Assembly (NCBI GenBank): GCA_025526995.1
Contig: JAHLKG010000022.1
Coordinates: 1 to 64,000 of the forward strand
Source: Powellomyces hirtus
Lineage: Eukaryota; Chytridiomycota; Chytridiomycetes; Spizellomycetales; Powellomycetaceae
Direction: 5' to 3'
Length of the DNA: 64,000 nucleotides
Within the stretch, counting starts at the first letter, position 1, and each line of letters starts with the position of its first letter. Both the position numbers and the translations under genes were made by a program. The notes below the pieces were generated by a model that had not been told where the DNA came from, made no database searches, and saw nothing but the letters and a program-made list of their open reading frames with translations. Shown here piece after piece: positions 1 to 64,000 of this stretch.

Positions 1-2119
1 GTAATGGGGCCCACATTTCCAATGTAGAAAAGGTAGCCAGTGATTGACCGTCGATCAATGATGTTGTTTCCCCAATCGGCATCGCTGTAGCCGTGAAGGG
101 TGACGTTATTTCTGCCGATGCAGAGGCTGTAAGTTGATGTTCCCCGTAGGTAGCAAAGGATGCGCTTTGCAGCTTGCAGATGTTGAGGCGAGGGGTTACT
201 TGCGAAGCAAGAAAGCATACTGACCGCGACAGCAATGTCAGGACGCGTGCATATCATCAGGTACATGAGAGAACCAACGATTTTGCGATATTCTCCTTTT
301 TGCGGGTTAGGTGAGGTCTTTGTATTTTCGACTTTGTAGGGTTCGAACTTGGGCTGGTCCATCGGAGTATTGACGGGCTTGCAATCTTGCATACCAAAGC
401 GCTCGAGGATGTCATTTACATATGACTCTTGATCGCGATAGATGATGTGCCTTGAGTAATCGCGTCGAACTCTCATTCCTAGGTAGTGGTTGACTTCGCC
501 TAGGTCTGTCATGTTGAACTCGCTGTGCAGGGATGTCTTGATTGACAAGATTTCTGATTTGGTCTTTGCGAAAATGAGGACATTGTCGACGTAGACGGAG
601 ATGTACTGCGATGAGTCACTTTCAGGCAGAGTTCTGATGTAGACGGCATTGTCATTTGCTAGGCGCTTGAATCCCAAAGAAGTCAGTTCTTTGTGAAGTA
701 GGGAGTACCATTTGCGCGGGGCTTGTTTCAGACCGTATAGGGCCTTTCGGAGTCGAAGGATGGTCCCGGGCGGAAAGCCAGAGCCTTCAGGGGCATAGAT
801 TAGGATGGTCTCGGTAACAATCCCATTCAGGAATGCGGTTACTACATCCATTTGATGGCATTTCAAGCCTAGACTGGCGGCGAGAGCGAGAAGGACGCGT
901 TGGGTAGCAATCTTGGCAACCGGAGCGTAGGTTTCGTTGTAGTCGATGCCGTAGCGTTGTTCGAAGCCTTTCACTACAAGCCGGGCCTTGTATCGTTGAG
1001 GTTGACCATTCAGGTCTTGCTTAATCTTGAATACCCATTTAGTGCAGATGGGCCGTTGATTGTGTGGTAAGGATTTGGGGTTAATGACTTCCCATGTTTC
1101 ATTGGTATGAAGGGACTTCAATTCGGCATTTATGGCCTCGGTCCACTTCGGCGCGTCGTCTGATGAGAGCGCTTGTTTGTAGGTTTGGGGTTCTTCGGTA
1201 CTTGCAGCCGAAAGAGCGATCGCTGTCTTCTCGTTGATGTAGTCAGCAAAGACCGTCAAATGATTGACATTTTCGAGCGGTTCCCATGTATTATCTTTGT
1301 CTTCGAATCCTAGCCATTTGCAGAGGAGTTCGGGGCCTTCCGGGCCATCACGTGAGTCGAGAATCTCTTCGACTTCGTAGAGTTCTTCAGGCGGAATGTA
1401 GTCTTTCGCGAGTTCGAGTGCTGAGTTTTTGTCGAACGTTACATCGCGAGAAATGACTATTTCTTGACGGTTGTCATCCCAACAGCGGTAAGTGCCGTCA
1501 AATTCGTAACCAATGAGTTTGAGACGTGTGGCGCGCGGTGCCAACTTTGAGACTTGTTTTCTCTTGACGAGATGCACGAAGGCATCGGCCCAAATCACAC
1601 AAAGGTGAGAACGTGAGGGCTCTTCGCCGTTGAGCCGTTCGTACGGCGAAATGTTGTTATTGGACTTGTGGGGTAGGCGATTCTGTAAGTAGACTGATGT
1701 AGCCGCTAACTCGGTCCAGAGTTGTTTCGGGATGCCGTATGAGTGTTCCAATGAACGAATGGTGTCGAACAGGGTGAGGTTGAACCTTTCAGCTACACTG
1801 TTGGACTGTGGGGAATCTGCAGCGGTGAGTTTGTGCAGGATGCCCTTTTTCGAAATGAATTCTTTCAGATTGTGATTGACAAACTCCCCCCCGCGATCGG
1901 AATGAAGTCGTCTGACCCTTTTGTTGGTCTGTTTTTCGATGAAATTGATGAATTCAATCAATTTTGCAGTAGATTCGCTCTTTGTCTTCAGGAAGAAGAT
2001 CCATGTGAAGCGTGAATAGTCATCAATCACAACGAGGGCATATTTCTCATTGCCAACCGCGGGTATGTGCGGACCGTTTAGGTCGAAATGTAGGCGATTG
2101 AGTGGCGTCTTGGACTGTG
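1..2119 (-). pseudogene. copia Pol: integrase core, chromodomain, reverse transcriptase, RNase H
   Basis: Reading leftwards, the integrase core has the IDDYS motif near 2020, HSDRGGEF near 1890 and an AERFN glutamate near 1785, giving an intact D-D-E triad. A chromodomain follows at about 1262-1400 (YEVEEIL, then CKWLGF and TWEP). The copia reverse transcriptase (RVT_2 type) follows, and RNase H (YSDADWG) lies at the edge. The catalytic YVDD box reads YVDN at about 582-593, so the polymerase should be inactive. The frame is open from about 2100 to the edge but is offset from the upstream protease frame by a shift near 2120. No start codon is assigned because this is the middle of a polyprotein. 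Confidence 0.88.
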
Positions 2120-2939
2120 TCATCGTACCTTGAATGGTGAGCGCTTGTGCTTACCAAACTCGCAACCTTTGCAGACCTCGTTGGTCAATGGGAGCTTGAG
2201 TTGCTTCATGATGTGAGTGCCAGGATGGCCCAATCGGTGATGCCAGAGGGTTCCTTTGTTGACAGAGGGAAAGGGACCAGAAACAGCCCCAGAAGAAGCC
2301 GCTGAAGCAGCAGCAGAGGCAGTGCTAAAGCTGCCCGCCCCCTCTGCAGGGGTGCGTGCCCCCCCCCCTCCTTTCCGAGAGCACCGAGTGGGCGGTGTTC
2401 TGGGGGGGGGGGGCATCCTCAGTGAGGATGGGGCCGACGTTCCCCGATGGGGCCGACCAGCCCCGATTTGGGGCAGCCGGCCCCTCCGTCGTGGCTTGGA
2501 TCGGAGTAGAATGCGTGACCAAGATACCGGTAGCGTCTGTCGGCAGGTTGAGCGCATTTGCTCTTGAGCGAGTTTGAGTAGCAAAAGCCATCAGAGTTGG
2601 CAAGATGTGATACATTCCTCGAACAAGAGGTATGGTGATGTCATTTGTAGTGCCATTGCAGTCTTGAATGATAGCGCTCTCATCTCCAAAGGTGACTCTC
2701 TTTCCATCTTTGGGGAGTGCGGAGACCGAGATGAGAGTTTTGGTGAGTTTCGGAACGTAGAGAACATCAGTGAGAGGTACATCTCCATCTGGAAGCTTCA
2801 AGATAGCGTTCCCTTTCGCTTTGGCATCCAAAAAGGCGTTGTTTCCAAATCTGACGCGCCTTGAGTGCTCTTCGTAGGATTCGAGAATGGAAATGTCATT
2901 TGTCATGTGCTGTGAGCAGCCCGAATCCAGGTAAGCCAA
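2120..2939 (-). pseudogene. copia protease and GAG-pre-integrase segment, frameshifted
   Basis: The protease active site reads YLDSGCSQHMT near 2910-2939, the copia form of the aspartic protease motif. A zinc-binding GAG-pre-integrase module near 2125-2225 has WHHRLGHPG followed by a CxxC pair and GKHKRSPF. The two modules lie in different frames. The change falls in a spacer with a run of C near 2356-2366 and a run of G near 2401-2412, which suggests slippage mutations. A stop at 2120-2122 separates this part from the integrase core. Confidence 0.8.
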
Positions 2940-3008
2940 TGTAGTGGCATTATGTGCTTCTGCAATGTTGGCATTAGCAGCGGGTTTTAAGGCTTCAACT
3001 GCCTTGGC

Positions 3009-4295
3009 TTAGAGGGGACAATTGAATGGGGTATGTTCATTCGAATTGCATAACCAACAGGGGAAGTTCTGTCTCTTCTTCGAGTCTGTGGTCTTTTTCG
3101 CGTCAGTCTTCTTGTGACTTGAGCCGTCTTTCTTTGAAGGTTGGGCTTCGAGCGCGATGTTTTCGCTCTTCTTGGCGAAACGATTGTTGTTTTGGTTACT
3201 CTTGTTACTTCCGTTGTCCAGACGCTTGGCAGCTGCCATGAGGCCATGGAGATCCTTGAAACTTTGAGTTCTGACGAGCTCTGCATGATGTTCATTCATT
3301 CCGCAAAGGTAAAACTACTTGTAGATTTTGAACGGCACCTTCAAGGGGATTTGACTTGTGATCTTCATGAATGAGGTATTGTACTGCGAGATGTAATGAC
3401 TTCTTTGTCGGAGTCTTTCAAGTTGAGTGAGCAAAGTTTCTTCGTGATCGGTTGGTTGGTAACGCGAGAGGAAGGGAGGCTTGAAGGATTCCCAATCCGT
3501 GATGGGCTCCACCATCCCTTGTTCGGCATCTTTCTGGTGATTACGATACCATTGTTTTGCTTTGCCAGAGAGCTTTGTGAAGATGAATGAGAGTTGTTCT
3601 TCTTCAGATACAGGTTTTAGGCGAAAGACTAGAGTAAGTTGATCAACAAAGTCGGCGAGTTTTGAGAGATTTCCTGTCCCGTTGAATGTAGTTACTGCAT
3701 CGATCGCAGATTTGAAGTACGTGAATGATGTACGTTGTGCGTCGCGATCATTGCTCTTTCTGCTGCTCGTAGTTGTTGTGCTCTCCGTTGGGGAAGACGG
3801 ACGAAAGTGAGGGGCAACTGGGGCTTCAACTTTGCCGTGAGTAATGTGTTGATGTAGAAAAGGGTACTCAAGGCCCGTTTTTGGGCTTCTCATCGGTGAA
3901 ACGGCCGTAGAATGACCACCGATATGAGGCTTTTCGTACTTCTCGGGTTGTTGATGGGAAGTTGATGTAGCGAGAGGGTTTGAACTAGTCAATAAAGTCC
4001 TCTCCAACCTGTCCATCCGATGGTCAAGTTTTTCGTCGATTTCCATCTTGAACCTCTGCAGAATTTGCATGACAATGTCAGTCGGTACTTCGGACGGTAC
4101 TATCGCCGAGTCTGCATGAATTTCTCCATGATTCATCTCATCCACATCGGCATCTGCGTCGTGGGAATCATGGTAGATCGAGGCATCTATATTAACGTCT
4201 TCTTCAGCGTCAGGACCCCGTTGGGCTACTTGTGTGGCTTGACGGGCTTGTTGGCGGGTCTGCACTCCTTGAATGGGAGATCTTGCAGTAGGCAT
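3009..4295 (-). pseudogene. copia Gag with CCHC zinc knuckle
   Basis: The frame opens at an ATG at 4295 and reads a typical Gag capsid region (AKQWYRNH and RYQPTDHEETLLTQLERLRQ-like stretches, each shorter in the family alignment). It is interrupted by TAG at 3315-3317 but continues in the same frame to a nucleocapsid knuckle of the form CX2CX4HX4C at about 3009-3070. A TAA at 3009-3011 then separates it from protease, again without a frame change. Both stops are one C-to-T change away from a glutamine codon, so Gag and Pol were probably one polyprotein. Nothing else in the copy suggests programmed readthrough. Confidence 0.85.
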
Positions 4296-4397
4296 CTTGA
4301 CGGTGTGCTCGGTACTTTCTTGGCACTTGAATTTGACGGAAGACTTGTAGTTTACAGGTTTTACGAAGGGAGAATGATTCGAATTCGACCGGTCTCA

Positions 4398-4410
4398 GGG
4401 CTCATAACCT
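4398..4410 (-). other. primer-binding site, initiator tRNA-Met type
   Basis: The minus strand reads AGGTTATGAGCCC just inside the LTR. This is complementary to the anticodon arm of initiator methionine tRNA (CAU anticodon), the half-tRNA priming mode known for several copia elements. It sets the inner LTR boundary at about 4411. Confidence 0.6.
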
Positions 4411-4769
4411 ATTAGAGATATCGGCGTTTCCAGTACTTTATCGGAAATGCAGAGGATTGGCCGAATTCGATGTGGCCTCCAGTATACTTCGTAAAGGGGG
4501 TTTACAGAGCTCTTCTGTGATGCAGATGACAATGTAGCGTTGTCAGATGCACGGAGATGTAATGTATGTGAATGTATTTTTTATGTCTTAAAGTCTTATC
4601 GGTAATGTCTCACTTCGAGCGTTCTAATCTACTTTTTCTCCAATCACGTGATCACACGTGATCCAATTCAGCTCTTAGCGTTACCGGTATGATGGTCACG
4701 CGTTCTAGTCGGAGAATCCAAGCAAGGATCTAATGTAAGGACCAAACGTTGAGTACGCAAGTCTCAACA
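4411..4769 (-). repeat. copia LTR, copy A (adjacent to gag)
   Basis: This block of about 358 bp is nearly identical to the next block. On the minus strand it begins TGTTGAGACTTGCG and ends next to the primer-binding site. It contains CACGTGATCACACGTGATCC, a nested palindromic run that may be a promoter or enhancer. Confidence 0.85.
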
Positions 4770-5127
4770 TTCCAATAATCAGCACTTCCAGTACTTTATC
4801 GGACTTGCAGAGGATTGGCCGAATTCGATCGGGCCTCCAGTATACTTCGTAAGGGGGGGTTACAGAGCTCTTCTGTGATGCAGTTGACGATGTAGCATTG
4901 TCAGATGCACGGAGATGTAATGTATGTGAATGTAATTTATGTCTTAAAGTCTTATCGGTAATGTCTCGCTTGTCGAGCGTTCTAATCTACTTTTTCTCCA
5001 ATCACGTGATCACACGTGATCCAATTCAGCTCTTAGCGTTACCGGTATGGTGGTCACGCGTTCTAGTCGGAGAATCCAAGCAAGGATCTAATGTAAGGAC
5101 CAAACGTTGAGTACGCAAGTCTCAACA
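4770..5127 (-). repeat. copia LTR, copy B (tandem, head to tail)
   Basis: This is a second LTR copy directly abutting copy A with no internal sequence between. It differs from copy A by a few substitutions and short indels. It could be a leftover of unequal recombination or of a tandem element. Confidence 0.85.
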
Positions 5128-5318
5128 TTCCAATATTATCAAGACCCTAAATTCTACCAAGACCTCCCGGGATTTCAAGACCCGTAAAAGCCTTAGGACC
5201 AGGTAGTTCCCCAAATTCTTAGTCTCCAGCCCCTTATTCTAGCCTGGCCTCACCGCCCCTTTGTACATAACGTGGTCCTGTAGTTGGCGGTTCATGGCCC
5301 CCAAAAATAAGCACCTGA

Positions 5319-5342
5319 AACCCTAACCCTAACCCTAACCCT
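5319..5342 (+). repeat. interstitial telomeric tract (AACCCT)4
   Basis: Four perfect copies of AACCCT (TTAGGG on the other strand) lie about 190 bp outside the copia LTR. TTAGGG is the usual fungal telomere repeat. The position suggests a former chromosome end, a healed break, or insertion by telomerase. Confidence 0.85.
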
Positions 5343-5940
5343 CCAGCGCACCTACTTGCAACTGATCACTGTGGCCAAACGCTTTACGGGTCATGCAAAC
5401 CTCGTCACGCCATCAAACATCTTCCATCCCTTTGATGAGACGAACCTGGGCTTCCGTCTTTGGCACATGAGTTTGTGATAATATAAAGCGGCGTGACTCT
5501 AAGTTTTCATATAGCAAAGTGCAAGTTTGAAGTATATCCAAACAGTTGTCGTCATCAGTACTACTGCTGTCGTCCTCACAGAGTAGATCACAGAGTGGAT
5601 CAGGTGAATCATCCCTGGATCAGTTTCACTAGACGAATCAAAAAGGATGGCTTCGACTTGAATGAATGCTGCGAGTTTGGAAAGGATTTGCGTTTCAGGT
5701 TGGGCCACGGCATGGCAAGCAAGGTTGGTTAATTCGTTGTAAGGTCACTCTTACAACATCGACCTGCAACTTTCGTTTCAAAACTGAAGTTGCTTACATC
5801 AGCCAAAACACCCGAAAAACGTTGTTCCACTAAAACGAAAAAAACCGTTGCTATTTTAGGGATACAACTCAGAACTGAAACCCCCTATTTTGTGCAACGA
5901 GGCCATCTGAATCCCAAATCGCTTCGTTTCAGCTGAATTC
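5343..5940. other. intergenic, no gene seen
   Basis: Only short overlapping open frames are present here. No domain, repeat copy or RNA gene is recognised. Confidence 0.5.
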
Positions 5941-6018
5941 TCAGGTCCCGGTGGGGTTGAAAATCGTCCCTCCGCAAAAACCTGGCTTTTCAGCCAACCG
6001 GTGGTGATGCTCTGACAC
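5941..6018 (-). repeat. Harbinger-like terminal repeat, copy 1
   Basis: Read on the minus strand, it starts GAGCATCACCACCGGTTGGC and continues through CCAGGTTTTTG. The same order occurs at 27931-28010 on the plus strand. A shorter relative, GAGCATCTCCAGTGGTTGGC, lies on the minus strand at 17085-17113. GAGCATC is also the terminal motif of the complete Harbinger element at 28169-31716. This is probably the end of a MITE or a dead Harbinger copy. Confidence 0.55.
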
Positions 6019-6049
6019 CCTTGTACTTAAGCCCCGCTCGGTAATCCTG

Positions 6050-6110
6050 TTCCTCTGCACAGTTCTTGCTACCACTTCAGTTCCATGGCAGACATGAGGA
6101 TGGCCAAACG
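6050..6110 (+). promoter_or_regulatory. dispersed leader/start-codon module, copy 1
   Basis: The segment CTTGCTACCACTTCAGTTCC leads straight into the ATGGCAGACA start of the Crinkler-like gene. The same module, in inverse orientation, occurs as tandem copies at 9140-9345 and as a mutated copy at 17255-17300. In all of them the ATG opens a frame beginning Met-Ala-Asp. Confidence 0.6.
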
Positions 6111-8126
6111 CCAGGCCTCTAGAGGCCTCGGCGTCCGCGTCCATTTCGAGTCATCGTTCCTGTCCTTTGCCACAGCTTCGGCCCTTCCCGATCACATCAC
6201 CGTCTCCTCTTCGGCTACTGATCCCGTCACGGTTCTGCAACTGTACTCAATGTCTGCTCCGGAGAACGTGACAGGTCAGGACGTCAAGCAGTTCGTCTTT
6301 GACGCTTTGGACAACCTGCGCCTCCTACCGGCACCGTATGGTGGATTGGCCGGAACGCCTGGCGATCTTCCTTTGATCATTGCGACCGCTTCCTACAGCG
6401 GGTATAACGTTTCAGACCGCGTGACAATTCGAGCTGCAATGACAAGACTCGGCTTGCACGGCGACCGGACGCCCTCCTGGCTGGTCGTCGACTTTTCCAA
6501 CCAGGGCGGCGCAAACTACGATGAAATGATGGGCACGACTTTCGAGTGGTGTCAAGACAATACACGCACCCGATCTTCGACGTTGGCGTCGATTGGGCGC
6601 AGGCCGACCGAAGTGTTGCCTTGGCCGGAATTTGCCGGCGGTGCTCTCCGCCATCAAGGTCCAGCCGAAGCCCCCCTTCACAGGACTCGATTCCCGCTGG
6701 TTGCGAAGGAACCCAACCGAATGACTATGTCCGAATCACAAGTTGAAGCACTGCTAGATCGAGAGCAATTTCGCTTGTTCAACATGATCTCTTTGGGAAG
6801 AAAGGCCGAGATTTCTCCTCGTCAGTTATTTGACGGCACCTTTCTCGGTCAACCAGACCGCATTATGCATAGCGTCGACACGTTGCTGGTCCCCATTGAG
6901 ATCAAGCCTCCTTCCGTCCTTCAAGCAGGCACCGATCTTGTCAGCGACACACGCGAATGTTTTCGAACGCTCGGCAAACTGTCAGATCATCGATACGGCT
7001 CTCTTTCCTCTCAGGAGCAAGAATTATGGCGCGAAGCTCTCGGCACAAACTCGGCCGCAAAAGCGATTATTCAGGTACTTGGCTACGCGTGTGCCAACCG
7101 CAAGAAGTACGCCATCATCACAACACTTGATGACTGGTGGTTCCTCGAACGGCCCAGCGATCGCGTCGACGTTGTAAAGATCGCTGGCCCGTTTGCTACG
7201 ACGAACGTGCCATCCAGCGCGCCAACAGTCGCAAAGTGCCTGGACTATTTGCTTACCCTTGCGCTGGCAATGCCGGATTGCCCGTCGCCTAGTGAAACGC
7301 CAGCGTCGTCTCCGGCGATCCCACGGAAGCGCCCAATCGATAGCCCGTCAGGCTCCCAACGAGCGCCTCAGCCGCCGGCGTCGTCTGGAAGGCCACCATC
7401 TGGCCGTCGAGCGGCCGTTGGCGGGAGGCTGAGTGACTATCGGCGTGCTACCGGTGGCGGTCTGCGCAGGTTGGAATGCCCGGCACGCGCGGTCGTGGAT
7501 GATCAGGAACAGGAGTTCCTTGAAAAGGATTTGCTTCCAAGTCTCCGTCGCTACCTGTCGGAACACAGCTCCGTGCTCGAAGTGGGCCTGCGGTTGACAA
7601 ATCAGAAGACGCTCTCTGTCGCGTTGAAATCTATTGATCGCAACAAAGTCGATCGTGACATACTCGACCAGCTCGCGAACGAATTAATCACGTACGAGTT
7701 CCTCAATCATCTTCAAGGTAAAGAGCGGTGTCATGGCAGCGGGTCAACGGATAACATAGCCTGATCTTTGCGCTTTCACTTTCAGGTTCTTTGATTCCTC
7801 GCCTCTATGCCTACGGATGTTTTCAGGGCGGACAGTTTCCATTTATCGGCATCGAGTGTATTCGCGGTCATACTCTCTCTTCGGATGACGTGCCTGTTTT
7901 TGACCAAGTTCGACAAGCATACCGGCGTCTGCACGAATGTGGTGTCGTCCATGGCGATGTTGCTGGGCGCAACATTTTGGTTACAGCCGACCCCGCTCGC
8001 CCAATCGTGCTCATTGATCTGGGATTAGCGGAGGAGGCCGGACCGGAACGCATTCGGAGCGAGCGGGAAACAGTCAATGCGTTGCTGAGGGAGCTGAAGA
8101 CTTCTCCACAATCAATGCGTTGCTGA
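6085..8126 (+). CDS. Crinkler-type protein: PD-(D/E)XK nuclease-like plus kinase-like domain
   Basis: Two exons, 6085-7717 and 7786-8126, join across a 68-bp GTAAAG...CAG intron to give about 657 residues. Around residues 252-274 a restriction-endonuclease-fold core is visible: an aspartate in SVDTLLV and an EIK motif, followed by a QVLGYA helix. From about residue 510 a protein-kinase fold follows, with VALK lysine, a helix-C glutamate, HGDVAGRN catalytic loop and DLG metal motif. Little follows DLG, so the C-lobe is short. A nuclease next to a eukaryote-like kinase is the common tail of Crinkler (CRN) proteins in chytrids, Rhizophagus and oomycetes, where they are effectors or conflict proteins. 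The first 200 residues match nothing I know. The start sits in a dispersed repeat, so an internal start is possible. Confidence 0.72.
7718..7785 (+). other. intron of Crinkler-like gene
   Basis: The GTAAAG donor and TTTCAG acceptor join the frames in phase 1. The join restores a continuous kinase N-lobe to C-lobe reading. Confidence 0.75.
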
Positions 8127-8149
8127 CGAAGCTGAAGACTTCTCCTTGA
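8074..8149 (+). repeat. 38-bp tandem duplication at the 3' end of the Crinkler-like gene
   Basis: The unit beginning TCAATGCGTTGCTGA occurs twice, with a GAGGGA/GACGAA difference. The second copy is read in another frame and supplies the TGA stop of the gene, so the duplication set the present C-terminus. Confidence 0.8.
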
Positions 8150-8617
8150 CCGTTTGATCCGGGCTGGTCCCGGAATGTTTTTGCGGATTACCCTTCCGTA
8201 CCTCATTCCCCTTCTGTACCTCTTGGCAAAATAGGGTGATGACTGCTTCTTGTCTCTGCCGCATGCGTCCGGGAGCAAAACCTTTTTTGAGGCACGAGGG
8301 GCCAAGATTCAGAAAAATCTGAGCGAGGAGATGAGTGGAGAGAAAAACCGCGAGAAGAAAGTTGCCTCGCTCCGGGACCACTGGTAGCGCAATAGGGGAA
8401 GACCATGGAAGGGAAGGGCAACAAATACAAGCAAAGTATACCGTACAGTTCATCATCACCGATAGTTTACCGGTACCGGGTTGCCGAGGTCACGCACGAA
8501 ACCGGAATCAGCGCCCGAAACTTTTTACGCGACCGGGACGCAGCGTTCCTCGCCGCCCGCGGGTTTCTTCGTGCCTTTCGGCCGCGCTCTGCCGGACCTA
8601 CCCGGGGTGCCGTCCAG

Positions 8618-8945
8618 CTACGAGAACAGGGAGCGCGGGTCGGAGGGTATCAAACTCAGCGAGGCGGCCGCGTCCGTGGCGAGGACGCGGTCAAAGTCAG
8701 CGCTGGATCCATTGAAACAACTCTCGGCGTCAATGTTGTCGCGGATCATTCCCGCAAACAAGCGCTGGCTCCTGCGGGACGATCTTGATCGCGCACCACA
8801 GCGCCGCCAGGCCCGGGTCTGAGGTGTCCTTGCCGTCAATGGTGATGCTTCCTTTCCCAGCCTCGACCAACACGCCGAGGAGCGTGGACATCCCTGTTCT
8901 GCGTCCTGCCGACGTAACCTGCTTGCCACCCGCTCTTGGGTGCAT
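8618..8945 (-). pseudogene. relic of ABC-C (MRP-type) transporter nucleotide-binding domain
   Basis: Two minus-strand frames together show the MRP-type nucleotide-binding order: a damaged Walker A (GRRTGMSTL), GSITIDGKDTS, a VPQEPALVCG Q-loop, and then IRDNIDAES after a frameshift near 8735. These match the conserved GxIxIDG, IPQDP and GTIRxNLDP blocks of ABCC transporters. No signature motif, Walker B or membrane helices are present, so this is a short decayed fragment. Confidence 0.65.
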
Positions 8946-9139
8946 AGACAGTGGTGGGTAAGGTCCTTAACCTGCACTGGGTCGAACCTCTGCTGACGGT
9001 ACAACCCCGTTTCACTTTGAGATGCAACCTGCGGGGCGACCCGACCAGTCCGCTTTCGGCTGAACCACCCTGTTGTTCTCGCTTGCCGCGGTTGTGGGTC
9101 AAAATGACTGCTATTGAACACACAATGGGTCATGTACCA

Positions 9140-9500
9140 CGGGCCTTTGGCCCTCCTCGTGTCTGCCATGGAACTGAAGTGGTAGCAAGAACCGCGCAGA
9201 GGACAAAGGCCCTCCTCGTGTCTGCCATGGAACTGAAGTGGTAGCAAGAACCGCGCCTGAAGTGGTAGCAAGAACCGCGCAGAGGACAAAGGCCCTCCTC
9301 GTGTCTGCCATGGAACTGAAGTGGTAGCAAGAACCGCGCAGAGGAGAGGGGGCCCGGTGATAATAGGGAACTGGCGTGACAGGAAGAAGAGTGTATGTGT
9401 AATAGAAACGAACAGGAACACCGAGTGGGGCATATACCCGGGAAGAATAGTGGTAATACAGTCCCCTGTCAGAAAGACGCGGAACCCCCCTAGATTATAT
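9140..9500 (-). repeat. leader/start-codon module, tandem copies 2a-c with flank
   Basis: The segment GTCTGCCATGGAACTGAAGT is repeated three times within about 200 bp, the last units joined imperfectly. It is followed by a flank (9346-9500) with a TGATAATAGGGAACTGGCGT block. Modules and flank recur in mutated form at 17255-17504. Confidence 0.75.
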
Positions 9501-9744
9501 TCCCAGTCACATGACTCAGAAACGCGATATCCGCAGTACCTAAACTTTCGGCCACCTCGGCCACGTCGCGAGCCACATTGCCTAGCAAAGGCCACAAATA
9601 CACGTGACCTTACCTAAGCTTACATAACCAAATACCTAGTGGGGCTCACCGCCACCCAGGTATCTGCACTAGATAGTCAACCACACATTTATCTATGAAA
9701 AGCTCAAATACCGTAGGTATTTCACTGCTTACAGCACTCACTGT
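9501..9744. other. intergenic between repeat and Crypton-like element
   Basis: No coding or RNA signal is recognised. Confidence 0.4.
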
Positions 9745-9898
9745 GGCCTCGATTAACTGATACTTGGTTGGACTCCATTGGAATGTCTCTTACATAAGGT
9801 AGGCTGTATTTATTTTGTTACTTGAGCCCACCCCACCCATGACATTTTGCCATTGCATTTCCGCAATTGCATTTGCCCACATTTTTAACCAACCATTG

Positions 9899-9967
9899 GG
9901 ACAGTCTTTCTTGTTTCTTTGGACTGTTTCCAACTCGCTCGCCTCGGAATCGACCTTTACTGCGTCC
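9899..9967 (+). repeat. 69-bp GGAC...GTCC unit 1 (recombinase leader)
   Basis: It begins GGACAGTC and ends TTTACTGCGTCC, exactly 69 bp. It lies upstream of the recombinase start and is nearly identical to the next unit. Confidence 0.8.
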
Positions 9968-9999
9968 GCCTCCTTCCGCTGTGGACCACTGGGACCACT

Positions 10000-10068
10000 G
10001 GACAGTCTTTCTTGCTTCTTTGGACTGCTTCCAACTCGCTCGCCTCGGAATCGACCTTTACTGCGTCC
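10000..10068 (+). repeat. 69-bp GGAC...GTCC unit 2 (recombinase leader)
   Basis: Exactly 69 bp, ending TTTACTGCGTCC. It stops 12 bp before the ATG at 10081 and looks like a direct duplicate of the unit at 9899-9967. Confidence 0.8.
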
Positions 10069-10638
10069 CCTTCCCGTGCAATGTCAATGAACCTGTGCAA
10101 CCTACCACCTGCTGCTGCAGCAGCGCTCCATGGCACCGCAATGAACCAGGACGTTCAAAACCTCATGGCCCTGCATGCGAACAATTTGAATCAACTCGTT
10201 GCCAACCACAATGCACGGCCTGTGGCCACTCGGAATGCATACGAATGGCGCACAAAGTGGTACAAAGATTGGTGTCGCTCCCTAGGCATGGACGAGCGAG
10301 TCGCGCCAGACAAAGTTCTTTTATGGTTGAATAAAGCTGTTATACCGCGAGGTTCAAGCCGCAAAGATGAAAAAGGAATGAACAAACCATACAGCAAGGC
10401 AAGCATCGAGCAGTTTACTAAGGCAACCGTTGACTTGTGGTCTTATCAATGTCACTTCAACTTGAATAGAAAAGATAACTGCCCACGTACAAAGACACTC
10501 TCCGACATGGTCAAAGCCTACGCCCATGGAGTACTCCAGCAAGAGTTAAAAGGATTTGAAGACCGTGGCGTCGGAACACTCATTGATATGTACAGCGAAG
10601 CAGAACAGAGTGCCCTAGTTGCGCATTGGTGGGGACAG

Positions 10639-10722
10639 GTAGGGACATATTAAATCAAGTATTTCAACCATGATCCATGATATCTATGCAAAAAGACATT
10701 CTAATGCGTCCAATATCCGTAG
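10639..10722 (+). other. recombinase intron 1, one 69-bp unit (10643-10711)
   Basis: GTAG donor, then GGACATATTAAAT at the start and ATTCTAATGCGTCC at the end of a 69-bp unit, then CCGTAG acceptor. The splice is in phase 0. Confidence 0.8.
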
Positions 10723-11119
10723 GCACAACCAGAGATGGGCTTGCGGAATGCTGCATGCTTTCTTCTTCAACATTCGACTATGGGGCGTGGACAGAGTATC
10801 AGACTGCTTCAGCTCTCATATATGTTCAGCTCTGATCTACCAAAAGAGGAAGGACCAACGCCAGCATTTGCTATGATAACCATTTCACGTGAAGGGAAAA
10901 TGAACAAAGTAGGCCGCAAGGAAATGGTGGGTTGTATGCGCCATAAAGAGGCTGCTTTATGCCCTGTTGGCCATGCCGCGTTCTTCCTTTTCTATCGATA
11001 TCACAAGACCAATGAACAACCGCCAGACTTCACCGATAATGAGTCATGGTACAACACATACTTCATGAAGAGAGATACAAAGCGAGCGAAGTCGAGAAAG
11101 CGGAAACATGCAGACACAT

Positions 11120-11274
11120 GTAAGTAAAACGGGACGCGTTAGACATTGTCTTTGTGAACATAAGCCAAGCTTGCAGTCAAAAGCACCATTTACTGCGTCC
11201 GTCTACACTGGACAATGTTTTTGAATGCCTCTCGTTCTCTTTCATGCAATGCCGCTATCTAATACCTCCAAAAG
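11120..11274 (+). other. recombinase intron 2, two units (11132-11200 and 11210-11269)
   Basis: The first unit is exactly 69 bp (GGACGCGTTAGAC to TTTACTGCGTCC). A 9-bp spacer GTCTACACT follows, then a 60-bp shortened unit. The GTAAGT donor and AAAAG acceptor keep the frame in phase 1. Confidence 0.78.
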
Positions 11275-11571
11275 TAGATGTTGATGGTGCGGGAGAGGGA
11301 GAAGACGAATGCGAGGACAATGATCCCAACGGCATGTCATATCAATCTCATCGGCAAATCTATCAGCGGGCTCTCAAGGCTTGCAACATCAATGTATCAA
11401 AAGTGACACACCTCCCACGTGGCGTTGCAGTCCGTACAGCAACATCTCGAGGCGTGGATGGAAGTGACGTTAACAGAATGGGAGGCTGGGACTGAACAGC
11501 AAAGAATATGTCTTACGATTTGGAGCTCCCGAAACAATCTATGCGCGCATTAGGTCAATGGCCGATACAAG

Positions 11572-11654
11572 GTAATGGACACATTAAATTGATTAATTGT
11601 GTGACATCCATAAAGGGAATGCAAAAAACACATTCTAACGCATCCATCTTTTAG
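11572..11654 (+). other. recombinase intron 3, one 69-bp unit (11577-11645)
   Basis: GTAAT donor followed by GGACACATTAAATTG; the unit ends CATTCTAACGCATCC (GTCC changed to ATCC). TTTTAG is the acceptor. The flanking exons are one base out of frame across it. Confidence 0.7.
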
Positions 11655-12087
11655 GTGGCGGGTTCTTCTTACCCCGCGCATGTATTGATGTCCCTGAAGA
11701 ACTAGAAGCTGCCGTGTTTCCATTTGTTGATGAAGCATTGGGTAATCCACAAGTTACGAACATTGCTGGACAAGGCTTTGCAATTCTGTTGAAGAAAATG
11801 CGCCGTGTTGTCATTCAGGATGCTGCAGTCTTGATTGACAAATTTCCATTGCATGCCATGTGGCCCCATCCACTGTTCCGATCGCCAGCATTCCTTCTCT
11901 ACAAGACAGAGCTCTTGGACAGGATGCGCAGCGTCGTCGATCCAACCCTGGCGACTCTTCAATATGTTGTTCCACAAATCGCATCAACGATTACCACCGG
12001 TAATCCAGCACTCTCCTTTGAGTTGAGCGGAATCTCAAATCAAAACGACATGTCTATCAGACTGGGTAAAGAAATCATCGAAGATAT

Positions 12088-12165
12088 GTATAGGACACGT
12101 TAAAACATCTTTTTCAGTTCTGAGCCGCATTTGAAGTTGAAATATACGATTTACTTTGTCCAGAG
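12088..12165 (+). other. recombinase intron 4, one 69-bp unit (12093-12161)
   Basis: GTATA donor, GGACACGTTAAA start, TTTACTTTGTCC end, AGAG acceptor. The join is in phase. The interior is clearly related to intron 5. Confidence 0.8.
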
Positions 12166-12456
12166 ATCAGACAATACCCGGAAGGACGCCAGCCGTATAG
12201 CGGAGAAGATGCAAGAGACTTTTCAGACATATTGTAACGCACTGGGCATTCGGCAAGAAGCCACCTCTGTTGCGGTGCACGAGATGGTAACAGTGATATC
12301 CGACATCTGTCGATCTCCAGCAGCACGCCAGTTACAGTCTACTATGTCACAGCTGACGGATGCCCCCCCCCCCCCCCCCCCCCCGCGATTACTCTTTCCA
12401 ACGTCAACAACGTCAGAAGAAGAGGACGACGAACCCCTGTTGCGTACGACTACTAG

Positions 12457-12536
12457 GTAAGCGTTGGACAGGTTGACTGATCTTTTTCGCTCCCAAGCCG
12501 TGCTCTAAATTGAAATACATCATTTATTCTGTCCAG
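12457..12536 (+). other. recombinase intron 5, one 69-bp unit (12466-12534)
   Basis: GTAAGC donor, GGACAGGTTGACTGAT start, ATCATTTATTCTGTCC end and AG acceptor right after the unit. The join is in phase 2. Confidence 0.82.
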
Positions 12537-13029
12537 AAACCACACGGAACAGCAGTTGTACGCAGAAGAGACACAACAACAACAACAACAACCACAACCA
12601 CAACAGACACAGGGCTCCGAGTCTGCCAAATGGCCGCCATATGAGCTTTATCGGCATCACCAGACAGTGCTTCAAGTTTGGTTGGAATATGAAGAAGGGC
12701 AGCCAATTCTTGATGAGATGGGGACGGTTGTTGGACGACATCCTTCCGTACGTAGCTTAGAGGTGGCACACAAAGCAACGTGGCGAACGCATAGTTCAAC
12801 CGAACGGAAATACTGGAGCAAGCGCAAGGTGATATATGATGAAATCGACAAGCAAATGAGAGAGTCTAGATGCACAGGATATGAGATTGCCGAGATGATG
12901 GACATGGAGAGAGAAGGGCTTGGATTGACTCTGGATAAGTACAGGGCACACATATCGCCACCACCCAAGACAAAGCGTCGTCATATAGAACTTATTTGTC
13001 CTTCTATAGCACTTGCTGCAGATTAGCTA

Positions 13030-13191
13030 GTGACTTGGACACTTTATACGTGTTCTTTGCGCTGGCAGATAGAGTTGACCTCCAAATACACTATTTATTG
13101 CGTCCAGCATCCTGTGTGGACGCGTCAAATGTTTTCTTTGTGCTCGTGTTGAAAAGCTGCTTTCATATGTGCTATTTAATGCGTCCTATAG
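13030..13191 (+). other. 3'-UTR intron-like pair of 69-bp units (13037-13105, 13118-13186)
   Basis: A GT donor four bases past the recombinase stop, two exact 69-bp units separated by 12 bp, and a TATAG acceptor. The arrangement copies that of the two-unit coding introns. Confidence 0.65.
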
Positions 13192-13249
13192 GACCTCTAT
13201 GCTAACCAATAGAAACAAAAACCATAACCCCCTCCCCCCCCGCGCAAAA

Positions 13250-14329
13250 CTATACATCAGGATAGGATACACCAGGCATACCACCGGAACCCGAAGGCCC
13301 AGCACCCCCGAAGTCACCGTGTGGATTGTAGTCGTCTTCCTCGTCGTCCCGCTTTTGCGGGTCATGCTCAAATTCGGATGAAGAATCCGACTCCGACTCC
13401 GACTCCGTCGCCGTTGCCTTTCCCTTCCCCTTCCCCTTCCCCTTCCCCTTCCCCTTCCCCTTTGCCTTCGCCTTCCTCCTTTTTAGAGAAGCTGCCTTCT
13501 CCCTGGCGGCCTCATCGCGGATCTGCAGTCGCTGCAACTCCCTCACGCGTTCAGGATCAAGGCGCCTGCCCAAAGCTGCCGCAATCTGAACCTGCAATGT
13601 AATGAAGACACAGTAAATTGAGTTTTTGCGTCCAGCGGATGGACCAATCGTTCAAATAACTGATTTAATGCGTCCTAATAATCAGACATGCACTTACGTT
13701 GTACTTTGTGACGGTGGATCGCCTGGTATGGCGAGACACCAGGAGCGAGTCTGCCAAAAAACTTGCCAGAAAGAGCTCCGCTCCTTCTTGCAGTACATCC
13801 ATGCCCCTAGCATTCCAACGCAGCTTTCCTTTTGCGTTCAACTCGTCCGTCCACACCGGGACGGCGATCCCGCGGACGCATTGTTGAAATGGTGCCTTTG
13901 GGATCAACGCGCCCACTTTGGAGGCGTAATAGCTGGCATTGAAGGAAGATGGAGGACGCAATAAATCATCAGAAAGGGTTCAGAATGGCAAAGCGCATTC
14001 AAAAACACCATCTAATTTGTCCAGCGGTACTCGGACAAATTAGATGATGTTTTTGACCGCAAAACATAGGCGGGGACACGAAGAAAGCATCACTTGCGTC
14101 CAATACTCATAACTCACTCGATCTCTTTCTGTGCCAGTTTCCCCGCTCGGTGTTTAAGGTTTCTCTGCGGCGGAGGTGGTGCTGCGAATCTGCCGAGCTT
14201 GCTGAGTGTAGACTTGGGGGGAACCTCCGCGGTCCAGTCTTTCGTTTGCATAACAGTCTCAAGGTCTTTGTCTGAGCCTGTGGGACTGGGAGACCTTTTC
14301 CTCTTTGGTGGTTGCTTCTTTGGTGGCAT
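13250..14329 (-). CDS. divergent histone H3-like protein carried by the Crypton-like element
   Basis: Exons 14329-14118, 13932-13698 and 13591-13250 give 262 residues. Residues 1-58 are a Lys/Pro/Ser-rich tail. Residues 59-160 align along the whole H3 fold: KHRAGKLAQKEID like the H3 HRYRPGTVALREI entry, IPKAPFQQCVRGIA like IRKLPFQRLVREIA, LRWNARGMDVLQEGAELFLA like the helix-2 block, and VTKYNVQIAAALGRR like the helix-3 VTIMPKDIQLARRIRG. Loop 1 is about six residues longer than in H3, a trait shared in milder form by centromeric H3. The C-terminus adds a KGKGKG repeat and an acidic Glu/Ser/Asp stretch. All splice joins are in phase and no stop interrupts it. Whether it is a nucleosomal or a DNA-packaging histone is unknown. 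Confidence 0.8.
13592..13697 (-). other. histone-like gene intron 2, one altered unit (13606-13675)
   Basis: The GTAAGT donor and TTGCAG acceptor enclose a 70-bp unit with GGACGCATTAAAT at one end and TTTACTGTGTCT at the other. An internal GCGTCC...GGACC suggests a fused or rearranged pair. Confidence 0.75.
13933..14117 (-). other. histone-like gene intron 1, two 69-bp units (13954-14022, 14033-14101)
   Basis: GTGAGT donor and TGCCAG acceptor. The two exact 69-bp units meet at a 10-bp spacer, forming a near-perfect palindrome around 14001-14055 (ACACCATCTAATTTGTCC and its complement). Confidence 0.82.
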
Positions 14330-14462
14330 TGTCTGTGTGCGTGTTGTGTGTGAAATGGAACAGAATATGAATGAATACTGATACTACTATATTGCAGAAC
14401 AATCAAAACCCTCCCCTCTTCCCCTCCCCTCTTCCCCTCCCCTCTTCCCCTCCCCTCTGCCA

Positions 14463-15358
14463 CTACTCGTCCTTGTCGTCCTCCTCCTCCTGCTCCTCCT
14501 GCTCATCCTGCTCATCCTCGGTCGCGATCTCGTCAGCTTGGGGATTCGTTGATTCTCTGGTCAAAACCTCGCCCATTCTCGCACAAGTCGCACGAGTAGC
14601 TGTTGGGATCGTTGGTGGAAGGAACTCCCTCTCCCAGGCAGGGTTTTCTCTGGCTTTCGCATTTGGGCACCGTGAGCCACGGCTGCAGTCCACCTCAGCA
14701 GTTCTAGGGACTCTTGGCATGTGCCACATTGCGTGATGGTTGCAATCGACAGGATGAAACTTGAGGTCGCCGCCTACAACAATAAATAGAGGTAGAAGTG
14801 AGTGGACATATTAAATAACGTTAAAGCGTATAGCTACTCTGATTGCGTGCGAAATAACCATTTACTGTGTCCAGCACATACGGACGCAGTAAATGGTGTT
14901 TTTGATCGCCAAATTCGTTTACATGCACAAAGACAATGTTTAACGTGTCCATACATACCCAAGAGCTCCTGGCGTACTCATATCCCCCTAACACGCTCCC
15001 CTCCAGCGTAGTTCCTTGCTTCATTGCCAACAAGAGCCCAGCCAGCCGCCACACCAGACTCGAGTTGATGTGCCAAGGTATTGATGTGATTGATGTCTGT
15101 CATGGGCCACCAGTACCAGGCAGTCCCCTTCCGCTGTAAGGTCCGAGGGGGGCAGGCTTTGGCAAGGTATCGCAGGAGCGCAACGGTTGCTTGCAGTTCT
15201 TCTTCCGCCATGCGAGCTTGAGTGGCTGCAAAACCTTCGAGATAATGTCCCTCTTTGGGTGGTTGCGACGATCGTTTCCTTCCACCACCACCACTTCCAC
15301 CACTACCACTTGCACCACCTCCTCCACCTAGGTTAAACAATCTTGCTACGGTTCCCAT
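14463..15358 (-). pseudogene. unknown protein of the Crypton-like element, one in-frame TGA
   Basis: Exons 15358-14959 and 14773-14463 would give 236 residues and join in phase 1. A TGA near 14986 interrupts exon 1; it is one C-to-T change from CGA, and the frame stays open on both sides. The protein has a Gly/Ser-rich start, a helical middle (EEELQATVALLRYLAKA), a WYWW aromatic cluster, a His/Cys-containing stretch (HPVDCNHHAMWHM, then CSRGSRC) and an acidic Glu/Asp tail. I do not recognise the family. It shares orientation, intron type and location with the histone-like gene, so it is probably part of the same element. Confidence 0.6.
14774..14958 (-). other. intron of unknown gene, two 69-bp units (14804-14872, 14882-14950)
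   Basis: GTATGT donor, two exact 69-bp units with a 9-bp spacer, and a TTGTAG acceptor. The junction forms a palindrome around AACCATTTACTGTGTCC and GGACGCAGTAAATGG. Confidence 0.82.
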
Positions 15359-15389
15359 AATGCTCTACTTACAAAAAAAAACAAAAAAA

Positions 15390-15472
15390 CTGCGGGACGC
15401 ATGTCAGTTCGTTTTTCAATGCAAATTGGACTGCTCTCTTCAAATACACCATCTAACCAGTCCCTTACATAC
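15390..15472 (-). other. 5'-UTR intron of unknown gene, one 69-bp unit (15395-15463)
   Basis: GTATGT donor, GGACTGGTTAGATGGTG start, and CATGCGTCC end followed by CGCAG acceptor. It lies 32 bp upstream of the ATG at 15358. Confidence 0.75.
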
Positions 15473-15807
15473 CTCGTTTGTGGTGTTGTGCTCGTTGTGT
15501 TATGAGATAAGATGAGATGAGATGAGAGGTGTCAGATGGGGAAAGATGAGTTGGGGGGAGAATGGGATTTGACAGGTGAGCCAGCTGAGATTCGGCAGCT
15601 CGAGTGCTGTGCTGACGTGTTCATGAACACGTGTTTTCCATTGGCTTGGTTGGCTTGAAATCGGCAAAACCGGCTTGAAAGTCAGGTATTTAAGTGCTCG
15701 GCCACATTAATCGAGGCCCCCACCAGGCCACAAAATGTGGCGCTTAGTCGTGATGTGAAAGATACCTTCACAGTATCATCACAGTCACAAAGCTGAATCT
15801 AGTCTAT

Positions 15808-16890
15808 CTAATAACGCGTCGGCCCTCCTTCAGCAGCAAGCACCGCTTGCATGCAACACGGCATGCTTTCAACAAGATTCTGCAACATGCTGGGCTCAAT
15901 TGCAGCCCAGATATCTTCTACTTCTAATTCTAGCTGCACCCGAGAGGTAGGTTTGGGTTTGAGACTGTAAATATGCCATTTCAAGATAGCCCAGAGGTTT
16001 TCAATGGGGTTTAAATCAGGGCTGTTGGCTGGCCACTTCATGATGACGCTCGGATGGTTCGGATCAGAGTTAAACCATGCCATCGTTTCCTGTGAAACAT
16101 GAATCTTTGCGTTATCTTGCTGAAAGATACATTCAGAATGAAAGGATACTTCTCTCCAAAATGGCATGAAATGCTCTGTCAAATGCTTGATATAAGCCTC
16201 CGAATCAATTCCTCGACTATTGCCCTTTTTCTTGTGCTTTTCGGATGGCGGCAGTGCAATCATCCTGTTGATTGGACCAGCCCTGTTTCCTATAAAACAG
16301 CCCCAGAACATTACTGTAACACCCTTCCTCAGAACAGGCTGCATGCATTCTTTGGAATAGCGCTCACCAGATTGTCGCCAAACACGTTGACGGTACTGTC
16401 CCCCAATTTGAATTGCAGTCTTGTCTGTCCACATGATACGGCTCCAATCTTCAGTTGTCCAATGAGCATGTGCTAAAGCAAACAGTATAAGGTCCTGCTT
16501 GTGCTGCGGAGTCATGATGGGTCCACGGGCAGCCCAGTAGCTTCTAACACCGAGGAATGAAGTTACGTAGCGTCTGAAAGTACCCTCACTGATTCTAAAG
16601 GCAGCACGTTCACAAAACTCATCTAATAACTCCTGTAGTGTCTTCCATCTTCCAAGTCCAGTGACTATCTCTCGCAACAGCTGGACAATGTCCACAGAGT
16701 GTGCCATATGCAACTGCTTCCTTCCGGGGGGTTTTTTGGTCTCATACGTGCCTTTTTCTCTCCAAAGTCTCCAAGTCCTTGTAACTGTTGATCTAGACAC
16801 ATTCTGCATGCGCGCCACTTTGTTTATGCTTCTACCACTCTGCCGCAACGCTACAATAGAAGCGCGCTGTGTGGGGTCCAAGGGTGCCAT
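15808..16890 (-). CDS. Tc1/mariner transposase
   Basis: The frame gives 360 residues from the ATG at 16890. An N-terminal helix-turn-helix (GRSINKVARMQNVSRSTVTR) is followed by a GRK linker. The catalytic triad shows as WTDKTAIQ, IFQQDNAKIH and SPDLNPIENLW. The second Asp and the Glu are separated by 37 residues, longer than the 34 of classic Tc1/mariner. The frame is intact. No convincing inverted ends were found beside it, so the element limits are not given. It sits just outside the right inverted end of the Crypton-like element. Confidence 0.9.
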   Translation of the reverse strand: MAPLDPTQRASIVALRQSGRSINKVARMQNVSRSTVTRTWRLWREKGTYETKKPPGRKQLHMAHSVDIVQLLREIVTGLGRWKTLQELLDEFCERAAFRISEGTFRRYVTSFLGVRSYWAARGPIMTPQHKQDLILFALAHAHWTTEDWSRIMWTDKTAIQIGGQYRQRVWRQSGERYSKECMQPVLRKGVTVMFWGCFIGNRAGPINRMIALPPSEKHKKKGNSRGIDSEAYIKHLTEHFMPFWREVSFHSECIFQQDNAKIHVSQETMAWFNSDPNHPSVIMKWPANSPDLNPIENLWAILKWHIYSLKPKPTSRVQLELEVEDIWAAIEPSMLQNLVESMPCCMQAVLAAEGGPTRY

Positions 16891-16959
16891 GATGCATGTG
16901 CAATGCCGCAAGAGATCTCGAGATCTCGTCATTTGGCCCTTCCAGCTTGTTGCTGGCAA

Positions 16960-17254
16960 GCCATTACATAAGCGTGTATGTCAGTATTTCGGATGCTGGG
17001 CATATGACATGTAAGTGAAATGCTACAGATTCAGTGTCCAATCAAACCATGGCTGATGTCAGTAGCTATTGGCCCAACTTCTGACATTTCAGCCAACCAC
17101 TGGAGATGCTCTAATGACTATTTGTAGTACTAGTCGTGCTGGTCCTTACAAACCACAAACAGCAGTTTGCATACCATTTCTGAGAGCATGGTTCAGCCAG
17201 AAACAGACTTGTTGGGTCACCTCACAGGTTGCATTTTAAAGTGAAGAGCCTTTG
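16960..17254. other. intergenic with a short Harbinger-like end
   Basis: At 17085-17113 the minus strand reads GAGCATCTCCAGTGGTTGGC, related to the repeat ends at 5941-6018 and 27931-28010, with TAA just outside. No gene is seen. Confidence 0.4.
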
Positions 17255-17504
17255 GCCTTCCACATGTCTGCCATAGAACTGAAGTGGTAGCAATAGCTGT
17301 GCAGAGGAGAAGGGGCCCAGAAAGTGGAAGCAGAAACTGCATCAAAAAGAGGGGGCCTGGAAAGTAGTAGCAAGAACTGCACAGAGGAGAGAGAGTCTGG
17401 TGATAATAGGAAACAGACGTGACAGAAAGAAGAGTGTATGTGTAATAGAAACAAACAAAAATACCGAGTGGAGCATATACTCAGTAAGAATAGTGGTAAT
17501 ACAA
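17255..17504 (-). repeat. leader/start-codon module and flank, mutated copy 3
   Basis: It follows the order of 9150-9500 but with many transitions. GAACGAACAGGAACACCGAG becomes AAACAAACAAAAATACCGAG, a pattern of G-to-A (C-to-T on the other strand) change. Confidence 0.75.
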
Positions 17505-18240
17505 TTTTAGTATGCGGAGATTTTTGTAGATTTTAAAAAAGATACTGGATCTAACAAATAAGACATTAACTATTGCGTAAGAGCTTTACAATGAAAGTTA
17601 CAATATATAACCATAAATTAGTTTTAATAATTGTCAGACTGAATTCAGAATAATTAATTCTGCAGTCTAATTTCAAATTAATTGCTAAAAAGGTAAAAAT
17701 CAATCTGCATCTTTTCTTTATATTTTTTACTAAATTGTTTTTTGTATATTTCTTTTCTATACACAATTGCATTGCCCCCATTACCTATTTTTACTATTAA
17801 AAATTAAAATCTTTTATTTTGCGTGATCTTCTATTTTATGTTATTAACTCAAAGACTGCTTGTAATTTAGTAAATCTGATAAAACATTGAGCAACCCCAT
17901 TTAACCAAAGAGGATGCTAGTCTATCTAGTAAATCTGTTATTGAAGTATCCAATGCTATTTTTAAAGACAATTAAGACAGACACGGATTTTAAAAAGTGG
18001 CAGAACTAATACCCAAAAAGATCACTTAATTGAAAAAAACACAAATTCAATTTTAAATGAATGTACAAAAAAATTCTGTTCTGGTAGTCATATAGCTGAA
18101 CTAAAAATCAAAAAGCGCACTTACTTGAAAAAGATACAAATTAAATTTTAAATTAAACCCTAAAGAAAAAAAAATCTGTTCTGGTAGTCATTTTGCTTTC
18201 AGGATAATACTTACGCTCTTTCATATAATTTTTGGTGTAA
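17505..18240. other. strongly AT-rich stretch without genes
   Basis: Base composition drops to mostly A and T with short near-repeats (AAATTCTGTTCTGGTAGTCAT occurs twice in similar form at about 18071 and 18171). No open frame of note. It may be decayed repeat DNA. Confidence 0.6.
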
Positions 18241-18489
18241 TTGCCAAGCCATTTCCCCGCTTGCCCAGCCATGGCCAAGTTAGAGATTGCTCCTCTGTCC
18301 AAAGTAGCCACCACCCCAGTTGATCCCATACCAACACTTGGACTAATGGGGACGCTACTTATGATCTGCTGCAGTAGGGATGCAATTTTCTTCAGCAGAG
18401 TCTACTGTGCCTCATATTTTGGAGGAGGATCCAAAGAATACGCTCAGTTCATGTCATCTACACGGTGTTGCTTTAGCTGGAATACTCTT

Positions 18490-19000
18490 CATACATTGAA
18501 TATGCTCCAAAGAATATTCAACACTCGAGCCTGGACAGTATATATCCCTATGTTCCTCGGTCTTTTAAATGATGGCACCAGAGAACACTGATGATTGCTT
18601 GGGCTCAACCCATTCCAGTTTGAGCGACAGGGTTGTGACGGGGTCTGCACTGATATGACACAGCAGGAGCCTAGATAAACATTAGTTTCACACCAGAAAG
18701 AGCGTAAAGGGTTGACCCAAACAAGGAATACATACATACTGCTGCCTTGCGCAGCTATCTCATTGAGTTTGGTGTGAGTCTCTTGTACAACTTTCACGAT
18801 GTATTCCTCTGCACCTGCCAGCTTTATTAAAGTTACATCCGCAGTCCTTTGGCATTGCATTGCCACACCGTATGTCGCACAGAGTTTGGCGATCTCTTTC
18901 TTAATGAGCTGTCCATCCGCTCAAAGAGTGAATTGCTAATGGCCTTTTGAGGAAGATTGTTGATCAAATGCTTTAGTGCACCACATAGCGGGGGCATGGG
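18490..19000 (-). pseudogene. decayed gene fragment of unknown family
   Basis: Minus-strand frames read a coherent helical protein: GALKHLINNLPQKAISNSLF, then after a frameshift near 18920 IKKEIAKLCATYGVAMQCQ and VQETHTKLNEIAAQGS. A possible GTATGT intron (about 18670-18740) leads to TLSLKLEWVEPKQSS and then a TGA/TAA-broken tail. I do not recognise the family. It lies among mobile elements and is probably a relic of one. Confidence 0.4.
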
Positions 19001-19089
19001 CAGGTGTGCGATGTTTTATACGTTAGTGATTTCAGTCTTTGAATGAGTTGAAAGCCATAATCTAACTAAACAACTACCAATGTTTGAAA

Positions 19090-19243
19090 GCACGGTGAGA
19101 AAGCCACGCCGCAAACAAGCAACAGCGCAAAACAAGAAAGCCATGCCACAAACAAGCAACAGCACGAAACGAGAAAGCCATACTGCAAACAAGCAACAGC
19201 GCCAAACGAGAAAGCCACGCTGCAAACAAGCAACAGTGCAAAC
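19090..19243 (+). repeat. 37-bp minisatellite, about four units
   Basis: The unit contains GAGAAAGCCA, GCAAACAAGCAACAGC and a CAAAC end. It repeats about four times with substitutions, mostly C/T and G/A. Confidence 0.8.
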
Positions 19244-19443
19244 CCTCAATACAAACAATGTTGGCGTGTACAGACTCTGTCATCGAGTCACAACTGCGCC
19301 ATTGCAGGGCGTATGCTATGCCACTATGATGAGTCACGCGATCACGTGCCAACCACGTGATCAACTCTGATATAAGTAGTTTTCCTTCCATACTTAATAT
19401 ATCGAGGGGACCTTTTCTCTTTTACTCCAACAGAGCGGGATTA

Positions 19444-19448
19444 AGTTA
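19444..19448. other. target-site duplication AGTTA (left)
   Basis: The same five bases follow the right LTR at 27461-27465. Confidence 0.85.
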
Positions 19449-19723
19449 TGTAATGAGGCGTGGCTCGCCAGCCTAAGCCTAGATACGCGTCGGGAAGGGT
19501 CCCGTGCGAGATGGATGCTAGCGTCAGCATCCTGAAGGGTATTAGACCTCAGGGATGGCCACAGATGGCCATCACGTGACCGGGACTGCCCTGCGGTCCA
19601 GAAGAAAAGTAGGAATACTCCAACAAGGGCGTATTCAAGACTTAGAGATCTTACAGTAGAATTAGAGATAGGGAATCCCCGAATAGAAGACTAGACTCTG
19701 GCAACGGACCTAGTATTATTACA
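19449..19723 (+). repeat. left LTR of gypsy element
   Basis: 275 bp, TG...CA ends. The internal part begins TGGTAGCACCACC, which fits a tRNA primer-binding site. Confidence 0.93.
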
Positions 19724-19751
19724 TGGTAGCACCACCCCGTAGACGACAACA

Positions 19752-20962
19752 ATGGCACGTAGCACCAGGAACAGCCCAATGGCAGTAGGAGAACCCAAAG
19801 TCGACACACCGACCGACAACCCCGTTGCAATGTTGGCTGCACAATTGGCGGAGACCCAACGCCTACTGCAGGAGCAGATCGCAATGGGAGAGGCCCGCTT
19901 CGAGGCCCTTCTCTCAAGGATTCCGACTCCAGTCCAACCAGCGGTTGCAACACCGCACGTCGATATCATCCTGGTGGAAGAAAACCGTGCACGAATGCAA
20001 GCCGAGAAGGAACGCCGCGAGAACCTTCGCAAGCAGCTGACACACTTTGACGGAAAAGGGAACAGTGAAGAAATGGTGTCGAAGGTCGATGAGTTCTTGA
20101 AGGTCCACACGCGCTACCTTGAGGCAACCGACTTCAGGACGGACCACCGAGACATCGACCACATCTCTGGGTACCTCAAGGAAACCGCCGACGAATGGTG
20201 GCAAATGCTCAGAGATGCCGGCGACCAACCCACGACATTGGAAGAATTCACGAGGATCCTCCGCGTCCGCTTCTACCCCACCAACTTACGAAACACCGCA
20301 GAGGCAAAAATGAAGCGGCTGGTTTTCACTAATAGCATATCGGAGTATATCGCCAAGTTCAATACCCTTCGGGCCCAGATCGCGACGCTCGACGACAAGG
20401 AGCGGCTTACCCCAAGGCAAGAGCGTGACTATTTCTTAACGGGATTCTCGACCAACCATGTTGGCCAGCGCATTCGGGACCACTGCTATGCCGCAATCAT
20501 GAGGAATAATGGTGCCAAGATCCCGATCACCAAGCTACAGAACGAAGCTCTACTATGCTACAGGATTCGAGGCTATGCGGACGATGTCGCGCGGGTAACC
20601 CCCGACGGAAGGAGACGTCAGTACGCTGCAGTCCAGCCAGCTCAGGTACATTGAGGGAACTATCAAGCACGAGAAAGGGGACGTCACACCCCCTATGGCT
20701 CAGGTCGTCCCACGCACGGCACGGACAACCACCAAGGGATCTCAGACCGTGAGCGTATCACCTATAACGAACATTGTGAACGCAACGAATGTTTCAACTG
20801 CGGAGGCAAGGGGCACTATGCCCGTGGGTGCTCAGCAGGTAGAGGTAAGACCGGTGGGCATAGAACGTTTGCCGCCCCTGTAGAGATCACCGAAGAGCCC
20901 GGGGACGACACGGTCAGCGACGGGGGCTCCGTCAACAGCTCGGATTTTCGCCCCGGATGCTG
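19752..20962 (+). pseudogene. gypsy Gag with CCHC knuckle, one in-frame TGA
   Basis: The frame from ATG 19752 reads a gypsy Gag (DEWWQMLRDAG, LRVRFYP-like and FNTLRAQIATL blocks). A TGA at 20652-20654 interrupts it. The same frame continues to a CX2CX4HX4C knuckle (CFNCGGKGHYARGC) at 20790-20831 and ends at TGA 20961. The first TGA is one C-to-T step from CGA. Pol starts in another frame overlapping this end. Confidence 0.85.
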
Positions 20963-23900
20963 AACGTTTGCACCGTCTCAGTACCCCAACCCCGGATGCA
21001 AGACAAGATCCCCACGGACAGGCCGGGACCCCGCATCCACAGGAAGACATTTGTGGTTCACGGGAAGGTACAAGGGCACTTTGCCCGCATCCTAACCGAC
21101 ACCGGGTGTAACACCCTGATCATCAGCGACACTTGGGCAGCCAAGCACGGCCTCCGGACCTACACCTCTCCAACTCCGCTGGAGGTCCGATGGGGCGATA
21201 GAGCGGGAAACTACGGTGCAACGAAGATGACCTGTGGGGACCTCGCGGTGTTCACCAAGGAGAAGATTACCTACCGGGAAGACACCGTACCGTTCATGGT
21301 CGCACCGATCAGGGTTGATGTCATACTTGGTTTACCATTCATATTGGGATTGGACGTCCGAGGGCTTGTCGACCAAGAGGGCTTCCCAACGATGACGTTT
21401 TACCATGACGGCCAGACCCTCAGCCTTCGAGCCAAATCAACTAATCGCCATTGGGAAGCACCGTCCGCGTGCGCCGCCCGGCTGCTCTCCCCACGAGAGG
21501 TGCGGCCCTGCAGGTTCCAGCCGGCGAAGCCAGCACTCAATGCAGAGGGAATCTACACCGCCAAACAATGGAAACGCTTGATGAAGAAGGGCGAGATCAC
21601 TGGAGTCTTCGAGGTACACATTGTAGATGCGATTCCAGTCGTAGAAGCTCAATTCGTACGAACGGTCGACGCCAAGAAAAGGGCAATCTTGGAGGAACGA
21701 CGCCACACCAACACTGAAGCCAAGGCGGCAGATCAAGAAGACTCGCTAGAGGCGCTGGCAGCCGACCATCCACTCCGACTGACCGTAGAGAAATACGTCA
21801 CGACGCTATTCACCGAGCAGTCAGGCATGCCTCCGGACCGAGGCGAGGACAATTTCAAACCTGGCTCGAAGCCCGTGATGCAGCCACTCCGGCATTTGAG
21901 CCCTGACGAACTGGACAAGCTCGGCCAGCAGATGCAGCGTTTAATGGACAAGGGTTGGATCTCACACTCTCGCAGTCCGTGGGGCGCGCCTGTCCGATTT
22001 GCCCCAAAGAAGGACGGCGGCTTGCGCTGCTGCATTGACTACCGGGCACTGAACAAGATGACCCACAAGGATGCCACGCCACTCCCGAACCTCTCGGAGC
22101 TGCGCGACAGGCTTGTCAACATGCGGGTATTCACCGCGATTGACATCCGCGACGCGTACCACTGCATCATGATCCGACTGGAAGATAGGGAGTAAACAGC
22201 GTTCCAAACACGTTTTGGACATTTCGAATACAATGTTCTACCTTTCGGCTTAACTAACGCACCTGCTACATTCCAGCAACTAACCAACAAGCTCTTGGGC
22301 AACAAGTACGACGCCTACGTGATCTCATACCTCGACGATATTCTCATATTCAGCACCGACATGAGCTCGCACATTCAGCACGTCGACGAGGTCCTCAAGA
22401 CCTTGACGGAACATCGCCTCCACGTCAAACCCAGCAAATGTCAATGGGCGGTTGACGAAGTCGAGTTCTGCGGCCACCGAGTCGGCAAGGATGGCCTGAG
22501 TATCGCCCCCTCCAAGGTGACCGCTGTCCGGGAACGACCCCGCCCGACCAACTCCCTGGAGCTCCTTAGCTTCATGGGCCTCGTCAACTATGTCAAGGAA
22601 TACATCCCCGAGTATGCACAGATTGCCCTACCCCTAACGAATCTGCAATCCGGCAACCGCTCATGGCAGTGGGGTGACGAGGAAGATCGAGCGTTCAATC
22701 GCTTAAAGGAATTATGCTCCTCGGCACCCACCCTAGCGTACTTTGACCCGGCGCTCGACACCTACTTGTTCACGGACGCATCAGGCTACGCCTACGGCGG
22801 ATGGCTGGCGCAGCTGGCCAAAGGGGATTTCCCTTACCCTCACCCACTACCAACCACCAAATCGGGCTTAGCCAACCTCCCGCAACTTTGCCCGGTGACA
22901 TACTACTCCCGCAAGATGCAACCCGCCGAGACTCAATACCCCGTGCATGAACAAGAACTACTGGGATTAGTCAAATCCATACGCGCCAACCGCCATTACC
23001 TCATCGGCCACCGATTCCGCGCGTTTGTTGACCACAGGTCCCTGATCTACCTCCAGGAACAACCCCACCTGTCACGTCGCCAAGCAGGCTGGGTCGAGTT
23101 TCTCCAACAGTTCAATTTCTCAGTGGAATACCTCCCCGGCACATGGAATTCGATCGCCGACTTCCTCAGTCGCGACCCAACTTACGCCCCCAAGTGTGCA
23201 ACCTGCCAGGCCAAGATCGACGCGGTCACCGCCATTGTGCAGACGGAGAAGCCTGTCCCGACGCACATGCCGACTGATGCGGACTGGACCCAAGCGCTCG
23301 CATCGGATGATTTTGGCCAAAACATCTTACTAACCATCAACAGTCCCCCGGAGAACCTATCCGGCCATGCACGCCGATTCCGGACAGTGGACTCCCCTCC
23401 GCACCGATTCTTGATGTACCATGACCGTCGGTACGTCCCCGACAGCTTGCGGGGGTTCAGATTCATCACAACTCCCTCGCAAACGGTGGTCACTCCGAGG
23501 TCCAACGGACGCTCGCCAAACTTCTGGAGTTGTACTACTGGCCCCACATGGAACGTGATGTGTACCAATATGTCCGCACCTGCCCTACCTGCCAACGTCA
23601 CAAGCGAACCACGCTGATCGGTTTCCTCCGCAGCTTACCAATCCCCGACGCTCGTTGGCAACAAATCGGCATGGATATATTCTTCCCCACGTCAGGCTCT
23701 AAGGGGGGGAACCTCGTATAGAGCCCAACGTGACGAAGAACCCTTCGCACCACACCGGCGAGAGACTGACCAAGACGGCGGACGCCGTACTCCTCATCGT
23801 TGACTACCTTTCATGCCGCGTGATACTTCTACCTACTAACACACGCACTACAGCTCCGGAGACAGCTCAACTCTTTCTAGAACAGGCATTCCGTCACACG

Positions 23901-24866
23901 GGGTTACCCCACACCATTGTGAGCGATTGGGACCCCAAGTGGCTAGCAGAATTCTGGCGGTACCTCATGGGGGCACTCGACGTCAAGCAAGAACTCTTGT
24001 CAGCACAACACCAACAGACCGACAGCACGGCGGAGAACGCCATCAAGACGATCAAGGGAATCATGGGCCCCTTTCTTGACTACGCCGGCTCCAACTGGAA
24101 GAGTTTACTCCCCACACTCGAGTACAACTACAACTGAACGCCGCAGACGTCGACGGGACTATCACCTTTCGAGATCGACCTAGGCCGCGTTCCCCGGGTA
24201 CCGAACCAATGGGTAGCACCTAACCCCGGAGAGATGATAAGGCAATCGGCACAAACCGCTGTGGAGAGACGGGTTAAGGAATTTGCCGACGTGAGTCGCA
24301 TCGTGCAGCAACGGCTCCGAGACGCACAGGACCAGCAGGCAAAGTACTACGATCGCAAGAAGCACACGGAAGCATACCGAGAGGGTGACAAGGTCTTACT
24401 CCATCGTGAGGGTATCGCGATTACTAGCGTCACCACAAGGAACAAGAAGCTGGCTGAGCAATGGATTGGGCCATTCACAGTACGGGGCAAGGGGCCGCAT
24501 CCTGACACCTACGAGCTCAAACTACCCAAGGAGTTCACCGGGTTGCACCCAGTTTTTCATGTCAGCATTCTGAGACGGTACCATGATCCGGGCGGTACCC
24601 CGTACAGACAGGTCACCGCTCCGCCTGAGCCCAAGAAGGACAAAGACGGTCAGGAGACCTACCAAGTGGACAAGATCCTAAATGCCAGATGGCACAGGAA
24701 CACCGAGCAGTTCTTAGTCAAGTGGACAGGTTACAACAGCACCCAGAACACGTGGGAGCCGTATGCACACATGAAGGGGACGACCGCACTGGAAGAATGG
24801 CTCCGGGAGCACCCCGGAGAGGACCGCGGCCAAAGGCTAGCAGCCAGGCGACGTAAGAGAACCTAG
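20957..24866 (+). pseudogene. gypsy Pol: protease, RT, RNase H, integrase, chromodomain
   Basis: The protease shows ILTDTGCNTLI. The reverse transcriptase runs from GWISHSRSPWGAP through AIDIRDAYHCI to YLDDILIFS near 22330. RNase H has FTDASGYAYGG and is followed by an HHCC-type zinc region (CPTCQRHK) and the integrase core (VDYLS, VSDWDPKW, STAEN). A C-terminal chromodomain (QFLVKWTGYNSTQNTWEP) sits at about 24700-24770. Breaks: TAA at 22193-22195, a frameshift near 23462, TAG at 23719-23721 and TGA at 24135-24137. The catalytic YLDD is intact. Confidence 0.9.
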
Positions 24867-25760
24867 ATAGCGAGCTGTACCGTAAATTAACAAGAGATAT
24901 GCTACTTGAGGTAGAGGACCTTATAGCGCGAGATCTCGGCATCGTTGGACAATGGCCGAAGGCTGCTGGGCAGCATACCTCGCTGGGCGAGATGCCGGCA
25001 TCGTTGGACGATGGCCGAAGGCTGCTGGGCAGCATACCTCACTGGGTGAGATGCCGGGATCGCTGGGCGATGAGCCGACGGCTTGCCGATGCAAGGTGAC
25101 CCGCACCAGATTTGCATGGCGGCGTACCTCGAGACCCGCGGGGACCATGGCCGTGGTACATACCTACGCGAAGGGGAAGAGAAGGGCTTCGGCCAAGATA
25201 CCGGCATCGTTTGACAATGGGCCAAAGGCCGCTGGGCGGCATACCTCACTGGGTGAGAAGGGTGATGCTGGGCATCGACCGGCTGCCGTTGCAAGGTGAC
25301 CGGCACCAGATTTGCATGGCAGCGTACCTCGAGACCCGCGGGGACCATGGCCGTAGTACATACCCACGCAAAGGGGAAGAGAAGGGCTTCGGCCAAGATA
25401 CCGGCATCGTTTGACAATGGGCCGAAGGTCGCTGGGCGACATACCTTGCTGGGCGAGATGCCGGCATCGTTGGACGATGGCCAAAGACTGCGAGGCAGTA
25501 GACCTCACGAGGTGAGATGCCGGGATCGCTGGGCAATGAGCCGAAGACTGCAAGGCAGTAGACCTCACGAGGTGAGATGCTGGCATCGTTGGACGATGGC
25601 CGAGGGCTGCTGGGCAGCATATCTTGCTGGGCGAGATGCCGGGATCGCTGAGCAATGAGCCGAAGACTGCGAGGTAGTAGACCTCACTAGGTGAGATACC
25701 GGCATCGTTGGACAATGGCCGGGGAACCGCTGGGCGGTCTCCCCAACGGGGGAGTGTGAT
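24867..25760 (+). repeat. minisatellite array in the gypsy 3' region
   Basis: A unit of about 58-60 bp containing GATGCCGGCATCGTTGGAC and GCTGGGCAGCATACCTC repeats many times with variation. Within it a larger block of about 190 bp (from GCAAGGTGAC to GGGCTTCGGCCAAGATACCG) occurs twice, at about 25090 and 25285. It creates many meaningless open frames on both strands. Confidence 0.8.
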
Positions 25761-25987
25761 GCAGGGCATCTACCATGAGCACCATAGCCGGGAGGAAGCC
25801 GAGTGACATTGAACACAGCGGATGCACACAAAATGCTACGAGGCTCAAGGGAGCACAGCGATGAGAAGGCAAGTACAGCGATGAGATTGTGGTACTGAAT
25901 TTGATTATACGGGCCGAAGGCCAGGCCCCGAAGGAGCAACAGACAACAAGTGAAAGTATGTACAAGAAGGAGGGGGGGGAGAACTAA

Positions 25988-26728
25988 TCAACCAATCTTG
26001 GTGAATGAGAATTGGCACCGGTTGCCGTGGCACCGGTCGCCCAACCCGCACCGGACGGGGGTGTAATTTGCCACGTTCATCTCGCTGCGAAGAGAGCTGA
26101 GTTAGTCAGGTAAGACAGCAGCAGGCCGAAGAGTACTACTCACGCGCGGACGTGGCCCATGCAGTGGAGATGGTTGCATGGAAACATGCGGAGGTCCGCT
26201 CCAACATGGTTGCAGCCAGCGAACTGGCACCCAGCGGGGACGGCCGCAAAGAAGAGGACCCGGTCGCAGTGGGGGGTGCCGCACTTCAACTGGCCCTGAG
26301 GGCCGTCGTTCTGGAAAACAAAAGGAACAAGGGAACTACACCGTTAGGAAGACATCAGGCCGCCTCTCAGCGCAAGGGAAACATACCGTGTCGTCGGCCG
26401 CCGCCACGATGCAGGGCCGGCACACCAGATGGTGGCATTCTGACATGAACATCTTGCTCTTGCGGAAAAGACGGCATTTCCAGCAAGAAGGCAAGTCGGC
26501 CGACCCCTCGGGGGTGGACTTTTCATGGACCGAGGGGTCCTGTAGATAACAAGGGAAGACGGGGAACATGAGACGAGTTGCCACAACCGAGGATGAGCAC
26601 CGACCCCTACTTACCCGGGCGGGCTGGGCCCGCTTGGTTGCGCCTTTCGCGAGTTGTTGGGCGGGCCGGCGCTTGCCCGCGGTGGTGGTGTCGGAGGGGA
26701 GAGGAGAGTTGTTGGCGACGTCGGCCAT
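25988..26728 (-). CDS. RING-type zinc-finger protein in antisense inside the gypsy element
   Basis: Exons 26728-26342, 26310-26144 and 26084-25988 give 216 residues with all joins in phase. After a low-complexity start, residues about 80-125 form a RING pattern: CWKC, then a C-x-H-x2-C-x2-C cluster in SECHHLVCRPC, then CFPC. Exon 2 is again Cys/His-rich (KCGTPHCD, GCQFAGCNH, FPCNHLHCMGH), and exon 3 ends with CGLGDRCHGNRC. RING proteins are usually E3 ubiquitin ligases or bind nucleic acid. The gene lies between pol and the right LTR, opposite to the element, and has its own introns, so it looks like a captured or accessory gene rather than element core. Splice sites are inferred. Confidence 0.6.
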
Positions 26729-27174
26729 GTTGTTTGTGTATGTATGTGTGTGCATGTGTGTGTGTGTGATGTGTGTCTGTCGAGCTACAAAGGAAAGAAG
26801 AGCGAGAGGGGGGAGATTCAACAGGCAGTACCTTTTTGAAGGCTCGACCTGCCTGGGAACGCTCGGAAATTCAGGTGTTAGTGTTTCATCCCCTACGGAG
26901 CGCAGCAGATGTTACTTATTGAAATCCGCATGGAGGAAGCTACTCGTGATTCATCTAGGGCCCCTGCGAAGAGAGAAATAGACTTTCCGACAACTTCGCG
27001 CACTACGAAGGGCGGAGACTACCTGCCGGAGGCTACCGCGACGCGACCCGCACCAGGGCCGCCTCCCCAGCCTCATCTTCCCACAACCACGTCAACATCC
27101 GTTAACCTGCCGCCGCCCGGCTTAGGCAAGCTTCGCCTCGCTGAAGAGATTCGAGCCTAAGAGATAGTCGCAAA

Positions 27175-27185
27175 TCTAAGGGGGG
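27175..27185 (+). other. polypurine tract before right LTR
   Basis: CTAAGGGGGG lies immediately before the TG of the right LTR, the expected site of plus-strand priming. Confidence 0.8.
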
Positions 27186-27460
27186 TGTAATGAGGCGTGG
27201 CTGACCAGCCTAAGCCTAGACACGCGTTGGGAAGGGTCCCGCGCGAGATGGATGCTAGCGTCAGCATCCCGAAGGGTACTAGACCTCAGGGATGGCCACG
27301 GATGGCCATCACGTGACCAGGGCCGCTCCGCGGCCTAGAAGAAAAGTAGGAATGCTCCAACAAGGGCGCATTCAAGACGTAGAGATCTTACAGTAGAATT
27401 AGACATAGGGAATTGACAAATAGAAGACTAGACTCTGGCAACGGACCTAGTATTATTACA
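27186..27460 (+). repeat. right LTR of gypsy element
   Basis: 275 bp, same ends as the left LTR, with about 7 percent difference. AGTTA follows at 27461-27465. Confidence 0.93.
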
Positions 27461-27465
27461 AGTTA

Positions 27466-28168
27466 CTTCGTTGTGTTGCCTAGTCAACTACTCTGAAAGC
27501 TTCCTCAACTATCTACCCAGATACTCTCAGACCAACAAACAACAACGTAATTAATCACTATATCCATTTCTGACATAGCCCCATGGCGTCTGCACCCAGT
27601 CCCACCCTGTCCCCAACAATTGCTTTATTAGTCACTATTTCCGGTTCTAAAATGGCCCCATGGCGCCCGGCACCCCACCCCGCCCAACAATCGCTTTGGT
27701 ATTTTGGTTAGCCAAAACAATGTTCTGACACCCAGAATAGAATTCAGATTTGTGGAAGAGCCCCATGGGCTACGGTCTTTAACTGGTCCAATGTGTGATT
27801 TCAGCCAAATTTCACCCCGCTCACATGACTGCGTCACTTGAAAGCGTCAATATTTGTTTGCTCTGTGAATTACGGAACGCAAAGCGGAACAGATGCTGTA
27901 ATACCAATTATCGATAGTAGAGCTTCACCAGCGGTCGGCTGAAACGCCAGGTTTTTGTGTGTTGAGTTTTTGAGGGACGCGTTCGAAGCAATTTTCAACG
28001 CCATGGGAGATGGCTCTGAAAGCCTCATACATCCATACATATATATATATAGACCTCATATTCTCCAAATCCGGCTAGTAAAAAGCCATATCCTAAGTTA
28101 AGGTAGACGTGCCTCATAAGCAATTATCACAGCAGCTCAGCAAACCCCACAAGGTCTCAGCTCTATAA
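27466..28168. other. intergenic with repeats
   Basis: An imperfect tandem pair of about 73 bp lies at 27560-27710 (AGCCCCATGGCG and GGCCCCATGGCG blocks). A Harbinger-like end repeat lies at 27931-28010 in the order GAGCTTCACCAGCGGTCGGC, then CCAGGTTTTTG. No gene is recognised. Confidence 0.5.
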
Positions 28169-28208
28169 GAGCATCTTTAACGGCAGGCATTTAATTGTGG
28201 CACAGCAG
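28169..28208 (+). repeat. Harbinger left terminal inverted repeat
   Basis: It starts GAGCATCTTTAACGGCAGGC and pairs with 31677-31716. Confidence 0.93.
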
Positions 28209-28312
28209 TCACGTGTGAAACCCCAAATGTTTAAAGTTCCCACTTGCCAACCTACACTTTGACGCTAATTTCTTGCTTTACTTGTAATAATGCCCAAATA
28301 GACCGGTCGAGC

Positions 28313-29716
28313 ATGCTTGACAAATTCTGGGCCAAGTACGATACAAGGCAGTGGGGTAGGCGCATTTTACAACGGAGACTGGAACGAAAAGAAGATGTGG
28401 AAAGAAAAACAGCAAGAAAGCGCCTCCGCAATCGTGACCGCCTTAGGGCACTAGGACAAGAGCATCTACTTTGAGACTATTTTAGCGTTGATTGCATCTA
28501 CAGTGAAAAGGATTTTAGGCGCTGCTTCCGAATGTCACGCCAGCTTTTCCTGCGTATTCAAGCAGATCTGTGCAAAAGTGACCGTTACTTTAAACCAGTA
28601 AGTACGCTACTAAGTACCGGTTGGCCACGCAGTACGTGGCCACGCAGTATGTTTGTTTTAATCACAAATTCCGCAATAGCGTCGTGACTGTACAGGACTT
28701 ACTGGTCTCTCATCCGAACAAAAGCTTACTGCCGCACTACGCATGCTCGCCTACGGTGTTGCAGCAGATGCTGTGGACGAGTACGTTCGCTGCGCCGAAG
28801 CTACTGCAACAGTTGCGTTACACCGCTTCTGTGCTGCCATTGTGCACATCTATGCCGTTACTTACCTAAGACCGCCAAACCAAAATGACCTAAATCATAT
28901 ATTGCGGATCAACAGGCAACATGGTTTTCCTGGACTGCTTGGTTCTCTGGACTGCATGCACTGGGCATGGAAGAACTGTCCTCGAGCGTGGGCCGGTCAG
29001 TTTCAAGGCAAGGAAAAGGTTCCGATGATTATTTTGGAAGCGGTTGCAACCTACGATTTACAAATTTGGCATTGCTTTTTCGGCGTTCCCGGCGCTAACA
29101 ATGACATTAATGTCTTGGACTGCTCCCCTCTCTTTGATGACCAACTGGCTGGTCGCACACCAAACCTCGATTACGAGATTAATGGATGTCAATACACTCA
29201 AGGTGCGTTGCGTGGTGCGTGGTGCGTACCTGCGCATTGCGTGGTACAGTATTGCATAGCACATACTCACAAAGAGCATTACTAGGATATTATTTGGTGG
29301 ATGGAATATACCCTCCTTGGGCGATGTTTGTGCAGACGTTCTCACAGCCTAACTGCCAAAAGAAGAAGTTTTTCGCTCAAATGCAAGAAGCAGTGCGCAA
29401 AGACATAGAGCGTGCCTTTGGAGCACTACAAGCGCAATGGCACATTATTCAACGGCCCGCTCGTGGGTGGCATCGCGCGCAACTGGGAAATATCATGAAG
29501 ACCTGTGTGATTTTGCACAACATGATTATCGAGGATCAAGGAGATGCGGCAATGGGAGATATAGCAGAGGATTTTGCCGACATTAACATTTCTCTGGGCG
29601 GTCACAAAGAAACATCGCAACAAATAAGGAAAAAAACATTGCGTGACTCTGTGCTTCATCATCAGTTGCACGCAGACCTGATACAACACTTATGGGAATG
29701 GAAGGGTGGTCAATAA
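28313..29716 (+). pseudogene. PIF/Harbinger transposase, one in-frame TGA
   Basis: Exons 28313-28597, 28680-29202 and 29286-29716 join in phase to 412 codons. The transposase core is typical: FRMSRQLFLRI, AYGVAADAVDEY, GSLDCMHW (first Asp), WHCFFGVPGANNDINVLD (second Asp), DGIYPPWA and KDIERAFG (Glu). A TGA at 28472-28474 in exon 1 breaks the frame between two conserved stretches; CGA or TGG is expected there. Without that stop the protein would be full length. The partner SANT-like protein is encoded on the other strand of the same element. Confidence 0.88.
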
Positions 29717-29915
29717 ATTGCATAAATTGTTTGCGATCCCTGAAACATGTCAGTGCGACTCAATGAGAGCATGAGAGCGTGCGACGCAAACTGGAACCTT
29801 TTGATATATTCCTTCAAAGGGTTGACTGTTTCTGTGACACATGTCAATATGTCTCAAAGCGTTTTTATACTTATACTATACTAGGGTAGCAATGCCCCGC
29901 TGTTTTCTCATCACA

Positions 29916-30382
29916 ATGCCTCGCCCCAAGAAACTGAGAGTCCAAACTGACGCTGAGCGTCAAGCTGAAGAGGATGCAGCAGCTCTTGTAATTTGTTAAA
30001 TTACTATACTGCTTATAAGACACCACTTAATTTGTTTGTATCAGGTTGCAAGGCGCGCAGTGCAGCTTCGTCAGCTGCAGCGCCAGTACCCACGCCTCTA
30101 CCAAGAGGCAATGAAGGAGCACCTTGACGAGGTGAATTGGGATATGGCCGCGGCAAAGGTAAGTGTAATATCATTTTCTGCTGACCTCGTTTGTACTAAC
30201 TGCGGCAACTTGTAACTCAGACCAAATTTGATCAAGTGACCGCATACGCGGAGAAATGGGTCCGCGCCTTTGCTTGGAGGGAAGGGGAGGGGAGGAGGAG
30301 AAGAGAAGAGGGGACGGGGCGAAGGGGGACGGGGCAAGGGGGGTCGGGGCAAGGAGGAAGTGGAGAAGGGGGAAATGGGTGA
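29916..30382 (+). CDS. small charged coiled-coil protein within Harbinger element
   Basis: Exons 29916-29987, 30045-30158 and 30221-30382 join in phase to 115 residues. It starts MPRPKKLRVQTDAERQAEED, continues as a Gln/Arg-rich helix (RRAVQLRQLQRQYPRLYQEA), and ends with a Gly/Gln/Arg repeat. No family is recognised. All three splice joins keep the frame, which favours a real gene. Its place between the two usual Harbinger genes suggests a cofactor or a captured exon set. Confidence 0.5.
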
Positions 30383-30450
30383 AAGTCCCGAGCAAAGCGA
30401 CCGTTAAACTCGGTGGCTACCTTAACCGGTAGACAGGTTTTTTATTCACG

Positions 30451-31620
30451 CTAGCTGCTATCCTCAGTTTGCAGCTCTTTGGCCAAGTGAGACAAGGCCT
30501 TTTGAGCAATGGGGCTTTCACGCCCAAAGAGCTGTACCAGTCTTTCCACCCTGCTAAGACGCTGCTCGTTCTCCTTCAATTGTAGCTCACGTTGCTGTAT
30601 TTCCAGCTGTTGCTTCACAAGTTCCAACTCTTCATCCTTCAGTAAGTCCTCATCTCGTCGGCGCTTTGCTCGTTTGATACCAATTGGACAGACTTCGTCC
30701 TCTTCTCCTGCTGCCTTTTGTGGCGTTTTCTTGCTGTCTGCCATAAATCTAAATAGAGTTGATGTTAAAGCATTTCTTTACCACGCAGTGCGCATCGCGC
30801 AGGTATGCACAACGTTACCACGCAGTACGCAGGTACGCATCACGCAGTATGTTGCCACGCAATTAATTGCTTACCTGGGGCAGTTCTGCAGTAAATTGTA
30901 GGCGTGAAGCAGGACAAACTTTTGCTTTTCCGCTCCGTAGTAGAAGTCTTCTCCTAGAAGCACGATTTGGTCTCTAGTGGCGCCACTGGGCAATGAAGCT
31001 GTGGCTGAGCGTATATGTCCTGCGAATTTGGCAACCGCGCGAGACACAACCCCCCAGCGGTTTTTCAGCAAGCTTCTGGTCCGCGCTTCGTCTGGTGGAT
31101 TGTCGTTGAACACCTTATGGATTCGACTCCAAAATGCATCCGCTTTCTGCTCGTTGCCGGTGATGGAGTCCTCAGATATCTGAATCCAGACCACGCGTAG
31201 GCGCTCGTCTTCTGTGCGGGAGAACCCTTTTCCTCTTGCGCCACGCCACAAGGATGATTCTGAGGGAGGTGTGGCCTGCGCTTGCGGTGCAAGTGTTTGG
31301 CGTGGAGTTAGCGGTGCGGCCTGTGGCGGAGCTGGTAAAGCCAAAGGGAAATGTATAGGCGGGACAAGTAGGCTGCTTTCTCCAGATTCTGTGTAGGTAG
31401 CTCCAGTATACACGGCCGGGTTCTGTTTTAGCAAAGCTTGCGCAGCAACAGAATGCGGGTTTTGAGCAATCAACTGTGCAATTCGTGTTATAATGGGGTC
31501 TGCCCTGACAAAGGCAACTTTACGGGGCCGACTGTTGGGAGGCTTTATTTTAAAAGCTGGGAGCCGACCGGTTTCAAATATGAACTGTGGCGCATGAAAG
31601 TAGCGACGCTTAGTACAAAA
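30451..31620 (-). CDS. Myb/SANT-like DNA-binding protein of Harbinger
   Basis: Exon 1 (start uncertain, up to about 31620) and exon 2 (30748-30451) join in phase across a 126-bp intron at 30749-30874. The SANT/Myb-like trihelix core reads GFSRTEDERLRVVWIQISED through ADAFWSRIHKVFND and RSLLKNRWGVVSRAVAKFAG. The second exon is basic and then a long coiled coil (KQQLEIQQRELQLKENEQRL). In Harbinger systems this second protein carries the transposase to DNA and the nucleus. No clear ATG was found before the conserved start RPRKVAFVRADPIITRIAQL, so an upstream exon may be missing. Confidence 0.75.
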
Positions 31621-31676
31621 TAGCGCCCCCGCGCCACACCTATAACAGTGCTTTCGGAACCACGGGCTTCAAATTT

Positions 31677-31716
31677 TGACTGTGCCACAATTAAATGCCT
31701 GCCGTTAAAGATGCTC
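31677..31716 (-). repeat. Harbinger right terminal inverted repeat
   Basis: Complement of 28169-28208. TAA follows directly. Confidence 0.93.
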
Positions 31717-32512
31717 TAAGCATAACCCGTAGTCTCAATAGTGTGCAGCAATACTGCCTTCATAGATTATCTCCTTGTCCCTCACAAGTTAGCTAAATAC
31801 TAGAAACCGAAAAATCTCATATATAGAGAGAGAACAATCCTGTCCAGCGAGAGATCATCGAATAAGATTTAGCAATGCTACATCAGAAATCCTCCAATAT
31901 ATCATCACTCTCATGCCTTCACCCTAGCGTTCACGATCTCCCTCTCGCTACACCAATCTTACTTAGGGTTAGATAACCCAACCCTAACCGTTACTTTTCG
32001 CTGTAAGTCGAAAGTTACAACGCGTTTTAAGGCCTCAAATATCAAGCGCTATGGAGGAGGGAGGAGATGCGAGCTCCTGAGTAGGGCCACATGTTGGCGC
32101 GAGGCGGCGACGCTACGAACTTGCTAGCCTGAGCGATCCCCTCTTCTCTGCCTTAGTTTAATTTTCTTGTCCTGGCCAGTTGACGCTGGCCTGGCTGCAC
32201 GTTTACGCATCAACGGTGCAGGGGTGTGAAAACCCTTGCAGCTCTTGTAAAATCCAGTTGACAAAACACCTCTCGCCTGCATGCTACCACCTGTACAAAC
32301 CAAACTTGCATGGAGTTTACATCACTCCCGTTCTATCTAATGCTATCGGGCTATGGAAGGCGCAAACTCTGGCTCGTATGATGACGCATATAGGGCGGGG
32401 CGCAGTGACAAAGTGAGAGCCTGCCGGAGTCTTACCGGTGACTCGCTTCTTCGAGGACCCTCTGGCGGTCTGCTCTCAGTTGGGGAGTTTCTCGTTTAAA
32501 CTTGCGTCAGGC
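31717..32512. other. intergenic between Harbinger and gene island
   Basis: A small inverted telomere-like pair TTAGGGTTAG and CCCTAACC lies at about 31964-31990. No gene is seen; this probably contains the promoter and leader of the next gene. Confidence 0.5.
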
Positions 32513-33925
32513 ATGGTCACCTCGTTTCGTGCCCCAGAATCGCCCCGGCTGACGTTACTATTGCTCTCGACCACGGTCCTCCTCATCGTCCTCGGCACGC
32601 CGCCAGTCTCTGCGCATGAACATGGCAGCACGTCACCGTCCGCCATCAGCACCTCTGACCTCCTTCCCCTTGACCCGCTCCTCTCTCTTCACATCCTTCT
32701 TCAACTCGTGGCATGGGGCATCCTCTACCCCCTCGGTATGGTCTTTGGCCTCACCCGCTCACCATGGCACGTTCCAACCCAAACGATGGCTACGCTTCTG
32801 ACCGCTGCGGGGTTTGTTCTCGGGCACAAGCATGGTGGCCGCGAGTACCCGCTCACCGCCCACTCGACAGTGGCAAACCTTATCTTTTTTCTCCTGTGCG
32901 CACAGGTTTCGCTTGGCGTCTACCTCAAACTGCACATGCATGAAGAAACCCGGTTCCGCCGCATTGCCGTAGGATGTCATGGCTTTCTTGGCAAATCATG
33001 GCCAATCGTGTCCTGGCTGCAGATCATGCTAGGCGTCCTGACGTCTCTTACCTTCTGTCTCGGTGAACACACCGGGCAATGTCTTGCCCATCTTATCATG
33101 GGCTCTGCGTTTATCATCTATGGTGCTATCTACCTCCTTATGCTGAGGGCCGGCGCACCATGGCTCGAACATACCGGCAAATCCCAAGAACACATCGACT
33201 CATGGGTCTTGATGGTATGGGGAATTGTCAATACTTTCACCGAACACCGAGGTGGGACCTGGTCGCATAAGGACATGCAACACACCACCATGGGCATCGT
33301 TTGGTGGGCGTCCGGCGCCCTCAGCATCTTCCTCACTCGCAACAACAAACGCAGTGTATTTCCCTCCCTCATTCTGATTTTCACGGGATACGCCTTCTTC
33401 AGCCACGCTCAGAACATGGAACTCTCCTCCAAGCTCCACGGCGCATTCGGATCCACCCTCATGCTCGCTGGCCTGGCTCGTATCATTGAAATCTCCTTTA
33501 TTCTAAAAGATGCCCCCGCCGACAACCACAACATCCGCTCCTTCCAACATCTGCCTCCTTACCTCCTCGTCGTCTCGGGCACAATGTTCATGACGGTTAC
33601 AGAAGAACAGCTGGCCCTCGTCAACGACATCGGAATGGACCATTCCACTTACACCCTCCTGCAGCTCACTATTGCGGCCATTGTGTACCTGTGGACAAAC
33701 ATGCTGGTTTCCGCGTATGAGCATTCGGGCAAGAATGCCGCGAACCGACAGCAATTGGGAGTTTCCAGTAGCAGCAGCAGCAGCGGAAGCAGTACCACCG
33801 CGAGAAGGTCGGATGAGTATAGACCCCTCACGGCGTCAACCAGCACTCTGTTTAGTGACCTCGGGATGATGGGATCAGACGAATTTGACGGGGATAATAA
33901 AGATGTGGAATTGGAAAGGATGTGA
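32513..33925 (+). CDS. Ytp1-like multi-pass membrane protein
   Basis: The ATG at 32513 opens a signal-peptide-like hydrophobic stretch ending VSAHEHGS; an upstream GTG in frame is not a likely start. About 470 residues follow with roughly ten membrane helices and no intron. The stretch TEHRGGTWSHKDMQHTTMG is the hallmark of the fungal Ytp1 C-terminal domain, and an N-terminal DUF2427-like part precedes it. His-rich positions (HEHGS, HKHGG) occur in the lumenal parts, as in b561-like families. The Ser-rich C-terminus is probably cytoplasmic. Function in fungi is unclear. Confidence 0.88.
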   Translation: MVTSFRAPESPRLTLLLLSTTVLLIVLGTPPVSAHEHGSTSPSAISTSDLLPLDPLLSLHILLQLVAWGILYPLGMVFGLTRSPWHVPTQTMATLLTAAGFVLGHKHGGREYPLTAHSTVANLIFFLLCAQVSLGVYLKLHMHEETRFRRIAVGCHGFLGKSWPIVSWLQIMLGVLTSLTFCLGEHTGQCLAHLIMGSAFIIYGAIYLLMLRAGAPWLEHTGKSQEHIDSWVLMVWGIVNTFTEHRGGTWSHKDMQHTTMGIVWWASGALSIFLTRNNKRSVFPSLILIFTGYAFFSHAQNMELSSKLHGAFGSTLMLAGLARIIEISFILKDAPADNHNIRSFQHLPPYLLVVSGTMFMTVTEEQLALVNDIGMDHSTYTLLQLTIAAIVYLWTNMLVSAYEHSGKNAANRQQLGVSSSSSSSGSSTTARRSDEYRPLTASTSTLFSDLGMMGSDEFDGDNKDVELERM

Positions 33926-34530
33926 GAAAAATCAACGCCCGTGGGGCGCAGATACACAGATACAGGCGCACATACCTCAGTGCTGGCCATGGAAATCCCG
34001 GACGCGTCGAGAGTTGCCCGATACGCTTGCTCTTGAACTTGGACCTTGCGATCCTTTCGCCTGCGACACTCTCACCGCGCGGCACAACAGTGTGGCCCTT
34101 CTGCTACCTCACTCGGACTCTTTCCGAGGCCGACATCTATCTCGGAACTGTTCTGCGCTTCTCATGATGCAAATCACGAAACTAGCGCGCAGAATGGGCG
34201 TTTATCTTTGCACACTCTTCCTTCCAGATGTTATCGAAAGCCCGTAGAGCTCATTAACAACGTTGGAACCCCCTTTTCACATAGGATGGGTCACAGTTTG
34301 GAAATGCAGCCTTGTTTTGATTCACAGATAGGTTTTATTAGACCATCATCGACGGTGAGACTGTAAAGCATAGAGTCATAGGTGCAATAGTTGCATATTT
34401 TGGAAATACATTCTAGTTCGCAGTGAAAAGTCCTATAGTAACAAAAAAAAAAAAATCTACGGAACCCACTTCCAAAACTATATACAGTCCCACCTCCCCG
34501 CCTATTCTATCCCTTGTCACTTACCCTCCT
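33926..34530. other. intergenic (convergent genes)
   Basis: 3' ends of the Ytp1-like gene and the hydrolase meet here. No other feature is recognised. Confidence 0.5.
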
Positions 34531-36830
34531 CTACAACCTACTCCTGAGTGGTTCCAATCTATATCGCATCTCCTTCAACTGCTTAGTTTGCGGTTCCCAC
34601 ATTTCAAACATGTTCAACAAGTTATCCAAATCCGCTTTGAGGGGTTCATTGGCGCGGATGCGGGGGTCGTCAATGAGGCGGGCCATGATCCAGGGGAGGT
34701 AGTACGGGTTAAGGCGGTGCGGCGCGGTGAGGTGGTGCGAGACCATCATGTTGGAAGTGGAGGGCGCACGTGGGAGGGGAGGGATCGACCAGTTGGGTTT
34801 GCCGCCCATGGCCCATGCGACGGCCAGCCTACAGAGTAGCGAAAAAAAGGCAGATCAGGTCAGTCATGTACGACGGAAGACACAACAAACAGAGGTAAGA
34901 TGAAAGATCGTGGGGCAGGGGGCGTAGTTTTTGTTTTGCACGTACATGTACGTATTCGTTTCTTCGTAGATGGCGGAATGACCCTGAGTTCCGAATCCAT
35001 AAAGGTTTCCCGTGAGGATGTCGGAGAGGTGAACGACGAGATTATGATCGTGCAGACCAGCGTTCCTCAGTTTGAGGCCAAAGACGACGAGGTGGGACAA
35101 AAAATCGGGGACATAGTCGGCGCTGCTGACGTAAAGGGCGCGGTAGATGTTGGGGTGGTGGAAGCCGTGCATGACTGCTGAATATAACTAAAGCGGGGGA
35201 GGGGGGGAACGGATGTATATGGGTGAGCCGCGGCGACGGGAAAGGGAAAGAGAGAAGAGACACGGTGGCTTACCGGGACGACCTGATCGTACCAGGAGCC
35301 GACGGCGACAACGCGCAACCCAGAGGACAAGACGTGTCGCATGGCGATGTGGTACTTTTTCGAAATGTCGGAATTGGCATCGTTGAATTCAAACAATTCG
35401 CGCGCGGCATCGGCCTCAAAATACTTGACGATCATGCTCGTTTTCAGTGCTGGGTACGGGCCATGTGTAATACCCGCCATGGCCAAGAACGCGACTTTTT
35501 GGCGGGACGAGTCAATCAAGCCCTCCTTGATCAGCCTCGACAATAGGAGAGCCGACACTGGTGTTCCTTGGCTATGCGCCGCGACAAAAATCATGTCGGC
35601 GTCCAGAAGCTTTTTGCGCCAGCCTTGATCGGATTCAACTAGCTGTCGGTAGAGGATGTCGACGCGCCGCTCCACTTTGCCTTCGCCTTCTAGGGGCATG
35701 AGGGTGATGGCGTCGTCGCTGAGAACAATGTTGTACTTTTCGGAAAAGTAAGCGCGCACGGCCATGCCCATCTTTTCGGCGAAGCGGCCAGACGTTCCGG
35801 TAGGTTCCCCAACAACTGATGTAAGGACGAAAAGCATCTATAAATCTTAAGACGAGGAGAGGTGTTGCTTCTGATTGTGCCACGTACCTCGTTGCAGGAA
35901 GCGACCAGGAAACCAGCCATGCACGCCGATAACCGCAATCCGCCGAATGGTATGCGGGGTCCTGATCAATCGTTCAAGAATATTGGGTCGTCTTGGCTCC
36001 TCGGCCGCTGCTGGGTGCTTCCACAACCAGCTGGTCGCCGTGTATAGAGCTTTCTGCAGAAACTGTTTCCCGGAGCTTTCGGGAACGACAGTGTTATCGG
36101 GGAGCATTTCGGGCTCGTAGGATGGGAGTACAACGCTTTGACGGCGGTGCTTTGTCGGATCTGATGATGAGGTGGTGGTGGATGTTGGTTGTGACTGTTT
36201 GTTGGAAGAGGAAGGGGGAGCGTCATTATGCGAAGGTGAGTTTTTGGACAATGGGGGATGGCTGAACGCGGATTGGAGAAAGTTGGGTGTCGCTTCTTTG
36301 CTGTTGCTTCCACCACTTTTGCCATCAGATCCGATGTGTGACGCTATGGCCGCTAGTTTGCTCGGAGGTTTATTCACTGCTGGAGGAGCGGACTCTGTGG
36401 GCCCATTTCCGGGCACATCATCGTGTTTCTGTTCCTCGTGGGTTCCTTCCGTCGGCGGGTTGCCTCCTACTCCTGCTCCTTCGTCTGGCGGTGCCATCGG
36501 CCCCTCTGATGCATTTAGTCTGGCCGAGTCCGGGGATGGGTCACCACCGCTGTCCGCTGTCACACTATTCGCCGGCTGTGCGTTTTCACTGCCTGGTGGA
36601 GCGGGTTCGACGCCTGTTTCGGTCAGCTTCACGAAAGGCGATATCACAGTCTTCCACAGATCGGAGCGAGTGGGGGCCATAGACTTGAGGTCCTTGGGGG
36701 TGAGGTAGCGTCGTTGCCCGAAAAATAGGGAATGAGGTGAGACGAATCGAGGACTTGACTTTTGGCGGACGAATGAGAGTGAATGGTGTGATAAGAAGGT
36801 TCTGGCGACAATAACAACAACGTGCGGCAT
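34531..36830 (-). CDS. YML020W-like alpha/beta hydrolase
   Basis: At least four exons. Exon 1 (ATG at 36830, or 36679) has a long Ser/Pro-rich region and ends in IAVIGVHGWFPGRFLQR near 35890. After an intron, VVGEPTGTS and the nucleophile elbow VAAHSQGTPVSALLLSRL follow, then MAGITHGPYP. Exon 3 (about 34940-35180) carries LSDILTGNLYGFGTQGHS and exon 4 (34828-34531) the tail EPLKADLDNLLNMFEMWEP. This order matches the fungal family of yeast YML020W, proteins of unknown substrate. The family is conserved and the match is strong; the start is the uncertain part. Confidence 0.82.
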
Positions 36831-37077
36831 TGCCTGTCCCGTTCAAGATATAGAGTCAGTCCTTCTACTTTGTTTGGAATGAGATGTCTGTAGCTAATTT
36901 GTTTTAGTGAGAGCGGGGTGATTCATCGCTGATGACATGTGAGTGACCACAAAGTCACACACTAAAACGAATGTTCGCGACATCGTTCCTTCATAAAAAC
37001 ATCTGCAGTGCGACGACGATAACCCTCTCACCATTTTTATCCCCTCAAACAAGTCCTCCACGGACGACAGCAATAGA

Positions 37078-37731
37078 ATGCTCACAGACGCAGCATCCCT
37101 CCCTCTGCAGTTTCTGTCAAGAGCCGACGCAGCACTAGCCCAACTCGATGCCCTCCTCCACGCAGCACAAAATGTGCTCGCTGATCTACGAGCCGACACA
37201 ACACCACTAACAAATTCAAAATCCACCAAAGCAACGGGAAATCTGGGAGAACTGCTGGAGAGTTTGAAACCGGATGCTGTGTATCTGGATGAAACGAATG
37301 TGACGTTGGATTCAGTATGTGCGCACTTTGTTTTTGCAATCTGGGTTGTGCAAGTCGGTGACCATTGGAGGTCTTGCTTTCGGAACAGATCCTGGATGAT
37401 CCGGAACGAGCCGCAATCCGTGACACTCTCAGAGCAGAGCGAGACCGGCTACGGAAGGTATGTAACCCTCGATTCTCGACGATGCCGCGATAATGTAACG
37501 AACGCTTAGTCTATTGTGCTCTCTCTTTGCTTTCATCAGCGGACCGAGACTTCATCTCAGACATTGCACAGCTGCCTGACCCGATGCTACCAGCTCCAAG
37601 ACTTGTTGGCCGATCTGGATATTGGGGCAGAATACATCGGAGAGGCTTCTAAAACGGTCGCTACGAAGGAAAGAGGCGTGGCAGTTGTGTCTGAGCCAAG
37701 GCCGGATGGGGAGTTGATGGACGTGTCTTGA
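37078..37731 (+). CDS. small helical protein of unknown family
   Basis: Exons 37078-37314, 37389-37457 and 37540-37731 join in phase to 165 residues. It is mostly predicted helix: AALAQLDALLHAAQNVLADL, then RAAIRDTLRAERDRLRKR and CYQLQDLLADLDIG. It could be a subunit of a larger complex, but I recognise no family. Confidence 0.6.
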
Positions 37732-37958
37732 TTATGAACAGATCTGGGTGGCAAGCACTTTCTCTTTTTTCGTATTTCCTCCTAGGGAAAGCGCCTACGA
37801 AGCTGATATTCTCTGTAGTTTATTTTCAATTGTTCTTTGTACATATTCTCTTTACATATAACATACACACACTGTCGTAGTATTGCGACTTTCTTTCCAT
37901 GCGTCACCCCTGTACATTTCCTTGCGGGGAAGTGCATTAAATTCGTTCCGTCCAAAAA

Positions 37959-39899
37959 TCAGCGCCGGGGCGGGGAAGCCATTTGCACATTGCTCCATAT
38001 ACTATCTCTACCCTGGTGTTGTTGAGGATGTTGGTGGTGCTGATGTTGTCTCTCCCCACCCGCGTCGTCTCCAGTGCTATCACTCATCGCAATGGTTTTC
38101 TGCGAGTCCGAGCTACGGCCGCTCTTGGTTGTCGGGCTGTAGTCGGTCATGATGGAGAGGTTGATGGAGGGTTCGGAGGAGGACGCGGCTGTGATGAGCC
38201 ACGGTCGGTCTTCGTAGGGGAGTTTGGGTAAGGTGGGCGCTGCTCCACGCAAATGCGCCACGGCGGGCGCGGTTGGGGCCCTCGTTGTCGTGTTGTTGGT
38301 ATTGTTGTTATTGTTGTTGGGTATGATGTGGTCGTCAGGAACCACGATCGTGGTCATTTCGCCGTTGGTAGTGGTAGTGGCGGTAGGGGTCTCGTCCGCC
38401 CCCATCTGTTTCCACTCCTCATTCCACTTTGGTCTAAAAATCTCGATCTCATCTCCCGTTCCCTTGCCGTCATCCGCGCCATCGCGCGTGCCCCAATCCG
38501 TCACATGCAGGGTGAACAAGCAATAAATCTTCATGATGGCGAAATAAATGTTGAAGACGAGCCAGATGGGGACCGCGAGGACGTCTTGCGGGCGACGAAC
38601 AAAATGCGGCATGTACTTGATCAGCCGCGTCACAATTAGCCAGACAAGGTACGAGACGCCAATGACCCAATGCGGCATTTCGCCTTCCTGGGAGTTGCGT
38701 ATCAGGAGCCAAATGACGGTCGCGGGTCCGGCCAGGAGAGTAATGGGATTGAAGAACTTGTCGAGCATAGTAAATGCAACAAACGGATGACGTTGCCAAA
38801 TAACCCGTTCCGTAAATAAACTCCTCCAATCGCTCCTCCAGGTATTGCGGGTCCACCTCAACAATTGTTTCAAGAAGCGCCAGTTATCTTTAAACGTTGA
38901 GCTGAGTTCGGCTTCGGGGCAGGCTTGGATGTAAGTTCGCCAGTTGTGGGAGTGCACCCAGCGGGTGAGGAATTTGTCGTCGCCGCTGTGTTGGTGGTAC
39001 TTGCCCAACCAGTATTCGTGAGTGAAGGACCATTGAAAGTCGGGGTCGCGGAGCATGCAGGTGCGGTAGGCGGCTGTGCGGCCAGAGAGACAGCAAACCC
39101 CGCCGTCGATGTAGGTCGTCGCGGTGATCTCAATGTTGCGGAGCTGTGGGGGTCAAACGGATCAGAGTCGGCATATCCCTTTGGATGTGGGGACTGTGCT
39201 CATGATGACTTACCGAGATTCGGAACGCAGCCAGAATCTCCCAAATGGTCATATTCTTGTGCTGGGGGAGTACTCTTTGGGACGTGCCAACTCCCCCCAT
39301 CAATTTATCCTCGAACGGGGCCAACATCCACGTCAACATGGTTTCCGGCCAAATAACATCATCATCACAAAACACTGTAATGGGTGTCTTGACATGATTG
39401 ACGCCGGCCACCATCTGATTCCGTTTATTCGGTTTGGCAATCGTGATAACTCTGATTTTCTGGTACAGCGGGTCGACTTCCCTCGCGAGCTGTTCGAGGG
39501 CGGGTTGGGCGCCGGGGGTGGTAATAAAGATGATTTCAAAGGGGTCGGATTTGAGCCACGTGCGTACGGCGATCCGGATTTCGTCTCCAGAGTCGATGGT
39601 GGGAATGAGGATGGTGACGTCTCGGGAGGGAGTGTAGCGCGGGCGTCGACGGGGTTTGCGGGGTTTGTAGAGGACATACGCAAGGATCTGGAGGGAAGGA
39701 GATGTGAGAAGAGGCCGATGACGGGGGGGAGGTTGAGTAGGGAGATTTGAAATTGACAATGGCGGACTCGGATGGTGTGCACTCTCCGTCTCTTTCCTCG
39801 CTCTCATCTTACCTTGACAAAGAACCAGAACCATCGATAGATGCCAATAAACCCCAAAGGCAGAAAGATCGGCAGCGATTCCTTAGTGAGATAAAACAT
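37959..39899 (-). CDS. membrane glycosyltransferase family 2 (Cps1/hyaluronan-synthase-like)
   Basis: Exons 39899-39813, 39687-39214 and 39143-37959 join in phase to 581 residues. The first exon is a signal-anchor helix. The catalytic part has DVTILIPTID, the metal motif CDDDVIW, SGDDKF-type second acid motif and QLLRWTRNTWRS (QxxRW), all typical of processive GT2 enzymes such as cellulose, chitin and hyaluronan synthases. Several helices follow, and the C-tail is Asn/Thr/Asp-rich. It probably builds a cell-surface polysaccharide from a UDP-sugar at the plasma membrane. The exact product cannot be told. Confidence 0.87.
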
Positions 39900-40633
39900 G
39901 ACTTCCCGAGTGACTGATGATTTAGAGAGACAGTGATGGTCGGAGGTACAACTAATATCCCAACAAGAAGAAACTCCCCACGAACAAAAGGAGAGCAGGA
40001 AGTTGGTTGAAGTTTTGACAGAAGTAGAGAGGGGCTTCCTCTCCCGCCTCGCGCATTTTGTTCACACATCATGAATAAGCTTCAAGTTTAACAAACGCGT
40101 AAGTGTAAGTCATAATGTAAGCCCCGCTAAGCTTACGCTGCTTACGTGTTGGAGAAACGCGTAACCAAAAGAACTTCCATTCCTTCTTTTTACACATTAC
40201 GAGATATTTTGCTACGCTAAGCTGAACTCTCAGTCGCAGAAGGATGACGACGCTTATTCACATCAGTTCTCACCGACGCACCCAGGACTTAATCTTACGT
40301 GATTCATTGCCGTCTGGAGTTTGTTAAACGTCATCTGTAGTATCGACATCCAACTTCGTGTCCTCTACTTGCAGGACATAGGGAGTTGAGCTGTGTATTT
40401 GTAATGTGACCACCAACACTGCACCGCTAGGACAAGTGCAGTTTGTAGAGTCAAGTAAAAAGATCATTCCGAAAGTAATGTTTCAATGTAGATGTAGATT
40501 TGGTATATATTGTTTCACAAAAAATATGCTAATTTATACATATGGGTACAAAATCGTTCTTTACAAGTGTGGTTATCTTCAAAATCACGCACACACTCAG
40601 TCACATATTGATGTCCTCAAGCGGGTTCACTCT
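39900..40633. other. intergenic
   Basis: Upstream region of the GT2 gene and downstream region of the repeat-protein gene. No gene or RNA is recognised. Confidence 0.5.
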
Positions 40634-41887
40634 CTACATGTTGAGCTTTGCGTTGATACCAGCGGGAACCTCGGAACCACCGGGACCGCGGCCATCGGCA
40701 ACCCAAGCGTTGCTCAGGTCCGAGTGAGCAGTGGCGGTGTGCTTGTCGTAACCGTGTTGATCATGACGGAGCTCGTTGTCGGAGAGGTGGTGGCCGTCCG
40801 CGGCGGTGGCGACGTGGTGATGACCCGAGGTGTTGGCGATGCCCGTGTGGGGGACCGCGTACTGGTCGTTGGTGTTGTGGAGGGAGTGTTTGGTCCCGGG
40901 GACCTGTGTGTGGTCGTGAGTGTGGGTTCCGGGGATGGTGGGGATTCCCGCGGCACCGAGAGCGGCGGCGCGGCCCTTGTTCTCAGAGAAGGAGAGGTCG
41001 GCGGGGTTGTTGCTGTGGAGGTGGCCGGCGGTGCCGGGGACGACATTGTGGGTGTTGTGGGTGGCAGTGTGGGGGACGTTGTCGTTGGTGCCGGGGACGT
41101 GTACATTGGTGTTGGTGCCCGGGATATGAGTGCCGGTGTGAACCTGGTTGGCCGTGGAGTGGGTGGTAGATCCAGGCATGTTGGTGTTGTTGTACTGGTT
41201 GGTACCTGCTACGTTGTGAGTAGCGGTGTGCGGCACATTGTCGTTGGTGCCGGGGATGTGCACGTTGGTGTTGGTACCCGGGATGTGAGTTCCAGTGTGG
41301 GGCTGGTTCGCCGTAGAATGGGTGGTCGAACCGGGCATGACGCTTGCGGTGTTGTTGTAGTGGTTGGTACCCGCTACGTTGTGGGTAGCGGTGTGGGGCA
41401 CATTGTCATTGGTGCCAGGGATGTGCACGTTGGTGTTGGTACCCGGGATGTGAGTTCCAGTGTGGGGCTGGTTCGCCGTCGAGTGGGTGGTCGAACCGGG
41501 CATGACGCTTGCGGTGTTGTTGTAGTGGTTGGTACCCGCTACGTTGTGGGTAGCGGTGTGGGGCACATTGTCATTGGTGCCGGGGATGTGCACGTTGGTG
41601 TTGGTACCCGGGATGTGAGTTCCAGTGTGGGGCTGGTTCGCCGTCGAGTGGGTGGTCGAACCGGGCATGACGTTTCCGGTGTTGTTATAGTTGTTGGTGT
41701 TCATTCCCGAGGTATGCGGGACATTGTCATTGGTGCCAGGGACGTGGACATTGGTGTTGGTGCCAGGGACGTGCGTTCCCGTGTGGGGCTGGTTGGCGGT
41801 GGAGTGGGTCGTGGCGGGCGCTGTGGTTCCAGTGGTGTGGTGGTGGCCGGGGAGCATGTCCTTGACTTTGTTGATGATGGACGACAT
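40634..41887 (-). CDS. tandem-repeat His/Thr/Asn-rich protein
   Basis: From ATG 41887, 417 residues in one exon. After a short lead (MSSIINKVKDMLPGHHH) it is a tandem array of about 55-residue units containing GTHIPGTNTNVHIPGTNDNV and MPGSTTHSTANQPHTG, with the DNA unit of about 165 bp repeated several times almost exactly. The C-terminal 110 residues are unique (FSENKGRAAALGAAGIPTIP). No signal peptide or membrane helix is seen. The hydrophilic, low-complexity make-up recalls stress-induced or LEA-like proteins, but no family is assigned. A TATA box stands at about 42023-42034. Confidence 0.72.
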   Translation of the reverse strand: MSSIINKVKDMLPGHHHTTGTTAPATTHSTANQPHTGTHVPGTNTNVHVPGTNDNVPHTSGMNTNNYNNTGNVMPGSTTHSTANQPHTGTHIPGTNTNVHIPGTNDNVPHTATHNVAGTNHYNNTASVMPGSTTHSTANQPHTGTHIPGTNTNVHIPGTNDNVPHTATHNVAGTNHYNNTASVMPGSTTHSTANQPHTGTHIPGTNTNVHIPGTNDNVPHTATHNVAGTNQYNNTNMPGSTTHSTANQVHTGTHIPGTNTNVHVPGTNDNVPHTATHNTHNVVPGTAGHLHSNNPADLSFSENKGRAAALGAAGIPTIPGTHTHDHTQVPGTKHSLHNTNDQYAVPHTGIANTSGHHHVATAADGHHLSDNELRHDQHGYDKHTATAHSDLSNAWVADGRGPGGSEVPAGINAKLNM

Positions 41888-42022
41888 GTTTGTGTGTTGG
41901 GGGTTGTTGTAAAGTAAGTTGTGTGGAGGGGGATTGTTAAGCGTGAAAGAGAGTGTTCTTTGTGGTAGTTGATTGAAGTGTGTGTTGATGAGGAAAAGGA
42001 GGAGGGAGGACCCTGGCCTGCT

Positions 42023-42034
42023 CCTTTTATAGCC
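42023..42034 (-). promoter_or_regulatory. TATA box of the repeat-protein gene
   Basis: The minus strand reads GGCTATAAAAGG about 140 bp before the ATG, one of the few clear TATA boxes in the window. It suggests an inducible or highly expressed gene. Confidence 0.6.
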
Positions 42035-43480
42035 GAAAACCGACAACCCCATGCCATGGTGTGGTGGTTCAGGAGGCTGTAGTGATCGAGTCGTGGTGAG
42101 CAGCGTTCGGTGGTGAGCTCTCGGAGGTGGAGGTGAGAGAAAGCGCGCGCATGACGTCCAAAAACGTACGTACGTCACAAATTTCACCCTTACGCGAAAT
42201 TGACGTGTGATGGCTTGTTGCTGCCGTTCCTCTCTCGAACTTGAACTCGAACGGAGGGATTGGAGGGGTGAGGTTACAAATTCGTTACTTTGTTGACCGT
42301 CCGACGCTCTGCAGTGTCACCTGTTACATTCGCAACAAAAAAAAAAAAAAAGGCAATGGCTCTCTTTCCGAACAAACGTCATGCAGCATGCAGGGAATCC
42401 CGGATTGAACCTACTAACCCCATCCATCATGACCGCTTTCTGTCGCCCCAATTCCCATTTCGAACTTTATGCACATCAGCGTCATTCGGGGCTTGCCGCC
42501 AGCGCCTCTTTGTGGAACAGCACAACCTCATGCCTCAGTTGCTGGTGGTCAGCCTAAGACATAATTGCAACATTGCAATATCGATATCATGATGATAGAA
42601 ATGGCTGCTGATGACAAGGACCGATCATGGGTCATCGGATAGGCCTCTTGTATGATAAACAAATATCAGATACATGTCCCCCGCCTCCGCCCCTTCTCGT
42701 GTCCCGTTATGCGATGATCTGAGCGGATTCCCCTTTGCCCATGCTCGATTTGTGGTGGACAGGGTGGGGCATTCAGGATGCCACCCACACACATCATTCC
42801 ATTCATTTTCCGTGCGAGGAAAAAAAGGCTGCGGCCTGTTACACTAGAGCTGCCAGTGGCCTTGCCCGTGGAGGCACGCCCCATCATGATGATCCAGCAA
42901 GAAATTGGCCCTGTCGCCAAGGAAGTAGACAACAAATCACCCTTATTCATTTTTCAAATATACATACAAATCCCCACTACGCAAAAACTATCAATACATA
43001 AAAACTTCTACCAGGCAAGAAATTCGGGGTTTCGATCGCAGGGACCAGCCCATTCATTTGATGTCCCAGTTGCGCTAAAATCTATTGGAGGGGTCAAATC
43101 TGCGATACAAAACCCGGCAAACTCAAATTCACGACATAAAACGATCCGGGATATCTTCTTCTTGTTCTTTCTAGTGGAAGTTCGAGACACCTTTACTTTT
43201 CCTCGATTTAGAGTTACGATTCTTGTTGATGGTGAATGGCGATAGATCATTGAACGCGACCCGAGTTTGCAGTCCTAGGGTCCCAAGAAGGTACATGTCC
43301 AATAGTAGGAATTTCTAGATTTCCATGTGTAGGAGTGCTTCGGTGGTTTCGTCGCGGCTCTGCTTTAGAAAGGGTATCAAATCCGTGCCGCCCGTCCCGC
43401 GGGCCTGCAAAGACTGTATTCCAAACAAACAAAAGTCAGTCTCGCTGTTTCAGACCTTCCCAAACCTCTCCTCCAATTGA
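42035..43480. other. intergenic, no gene seen
   Basis: Only short overlapping open frames occur on both strands. A CATCAC-type inverted motif and a 15-A run at 42337-42351 are present. No RNA gene is recognised. Confidence 0.45.
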
Positions 43481-45342
43481 TTATTCCCGTTCGGGGTGAC
43501 TGACCTGTCTAACTCTAACACTCTGACTCGCAGGTGGTCGATCAAAATGTCCAACCTCCTTCTTCTTTTTCGCCTGGAGGACAATGTAGGTGGCCACGAT
43601 CTGCAAATGCCGGTCTCTAAACGTCCTCATTTCCAGTACACACTCGTTGAACACGCGGGTGGCTTCGTCGGCGAGCGCAGGATCATGGACTGGGGCATTG
43701 TCCATGTCGGTGGGCGTGGTAGGGTCATGGTGAGTAGCGTTGAGATTGTTTATAAATTTGCGGATGGAGGGTGCGTGTTCGATGGCGGTGATGAAAGCGC
43801 GGTGGCAGCCGGGCATGTATTTGCGCATTTCGTGGATATGATTTACTGGAGGCTGTTTGGGATCAACGGGACATGTCTTAGCGGTTGGGTCGATGGGTAT
43901 ATGTTGTTGTGCGGCAGCACAGCGCGCCATCCGGTGCGGGTTATGTTCGATGCCCAAAGCGACATCCAAGCAATGGATCAAGGAACTCTGGCCAGCGCTC
44001 GCACCCGCGTATTTGCGGTACGTTCCGTGTAGTGGGTGACCGTCGCCATTATCGTGGTCATTCTGAAGTCGATGGGAAAACACGCCTTTGATGCCGTTGG
44101 CGGGAATGTATTCTGCGGGACTTTTGATCGTGGCGCATGTTGATGGGGCCGGTGCTACACCTTCGTAGAAAAGACCGTCCGGCAATTCGCTGGAGCCTTC
44201 CCAGCCGGCAAGGTAAGGGCGGACACGATGGTAGAAAATGTGAGGGTCATTCTGCAAGAAGAAGGTCGTCAGGTTCCCCTGCGAATGATCTGATATATCT
44301 TTGCTTGCTACTTACTCTCTCGTACATCCGCATCATGACTTTGGTGATCTCCTCAATCGCCTGTTTGACAATGTTCAAGTTGTCAATCAAAACCTGCAGG
44401 TTTTCCTCCTTGACGGCATGCATGGCTGCGACGATGGCTGCGAGAGCGGGGGCACCTGCGGCCTCGGTGGCGATGCTAATGAGGTAGAACCATGCTTCCT
44501 CGTTTCCCGTAAAGGTATGCATGACGGCCAGATTGCTGCAAAGCATTGACGATTCGGTCAGGGTCGACTTTCACGAGGAGGTGCACACTGCAGGGTTGCG
44601 TATGATGTTATGCATACCTTAAGTCAAATGGACCGTCGGGATCAATCAACCGGTAATTATACAGTTCCACCGCCGCATACGTGATCACCGGCTTCAAGCC
44701 AAGATGCTGAGCAGTGCTATGCCATGGTTTCGCAATCGCTATCGGCAACACCTGTAAAGAACAGTCGTTTAGCCATCGAGGATCGTCTTTGATTACAATG
44801 CGTGGGCACAAACAACACTGGCCGCCCACATTGTATACTACCCACCTCTGCAACATCCTGATTGTATCCCCAGACGTACGCCTGCCCGATGAAAGACAAC
44901 ACAAGGTATGCGCGTTGCCACTCGCGCTCTGTCTTTAAAGAGTCTGTCGACAAGTGTGGGAGCTAAACACGCAGAAAGCCCGCCAAAGAAACAAAGGGGA
45001 AGCCGTTACAATTCCATCATCCCATTCCAGTGCATAAAGTCTTGCCAGTTTTGTTTTTTCCGTTTGAGTTTTTACCTTTTCAACCGTCTCTCTCAAAGTC
45101 CCCGCCAGCAACAATGCACTCAAATCGTCCAAAGTCTGTTCCCACGGTGCATAGGGTATTTCCGGGAGGCGTCGGAGTGGGGGCGGGTTCACTGGAAGAA
45201 AGCCATGAAGAGGGTCGACATCATAATCCTGCAGTCGTGGTATGGCAGCAGCGGGTGGTGTTGCTTTCAGGGAGCGAGGGCAGGTGAGGACGGAGGATAG
45301 GGCGAGCGGACAGTGTTTTGAGGAGGCTTTGGATGGCGGCAT
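43481..45342 (-). CDS. IDO: indoleamine 2,3-dioxygenase
   Basis: Exons 45342-45076, 44962-44846, 44751-44618, 44535-44316 and 44251-43481 join in phase to about 502 residues. The core reads AYVWGYNQ, RVRPYLAGWEGS, the substrate/heme-pocket block ASAGQSSLIHCLDVALGIEH, MRKYMPGCHRAFI and FRDRHLQIVATYI, in which the His is the proximal heme ligand. These are the hallmarks of the IDO family. The enzyme opens the indole ring of tryptophan and feeds the kynurenine route to NAD. The last 20 residues are not conserved, so the final exon end could differ. The ATG at 45342 is preferred over one 13 codons upstream. Confidence 0.9.
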
Positions 45343-45903
45343 TTTGAGTGGAGGGACCGGGAGGGTCCTGAGAACAACCAACGAGGGCTATAGACTACGG
45401 TAGATATTGATGGAATGGAATCAACGATAACAATAACAATAATAATAATAAGAATAACGATTCTGATGAACAACGAAAGGGATGGACAGAGATTGTGTTA
45501 ACATGTTAATACATGTATCGACCAGGAGAAACGCCGTCGACAATAGTCATGAATATGACTGACGGATGATCAACCATTCCAAACAAGACATTCCAAATTA
45601 GAAATTAGCAATCCTAATATAAAATAGTGTTGATCAAAAGAGACGCGTGGGGCGCAACGCAAATTTCATACAGCTCTATTTACCAAGTAACAGGACGTCG
45701 GTAAAGAAGCGCAGCCAACACACTCCACCCGTCAATCCAACTCGATCCACAGCATTCCAACCATCCGCAGTCTCTCTGTCTCTTACAGTCTCATTATTGC
45801 TCGATTTTTTTGACGCTATCGTTTCCCTTTTCCTCACCCCCCATTAGCTTCTCGTTCGTAGCTCACTTCCTCTGTCGCAAAATAACGCACACATTCCTAT
45901 ACA

Positions 45904-46369
45904 ATGTCCACCACCGTCAACCCCAAGGCCTTTCCTCTCGCCGACGCCCAGCTCACAAACAAGATTCTCGATCTTGTCCAGCAGGCGTCTCACTACAAGC
46001 AGCTCAAGAAGGGTGCTAACGAAGGTGCGTTATTCTTGTGCCCCTTTTGCTAGCGCTTGATCCGTTTACTGACCCTCTCGTCTCCTCTCTCTTTCCGTTC
46101 CTCCAGCGACCAAAACCCTCAACCGCGGAATCTCTGAATTCATCGTCATGACCGCCGACACGGAACCCCTCGAAATCCTCCTGCACCTCCCGCTCCTCTG
46201 CGAAGACAAGAACGTCCCGTACGTCTTTGTCCCCTCCAAAACTGCCCTCGGGCGCGCATGCGGTGTCTCCCGCGCCGTCGTCGCCTGCTCCGTCACCACC
46301 AACGAAGGCTCCGAACTCAAGGCCCAGATCCAGGCCATCAAGAATGAAATCGAGCGATTGTTGATCTAA
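45904..46369 (+). CDS. SNU13: SNU13/15.5K RNA-binding protein
   Basis: Exons 45904-46024 and 46107-46369 join in phase 1 to 127 residues, the normal length. The L7Ae-type fold is complete: [20 protein letters not shown], the RNA-binding [35 protein letters not shown] and the GRACGVSR motif. The protein binds the kink-turn of U4 snRNA and box C/D snoRNAs in the nucleus. Nothing in it is unusual. Divergent from IDO and convergent with UGP1. Confidence 0.96.
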
Positions 46370-46925
46370 AGAAATGGGAGAGACACGAAAGTGGGCCGAA
46401 GCCCTTCTGCCCTTGAAGCTCAACATGCTCTCTTTGCAAACCCTCAAACCCACCTCTCCACATCACACACCAACCGATTTATCCCGTCGTTCCCCTCTCC
46501 AAAGTCGGGAACCCCTCCCGCCTCCTCTTATTCTTATTCCTTTTTTTTCTTTCATGCAATGATGGTGAACTTCCCCTGAGCGAATTCCTGTATCTAGTGT
46601 TTCGCTTTTTCTTTTTCTCTTATCTCTCTCGTGATCCCGACCCCCCCCCCCCTCCGCACACACACACACACACATTTTACATCTTCCTAATCTTCTCCGG
46701 GTGAAGAGGTTGTAATTATAACATCCCAATACAATACACATCACGCTTTTCCCTCCTGTTGCAAAAGATTGAATGTCCATATAGATATCATATATGCTTT
46801 CAGAAGACTTCCAGTACAGATATCGCGCGGCGGTTGGCAAAAGACAAAAGAAAACTATCGACAAGAATGGGGGGGAAACCGCGAAGGAAAACAAAAAAAA
46901 AGGTGTGTGTCTCTCTTCCTTTCTC
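46370..46925. other. intergenic (convergent genes) with simple repeats
   Basis: 3' ends of SNU13 and UGP1. A C-run and (CA)n tract lie at about 46640-46675. No gene is seen. Confidence 0.5.
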
Positions 46926-49116
<2,191 letters not shown>

Positions 49117-49520
49117 TGTGGGTTGGCACTCTTTAAAAAAAAAAAGGAGAAGATTGGAGTAGATGTGCAGTGATGGTTGTTGTTGGAGCAGAAAGAACGA
49201 GGGAGCGCGGGGCGTGCAGGGTATCGATTGTTCATATCCAGCGCATCATCATAACGTGCACAGGACCGATGACGTGCCACTCTCTCATCACGTGCTGTCG
49301 CGTGACAGGGGCATTCCTAGATATAGCTGCGCAGCCGGCAATGGTGGACCCTGATCTGCATGGTCAAGGTGGGATTGCGTGCAAAAAGGTGGAAGTCCAG
49401 AACCGTACAAGACAAAGTGTTAAAGACTGCTATGTACTTGTACTAATGACGGATAACATACAGTATTTGAATTCATTCTCGTCAGAGACGCTATATACAT
49501 CAGTGCGCAGGTGACCGTAT

Positions 49521-50414
49521 CTACTTTACTTGTCCTACGCCGACCGCTGGAGCGGTACTCCGAAAGTACTCCACCGTCCTGTACGCCAATAACCCCGCCG
49601 AACACACAAACGATATTCCGCACAGGATGACAACGGCCCAAATGTTTGAACATTCGTTCAAACACCATTCCCACACATGGTCGCCGCTGCCCAGGCGAGC
49701 CACGAACGCGCAGAGGCATACCGTTACTACTAAACCCACTGCCAGTTCCACGTACCACGACCAGAACGGTGGCTGTTGAGAGTTTGCCGAGTTTGTATTT
49801 GTCGTGGGTGGGCGGAGTGTGGGGCTGGCTAGGGCGTGGCGGATGATGGATGCGACAGCGACCATGATCCCCAATACACATGTGAATACGCCAAACCCGA
49901 ACAAGGATGAGATGCTGGCCGATACCGGTGGGCGGGGCGATGAAGTCAGTAGTAGTGGAAGTGCGATGAACGTTGTCAATCCCATGAGCATCCATATCAG
50001 CACCCGCGGTTGTTGACGAATCCAAATTAGTATCGGTGCTGACGGGTCAGTCTGATTTGAAGGTATACTCCTCTGTGGCTCTCCAAGTCCCTGTCTATTT
50101 CGAGGCTTTGGCGGCGGCGGTGGTGGCCGCGGTGATGGTGGAAACGACCCTCGAGGTTGTGATAAAGGCGGCAAGGGTTTGGACCAGCGCATCGTCTTCC
50201 CGTTTGTGTTTGTGATGACGTTATTGTCGATGTCATTGGTGGTGGTTTTGACGGTGATGTTTTGTTTTGCTTCGTCGAACCACCGATTGGCGTTGCTTGC
50301 GAAGCCTGTGGAGGGTCGTGCGAGGTAGGACAGTTCAAAGGGCAGCGGCATCTCTAGGTCCCCACTGTAGCGGATGGACTTTTTCCTCACGGGTGAAGGT
50401 GCGGCGGTTGTCAT
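49521..50414 (-). CDS. four-helix membrane protein of unknown function
   Basis: One exon, 297 residues. The first 130 residues are hydrophilic and Pro-rich. Four hydrophobic helices follow (LIWMLMGLTTFIALPLLL, LFGFGVFTCVLGIMVAVASI, YVELAVGLVVTVCLCAFVA and WAVVILCGISFVCSAGLLAY). No domain is recognised. Confidence 0.6.
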   Translation of the reverse strand: MTTAAPSPVRKKSIRYSGDLEMPLPFELSYLARPSTGFASNANRWFDEAKQNITVKTTTNDIDNNVITNTNGKTMRWSKPLPPLSQPRGSFPPSPRPPPPPPKPRNRQGLGEPQRSIPSNQTDPSAPILIWIRQQPRVLIWMLMGLTTFIALPLLLTSSPRPPVSASISSLFGFGVFTCVLGIMVAVASIIRHALASPTLRPPTTNTNSANSQQPPFWSWYVELAVGLVVTVCLCAFVARLGSGDHVWEWCLNECSNIWAVVILCGISFVCSAGLLAYRTVEYFRSTAPAVGVGQVK

Positions 50415-51114
50415 GTTTTGTTACTCGACGAGATATCAATCCAAAAGAGAGGTTATGTGTGTGTGATAATACAGGTCAGGAAGACGGATGGGGGAGTGAG
50501 GGAAATAGACAGGGTTCTTCTCTTTGAATTGACTGACATGATCAAATGCGACACTGCCTGGATTTGGGATATTCCACGGAGTGACGGTCGGTCGGTCGCT
50601 GTTTCAGACTGAGGAACTCCCCCGTTGGGCTTTCCCCCAATGCGCTTTGTTTGGCAAAGAACGCACGCAGATGAAAGGCTTTCTGTATCGATATCTGTTA
50701 ACATTCAACCGATGACTGATGCATGCATTGATTCTACCCATGGTGCGAGTGTACGTATGGCCGGTGACGCTGACGCAGAGAAACAGGAGACAGAGGATAT
50801 GGGGCGCATGCATGAACGCCCAGGCTGTTGCTGAATTCGTTCACATGTAGATAGCCATTTCAATGCTCGCAACGCAGATTCGATTGTCCTGCGGCAATAC
50901 TACTCTCGCCATTTTTGAAAGGAAAGCAATGAGAAAGCCTGGCTCCCACCCCATCAACTCTTCTTCGTTGCTGGCTGCTGACGTAATCAGATGACTCACG
51001 CGCAACGGACAATCAATCAACACCGGCGGCGTTCTTACACCTCTTTACCAACCACACGTATACATAATACAACGCTTTACCATCTACAGTACATCATCCA
51101 GCATACCGCACAGC
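50415..51114. other. intergenic, divergent promoter region
   Basis: Region between the membrane protein (-) and NECAP (+). No gene is recognised. Confidence 0.45.
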
Positions 51115-52309
51115 ATGTCAGACGACTATGAGGCCGTGATGTTGGTCATCACGGAAGTGAATGTGTATAGGTATGAAAAACCACATCATTGGAACCTGCT
51201 GCAGCGGCACTGTGGAAACAAGTGCAGCCTCTTGGACTACGACTGGGATTTAATACCATGGATTCCCTTTTAGAATCCCACCACGGCAGACGTCTCGGGG
51301 ATATCGGTGAGAAACGAATGCCACTTCTGTCTTAACAACACCGGTCCATGGCACGAATCCTGAACCCCTTGCGTCTTGGTGTATCCAGAGCTTCTGATTG
51401 GGACGTGACCCAACATCTCTGGACAGGTCGCCTCAAAATCACCGCCTCCTCCACCAAAGCCACGATCCGGTTCGAGGATCCCACCACGGGGGACCTATTC
51501 GCTGTCTGTCCCTACGACCCCAACGGCACGAGCGTCGAACCGGTGCAGGACTCGTCGCGCTACTTTGTCGTGCGCATTGTGGATCAGGGCAGCGGACAGC
51601 ATGCGTTTGTGGGCGTAGGTTTCGCGGAACGGGGCTGGGCGTTTGATTTTAATGTGGCGTTGCAGGAGTTTTCGACGTGAGTGGTGTTGCTCTGAGAAGG
51701 GGGGTTCCTTTTATGTGCGGAATCCGAACCTGACGAATGTTTTGCCTTTATTTCGGAAAGCCGCTTCAACCGAACCGAAGCATCCGTGGCCTCAACATCA
51801 TCATCGACAAGAAAGGCCGTCCCGGAAGGCCCCAAAATCGACTACAGTCTGAAAGAAGGGCAGACCATCTCCATCAATCTCGGAAACGTAAGACCGGAAC
51901 TAATCAAAGCTCGCAAGGCACTTGCGCACAATTGACGGATTGCTATGTGTTCCTAGTCCTCGGCCAAAACGCCTTCCCGACCACAATCTACTTCCGCGAA
52001 GGACTCCTCAATGCGTAAGTACCTCAGCCTCCTCCGCCAATGTTCAACGCTGGTTTACTCACCATCTTGCGAGCAGCCTTCCTTCCACCACCCCCATCCG
52101 CCGCAGCCTTCAAACAACAACCACAGCAGCAACAATCGGCGTCTACTAACGATTGGACGGACTTTGGCACATTTGTCGGAGTCGCTACATCATCACCACC
52201 GCAACCTCAGCAACAGAAAGAGCAGCAGCAGCAGCCATGGCCACAGAATACACCACAGAACGATGCGAGTTCTTTTTCTTCAGTGCCCTCCAATTGGACT
52301 ACATTTTGA
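51115..52309 (+). CDS. NECAP-family clathrin coat accessory protein
   Basis: Exons 51115-51170, 51274-51306, 51389-51676, 51761-51887, 51957-52014 and 52074-52309 join in phase to 265 residues. The N-terminal PH-like fold (DUF1681) is clear: EAVMLVITEVNVYRIPP, RASDWDVTQHLWTGRLKI, DSSRYFVVRI and HAFVGVGFAERGWAFDFNVAL. The tail is Pro/Gln-rich and has WTDF and a final WTTF, fitting the WxxF motifs that bind the AP-2 ear. The protein acts in clathrin-mediated endocytosis at the plasma membrane. Confidence 0.9.
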
Positions 52310-52491
52310 GATAGCAGGATACAGAAAAGATTATTTGTTGCACATGAGCATCAAAATTGTATGCAGCAAGCAAGTGCGCGGACCATAGCACGGTCATTAT
52401 AGGTGCAGAATATTCTCCAGTGTATTGCCCAGTCAGGATAGACCAGCAGGTTATGTATGCTATACGGAACGCTATGTGTGCCTACCGCTAT

Positions 52492-53184
52492 CTAAACGTT
52501 GAGGTTCCCATTCCAGTACTTAAACGTCTCAAGCGCGTACTCCGGATCTCCGTTATTGTCTCTTTTGAAACCATAGAAAGTGTACCCATCATGACAATGA
52601 AAAGCAACACCATAAGGCCACCTTTCTTCCACTACACGGTCTGTTTCATAGAATATGAATATGACGTTTTTGAACAAAAAGGCTAATTGATCACTGTCGT
52701 GCGGCAAACCGGGGTAGAGAGTCATGACGCCCACCGACGCGGATGACCTCATGCCGTCTCCGGATTGGAGAAAAATGGGGTACTCTGATGTGCTTATCAT
52801 GCTATCGAAAAGCTTGGCATTGTCGAGGACGAGTTTTACGATGTCGTAAGGTTCTATCACCTCGATGGCGTAATGTCCTAAAACTGGTTCTAGATACGGA
52901 CGGCACAGTTCATAAAGGACCACACGGGGCTTCACTAGAGGGTTGCTGAGAGGATTCTTGAAACGATTGACAAGACGTGTGCTTGCGCTAGTGTTGAATA
53001 TCGCAGCATAGGCCCGCATGAGATCCTTCCGGTGACGTTCCGCCATCATGCGAAAGGTTCGGTTGAGGCGAAGGAGGTTGAGGTACAATTGCGTGTCCAT
53101 CTGAAGAAGGATGTGGTCCCAGAGATTATCAACAATTTTGGAGACGACTTCCGCTGGTAGGTTCACGTTGCTGATACTGGTCAT
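52492..53184 (-). CDS. F-box-like protein
   Basis: One exon, 230 residues. It opens NLPAEVVSKIVDNLWDHILL, which resembles the F-box Leu-Pro...Ile...Leu pattern, and has an LLRLNRTFRMMAE second half. The rest shows no repeat or domain I recognise. The call rests on the N-terminus only. It is divergent from the next gene with a 210-bp gap. Confidence 0.5.
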   Translation of the reverse strand: MTSISNVNLPAEVVSKIVDNLWDHILLQMDTQLYLNLLRLNRTFRMMAERHRKDLMRAYAAIFNTSASTRLVNRFKNPLSNPLVKPRVVLYELCRPYLEPVLGHYAIEVIEPYDIVKLVLDNAKLFDSMISTSEYPIFLQSGDGMRSSASVGVMTLYPGLPHDSDQLAFLFKNVIFIFYETDRVVEERWPYGVAFHCHDGYTFYGFKRDNNGDPEYALETFKYWNGNLNV

Positions 53185-53394
53185 GGTGGTAGCTTCGCGA
53201 GGCTCAGTGATAGGTTTCGAGAAGAGAAGGGGAGATGATCTGTCGTTGCTTTTGGCGCGTGGGAAAGCTGGGGTTACGCGCGCAACGCCGGAGTTTACGC
53301 GCTTCTCTCAACGTGTAGCGTTCTCCGGGGTCTTTTTTTGTTGTTCATTCCACATCTGCAGCACTGCATTTCCACCACATGAAACCCGGCAACA

Positions 53395-54749
53395 ATGCCA
53401 AAGGGACCACAGAATGACCCAATGGCAGCCATTTCCAACCTCCGCGATAAAACCCACGACCTCTTCCATTCCCTCAAACTCGCCAAACGAGCCCACACTT
53501 TCGACCTGCCCGTCGACCCGAACGCACTCAACCCACCACCCCCACCTCTCCCGCCGCACCGGTCTCCAGAACGCCATCAGACACACGGGGTAGCTGAGAC
53601 TCCAACATCAACCACCCACACACAAACACGCCGCACCCGAACGCGCATTCACATTGCTTCTTGTAAACCAGCCACCACCACCGTCCGCCCCATCTCCCCC
53701 ACCTCCCTCACTCTGCCCCGCACCCGACCCCCACTGCACTCTCCTCCTCCCGCACTTCGCACTTCATCCAAACATCCCCGTCGGTCTCCGTCCCCGCAAC
53801 AAGTCCGCGAAGCCCTCGCGACGCGCGCCCATCGCGCGCACCGCGTTCTCAACCACTCGGACGAGTGGTTTGAACGGATTGATGATTTTAGACGCACGTT
53901 TCCCGCCTGGTTTAGAGCGGAGAATGTTCATGCGACCTTGAGTTATAATTCGGAGGCCGTGCGAGCCGCGGCGACGGAGGATCACCAACCGGTTGTCCAC
54001 TCCCAACCGAACCAGGAGGACGAAACTGTGTTGGAGGATGCCCAATACCATTGTAAGCCGCACACCAAAAAACACCGATTCAGGTTTACTTCTTTTCAAG
54101 TCTTTATCTAATGCTGGAAATACGTACCATTTGCGTAGACGGAGGAGTGTTCCGCGTAAACGACCGGCTTTTCCCCGCCCACGTCCTTCCCGTCGTCACA
54201 TTTGCGGGATCAGATAACCGCGCTGGGTTCAGATGGGAACTTGGATTGGATGAGCGACCTGTAAAGTAAGCAGCTTCCAGACCGCACGGCGAAGACTGAG
54301 AAGTTGCGGCCCCTTTCTTCTATGAAGGTTAAACGACTTGCTAGACGCGGCTTTTTCTGTTTCCGCTATTCTGTAGAGTCAGCGTCCCAGACGCCGTCAT
54401 TGCTGACATACCCGTAACCCCGTCAAGACCCATCAGAGCAACAGACCCTGTGGAAGCCGACAATTTGTTCGATATCACAAAGGTATACAAGGCCCGCGAG
54501 ACTACGCGCCAACAGGCTTTGGCTATATATCTCAATAATTATAATTACTGACTCAAAACTCCAATCATTGGTCTAAATTAGCATCTCTCCCCGCAAGGCG
54601 AACCCTATCTCTGGACCCGGCGCCACCGCCGATTCCCCGGCTCCCGAACACTCTGTCTTGAATCCTGGACTCGAAAACAAATCCCGGGCTCCATCCCCTA
54701 CAGTTCCACCCTGCTCACACCTCCTCCTCCTCCTTTCACTCATACATGA
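53395..54749 (+). CDS. proline-rich protein of unknown family
   Basis: Exons 53395-54052, 54139-54265, 54377-54482 and 54582-54749 join in phase to 352 residues. The first 130 residues are Pro/Thr/Arg-rich and disordered. A folded middle follows (AHRVLNHSDEWFERIDDFRR, then FRVNDRLFPAHVLPVVTFAG). No family is recognised. Its stop lies 14 bp inside the 3' end of nephrocystin-4 on the other strand. Confidence 0.6.
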
Positions 54750-57700
54750 TCCTCAGTCCCAAACACTCGACCACTCTATCCTCCTCATCATTAAGCATGA
54801 CCATGACGTCCACGACGCGGTCCGGGCCGTGCCATTCGAGCAGCCGTAACCCGATATACACGGTTTCGCCTGGCCCGAGCTCTAGCGTGTCGTGGACAAA
54901 GGAGAGAAGATGCGGCGTGGGCGTGTGTAGATGGAACGTCTTGGTGTGAGCGTACTCGTTGGTGTAGGAAATGCGCTTGTTTTGACAGGTGAAGCGCGGG
55001 AGCGTCAGTGTAAAGGATTTGGTGATAGGTGGGGCCGAGGTGTGTAGGTGGAGGAGGTAGGAAGAGTGGAGGCGCATTGTGTCGACATCTGAAAGAAACA
55101 AAATACGGAAGACCAGCGTGTGGTATCCGGATCAGTATCCGGAGTCTCGAGCTCGACAATATTTTTTTGTCCTCATGCAGAGGGTTTTGCTTCAAAAAGG
55201 CAATCTTACCAACAATGTTAAGAATCGCCTGCTGCGACCCGACCGTCTTAGGTCTGACCAACAACGGAATTTCATTCAACGCATTCGCCGTCAACACCAA
55301 CGGCGACAATCTCATCACCGTCACGACATCCGCTCTATCCACGCAACAACTCACAGCCCTCGAGCACGCGCCCCCTCTCACGACCACGCTCGCCTGGGTC
55401 GGCTGGCCGAGCACGCCGGCGACATGCACGCGGTGCAGCGAATGCACGATGCACCGCCATATCTCGCGTAAGGAGGTGTGGTAGGGGTCGTTGTAGAGCA
55501 AGAAGTAGAGGGTGTAGGTGGAGGGTGCGGCGTGGGTGGTGTGTTTAAATGTGAGGGTTTGGGTGTTTGTGTTCTAAAAAAGAAAAATATGCGGCATAAT
55601 CATTATCAGTCCTTTCGCCTTCTTCTCTTCCCCTCACTTTTCATGTACTTTTGCTTTGCACTTACCGCATCGTCCGCAATCTCACACACGACATCCGTAT
55701 CATGACACCGGACATAGAGTTTGCCTGGGTGAGCCATATCATGGATCGCGCTGCCCGCATCGGGGCCCACACCGCCGACACTGCCGCGAATAACGTGCCG
55801 CACGACCTCCTTTTCCGCAACATAGAGACGGTCGTGGCGGGTCGTTACGAACGGGGTCGGATTGATTTCGAGGGTGAGGATGGAGAGGACGGTTTGGGTT
55901 TTCGCGCATGTGAATTCAACCTGTCGATAGGGAAGAGGGGGCAAGGGGGGTTGGTTTAAATGAGGGGTGGGCGGGCGTGTTTTTAGGTGGGCCTTACATC
56001 AATATCCCGCTCCACGTTCCCTGGAGTTCCGTCATCCCCACCAGGCAAAAAGCTCTGAACCAAAAACGGCACACAAAACTCTTCGCCCGGGTTCAAGAAT
56101 ACTTTCAGGCGTCCCGGGTTACTCTCCACAACCGCGCCCGCATCACCCTTATTCCAATACGCATTATGCTGCTTATTGCATCTCGCGAGGTACGCCGCTT
56201 CCGGTCCCCCCGGGGTGATGGCGCGCAGATCTGCATCATGCCAGGTAACGCAGAACGTCGCGGGGCTGGTGTACGGGTTTTGTATAAAGAAAGGTGCAAT
56301 GTGGGCTTGGCCAAAGGTGGCGAGAATAGGGTAGTGGGTGGAGATGCTGAGGGTGAGATGGTTGTGGATAGTTGGGCGGAGGAGGCGAGTGCGGACCGTG
56401 TGAATTGTATGGAGGTTAGCGAGTTGCTGGGCGCGGGTTTGGGTGTAGGTTGGGAATGGATAAGTGTTGGTTGAGGAGGGCCAGTCGGCTTCGGCGGCCG
56501 CGGCGGCGATGCGGCGCGCTTGCTGGGCTTTGCGGCGGGTGGATGTTTCGGTTGGAGATGCGTCATTGTTTATGGAATCCGAGTCGGGGTTGGCGGATTG
56601 GAGGAGGGCGCGGAGTTCGGCGTCGACTTCTATCATCTAATTTGGATTTGTAGAAACGAATCAGAAAGCCACTGGGTTCACATACTGCCATTCCTTGGCG
56701 TTCCATACCTTTTTCGGCCACACTACTCCCGGAACTGCCTTGGCTCCCCTCCTCTTTCCACTCGCAGGTATCTCTTTCCTCCTGACATGCGCCACCCGTA
56801 AAAACAAGCGTCCCACAACCAAACTTTCCGCAGTTCCATATCCACCTCGCACAATCTCCACACTCCCCTCTGCGACGCGGCCGGAGGTGGCGAGCGCAGT
56901 GAGGGGCGCACAGCAGGTTCCGAGAAACTGATGCGTGTCGCCGTCGAACACGTCGATGGTCACAGGTGTGCTTTGCAGGTAGGGGCGGAGTGCGGTGCTG
57001 GAAGTGCGGTACGTGTGGGTGCAGCCTGGTGATCGAGCATCTATGGGATGACACATTACGATAGAGTCAGGACCGATTTTGGTTGGGCCACCCACAATGG
57101 ACGCTCTATACTTACAAGCCGGCCTCCGGTCATTCTCAAGCGTCCAGAAAATGCCAGGCCAAGCAACATCTCCCGTCTGCGGGGCGACCGCAGCTGGCCC
57201 TCGCACAGGAGCCGAGGCCGACCGCCCGTGGGCGCCACGATGCGGTGTTCCTCCATTGATAGGAACAGGGATCGGGCCCGTGTGCACAAACAACGTGTCG
57301 CTGATCGTGTACGGCTGGGCGTGCATGCTATATGAGAGGTAGATCCGGATTGGTGTATCTACGATGAACGTATATGTCAGTACGGGAGTTGGGGTCCAGT
57401 TTGGGGTGTGTGATGAGGGGAAGATACTCTACACGTACGTGAGATCAACTCTTCCGCAAAAGACACGCCCATGAAGCAAACGTCAAGCTCCGCCCCAGGT
57501 GTCGGTGCTCCTGCAGCAGACGAATCACGATCGCGCTTCTGTCCCGAGTTGACAAACCCGCCTTCGACCGCGGCACACGGCGTTCCATCATCATTCAGCG
57601 GCGGGGGCGGGAACCCCGCCTCATGCAATCTCGCAAGATGAATTCGCGAAATTGGGGCCGCGGGTGTCGGGTCCGGTCTCGGAGGTGGGGTGATCGGACG

Positions 57701-59773
57701 GATATAGGGTTTGTGTGGCGGGGGGTCCGGGGACAGTGGTCTGGGGACGGGTTTGGGCGGATCGGGTTCAGAATCGCTCATGGGGGACGTGTTGGCGTCG
57801 ACCATTTCAGGACTGGGGTTGGGTTCTGGAGGTGTCGGAACGGGTGACGGTGCTCTTGATTCTGGTGATGTATGAGAATTAGTATTGTAGCCCGGAGAAG
57901 GAGTGCAGTGTAGATGTGTATGTATACCTGTCCCTTGACCATCGAATATAAACTCTACTTCCAACGGCACATCGAATTTGGCGCGGTACATGGGGGTCAT
58001 GAACGGGTTGTCACCCACAGCAGACGTTAGTTCAAGCGAGGCCTGCTGTTCTGCCTATCAATATTAAGAAAAGTTAACCATCAGACACTGCACCAGACTT
58101 ATATTTTCCAACCAACTGCGTTCGAGTGTCGCACTCCTCACCTCATGTTCAGGAACCCATGCCCCCCATCCGACCATGAACCCTCTCTCGACGCCCTCCC
58201 CCGGTTCCGCCACACCCTTCCTCCCAAAAAACCAGCCGCCTTCTTCCTCCGCACACAAACAGGGAATTCTCACGCGGTATTCGACCGCCACAACCACGGC
58301 AACCCAAGGGTCCACCACGAAGCGTTCCAGCTGCAACGCGCCACGGACACAGCACACGGCGTCGTCTTCGTCGCTGGCGTCCAGGTTGATGATGACGGGG
58401 TCGTGCAGGAAAGTGTGGCTGTTGTGAAGGCCAATGTGGAGGCGGCGTTCGAGGATCTGGGGTGGAGCGAGCGGGGCGGGAGGGCGGGAGCGGCTGAGGG
58501 ATCGGGTGAGGCTATTTTGACGTTTGGGAGGTGGGTGGTGCTGTTTGTGGGCCATGTGCACGGAAGCGAGCAGGGCTTGGGCGTACTCTTCCACAGCGAG
58601 TGGGAACCGGACTTGAATCTGTGGTGCAAAACGGAGTCCCCGTTATTATCAACCACATTTGAAAAACAAACAATACAGGGCTCCTTTTCTATCACATACC
58701 TCGGACACCACAGCCTCAATCCCCCTCGCTCTCACTTTGCCTCGTTTCCCAATCCTCAACCCGGGCACATAATCAGCACGGCCCACCATGACATTCGGCT
58801 TCCACAGCGCACACGCGGCGCGAATGTCCCGCCTGGAGCGAAAACTGTAAGTGATGGAAGCGCCCGGAATGGTCGTTAAAGAGGGCAGGTCCGGCTGTGC
58901 GGAAGACCCTGGTGAATGGCGGGTTGACAACAATGGAAGTACGCGCGGGGTGCCGACGTATAGTGGGACTCTGTTTATTCACGAACAGAAGAATCTTAGA
59001 ATGTGAGAACTGACTTGGTAAAGTATGGAGGGTGCGAGGGAACTTACACCACGTTATCGTCGTACTGGTCATCCTCGTCCTCGTCCCGACCTGCGTGGAC
59101 AAAGTTTCTCGTAAAGGGACGAAAAAAGGTCCAGCCTCCGGAAACACCCCCATCGTGGCCGTCTAGATACACAATCTCAATCACGATGAGGATGTGTGGA
59201 CTCCTGATTAACGTGTGAAAGAACGTCGTCTGAAGCAGAACAAACAATAAATTACAGAACTTTGATGGATAGTGCATGTTTAGGTTTACTCACCTGCTCG
59301 TTGAGTGTCACAGAAGTGTTGCGGGACTCCAAGCTCCGAGACCCAGCGCGACTTTGCTCCGACTCACTCGACCTCTCACTATCCTCATCCTCATCTTTCC
59401 CAACACTACGTTCTCTCCCCTTTCCTCCTTTCCGTTTCCCAATCGATACTCCCGCACCCACCCACGTTCTTCCAAAAAACGCCGCCGTTTCTCCATCATA
59501 AAACGACGCGCGCAACTGTACTCTCTGGCCGCTCCCCCCCGCAAAGGCTGGCACACCATCAATTTGATGAATTGTGACCTGGTAGGGTACGTTGTTGTGT
59601 TTGTGTTGTTCGGCGCCGTCTGGTGTGCTGGTGGTCGGTGTGGTTGAGGGGGGAGGTTTGTAAGGAACGGAAGGTGAATTGGTTAGGAAAGCGTCGAGCC
59701 ACCTGGGTGGTGGTGCTGGTGGTGGTCCCCCATTGTTGCGGTGACGGCCGTTGCGGTGATGTTTTTGGCCCAT
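54736..59773 (-). CDS. NPHP4: nephrocystin-4 (ciliary transition-zone protein)
   Basis: About a dozen exons; the first are 59773-59294, 59229-59048, 58970-58700, 58618-58142 and 58054-57928, all joining in phase. The order along the protein follows animal NPHP4: DGETAAFFGRTW near the N-terminus, YVGTPRVLPLL, ILERRLHIGLHNSHTFLHDP, a C2-like DVFDGDTHQFLGTC, EVDAELRALL, FFIQNPY, FCVPFLVQSF, CHDTDVVCEI, and the C-terminal KRISYTNEYAHTKTFHLH and ETVYIGLRLL. The protein scaffolds the transition zone of cilia together with NPHP1 and RPGRIP1L. Dikarya lack cilia and this gene. The length, about 1,100-1,200 residues, is somewhat short of the animal 1,400, chiefly in the middle linker. Confidence 0.88.
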
Positions 59774-60799
59774 GCTTGTTTTGAGATGATTTTGCTCATG
59801 GCCTCATGTTGGAGGAAGGTGAGAAAGAGTGTGAAAGGGGAAAAGGGGGTGCCGTGGCGTGTGGCGCGTCGTTACTGCGCTTTCGCGACGCGGACGGACG
59901 TGTCAAAAAGAATTGCATATTTTCAGACATAGCGGGATGTGAAATGACAGACACCTCCCAAAGTGCGGACCAAGCCTCCAAAAGTGCTTTAACCAACCAA
60001 CCAAACATCTAGCAAGTCAACAAACAAACCAAGCAAACAAAGAATCAGTCATATTGGGCAGCCCACGCCTTCATCTTCTTAGCGTCATCCACCAGAGCAA
60101 CGGACAGAGAAACGCATGCCTCGTGCTTGGTTTGCAGTCGATCCCACATGATTGCAATTCCCGTGTGAATCCCTTCATCTCACATGGGAGTTAAAATTTA
60201 ATATTCTGTCAAGCGATACCTGGCTCTGTGGGCAAATGGTTATGTTTTCCCAATCATCAAACTGTTGCTGGGAGACAACGTCGCAAGGATTAAACAAGCA
60301 CGGGTGTGAGACGTATCCAAATACATAGTTGTAGATCTTACTTGCTATCGCCTCGTTGTGTAATGCTATCAGATCTGGCTTGTATCGTTAACGAAACTGC
60401 GGAAGATGTTATGTCACGGCCTTCTCGGGTGCGGCGGGTTGGATGAAAAATGCAATACAGAAATCCATCTCTTTCACACTATGCTCATAGTTCACAGCCT
60501 ATTCGCAGTATGTGATGCACATATAATTGTATCTCAGGCAGTTTATCATTACATTCGTGATAGTCGGGAGCGATTCTGGGAACATGAACGACATGGAGAT
60601 GCGCGCGTCTGTCGGTGTGGCTTAGCGGTTTGACAGCAACTTTGTCGCCGCGACTGACAGCAAGCTCCCAGATGTCTCACGTCTCACACAGTCTCACATC
60701 TCACACGATCCAACCCATGCACCTCCCACCAACCGCTCGGCTTTCTCCCACCTCCATCTGCCTCTCTCCACGCACATTTCACGCCAAAGTTTACAAACC
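59774..60799. other. intergenic with a possible gene remnant
   Basis: Only the fragment at 60045-60190 shows coding character. The rest shows nothing recognisable. Confidence 0.4.
60045..60190 (-). pseudogene. possible C-terminal exon of an unknown protein
   Basis: The minus strand reads a coherent helical stretch (GIHTGIAIMWDRLQTKHEAC, then VALVDDAKKMKAWAAQYD) to a TGA at 60045-60047. An upstream piece (QQQFDDWENITICPQSQ) at about 60230-60280 may belong to it across a GTATCG intron, but the frames do not join cleanly. Confidence 0.3.
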
Positions 60800-62850
60800 A
60801 TGTCTTTCAAAAGCACTGACTCCCCACCTATCACCGGCTCCGACATTATCCTCTCGCGGCTGATGCGGCCCGCGACCGAACTCTCGTTGGCCTGTTTGTC
60901 CGCCGTGCAAGAAAGTAAAACTCCTGATCAGAGGACGCTGCAGATGGCGGTGGATGCGTGTAGGTTTATCTTGGATCTGCCGGTGAGACCGGTCAATCTT
61001 GCACGGATGCAGCCGAGGAGTGAGGATGGTGAGTGGTTGAGTGCAAATTATGATCGACAAAGTGTTTTCATATGGAGTAACTTCTGCACTCGTTTTCTGC
61101 ATGTATGGTTTATTGCTTGGGTAAAGACAATACAATCGTCCCCACGCCCCGCCCGCCGACCTCCATGTCCTCACTCCTTGGTCCCGACATCATGTTCCGG
61201 ATCCTCTCCCACATCAGCAACCGGCACGTCACCCCCACACCCACACTCGCCACCCTCCTCACCGGCCAACGCAGCCTGCTGGAAGCGAGTCTCGTGAACC
61301 ACCACTGGTACGATCTCGCGACGAAGTTTCTTTGGCAAGACCCCGTGTTCCGGTCCTTTCCGGACGTGCTGCAGTTTGCGTTGGGGTTGCGGTGGAGCGA
61401 GACTAAAAATACGACTGCAACAACACAGGGTAGTGATGTGGGGAGGAGTGGGATGGTGATGGGAGATAGAGTGAAGAGGTTGTGTCTCCCTCCCTGTCCC
61501 CTGTGGAGTGTCGGCGGCCCACCCATGTTGGGAAGTGTGATGGCGGGCATCGCACAAAAGTGCACCCACCTCCGCACGCTCAAACTGGATGCCGGTGGGA
61601 ACAGCGACGTTCTCGACATTAACGCGCTGGCCCAAGTATTTAGCGCATGTCCCCAACTCACAGCGTTACGGATGAGTGTAACGCTGAATACCACGCATGT
61701 TGGTATGGAGGTTGACGAGGGCGACGATGACGACATGTACGAAGTGAACGCAGATCGGAGGGGTGGCGAAAACGAGGATGAAGAGTCGGCCTGGAGCGCA
61801 ACATCACCGACAAGTGAAGACGAGATAGGAGAAGACGAAGCTATCGAACGGGTGTACCCAACTATCTCCCCCGCCGACACAACATCCACACTCACAACCG
61901 GCATCTCGCGCCTCTCCATCCTCGACCTCTGCACACTCCGATCCCACCACCGCAGCGCGACCCGGCAATTCATCAGCACTCTCTGCACGGGACTCTCACC
62001 ACGCCTCACGCAACTGTACATTAACGCCTTCGAACAGTCGGAACCTTCACGAACCCGAATGGGTGATATCCGCGCGCTTCTCGCCACTGTCGCCGCGTCG
62101 TGTCCAAACATCAAGATCCTACACGTGCTGCTCCCGGACACACAGTCCGAACACGGCGATACAAAACTCAGCGGAACGCTGTCCGACCTCGCGACGCGGT
62201 GTGGGAAGATGGAGTCGTTGTCGATCCGACATCGGATCAAGCAACAACGGCCCGGCGAGCTGCCCGAAACTCTCGACACCGTCTCCCCCGTAGTCCATCT
62301 CCGCCGCGGGCTCTGCGATCTCATCTCTGCATGTCAACATATCACTCAACTCGACATCCAGGGCCTTGAAGCGTCCCGAAGGCTGCTCAACGTGCTGGTG
62401 AAACACGCCCCGCGGTGTTTACACACCCTCATGATGGACATTGACGCCTGTCCCCCACCGGATTTATATCGTTTGATCGTAAACCGGGGCGCCAACCTCA
62501 GAGTGTTATCTCTCCTCACCGTGCTGTCGCTGCCATCTCACCACATTCTCGACGCTATAGCCAGGACATGCCAGCGACTGAGGTACCTAGATCTGCGGCA
62601 TAAACCGCCCGCCACGACCGAGAACACAGACATTGCGCGGTTCCCGCTGCCCGAAAAGTGGATCGCGACTTTGCAGCGGTGCCTGAGGAAATGCAGCAAA
62701 TTGACTCGGTGCTCGTTGAGTTGGTTGCCGCCGTGCCAGTACTTGGATCCGCAGTTTGAAATGGAAAGCCAGTTTGCGGGATTAATTACTTGGGATGAGT
62801 TCCCGGCTACGGGCGCGACGTTGCCATTGGTGCAGTATCCTTCGTGGTAA
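60800..62850 (+). CDS. F-box/leucine-rich-repeat-like protein
   Basis: Exons 60800-61028 and 61127-62850 join in phase 1 to 650 residues. An F-box-like segment (LLGPDIMFRILSHI, then LVNHHWYDLATKFLW) lies at about residues 95-150. It is followed by irregular leucine-rich repeats (CTHLRTLKLDAG, CPQLTALRMSV, CPNIKILHVLLP, CQHITQLDIQGLE, CQRLRYLDLRHK). An acidic insert (GDDDDMYEV to DEIGEDEA) breaks the array. Such proteins usually select substrates for SCF ubiquitin ligases. Confidence 0.75.
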
Positions 62851-63227
62851 ATGTAAGCATGCAAGCTTTCGAAGTGATTGATCTCATGCGTACGTCCTAT
62901 CTCACCCACATGGCACGCTTCTTTTACAGAACCACGCGCCATTGTCTGGCATTCACTTCAAAGTGTTCTACCATGTGAGCAGATTTCGCGGCAGTTTCGT
63001 TTGATTCGCGCGATGGTGTAAGTTCCGTTTGAACCAGGAATTTCTGTGTCACATGGCACCATATTTCCTTGATACATGATTTTTGGTAAAGTTGAGCAAT
63101 ACGGGTCGGGCCTGATGCATATGTTAGATACGAAGAATCATTTTATTGTACGAAAGTTCTATGCATAAAGTTGAAAATTGTTTCAAACGCGAGGAAGAGT
63201 CCAAGAGAAATAGCTTATAGGGCACGC
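62851..63227. other. intergenic (convergent genes)
   Basis: 3' ends of the F-box/LRR and septin genes. No other feature is recognised. Confidence 0.5.
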
Positions 63228-64000
63228 TTAAGCGGCCGAGATCTGGCTGGCGGTCATTGAAGCCGTTTCAGGTCCCGATCGGTAGCTGCCCATCTGAGAC
63301 GTGCTTTCCTTCAGCGCTACGAGCTGCTTTGTCCGGAAAGCCTCGTAATGTACGGATGCGGTCGTTTCTATCATGTCCTGGAGATGGGTGCGGGTGAGGA
63401 AGTTGCGGAGATGTACGAACTCGCAGTGAGTCTCGTTTTCGACTGTGACAAAGGTATGACAAGTCGATCAGAAATTGCAACTCCAAACCGAGCCGTTTTC
63501 TTGCATCTCACCATCAATAATTCCCCATCGTGTCCTTCGACCTCGGACGGCCTTTCCGTCAATGACCACGTTACGCTCGGATCCAACAATGGCAAATGGG
63601 ATCATGTCCTGATGAGAAGGTTTGTCAAATACCATTCTGTACGAAACAGAATGTCGCAATATACGTACCCTGATTGTCTGCATAGCCTGACGTTCGATAC
63701 GGTCCTGGTCGCTCAGAACGACATCGTCCTCGACGTCCATGTATGGGTAGCACCTGATACCGTGAAAGTCAATCTCCTCCTTTATTCTTCGCTTGAAGGC
63801 GGTTCGCTCTTCGAGCGTGAGCGAGTCAGATTTGGCAATGACTGGGATTACGTTGGCAACTTCCGAGATCTTTTTCATGACGGTGATGTCCAACGGGCTC
63901 AAGCTGTACGCCAATGAAAGAAAATGTTTCGTGAATGAGGCTGCTTTCCTTCGGAATTTCTGGCATGACGATCGATACTTACGCATGTCCGGTGGGGGCA
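63228..64000 (-). CDS. CDC10: septin, Cdc10-like, 5' part outside window
   Basis: Exons at 64000-63983, 63903 down to about 63677, about 63615-63535 and about 63455-63228 join in phase. The visible part starts at PTGHA and continues LSPLDITVMKKISEVANVIP, the G4 motif VIAKSDSLT, FKRRIKEEIDFHGI, IPFAIVGSERNVVIDGKAVR, GRRTRWG and the septin-unique FVHLRNFLTRTHLQDMIETT, ending ASMTASQISAA. The short tail without a coiled coil and the DSLTLEER block fit the Cdc10 group. The protein forms filaments at division sites and hyphal or rhizoid bases. The GTPase P-loop is beyond the edge. Confidence 0.92.

Follow-up and report, generated by a model that had tools for sequence, protein, structure and literature searches.

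A possible introner-like family of 69-bp units with inverted ends inside a CryptonF-like element of Powellomyces hirtus

Introduction

Among described systems, introners are one of those closest to the units reported here. According to the main text of Gozashti et al. 2022 (PMC9860276), terminal inverted repeats are found in 72 of 177 assessable introner families and target-site duplications in 49 of 130, the family median lengths being 30-654 nt. The units of the chytrid Powellomyces hirtus resemble them in that one genome holds many introns of a single repeated family, and their length of 69 bp falls within that range. For introners, at least five similar introns in different positions of one genome are expected; here, 15 units occupy 15 places, and terminal inverted repeats are likewise present. 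The introners of that account are, however, spread across host genes, whereas the P. hirtus units lie inside one mobile element. The words “Chytrid” and “Powellomyces” do not occur in its main text.

Another comparable group is that of the symmetrical sister (st)wintrons of the Hypoxylaceae, for which PMC8469720 describes repeats 45-55 nt long, the introns measuring, for example, 93 or 207 nt. Like the present units, these are fungal, have terminal inverted repeats and imperfect symmetry, and sit at seamless positions without flanking duplications. As described there, they occur over host genes, whereas the units of P. hirtus have a fixed 69-bp core, are partly doubled and are confined to a transposon. 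In a [D1,2] stwintron, the donor of an outer intron is split by an inner one; the introns of P. hirtus include doublets.

The element that houses the units is similar to CryptonF (Kojima and Jurka 2011, PMC3212892) in its YR and GCR1_C protein, its short terminal direct repeats and its fungal host. The direct repeats of CryptonF are given there as 4 or 6 bp, without terminal inverted repeats, and the accessory genes named for Cryptons are a C48 peptidase or DDE. The main text of that paper mentions neither a Crypton histone nor an intron family of this kind; “histone” appears twice, for deacetylases, and “intron” ten times, for host genes or gene prediction.

The element and its genes

The window analysed is a stretch of 64,000 nucleotides of P. 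hirtus DNA (contig JAHLKG010000022.1). The element spans 9535-15775 and is flanked by AGTA as a short direct repeat (9535-9538 and 15772-15775). Its borders are based on four 5' ends, those of the window, L001, L003 and L005, and on three 3' ends, those of the window, L001 and L004; in L001, the 3' end is fused directly to the 5' end of another copy. AGTA is present at both ends in the window, while the C1 copy shares only TA. By eye, the element ends are not inverted copies of each other. Judged from its sequence, the element is CryptonF-like, with a tyrosine recombinase, GCR1_C and short terminal direct repeats, the catalytic residues being read by eye only. The Crypton-like nature proposed in the earlier note is borne out by the NDC10_II and GCR1_C domains.

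Gene 1 (10082-13026, forward strand, start codon uncertain) encodes the tyrosine recombinase in exons at about 10082-10638, 10723-11119, 11275-11571, 11655-12083, 12164-12456 and 12537-13026. Pfam matches to NDC10_II were obtained in exons 1-2 (2.7e-15) and exon 4 (3.3e-13), and to GCR1_C in exon 6 (2.7e-13). In the window copy, exon 3 is interrupted by an in-frame stop and exon 5 by a frameshift. Gene 2 (13250-14329, reverse strand; exons at about 14329-14118, 13932-13698 and 13591-13250) is histone H3-like. The frame of its exon 2 matches Pfam Histone at 8.9e-12, and the spliced protein aligns with a solved H3 at 5.5e-13, the alignment crossing both junctions. The predicted product is a CENP-A-like histone H3, unexpected in a Crypton. 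Gene 3 (14463-15358, reverse strand; exons at about 15358-14959 and 14773-14463) has no Pfam match, and its window copy carries an in-frame TGA late in exon 1.

The 69-bp unit

Fourteen segments running from GGAC to GTCC had been reported earlier; their starts, ends and length were all verified. Each is exactly 69 bp, and the one starting at 11577 ends in ATCC. Between 9700 and 15600, 21 pairs of GGAC and [AG]TCC lie 50-90 bp apart, of which 14 measure 69 bp and every other length occurs at most twice. Outside this interval, the window has a single 69-bp pair, among lengths that are seen up to 6 times. The chance of 14 of 21 pairs falling at one length is about 1e-16.

An end matrix was built from the 14 units themselves and applied with a cut-off score of at least 9. 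It matched 15 left and 15 right ends in the element; all 30 pair as mutual mates at 69 or 70 bp, and none is solitary. This adds a fifteenth unit, absent from the earlier list, at 13606-13675 (70 bp, starting with AGAC). The paired-end score is 29.3-48.9 for the 15 units and at best 16.7 elsewhere in the window, in agreement with the earlier observation that the host genes there lack the unit. The ends are inverted repeats following one motif, while the centre is near random. The inverted motif first proposed was correct but too short, as the similarity extends over about 26 bp. In several units, the right arm has a stretch resembling the branch-point consensus YTAAY, and it could act as a branch point.

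On the forward strand, U1 (9899-9967) and U2 (10000-10068), both of 69 bp, form part of a short tandem array upstream of gene 1; U2 is a tandem copy of U1, with 95% identity over 75 bp. Gene 1 holds U3 (10643-10711) in intron 1 (10639-10722), U4 (11132-11200) in intron 2 (11120-11274), U5 (11577-11645) in intron 3 (11572-11654), U6 (12093-12161) in intron 4 (12084-12163) and U7 (12466-12534) in intron 5 (12457-12536). After U4, intron 2 would also contain a decayed sixteenth unit, U4b, of 60 bp at about 11210-11269, proposed from a 9-bp spacer as in U14/U13. A doublet of U8 (13037-13105) followed by U9 (13118-13186) lies 3' of gene 1. On the reverse strand, U10 (13606-13675) is in intron 2 of gene 2 (13592-13697), the doublet of U11 (13954-14022) and U12 (14033-14101) in its intron 1 (13933-14117), and the doublet of U13 (14804-14872) and U14 (14882-14950) in the gene 3 intron (14774-14958). 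U15 (15395-15463) lies in what is probably an intron of the gene 3 5' UTR, at about 15390-15472 (GTATGT...CGCAG), whose splice sites are taken from sequence alone.

Units, introns and splicing

All 8 inferred coding introns and the one 5'-UTR intron hold one or two units. The earlier claim that the three genes, which lie on both strands, have the units in their introns and UTRs holds good. That all introns carry the unit stands for these eight and the 5'-UTR intron; the search began from units and reading-frame breaks, and an intron that is unit-free and keeps the frame could escape it.

The gene models and reading frames fit the removal of the units by splicing, which we infer. All four public gene models retrieved leave out the unit-bearing introns, and the refuting outcome named in the earlier note, segments that are not spliced, was not seen in them: P0001 (from C30) joins the gene 2 exons around U10, while P0002, P0003 and P0004 leave out U13 and U14, and P0002, at 236 aa, has the same length as the spliced query. 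The gene 2 joins give back a continuous H3. For gene 1, up to 63 bases on either side of each exon join were checked. The intron 1 join keeps one frame open in all copies but L004 (4 of 5) and agrees with an uninterrupted relative on C27. The joins of introns 2 and 3 are open in all five copies each, and that of intron 5 in all three copies reaching that far. At intron 4, the join is open in 3 of 5 copies, L001 and L002 having an insertion nearby. This intron starts with AT in the window copy and with GT in the four other aligned copies, and an alternative acceptor two bases downstream is also open in two copies. The window copy has one additional base after intron 4, and the joined translation loses its frame past this intron in the window, L001 and L004.

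Precise excision of only the 69 bp at the DNA level, in the manner of an IES, was also considered. It would leave 15, 14, 11 and 11 bases at introns 1, 3, 4 and 5, and is rejected because the leftover is out of frame at three of the four.

Distribution in the genome

In a genome search with the main pattern of degenerate ends, 77 of 78 matches lay inside copies of the Crypton; of the 30 known ends, this pattern recovers 15, and heavily decayed units elsewhere may therefore have gone unnoticed. A second pattern gave 88 matches, 17 of them outside the element, as against 13 for the control. No mate end was found for the outside matches (these 17 and the one of the first pattern) in the 17 loci fetched. 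In the other copies, 49 of 55 units read are 69 bp long. The outcome that would have spoken against the earlier proposal, copies mostly outside genes and of other lengths, was thus not seen within this search. Its description as an introner-like family restricted to the element stands as to the restriction, as far as pattern search can tell; it does not as to a strict introner, since neither dispersal in host genes nor target-site duplications were found.

The copies carry units at the same places, with no presence/absence difference outside the 5' tandem array. U6 measures 74 bp in C3 through a 5-bp insertion at the unit edge, and one member of the L001 array has no clean 69-bp reading. MITEs are short, non-coding and have inverted ends; the present units differ from them in lacking target-site duplications, in not being dispersed and in that no partner element with matching ends was seen in the genome by pattern search.

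An intron-free relative of gene 1 (C27:9798-11735), 34% identical and open except for one stop codon, occurs in the same genome. Its Crypton 5' end is 92% identical over 147 bp, and it carries no units. At 34% identity, intron loss would look the same as this contrast between intron-bearing and intron-free copies. A protein search with exons 1-4 of the 6 exons of gene 1 gave no relative at 1e-10 among 4990 candidates. In viral contigs, two peptide patterns for the recombinase gave 62 stretches, none of them confirmed, and one strict pattern for the unit gave no match.

Conservation and shared ancestry

In five copies (5 of the 6 others, omitting C30b as near-identical to C30a), no indel was counted in 3026 unit sites; the remaining non-coding sequence had 31 in 2777 sites and the coding sequence 25 in 12726. 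This count leaves aside 9535-10140, two C-rich stretches and pieces shorter than 150 bp; when all copies were aligned with one another and U1 and U2 were kept in, 0 to 3 unit indel events per pair were counted. On a star tree of 14 units, the coding indel rate of the element predicts about 16 indels, and 1 was seen (P ~1e-6). Among present copies, the two ends and the centre change at similar rates (4.35% and 3.71% vs 4.04%).

U4 and U14 are identical at 56 of 69 positions, and the similarity of U4 to the gene 3 intron spans 83 nt (80%). Over all pairs, centres share 4.87 of 17 positions, against 4.21 ± 0.18 when shuffled; no single pair rises above shuffling, the best being 10 of 17 where the 95% limit of the maximum is 11. 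In the three doublets, the inner ends match each other unusually well (16, 23 and 20 of 26; overall mean 15.3; P = 0.003), which suggests inverted duplication or conversion. The orientation signal of the units is weak (226 against a null of 185 ± 21, maximum 248 of 60); U11 and U13 look antisense, weakly. Target-site duplications were not detected in 14 units, with U1 dropped (score 1.86 vs 1.72 ± 0.22 permuted, P = 0.26). The highest scores were those of U14, U10 and U12.

A common RNA hairpin is unlikely as the constraint because the ends pair no better within units than between them (14.0 vs 15.0 of 26, in 14 units with U2 dropped as a near-copy of U1); 99.3% of permutations reached the observed value, or 97.9% with G-U pairs. 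When 13 single stretches were folded, z ranged from +0.45 to -4.39, with 3 below -2. The two doublet introns folded gave z of -6.37 and -1.90, and RNA structure may matter for one doublet.

Possible explanations

The preferred reading, to which a probability of about 0.5 is given, is that the units belong to an introner-like family of introns with inverted ends, which multiplied within a single Crypton lineage. The units would be mobile cores, that is, non-coding 69-bp cassettes with inverted ends of about 26 bp. Such a cassette, with a few flanking bases (GT... before and ...AG after), would make up a spliceosomal intron, and its insertion into the three genes of the element would therefore do little harm. 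Whatever moved or recognised the cassette would have needed two ends at a set distance, hence the conserved ends and length, while the centre could vary freely. The units would have spread long before the present copies separated. Splicing in cells, movement at the DNA level and a mobilising enzyme are what we infer here. In favour of this reading are the presence of one cassette at 15 different places and in all 8 inferred coding introns, the pairing of all 30 ends at 69 or 70 bp, the ancestry that some units share beyond their ends (U4/U14, and the excess of the centres over shuffling), the scarcity of indels, the open exon joins, the four gene models and the C27 relative without introns or units. 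Against it, units were not found in host genes, no target-site duplications were detected, no insertion event was caught among the copies, the ends of present copies vary at the rate of their centre, no single pair of centres stands out from shuffling, the orientation signal is weak, and intron loss would explain the C27 relative equally well. Since neither dispersal nor target-site duplications were found, the strict name “introner” is withheld and “introner-like” is kept.

The main rival, considerably less probable, is that the unit is a paired protein-binding module with two inverted sites set a fixed length apart, the putative binder being encoded by the element (the NDC10/GCR1_C recombinase or the H3-like histone). 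As coding sequence cannot hold such a module, introns and UTRs would merely be where it is tolerated. The kept ends and spacing around a near-random centre, the freedom from indels, the confinement to the element, the units in UTRs and the DNA-binding domains and histone encoded alongside all agree with this. Yet the inferred coding introns scarcely exceed one or two units, a coincidence beyond what housing them would need. Furthermore, no lone end scoring at least 9 occurs elsewhere in the element, the C27 relative has the recombinase and a like 5' end with zero units, and ends and centre change at a similar rate in the present copies. A very improbable combination would make the units paired sites of a complex of the element's own NDC10-type recombinase and CENP-A-like H3, spread as introns so that sites and genes share the same DNA. 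Copying through RNA, by reverse splicing or by capture of intron RNA at DNA breaks, with the inverted ends acting as an RNA or DNA fold, a role also put forward for the stwintrons of the Hypoxylaceae, is distinctly unlikely. The missing target-site duplications would suit it, as in the Hypoxylaceae stwintrons (PMC8469720), as would the better match in sense orientation of the 10 closest unit pairs and of 15 of the 22 pairs listed, and the one doublet intron that folds far better than shuffles. The pairing of ends, worse within units than between them, the 10 of 13 single stretches that fail to reach z = -2 and the seemingly antisense U11 and U13 speak against it. Short fungal introns with TAAT-like branch motifs resemble each other, and no centre pair is significantly alike by itself; both would fit old, ordinary introns of the element whose ends converged through shared splice-signal composition. 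Even so, this is hardly credible in view of the exact 69-bp length, the 26-bp inverted similarity, the units in UTRs, the failure of pattern searches to find them elsewhere in the genome and the common descent of U4 and U14 indicated over 83 nt.

Significance

If the introner-like reading is true, introner-like DNA can have a mobile element for a host and remain restricted to it. Transposons could thus carry intron families between species, which would account in a direct and testable way for the patchy occurrence of introners. A length that is fixed around a free centre would also give a clean handle on what such cassettes need for persistence. The CENP-A-like histone predicted beside an Ndc10-type recombinase bears on the origin of yeast point centromeres. 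Should the reading of the units as sites of a nucleoprotein complex be true instead, the element would act as a selfish system, chromatin-based or centromere-like, and would offer a living model of the way in which the partnership of Ndc10 and Cse4 in yeast could have originated from a Crypton.

The 69-bp units and their distribution

Fourteen segments of exactly 69 bp had been described in the earlier note, and all of them (14/14) were found at their places and with this length. Within the element region, 14 of the 21 GGAC...[AG]TCC pairs of 50-90 bp are 69 bp long and every other length occurs at most twice; with a chance probability of about 1e-16, this peak is not due to chance. Another unit of 70 bp, absent from those fourteen, lies at 13606-13675, and the fifteen are numbered U1 to U15 by position. 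What is probably a decayed unit of 60 bp follows U4 after a 9-bp spacer. The inverted similarity of the unit ends reaches about 26 bp. With a matrix built from the units themselves, 15 left and 15 right ends in the element score at least 9, each paired with a mate over a length of 69 or 70 bp.

P. hirtus is a chytrid (Chytridiomycota, Spizellomycetales) with a genome of 60 contigs and 29.26 Mb. A degenerate end pattern has 78 matches genome-wide, against 3 for a reversed control, and 77 of the 78 fall inside copies of the element, which, as far as this pattern reaches, bears out the proposed restriction to a Crypton-like element. A second end pattern gave 88 matches against 13 in the control; the 17 outside the element are roughly the control number. 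None of the 17 + 1 outside matches of the two patterns has a mate end, the best pair scoring 10.8 and true units at least 29.3. The length was also expected to hold in other genomic copies, and it does so in 49 of 55 units; five are 70 bp (all U10) and one is 74 bp. All 55 stand at the same places, the count being of fully read, uninterrupted units other than U1 and U2. The 5' array formed by U1 and U2 differs from copy to copy.

The Crypton element and its genes

The element spans 9535-15775 and has AGTA at each end; in its copy on contig C1, TA alone is common to both ends. Other copies, full or partial, are present on C1, C3, C17, C25 and C30 (two), the larger pieces being 88-97% identical. 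At about position 466 of one other locus of the element (L001), the 3' end of the element is fused straight to the 5' end of another copy, an arrangement that integration at the end site of a recombinase would produce. Immediately downstream of the Crypton is an ORF of 390 aa for a DDE_3 (Tc1/mariner or IS630-like) transposase (15808-16980, minus strand). A 139-bp direct repeat (86%; 9319-9457 and 17362-17500), its copies about 8 kb apart, brackets both the Crypton and the DDE_3 gene.

The Crypton-like character suggested earlier is confirmed by Pfam, which identifies gene 1 as a Crypton-type tyrosine recombinase through NDC10_II (2.7e-15 in exons 1-2 and 3.3e-13 in exon 4) and GCR1_C (2.7e-13 in exon 6). 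Gene 2 (13250-14329, minus strand) encodes a histone H3-fold protein. Once the two introns with units are spliced out, its alignment to solved H3 structures is uninterrupted (5.5e-13). The protein is 39% identical to a host CenH3-like gene (C6:1245684) and 35% to canonical H3, and genome searches give the same ranking (1.4e-9 vs 4.9e-5). Both it and the host CenH3-like gene have a longer loop 1 and read RW where H3 reads RF, which we take to be CENP-A features. Solved CENP-A and H3 chains rank together among its matches; by sequence, the protein appears somewhat nearer to the host CenH3-like gene than to canonical H3. Five other copies also have gene 3 (14463-15358, minus strand), conserved at 87-99% in exon 1; a Pfam search with the gene gave nothing above chance and no known domain. 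In-frame stops are present in genes 1 and 3 of the window copy, which is thus decaying.

Neither the 69-bp unit family nor a Crypton-encoded histone is reported among the listed titles and opening abstract text on introners, Cryptons, P. hirtus and transposon histones, nor in main-text passages of PMC8469720, PMC9860276, PMC3212892 and PMC12730594. A Crypton gene for a histone H3-fold protein is a cargo not seen in those parts of the published descriptions found.

Introns and gene models

There are five introns in gene 1 (84, 155, 83, 80 and 80 bp), two in gene 2 (185 and 106 bp) and one in gene 3 (185 bp), which also has a probable 5'-UTR intron of 83 bp. Each of these carries one unit, or two spaced 9-10 bp apart, the second unit in intron 2 of gene 1 being the decayed one. 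The claim that all introns are built from the unit is therefore true of all those inferred in the three genes. Across introns 1-5 of gene 1, the exon joins keep one reading frame open in 4/5, 5/5, 5/5, 3/5 and 3/3, respectively, of the copies extending that far. Intron 4 begins with AT in the window and with GT in the other four aligned copies, and exon 5 of the window copy has one extra base.

The predicted splicing has independent support in the public gene models retrieved by use of spliced queries: all four, from C30 (two), C3 and the window's own contig C22, leave out the unit-bearing introns. U10 is omitted in the gene 2 model (P0001) and U13/U14 in the gene 3 models (P0002, P0003 and P0004). 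P0002 has the length of the spliced query (236 aa); in P0003, which is of the copy in the window, an earlier donor is used; and P0004 differs in its upstream part and frame.

A relative of gene 1 in the same genome (C27:9798-11735; 34% identical protein) is free of introns and units and is open except for one stop codon. Its 5' end has 147 bp that are 92% identical to the element's. The locus as a whole (L009, C27:9798-12365, minus strand), a second Crypton relative, is intron-free, matches NDC10_II at 1.7e-63, and is adjoined by a copia-type retrotransposon.

Origin of the units

Pairs of units have a mean identity of 52%, concentrated in the ends. Their centres are 28.6% identical (4.87/17 vs 4.21 ± 0.18 when shuffled), and no pair of centres exceeds the shuffled maximum. 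Given that divergence and a star tree, the coding indel rate of the element predicts about 16 indels among the units, and 1 is seen. In the present copies, the units have 0 indels and 129 substitutions in 3026 sites, coding DNA 25 and 565 in 12726, and other non-coding DNA 31 and 144 in 2777. Coding DNA is the fairer indel control because simple runs seem more frequent in the other non-coding DNA, and the units differ from coding DNA at P = 0.014; counts that take in unit edges or the 5' array give 0 to 3 indel events in units per pair.

The fixed length and ends around a free centre imply recognition, by some agent, of a pair of ends with a set spacing. We give a probability of about one half to a transposase that is now gone; overall, no duplicated target sites are found at the units. 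Recognition by a protein that binds the cassette would fit the same architecture and is considered less likely. The unit ends of present copies now change at the rate of the centre, which speaks against continuing selection on the ends. A common hairpin was rejected, as the ends pair at 14.0/26 within a unit and 15.0/26 between units, and 99.3% of permutations reach the observed value.

U4 and U14 are identical at 56/69 positions, and the likeness runs 14 bp beyond the unit into the start of the second unit; hence, copying among the units has taken place at least in some cases, including one doublet. In the doublets at 13954-14101, 14804-14950 and 13037-13186, the inner ends of the two units match at 23, 20 and 16 of 26 positions, respectively, an unusual likeness that suggests inverted duplication or conversion.

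An old family of inverted-end cassettes may have multiplied within one Crypton lineage, where it would supply all the introns inferred in the element. The confinement of the units to this element is the strangest fact. The cassettes could have spread in an earlier host, their movement could be limited to an extrachromosomal phase of the Crypton, or they could serve the element.
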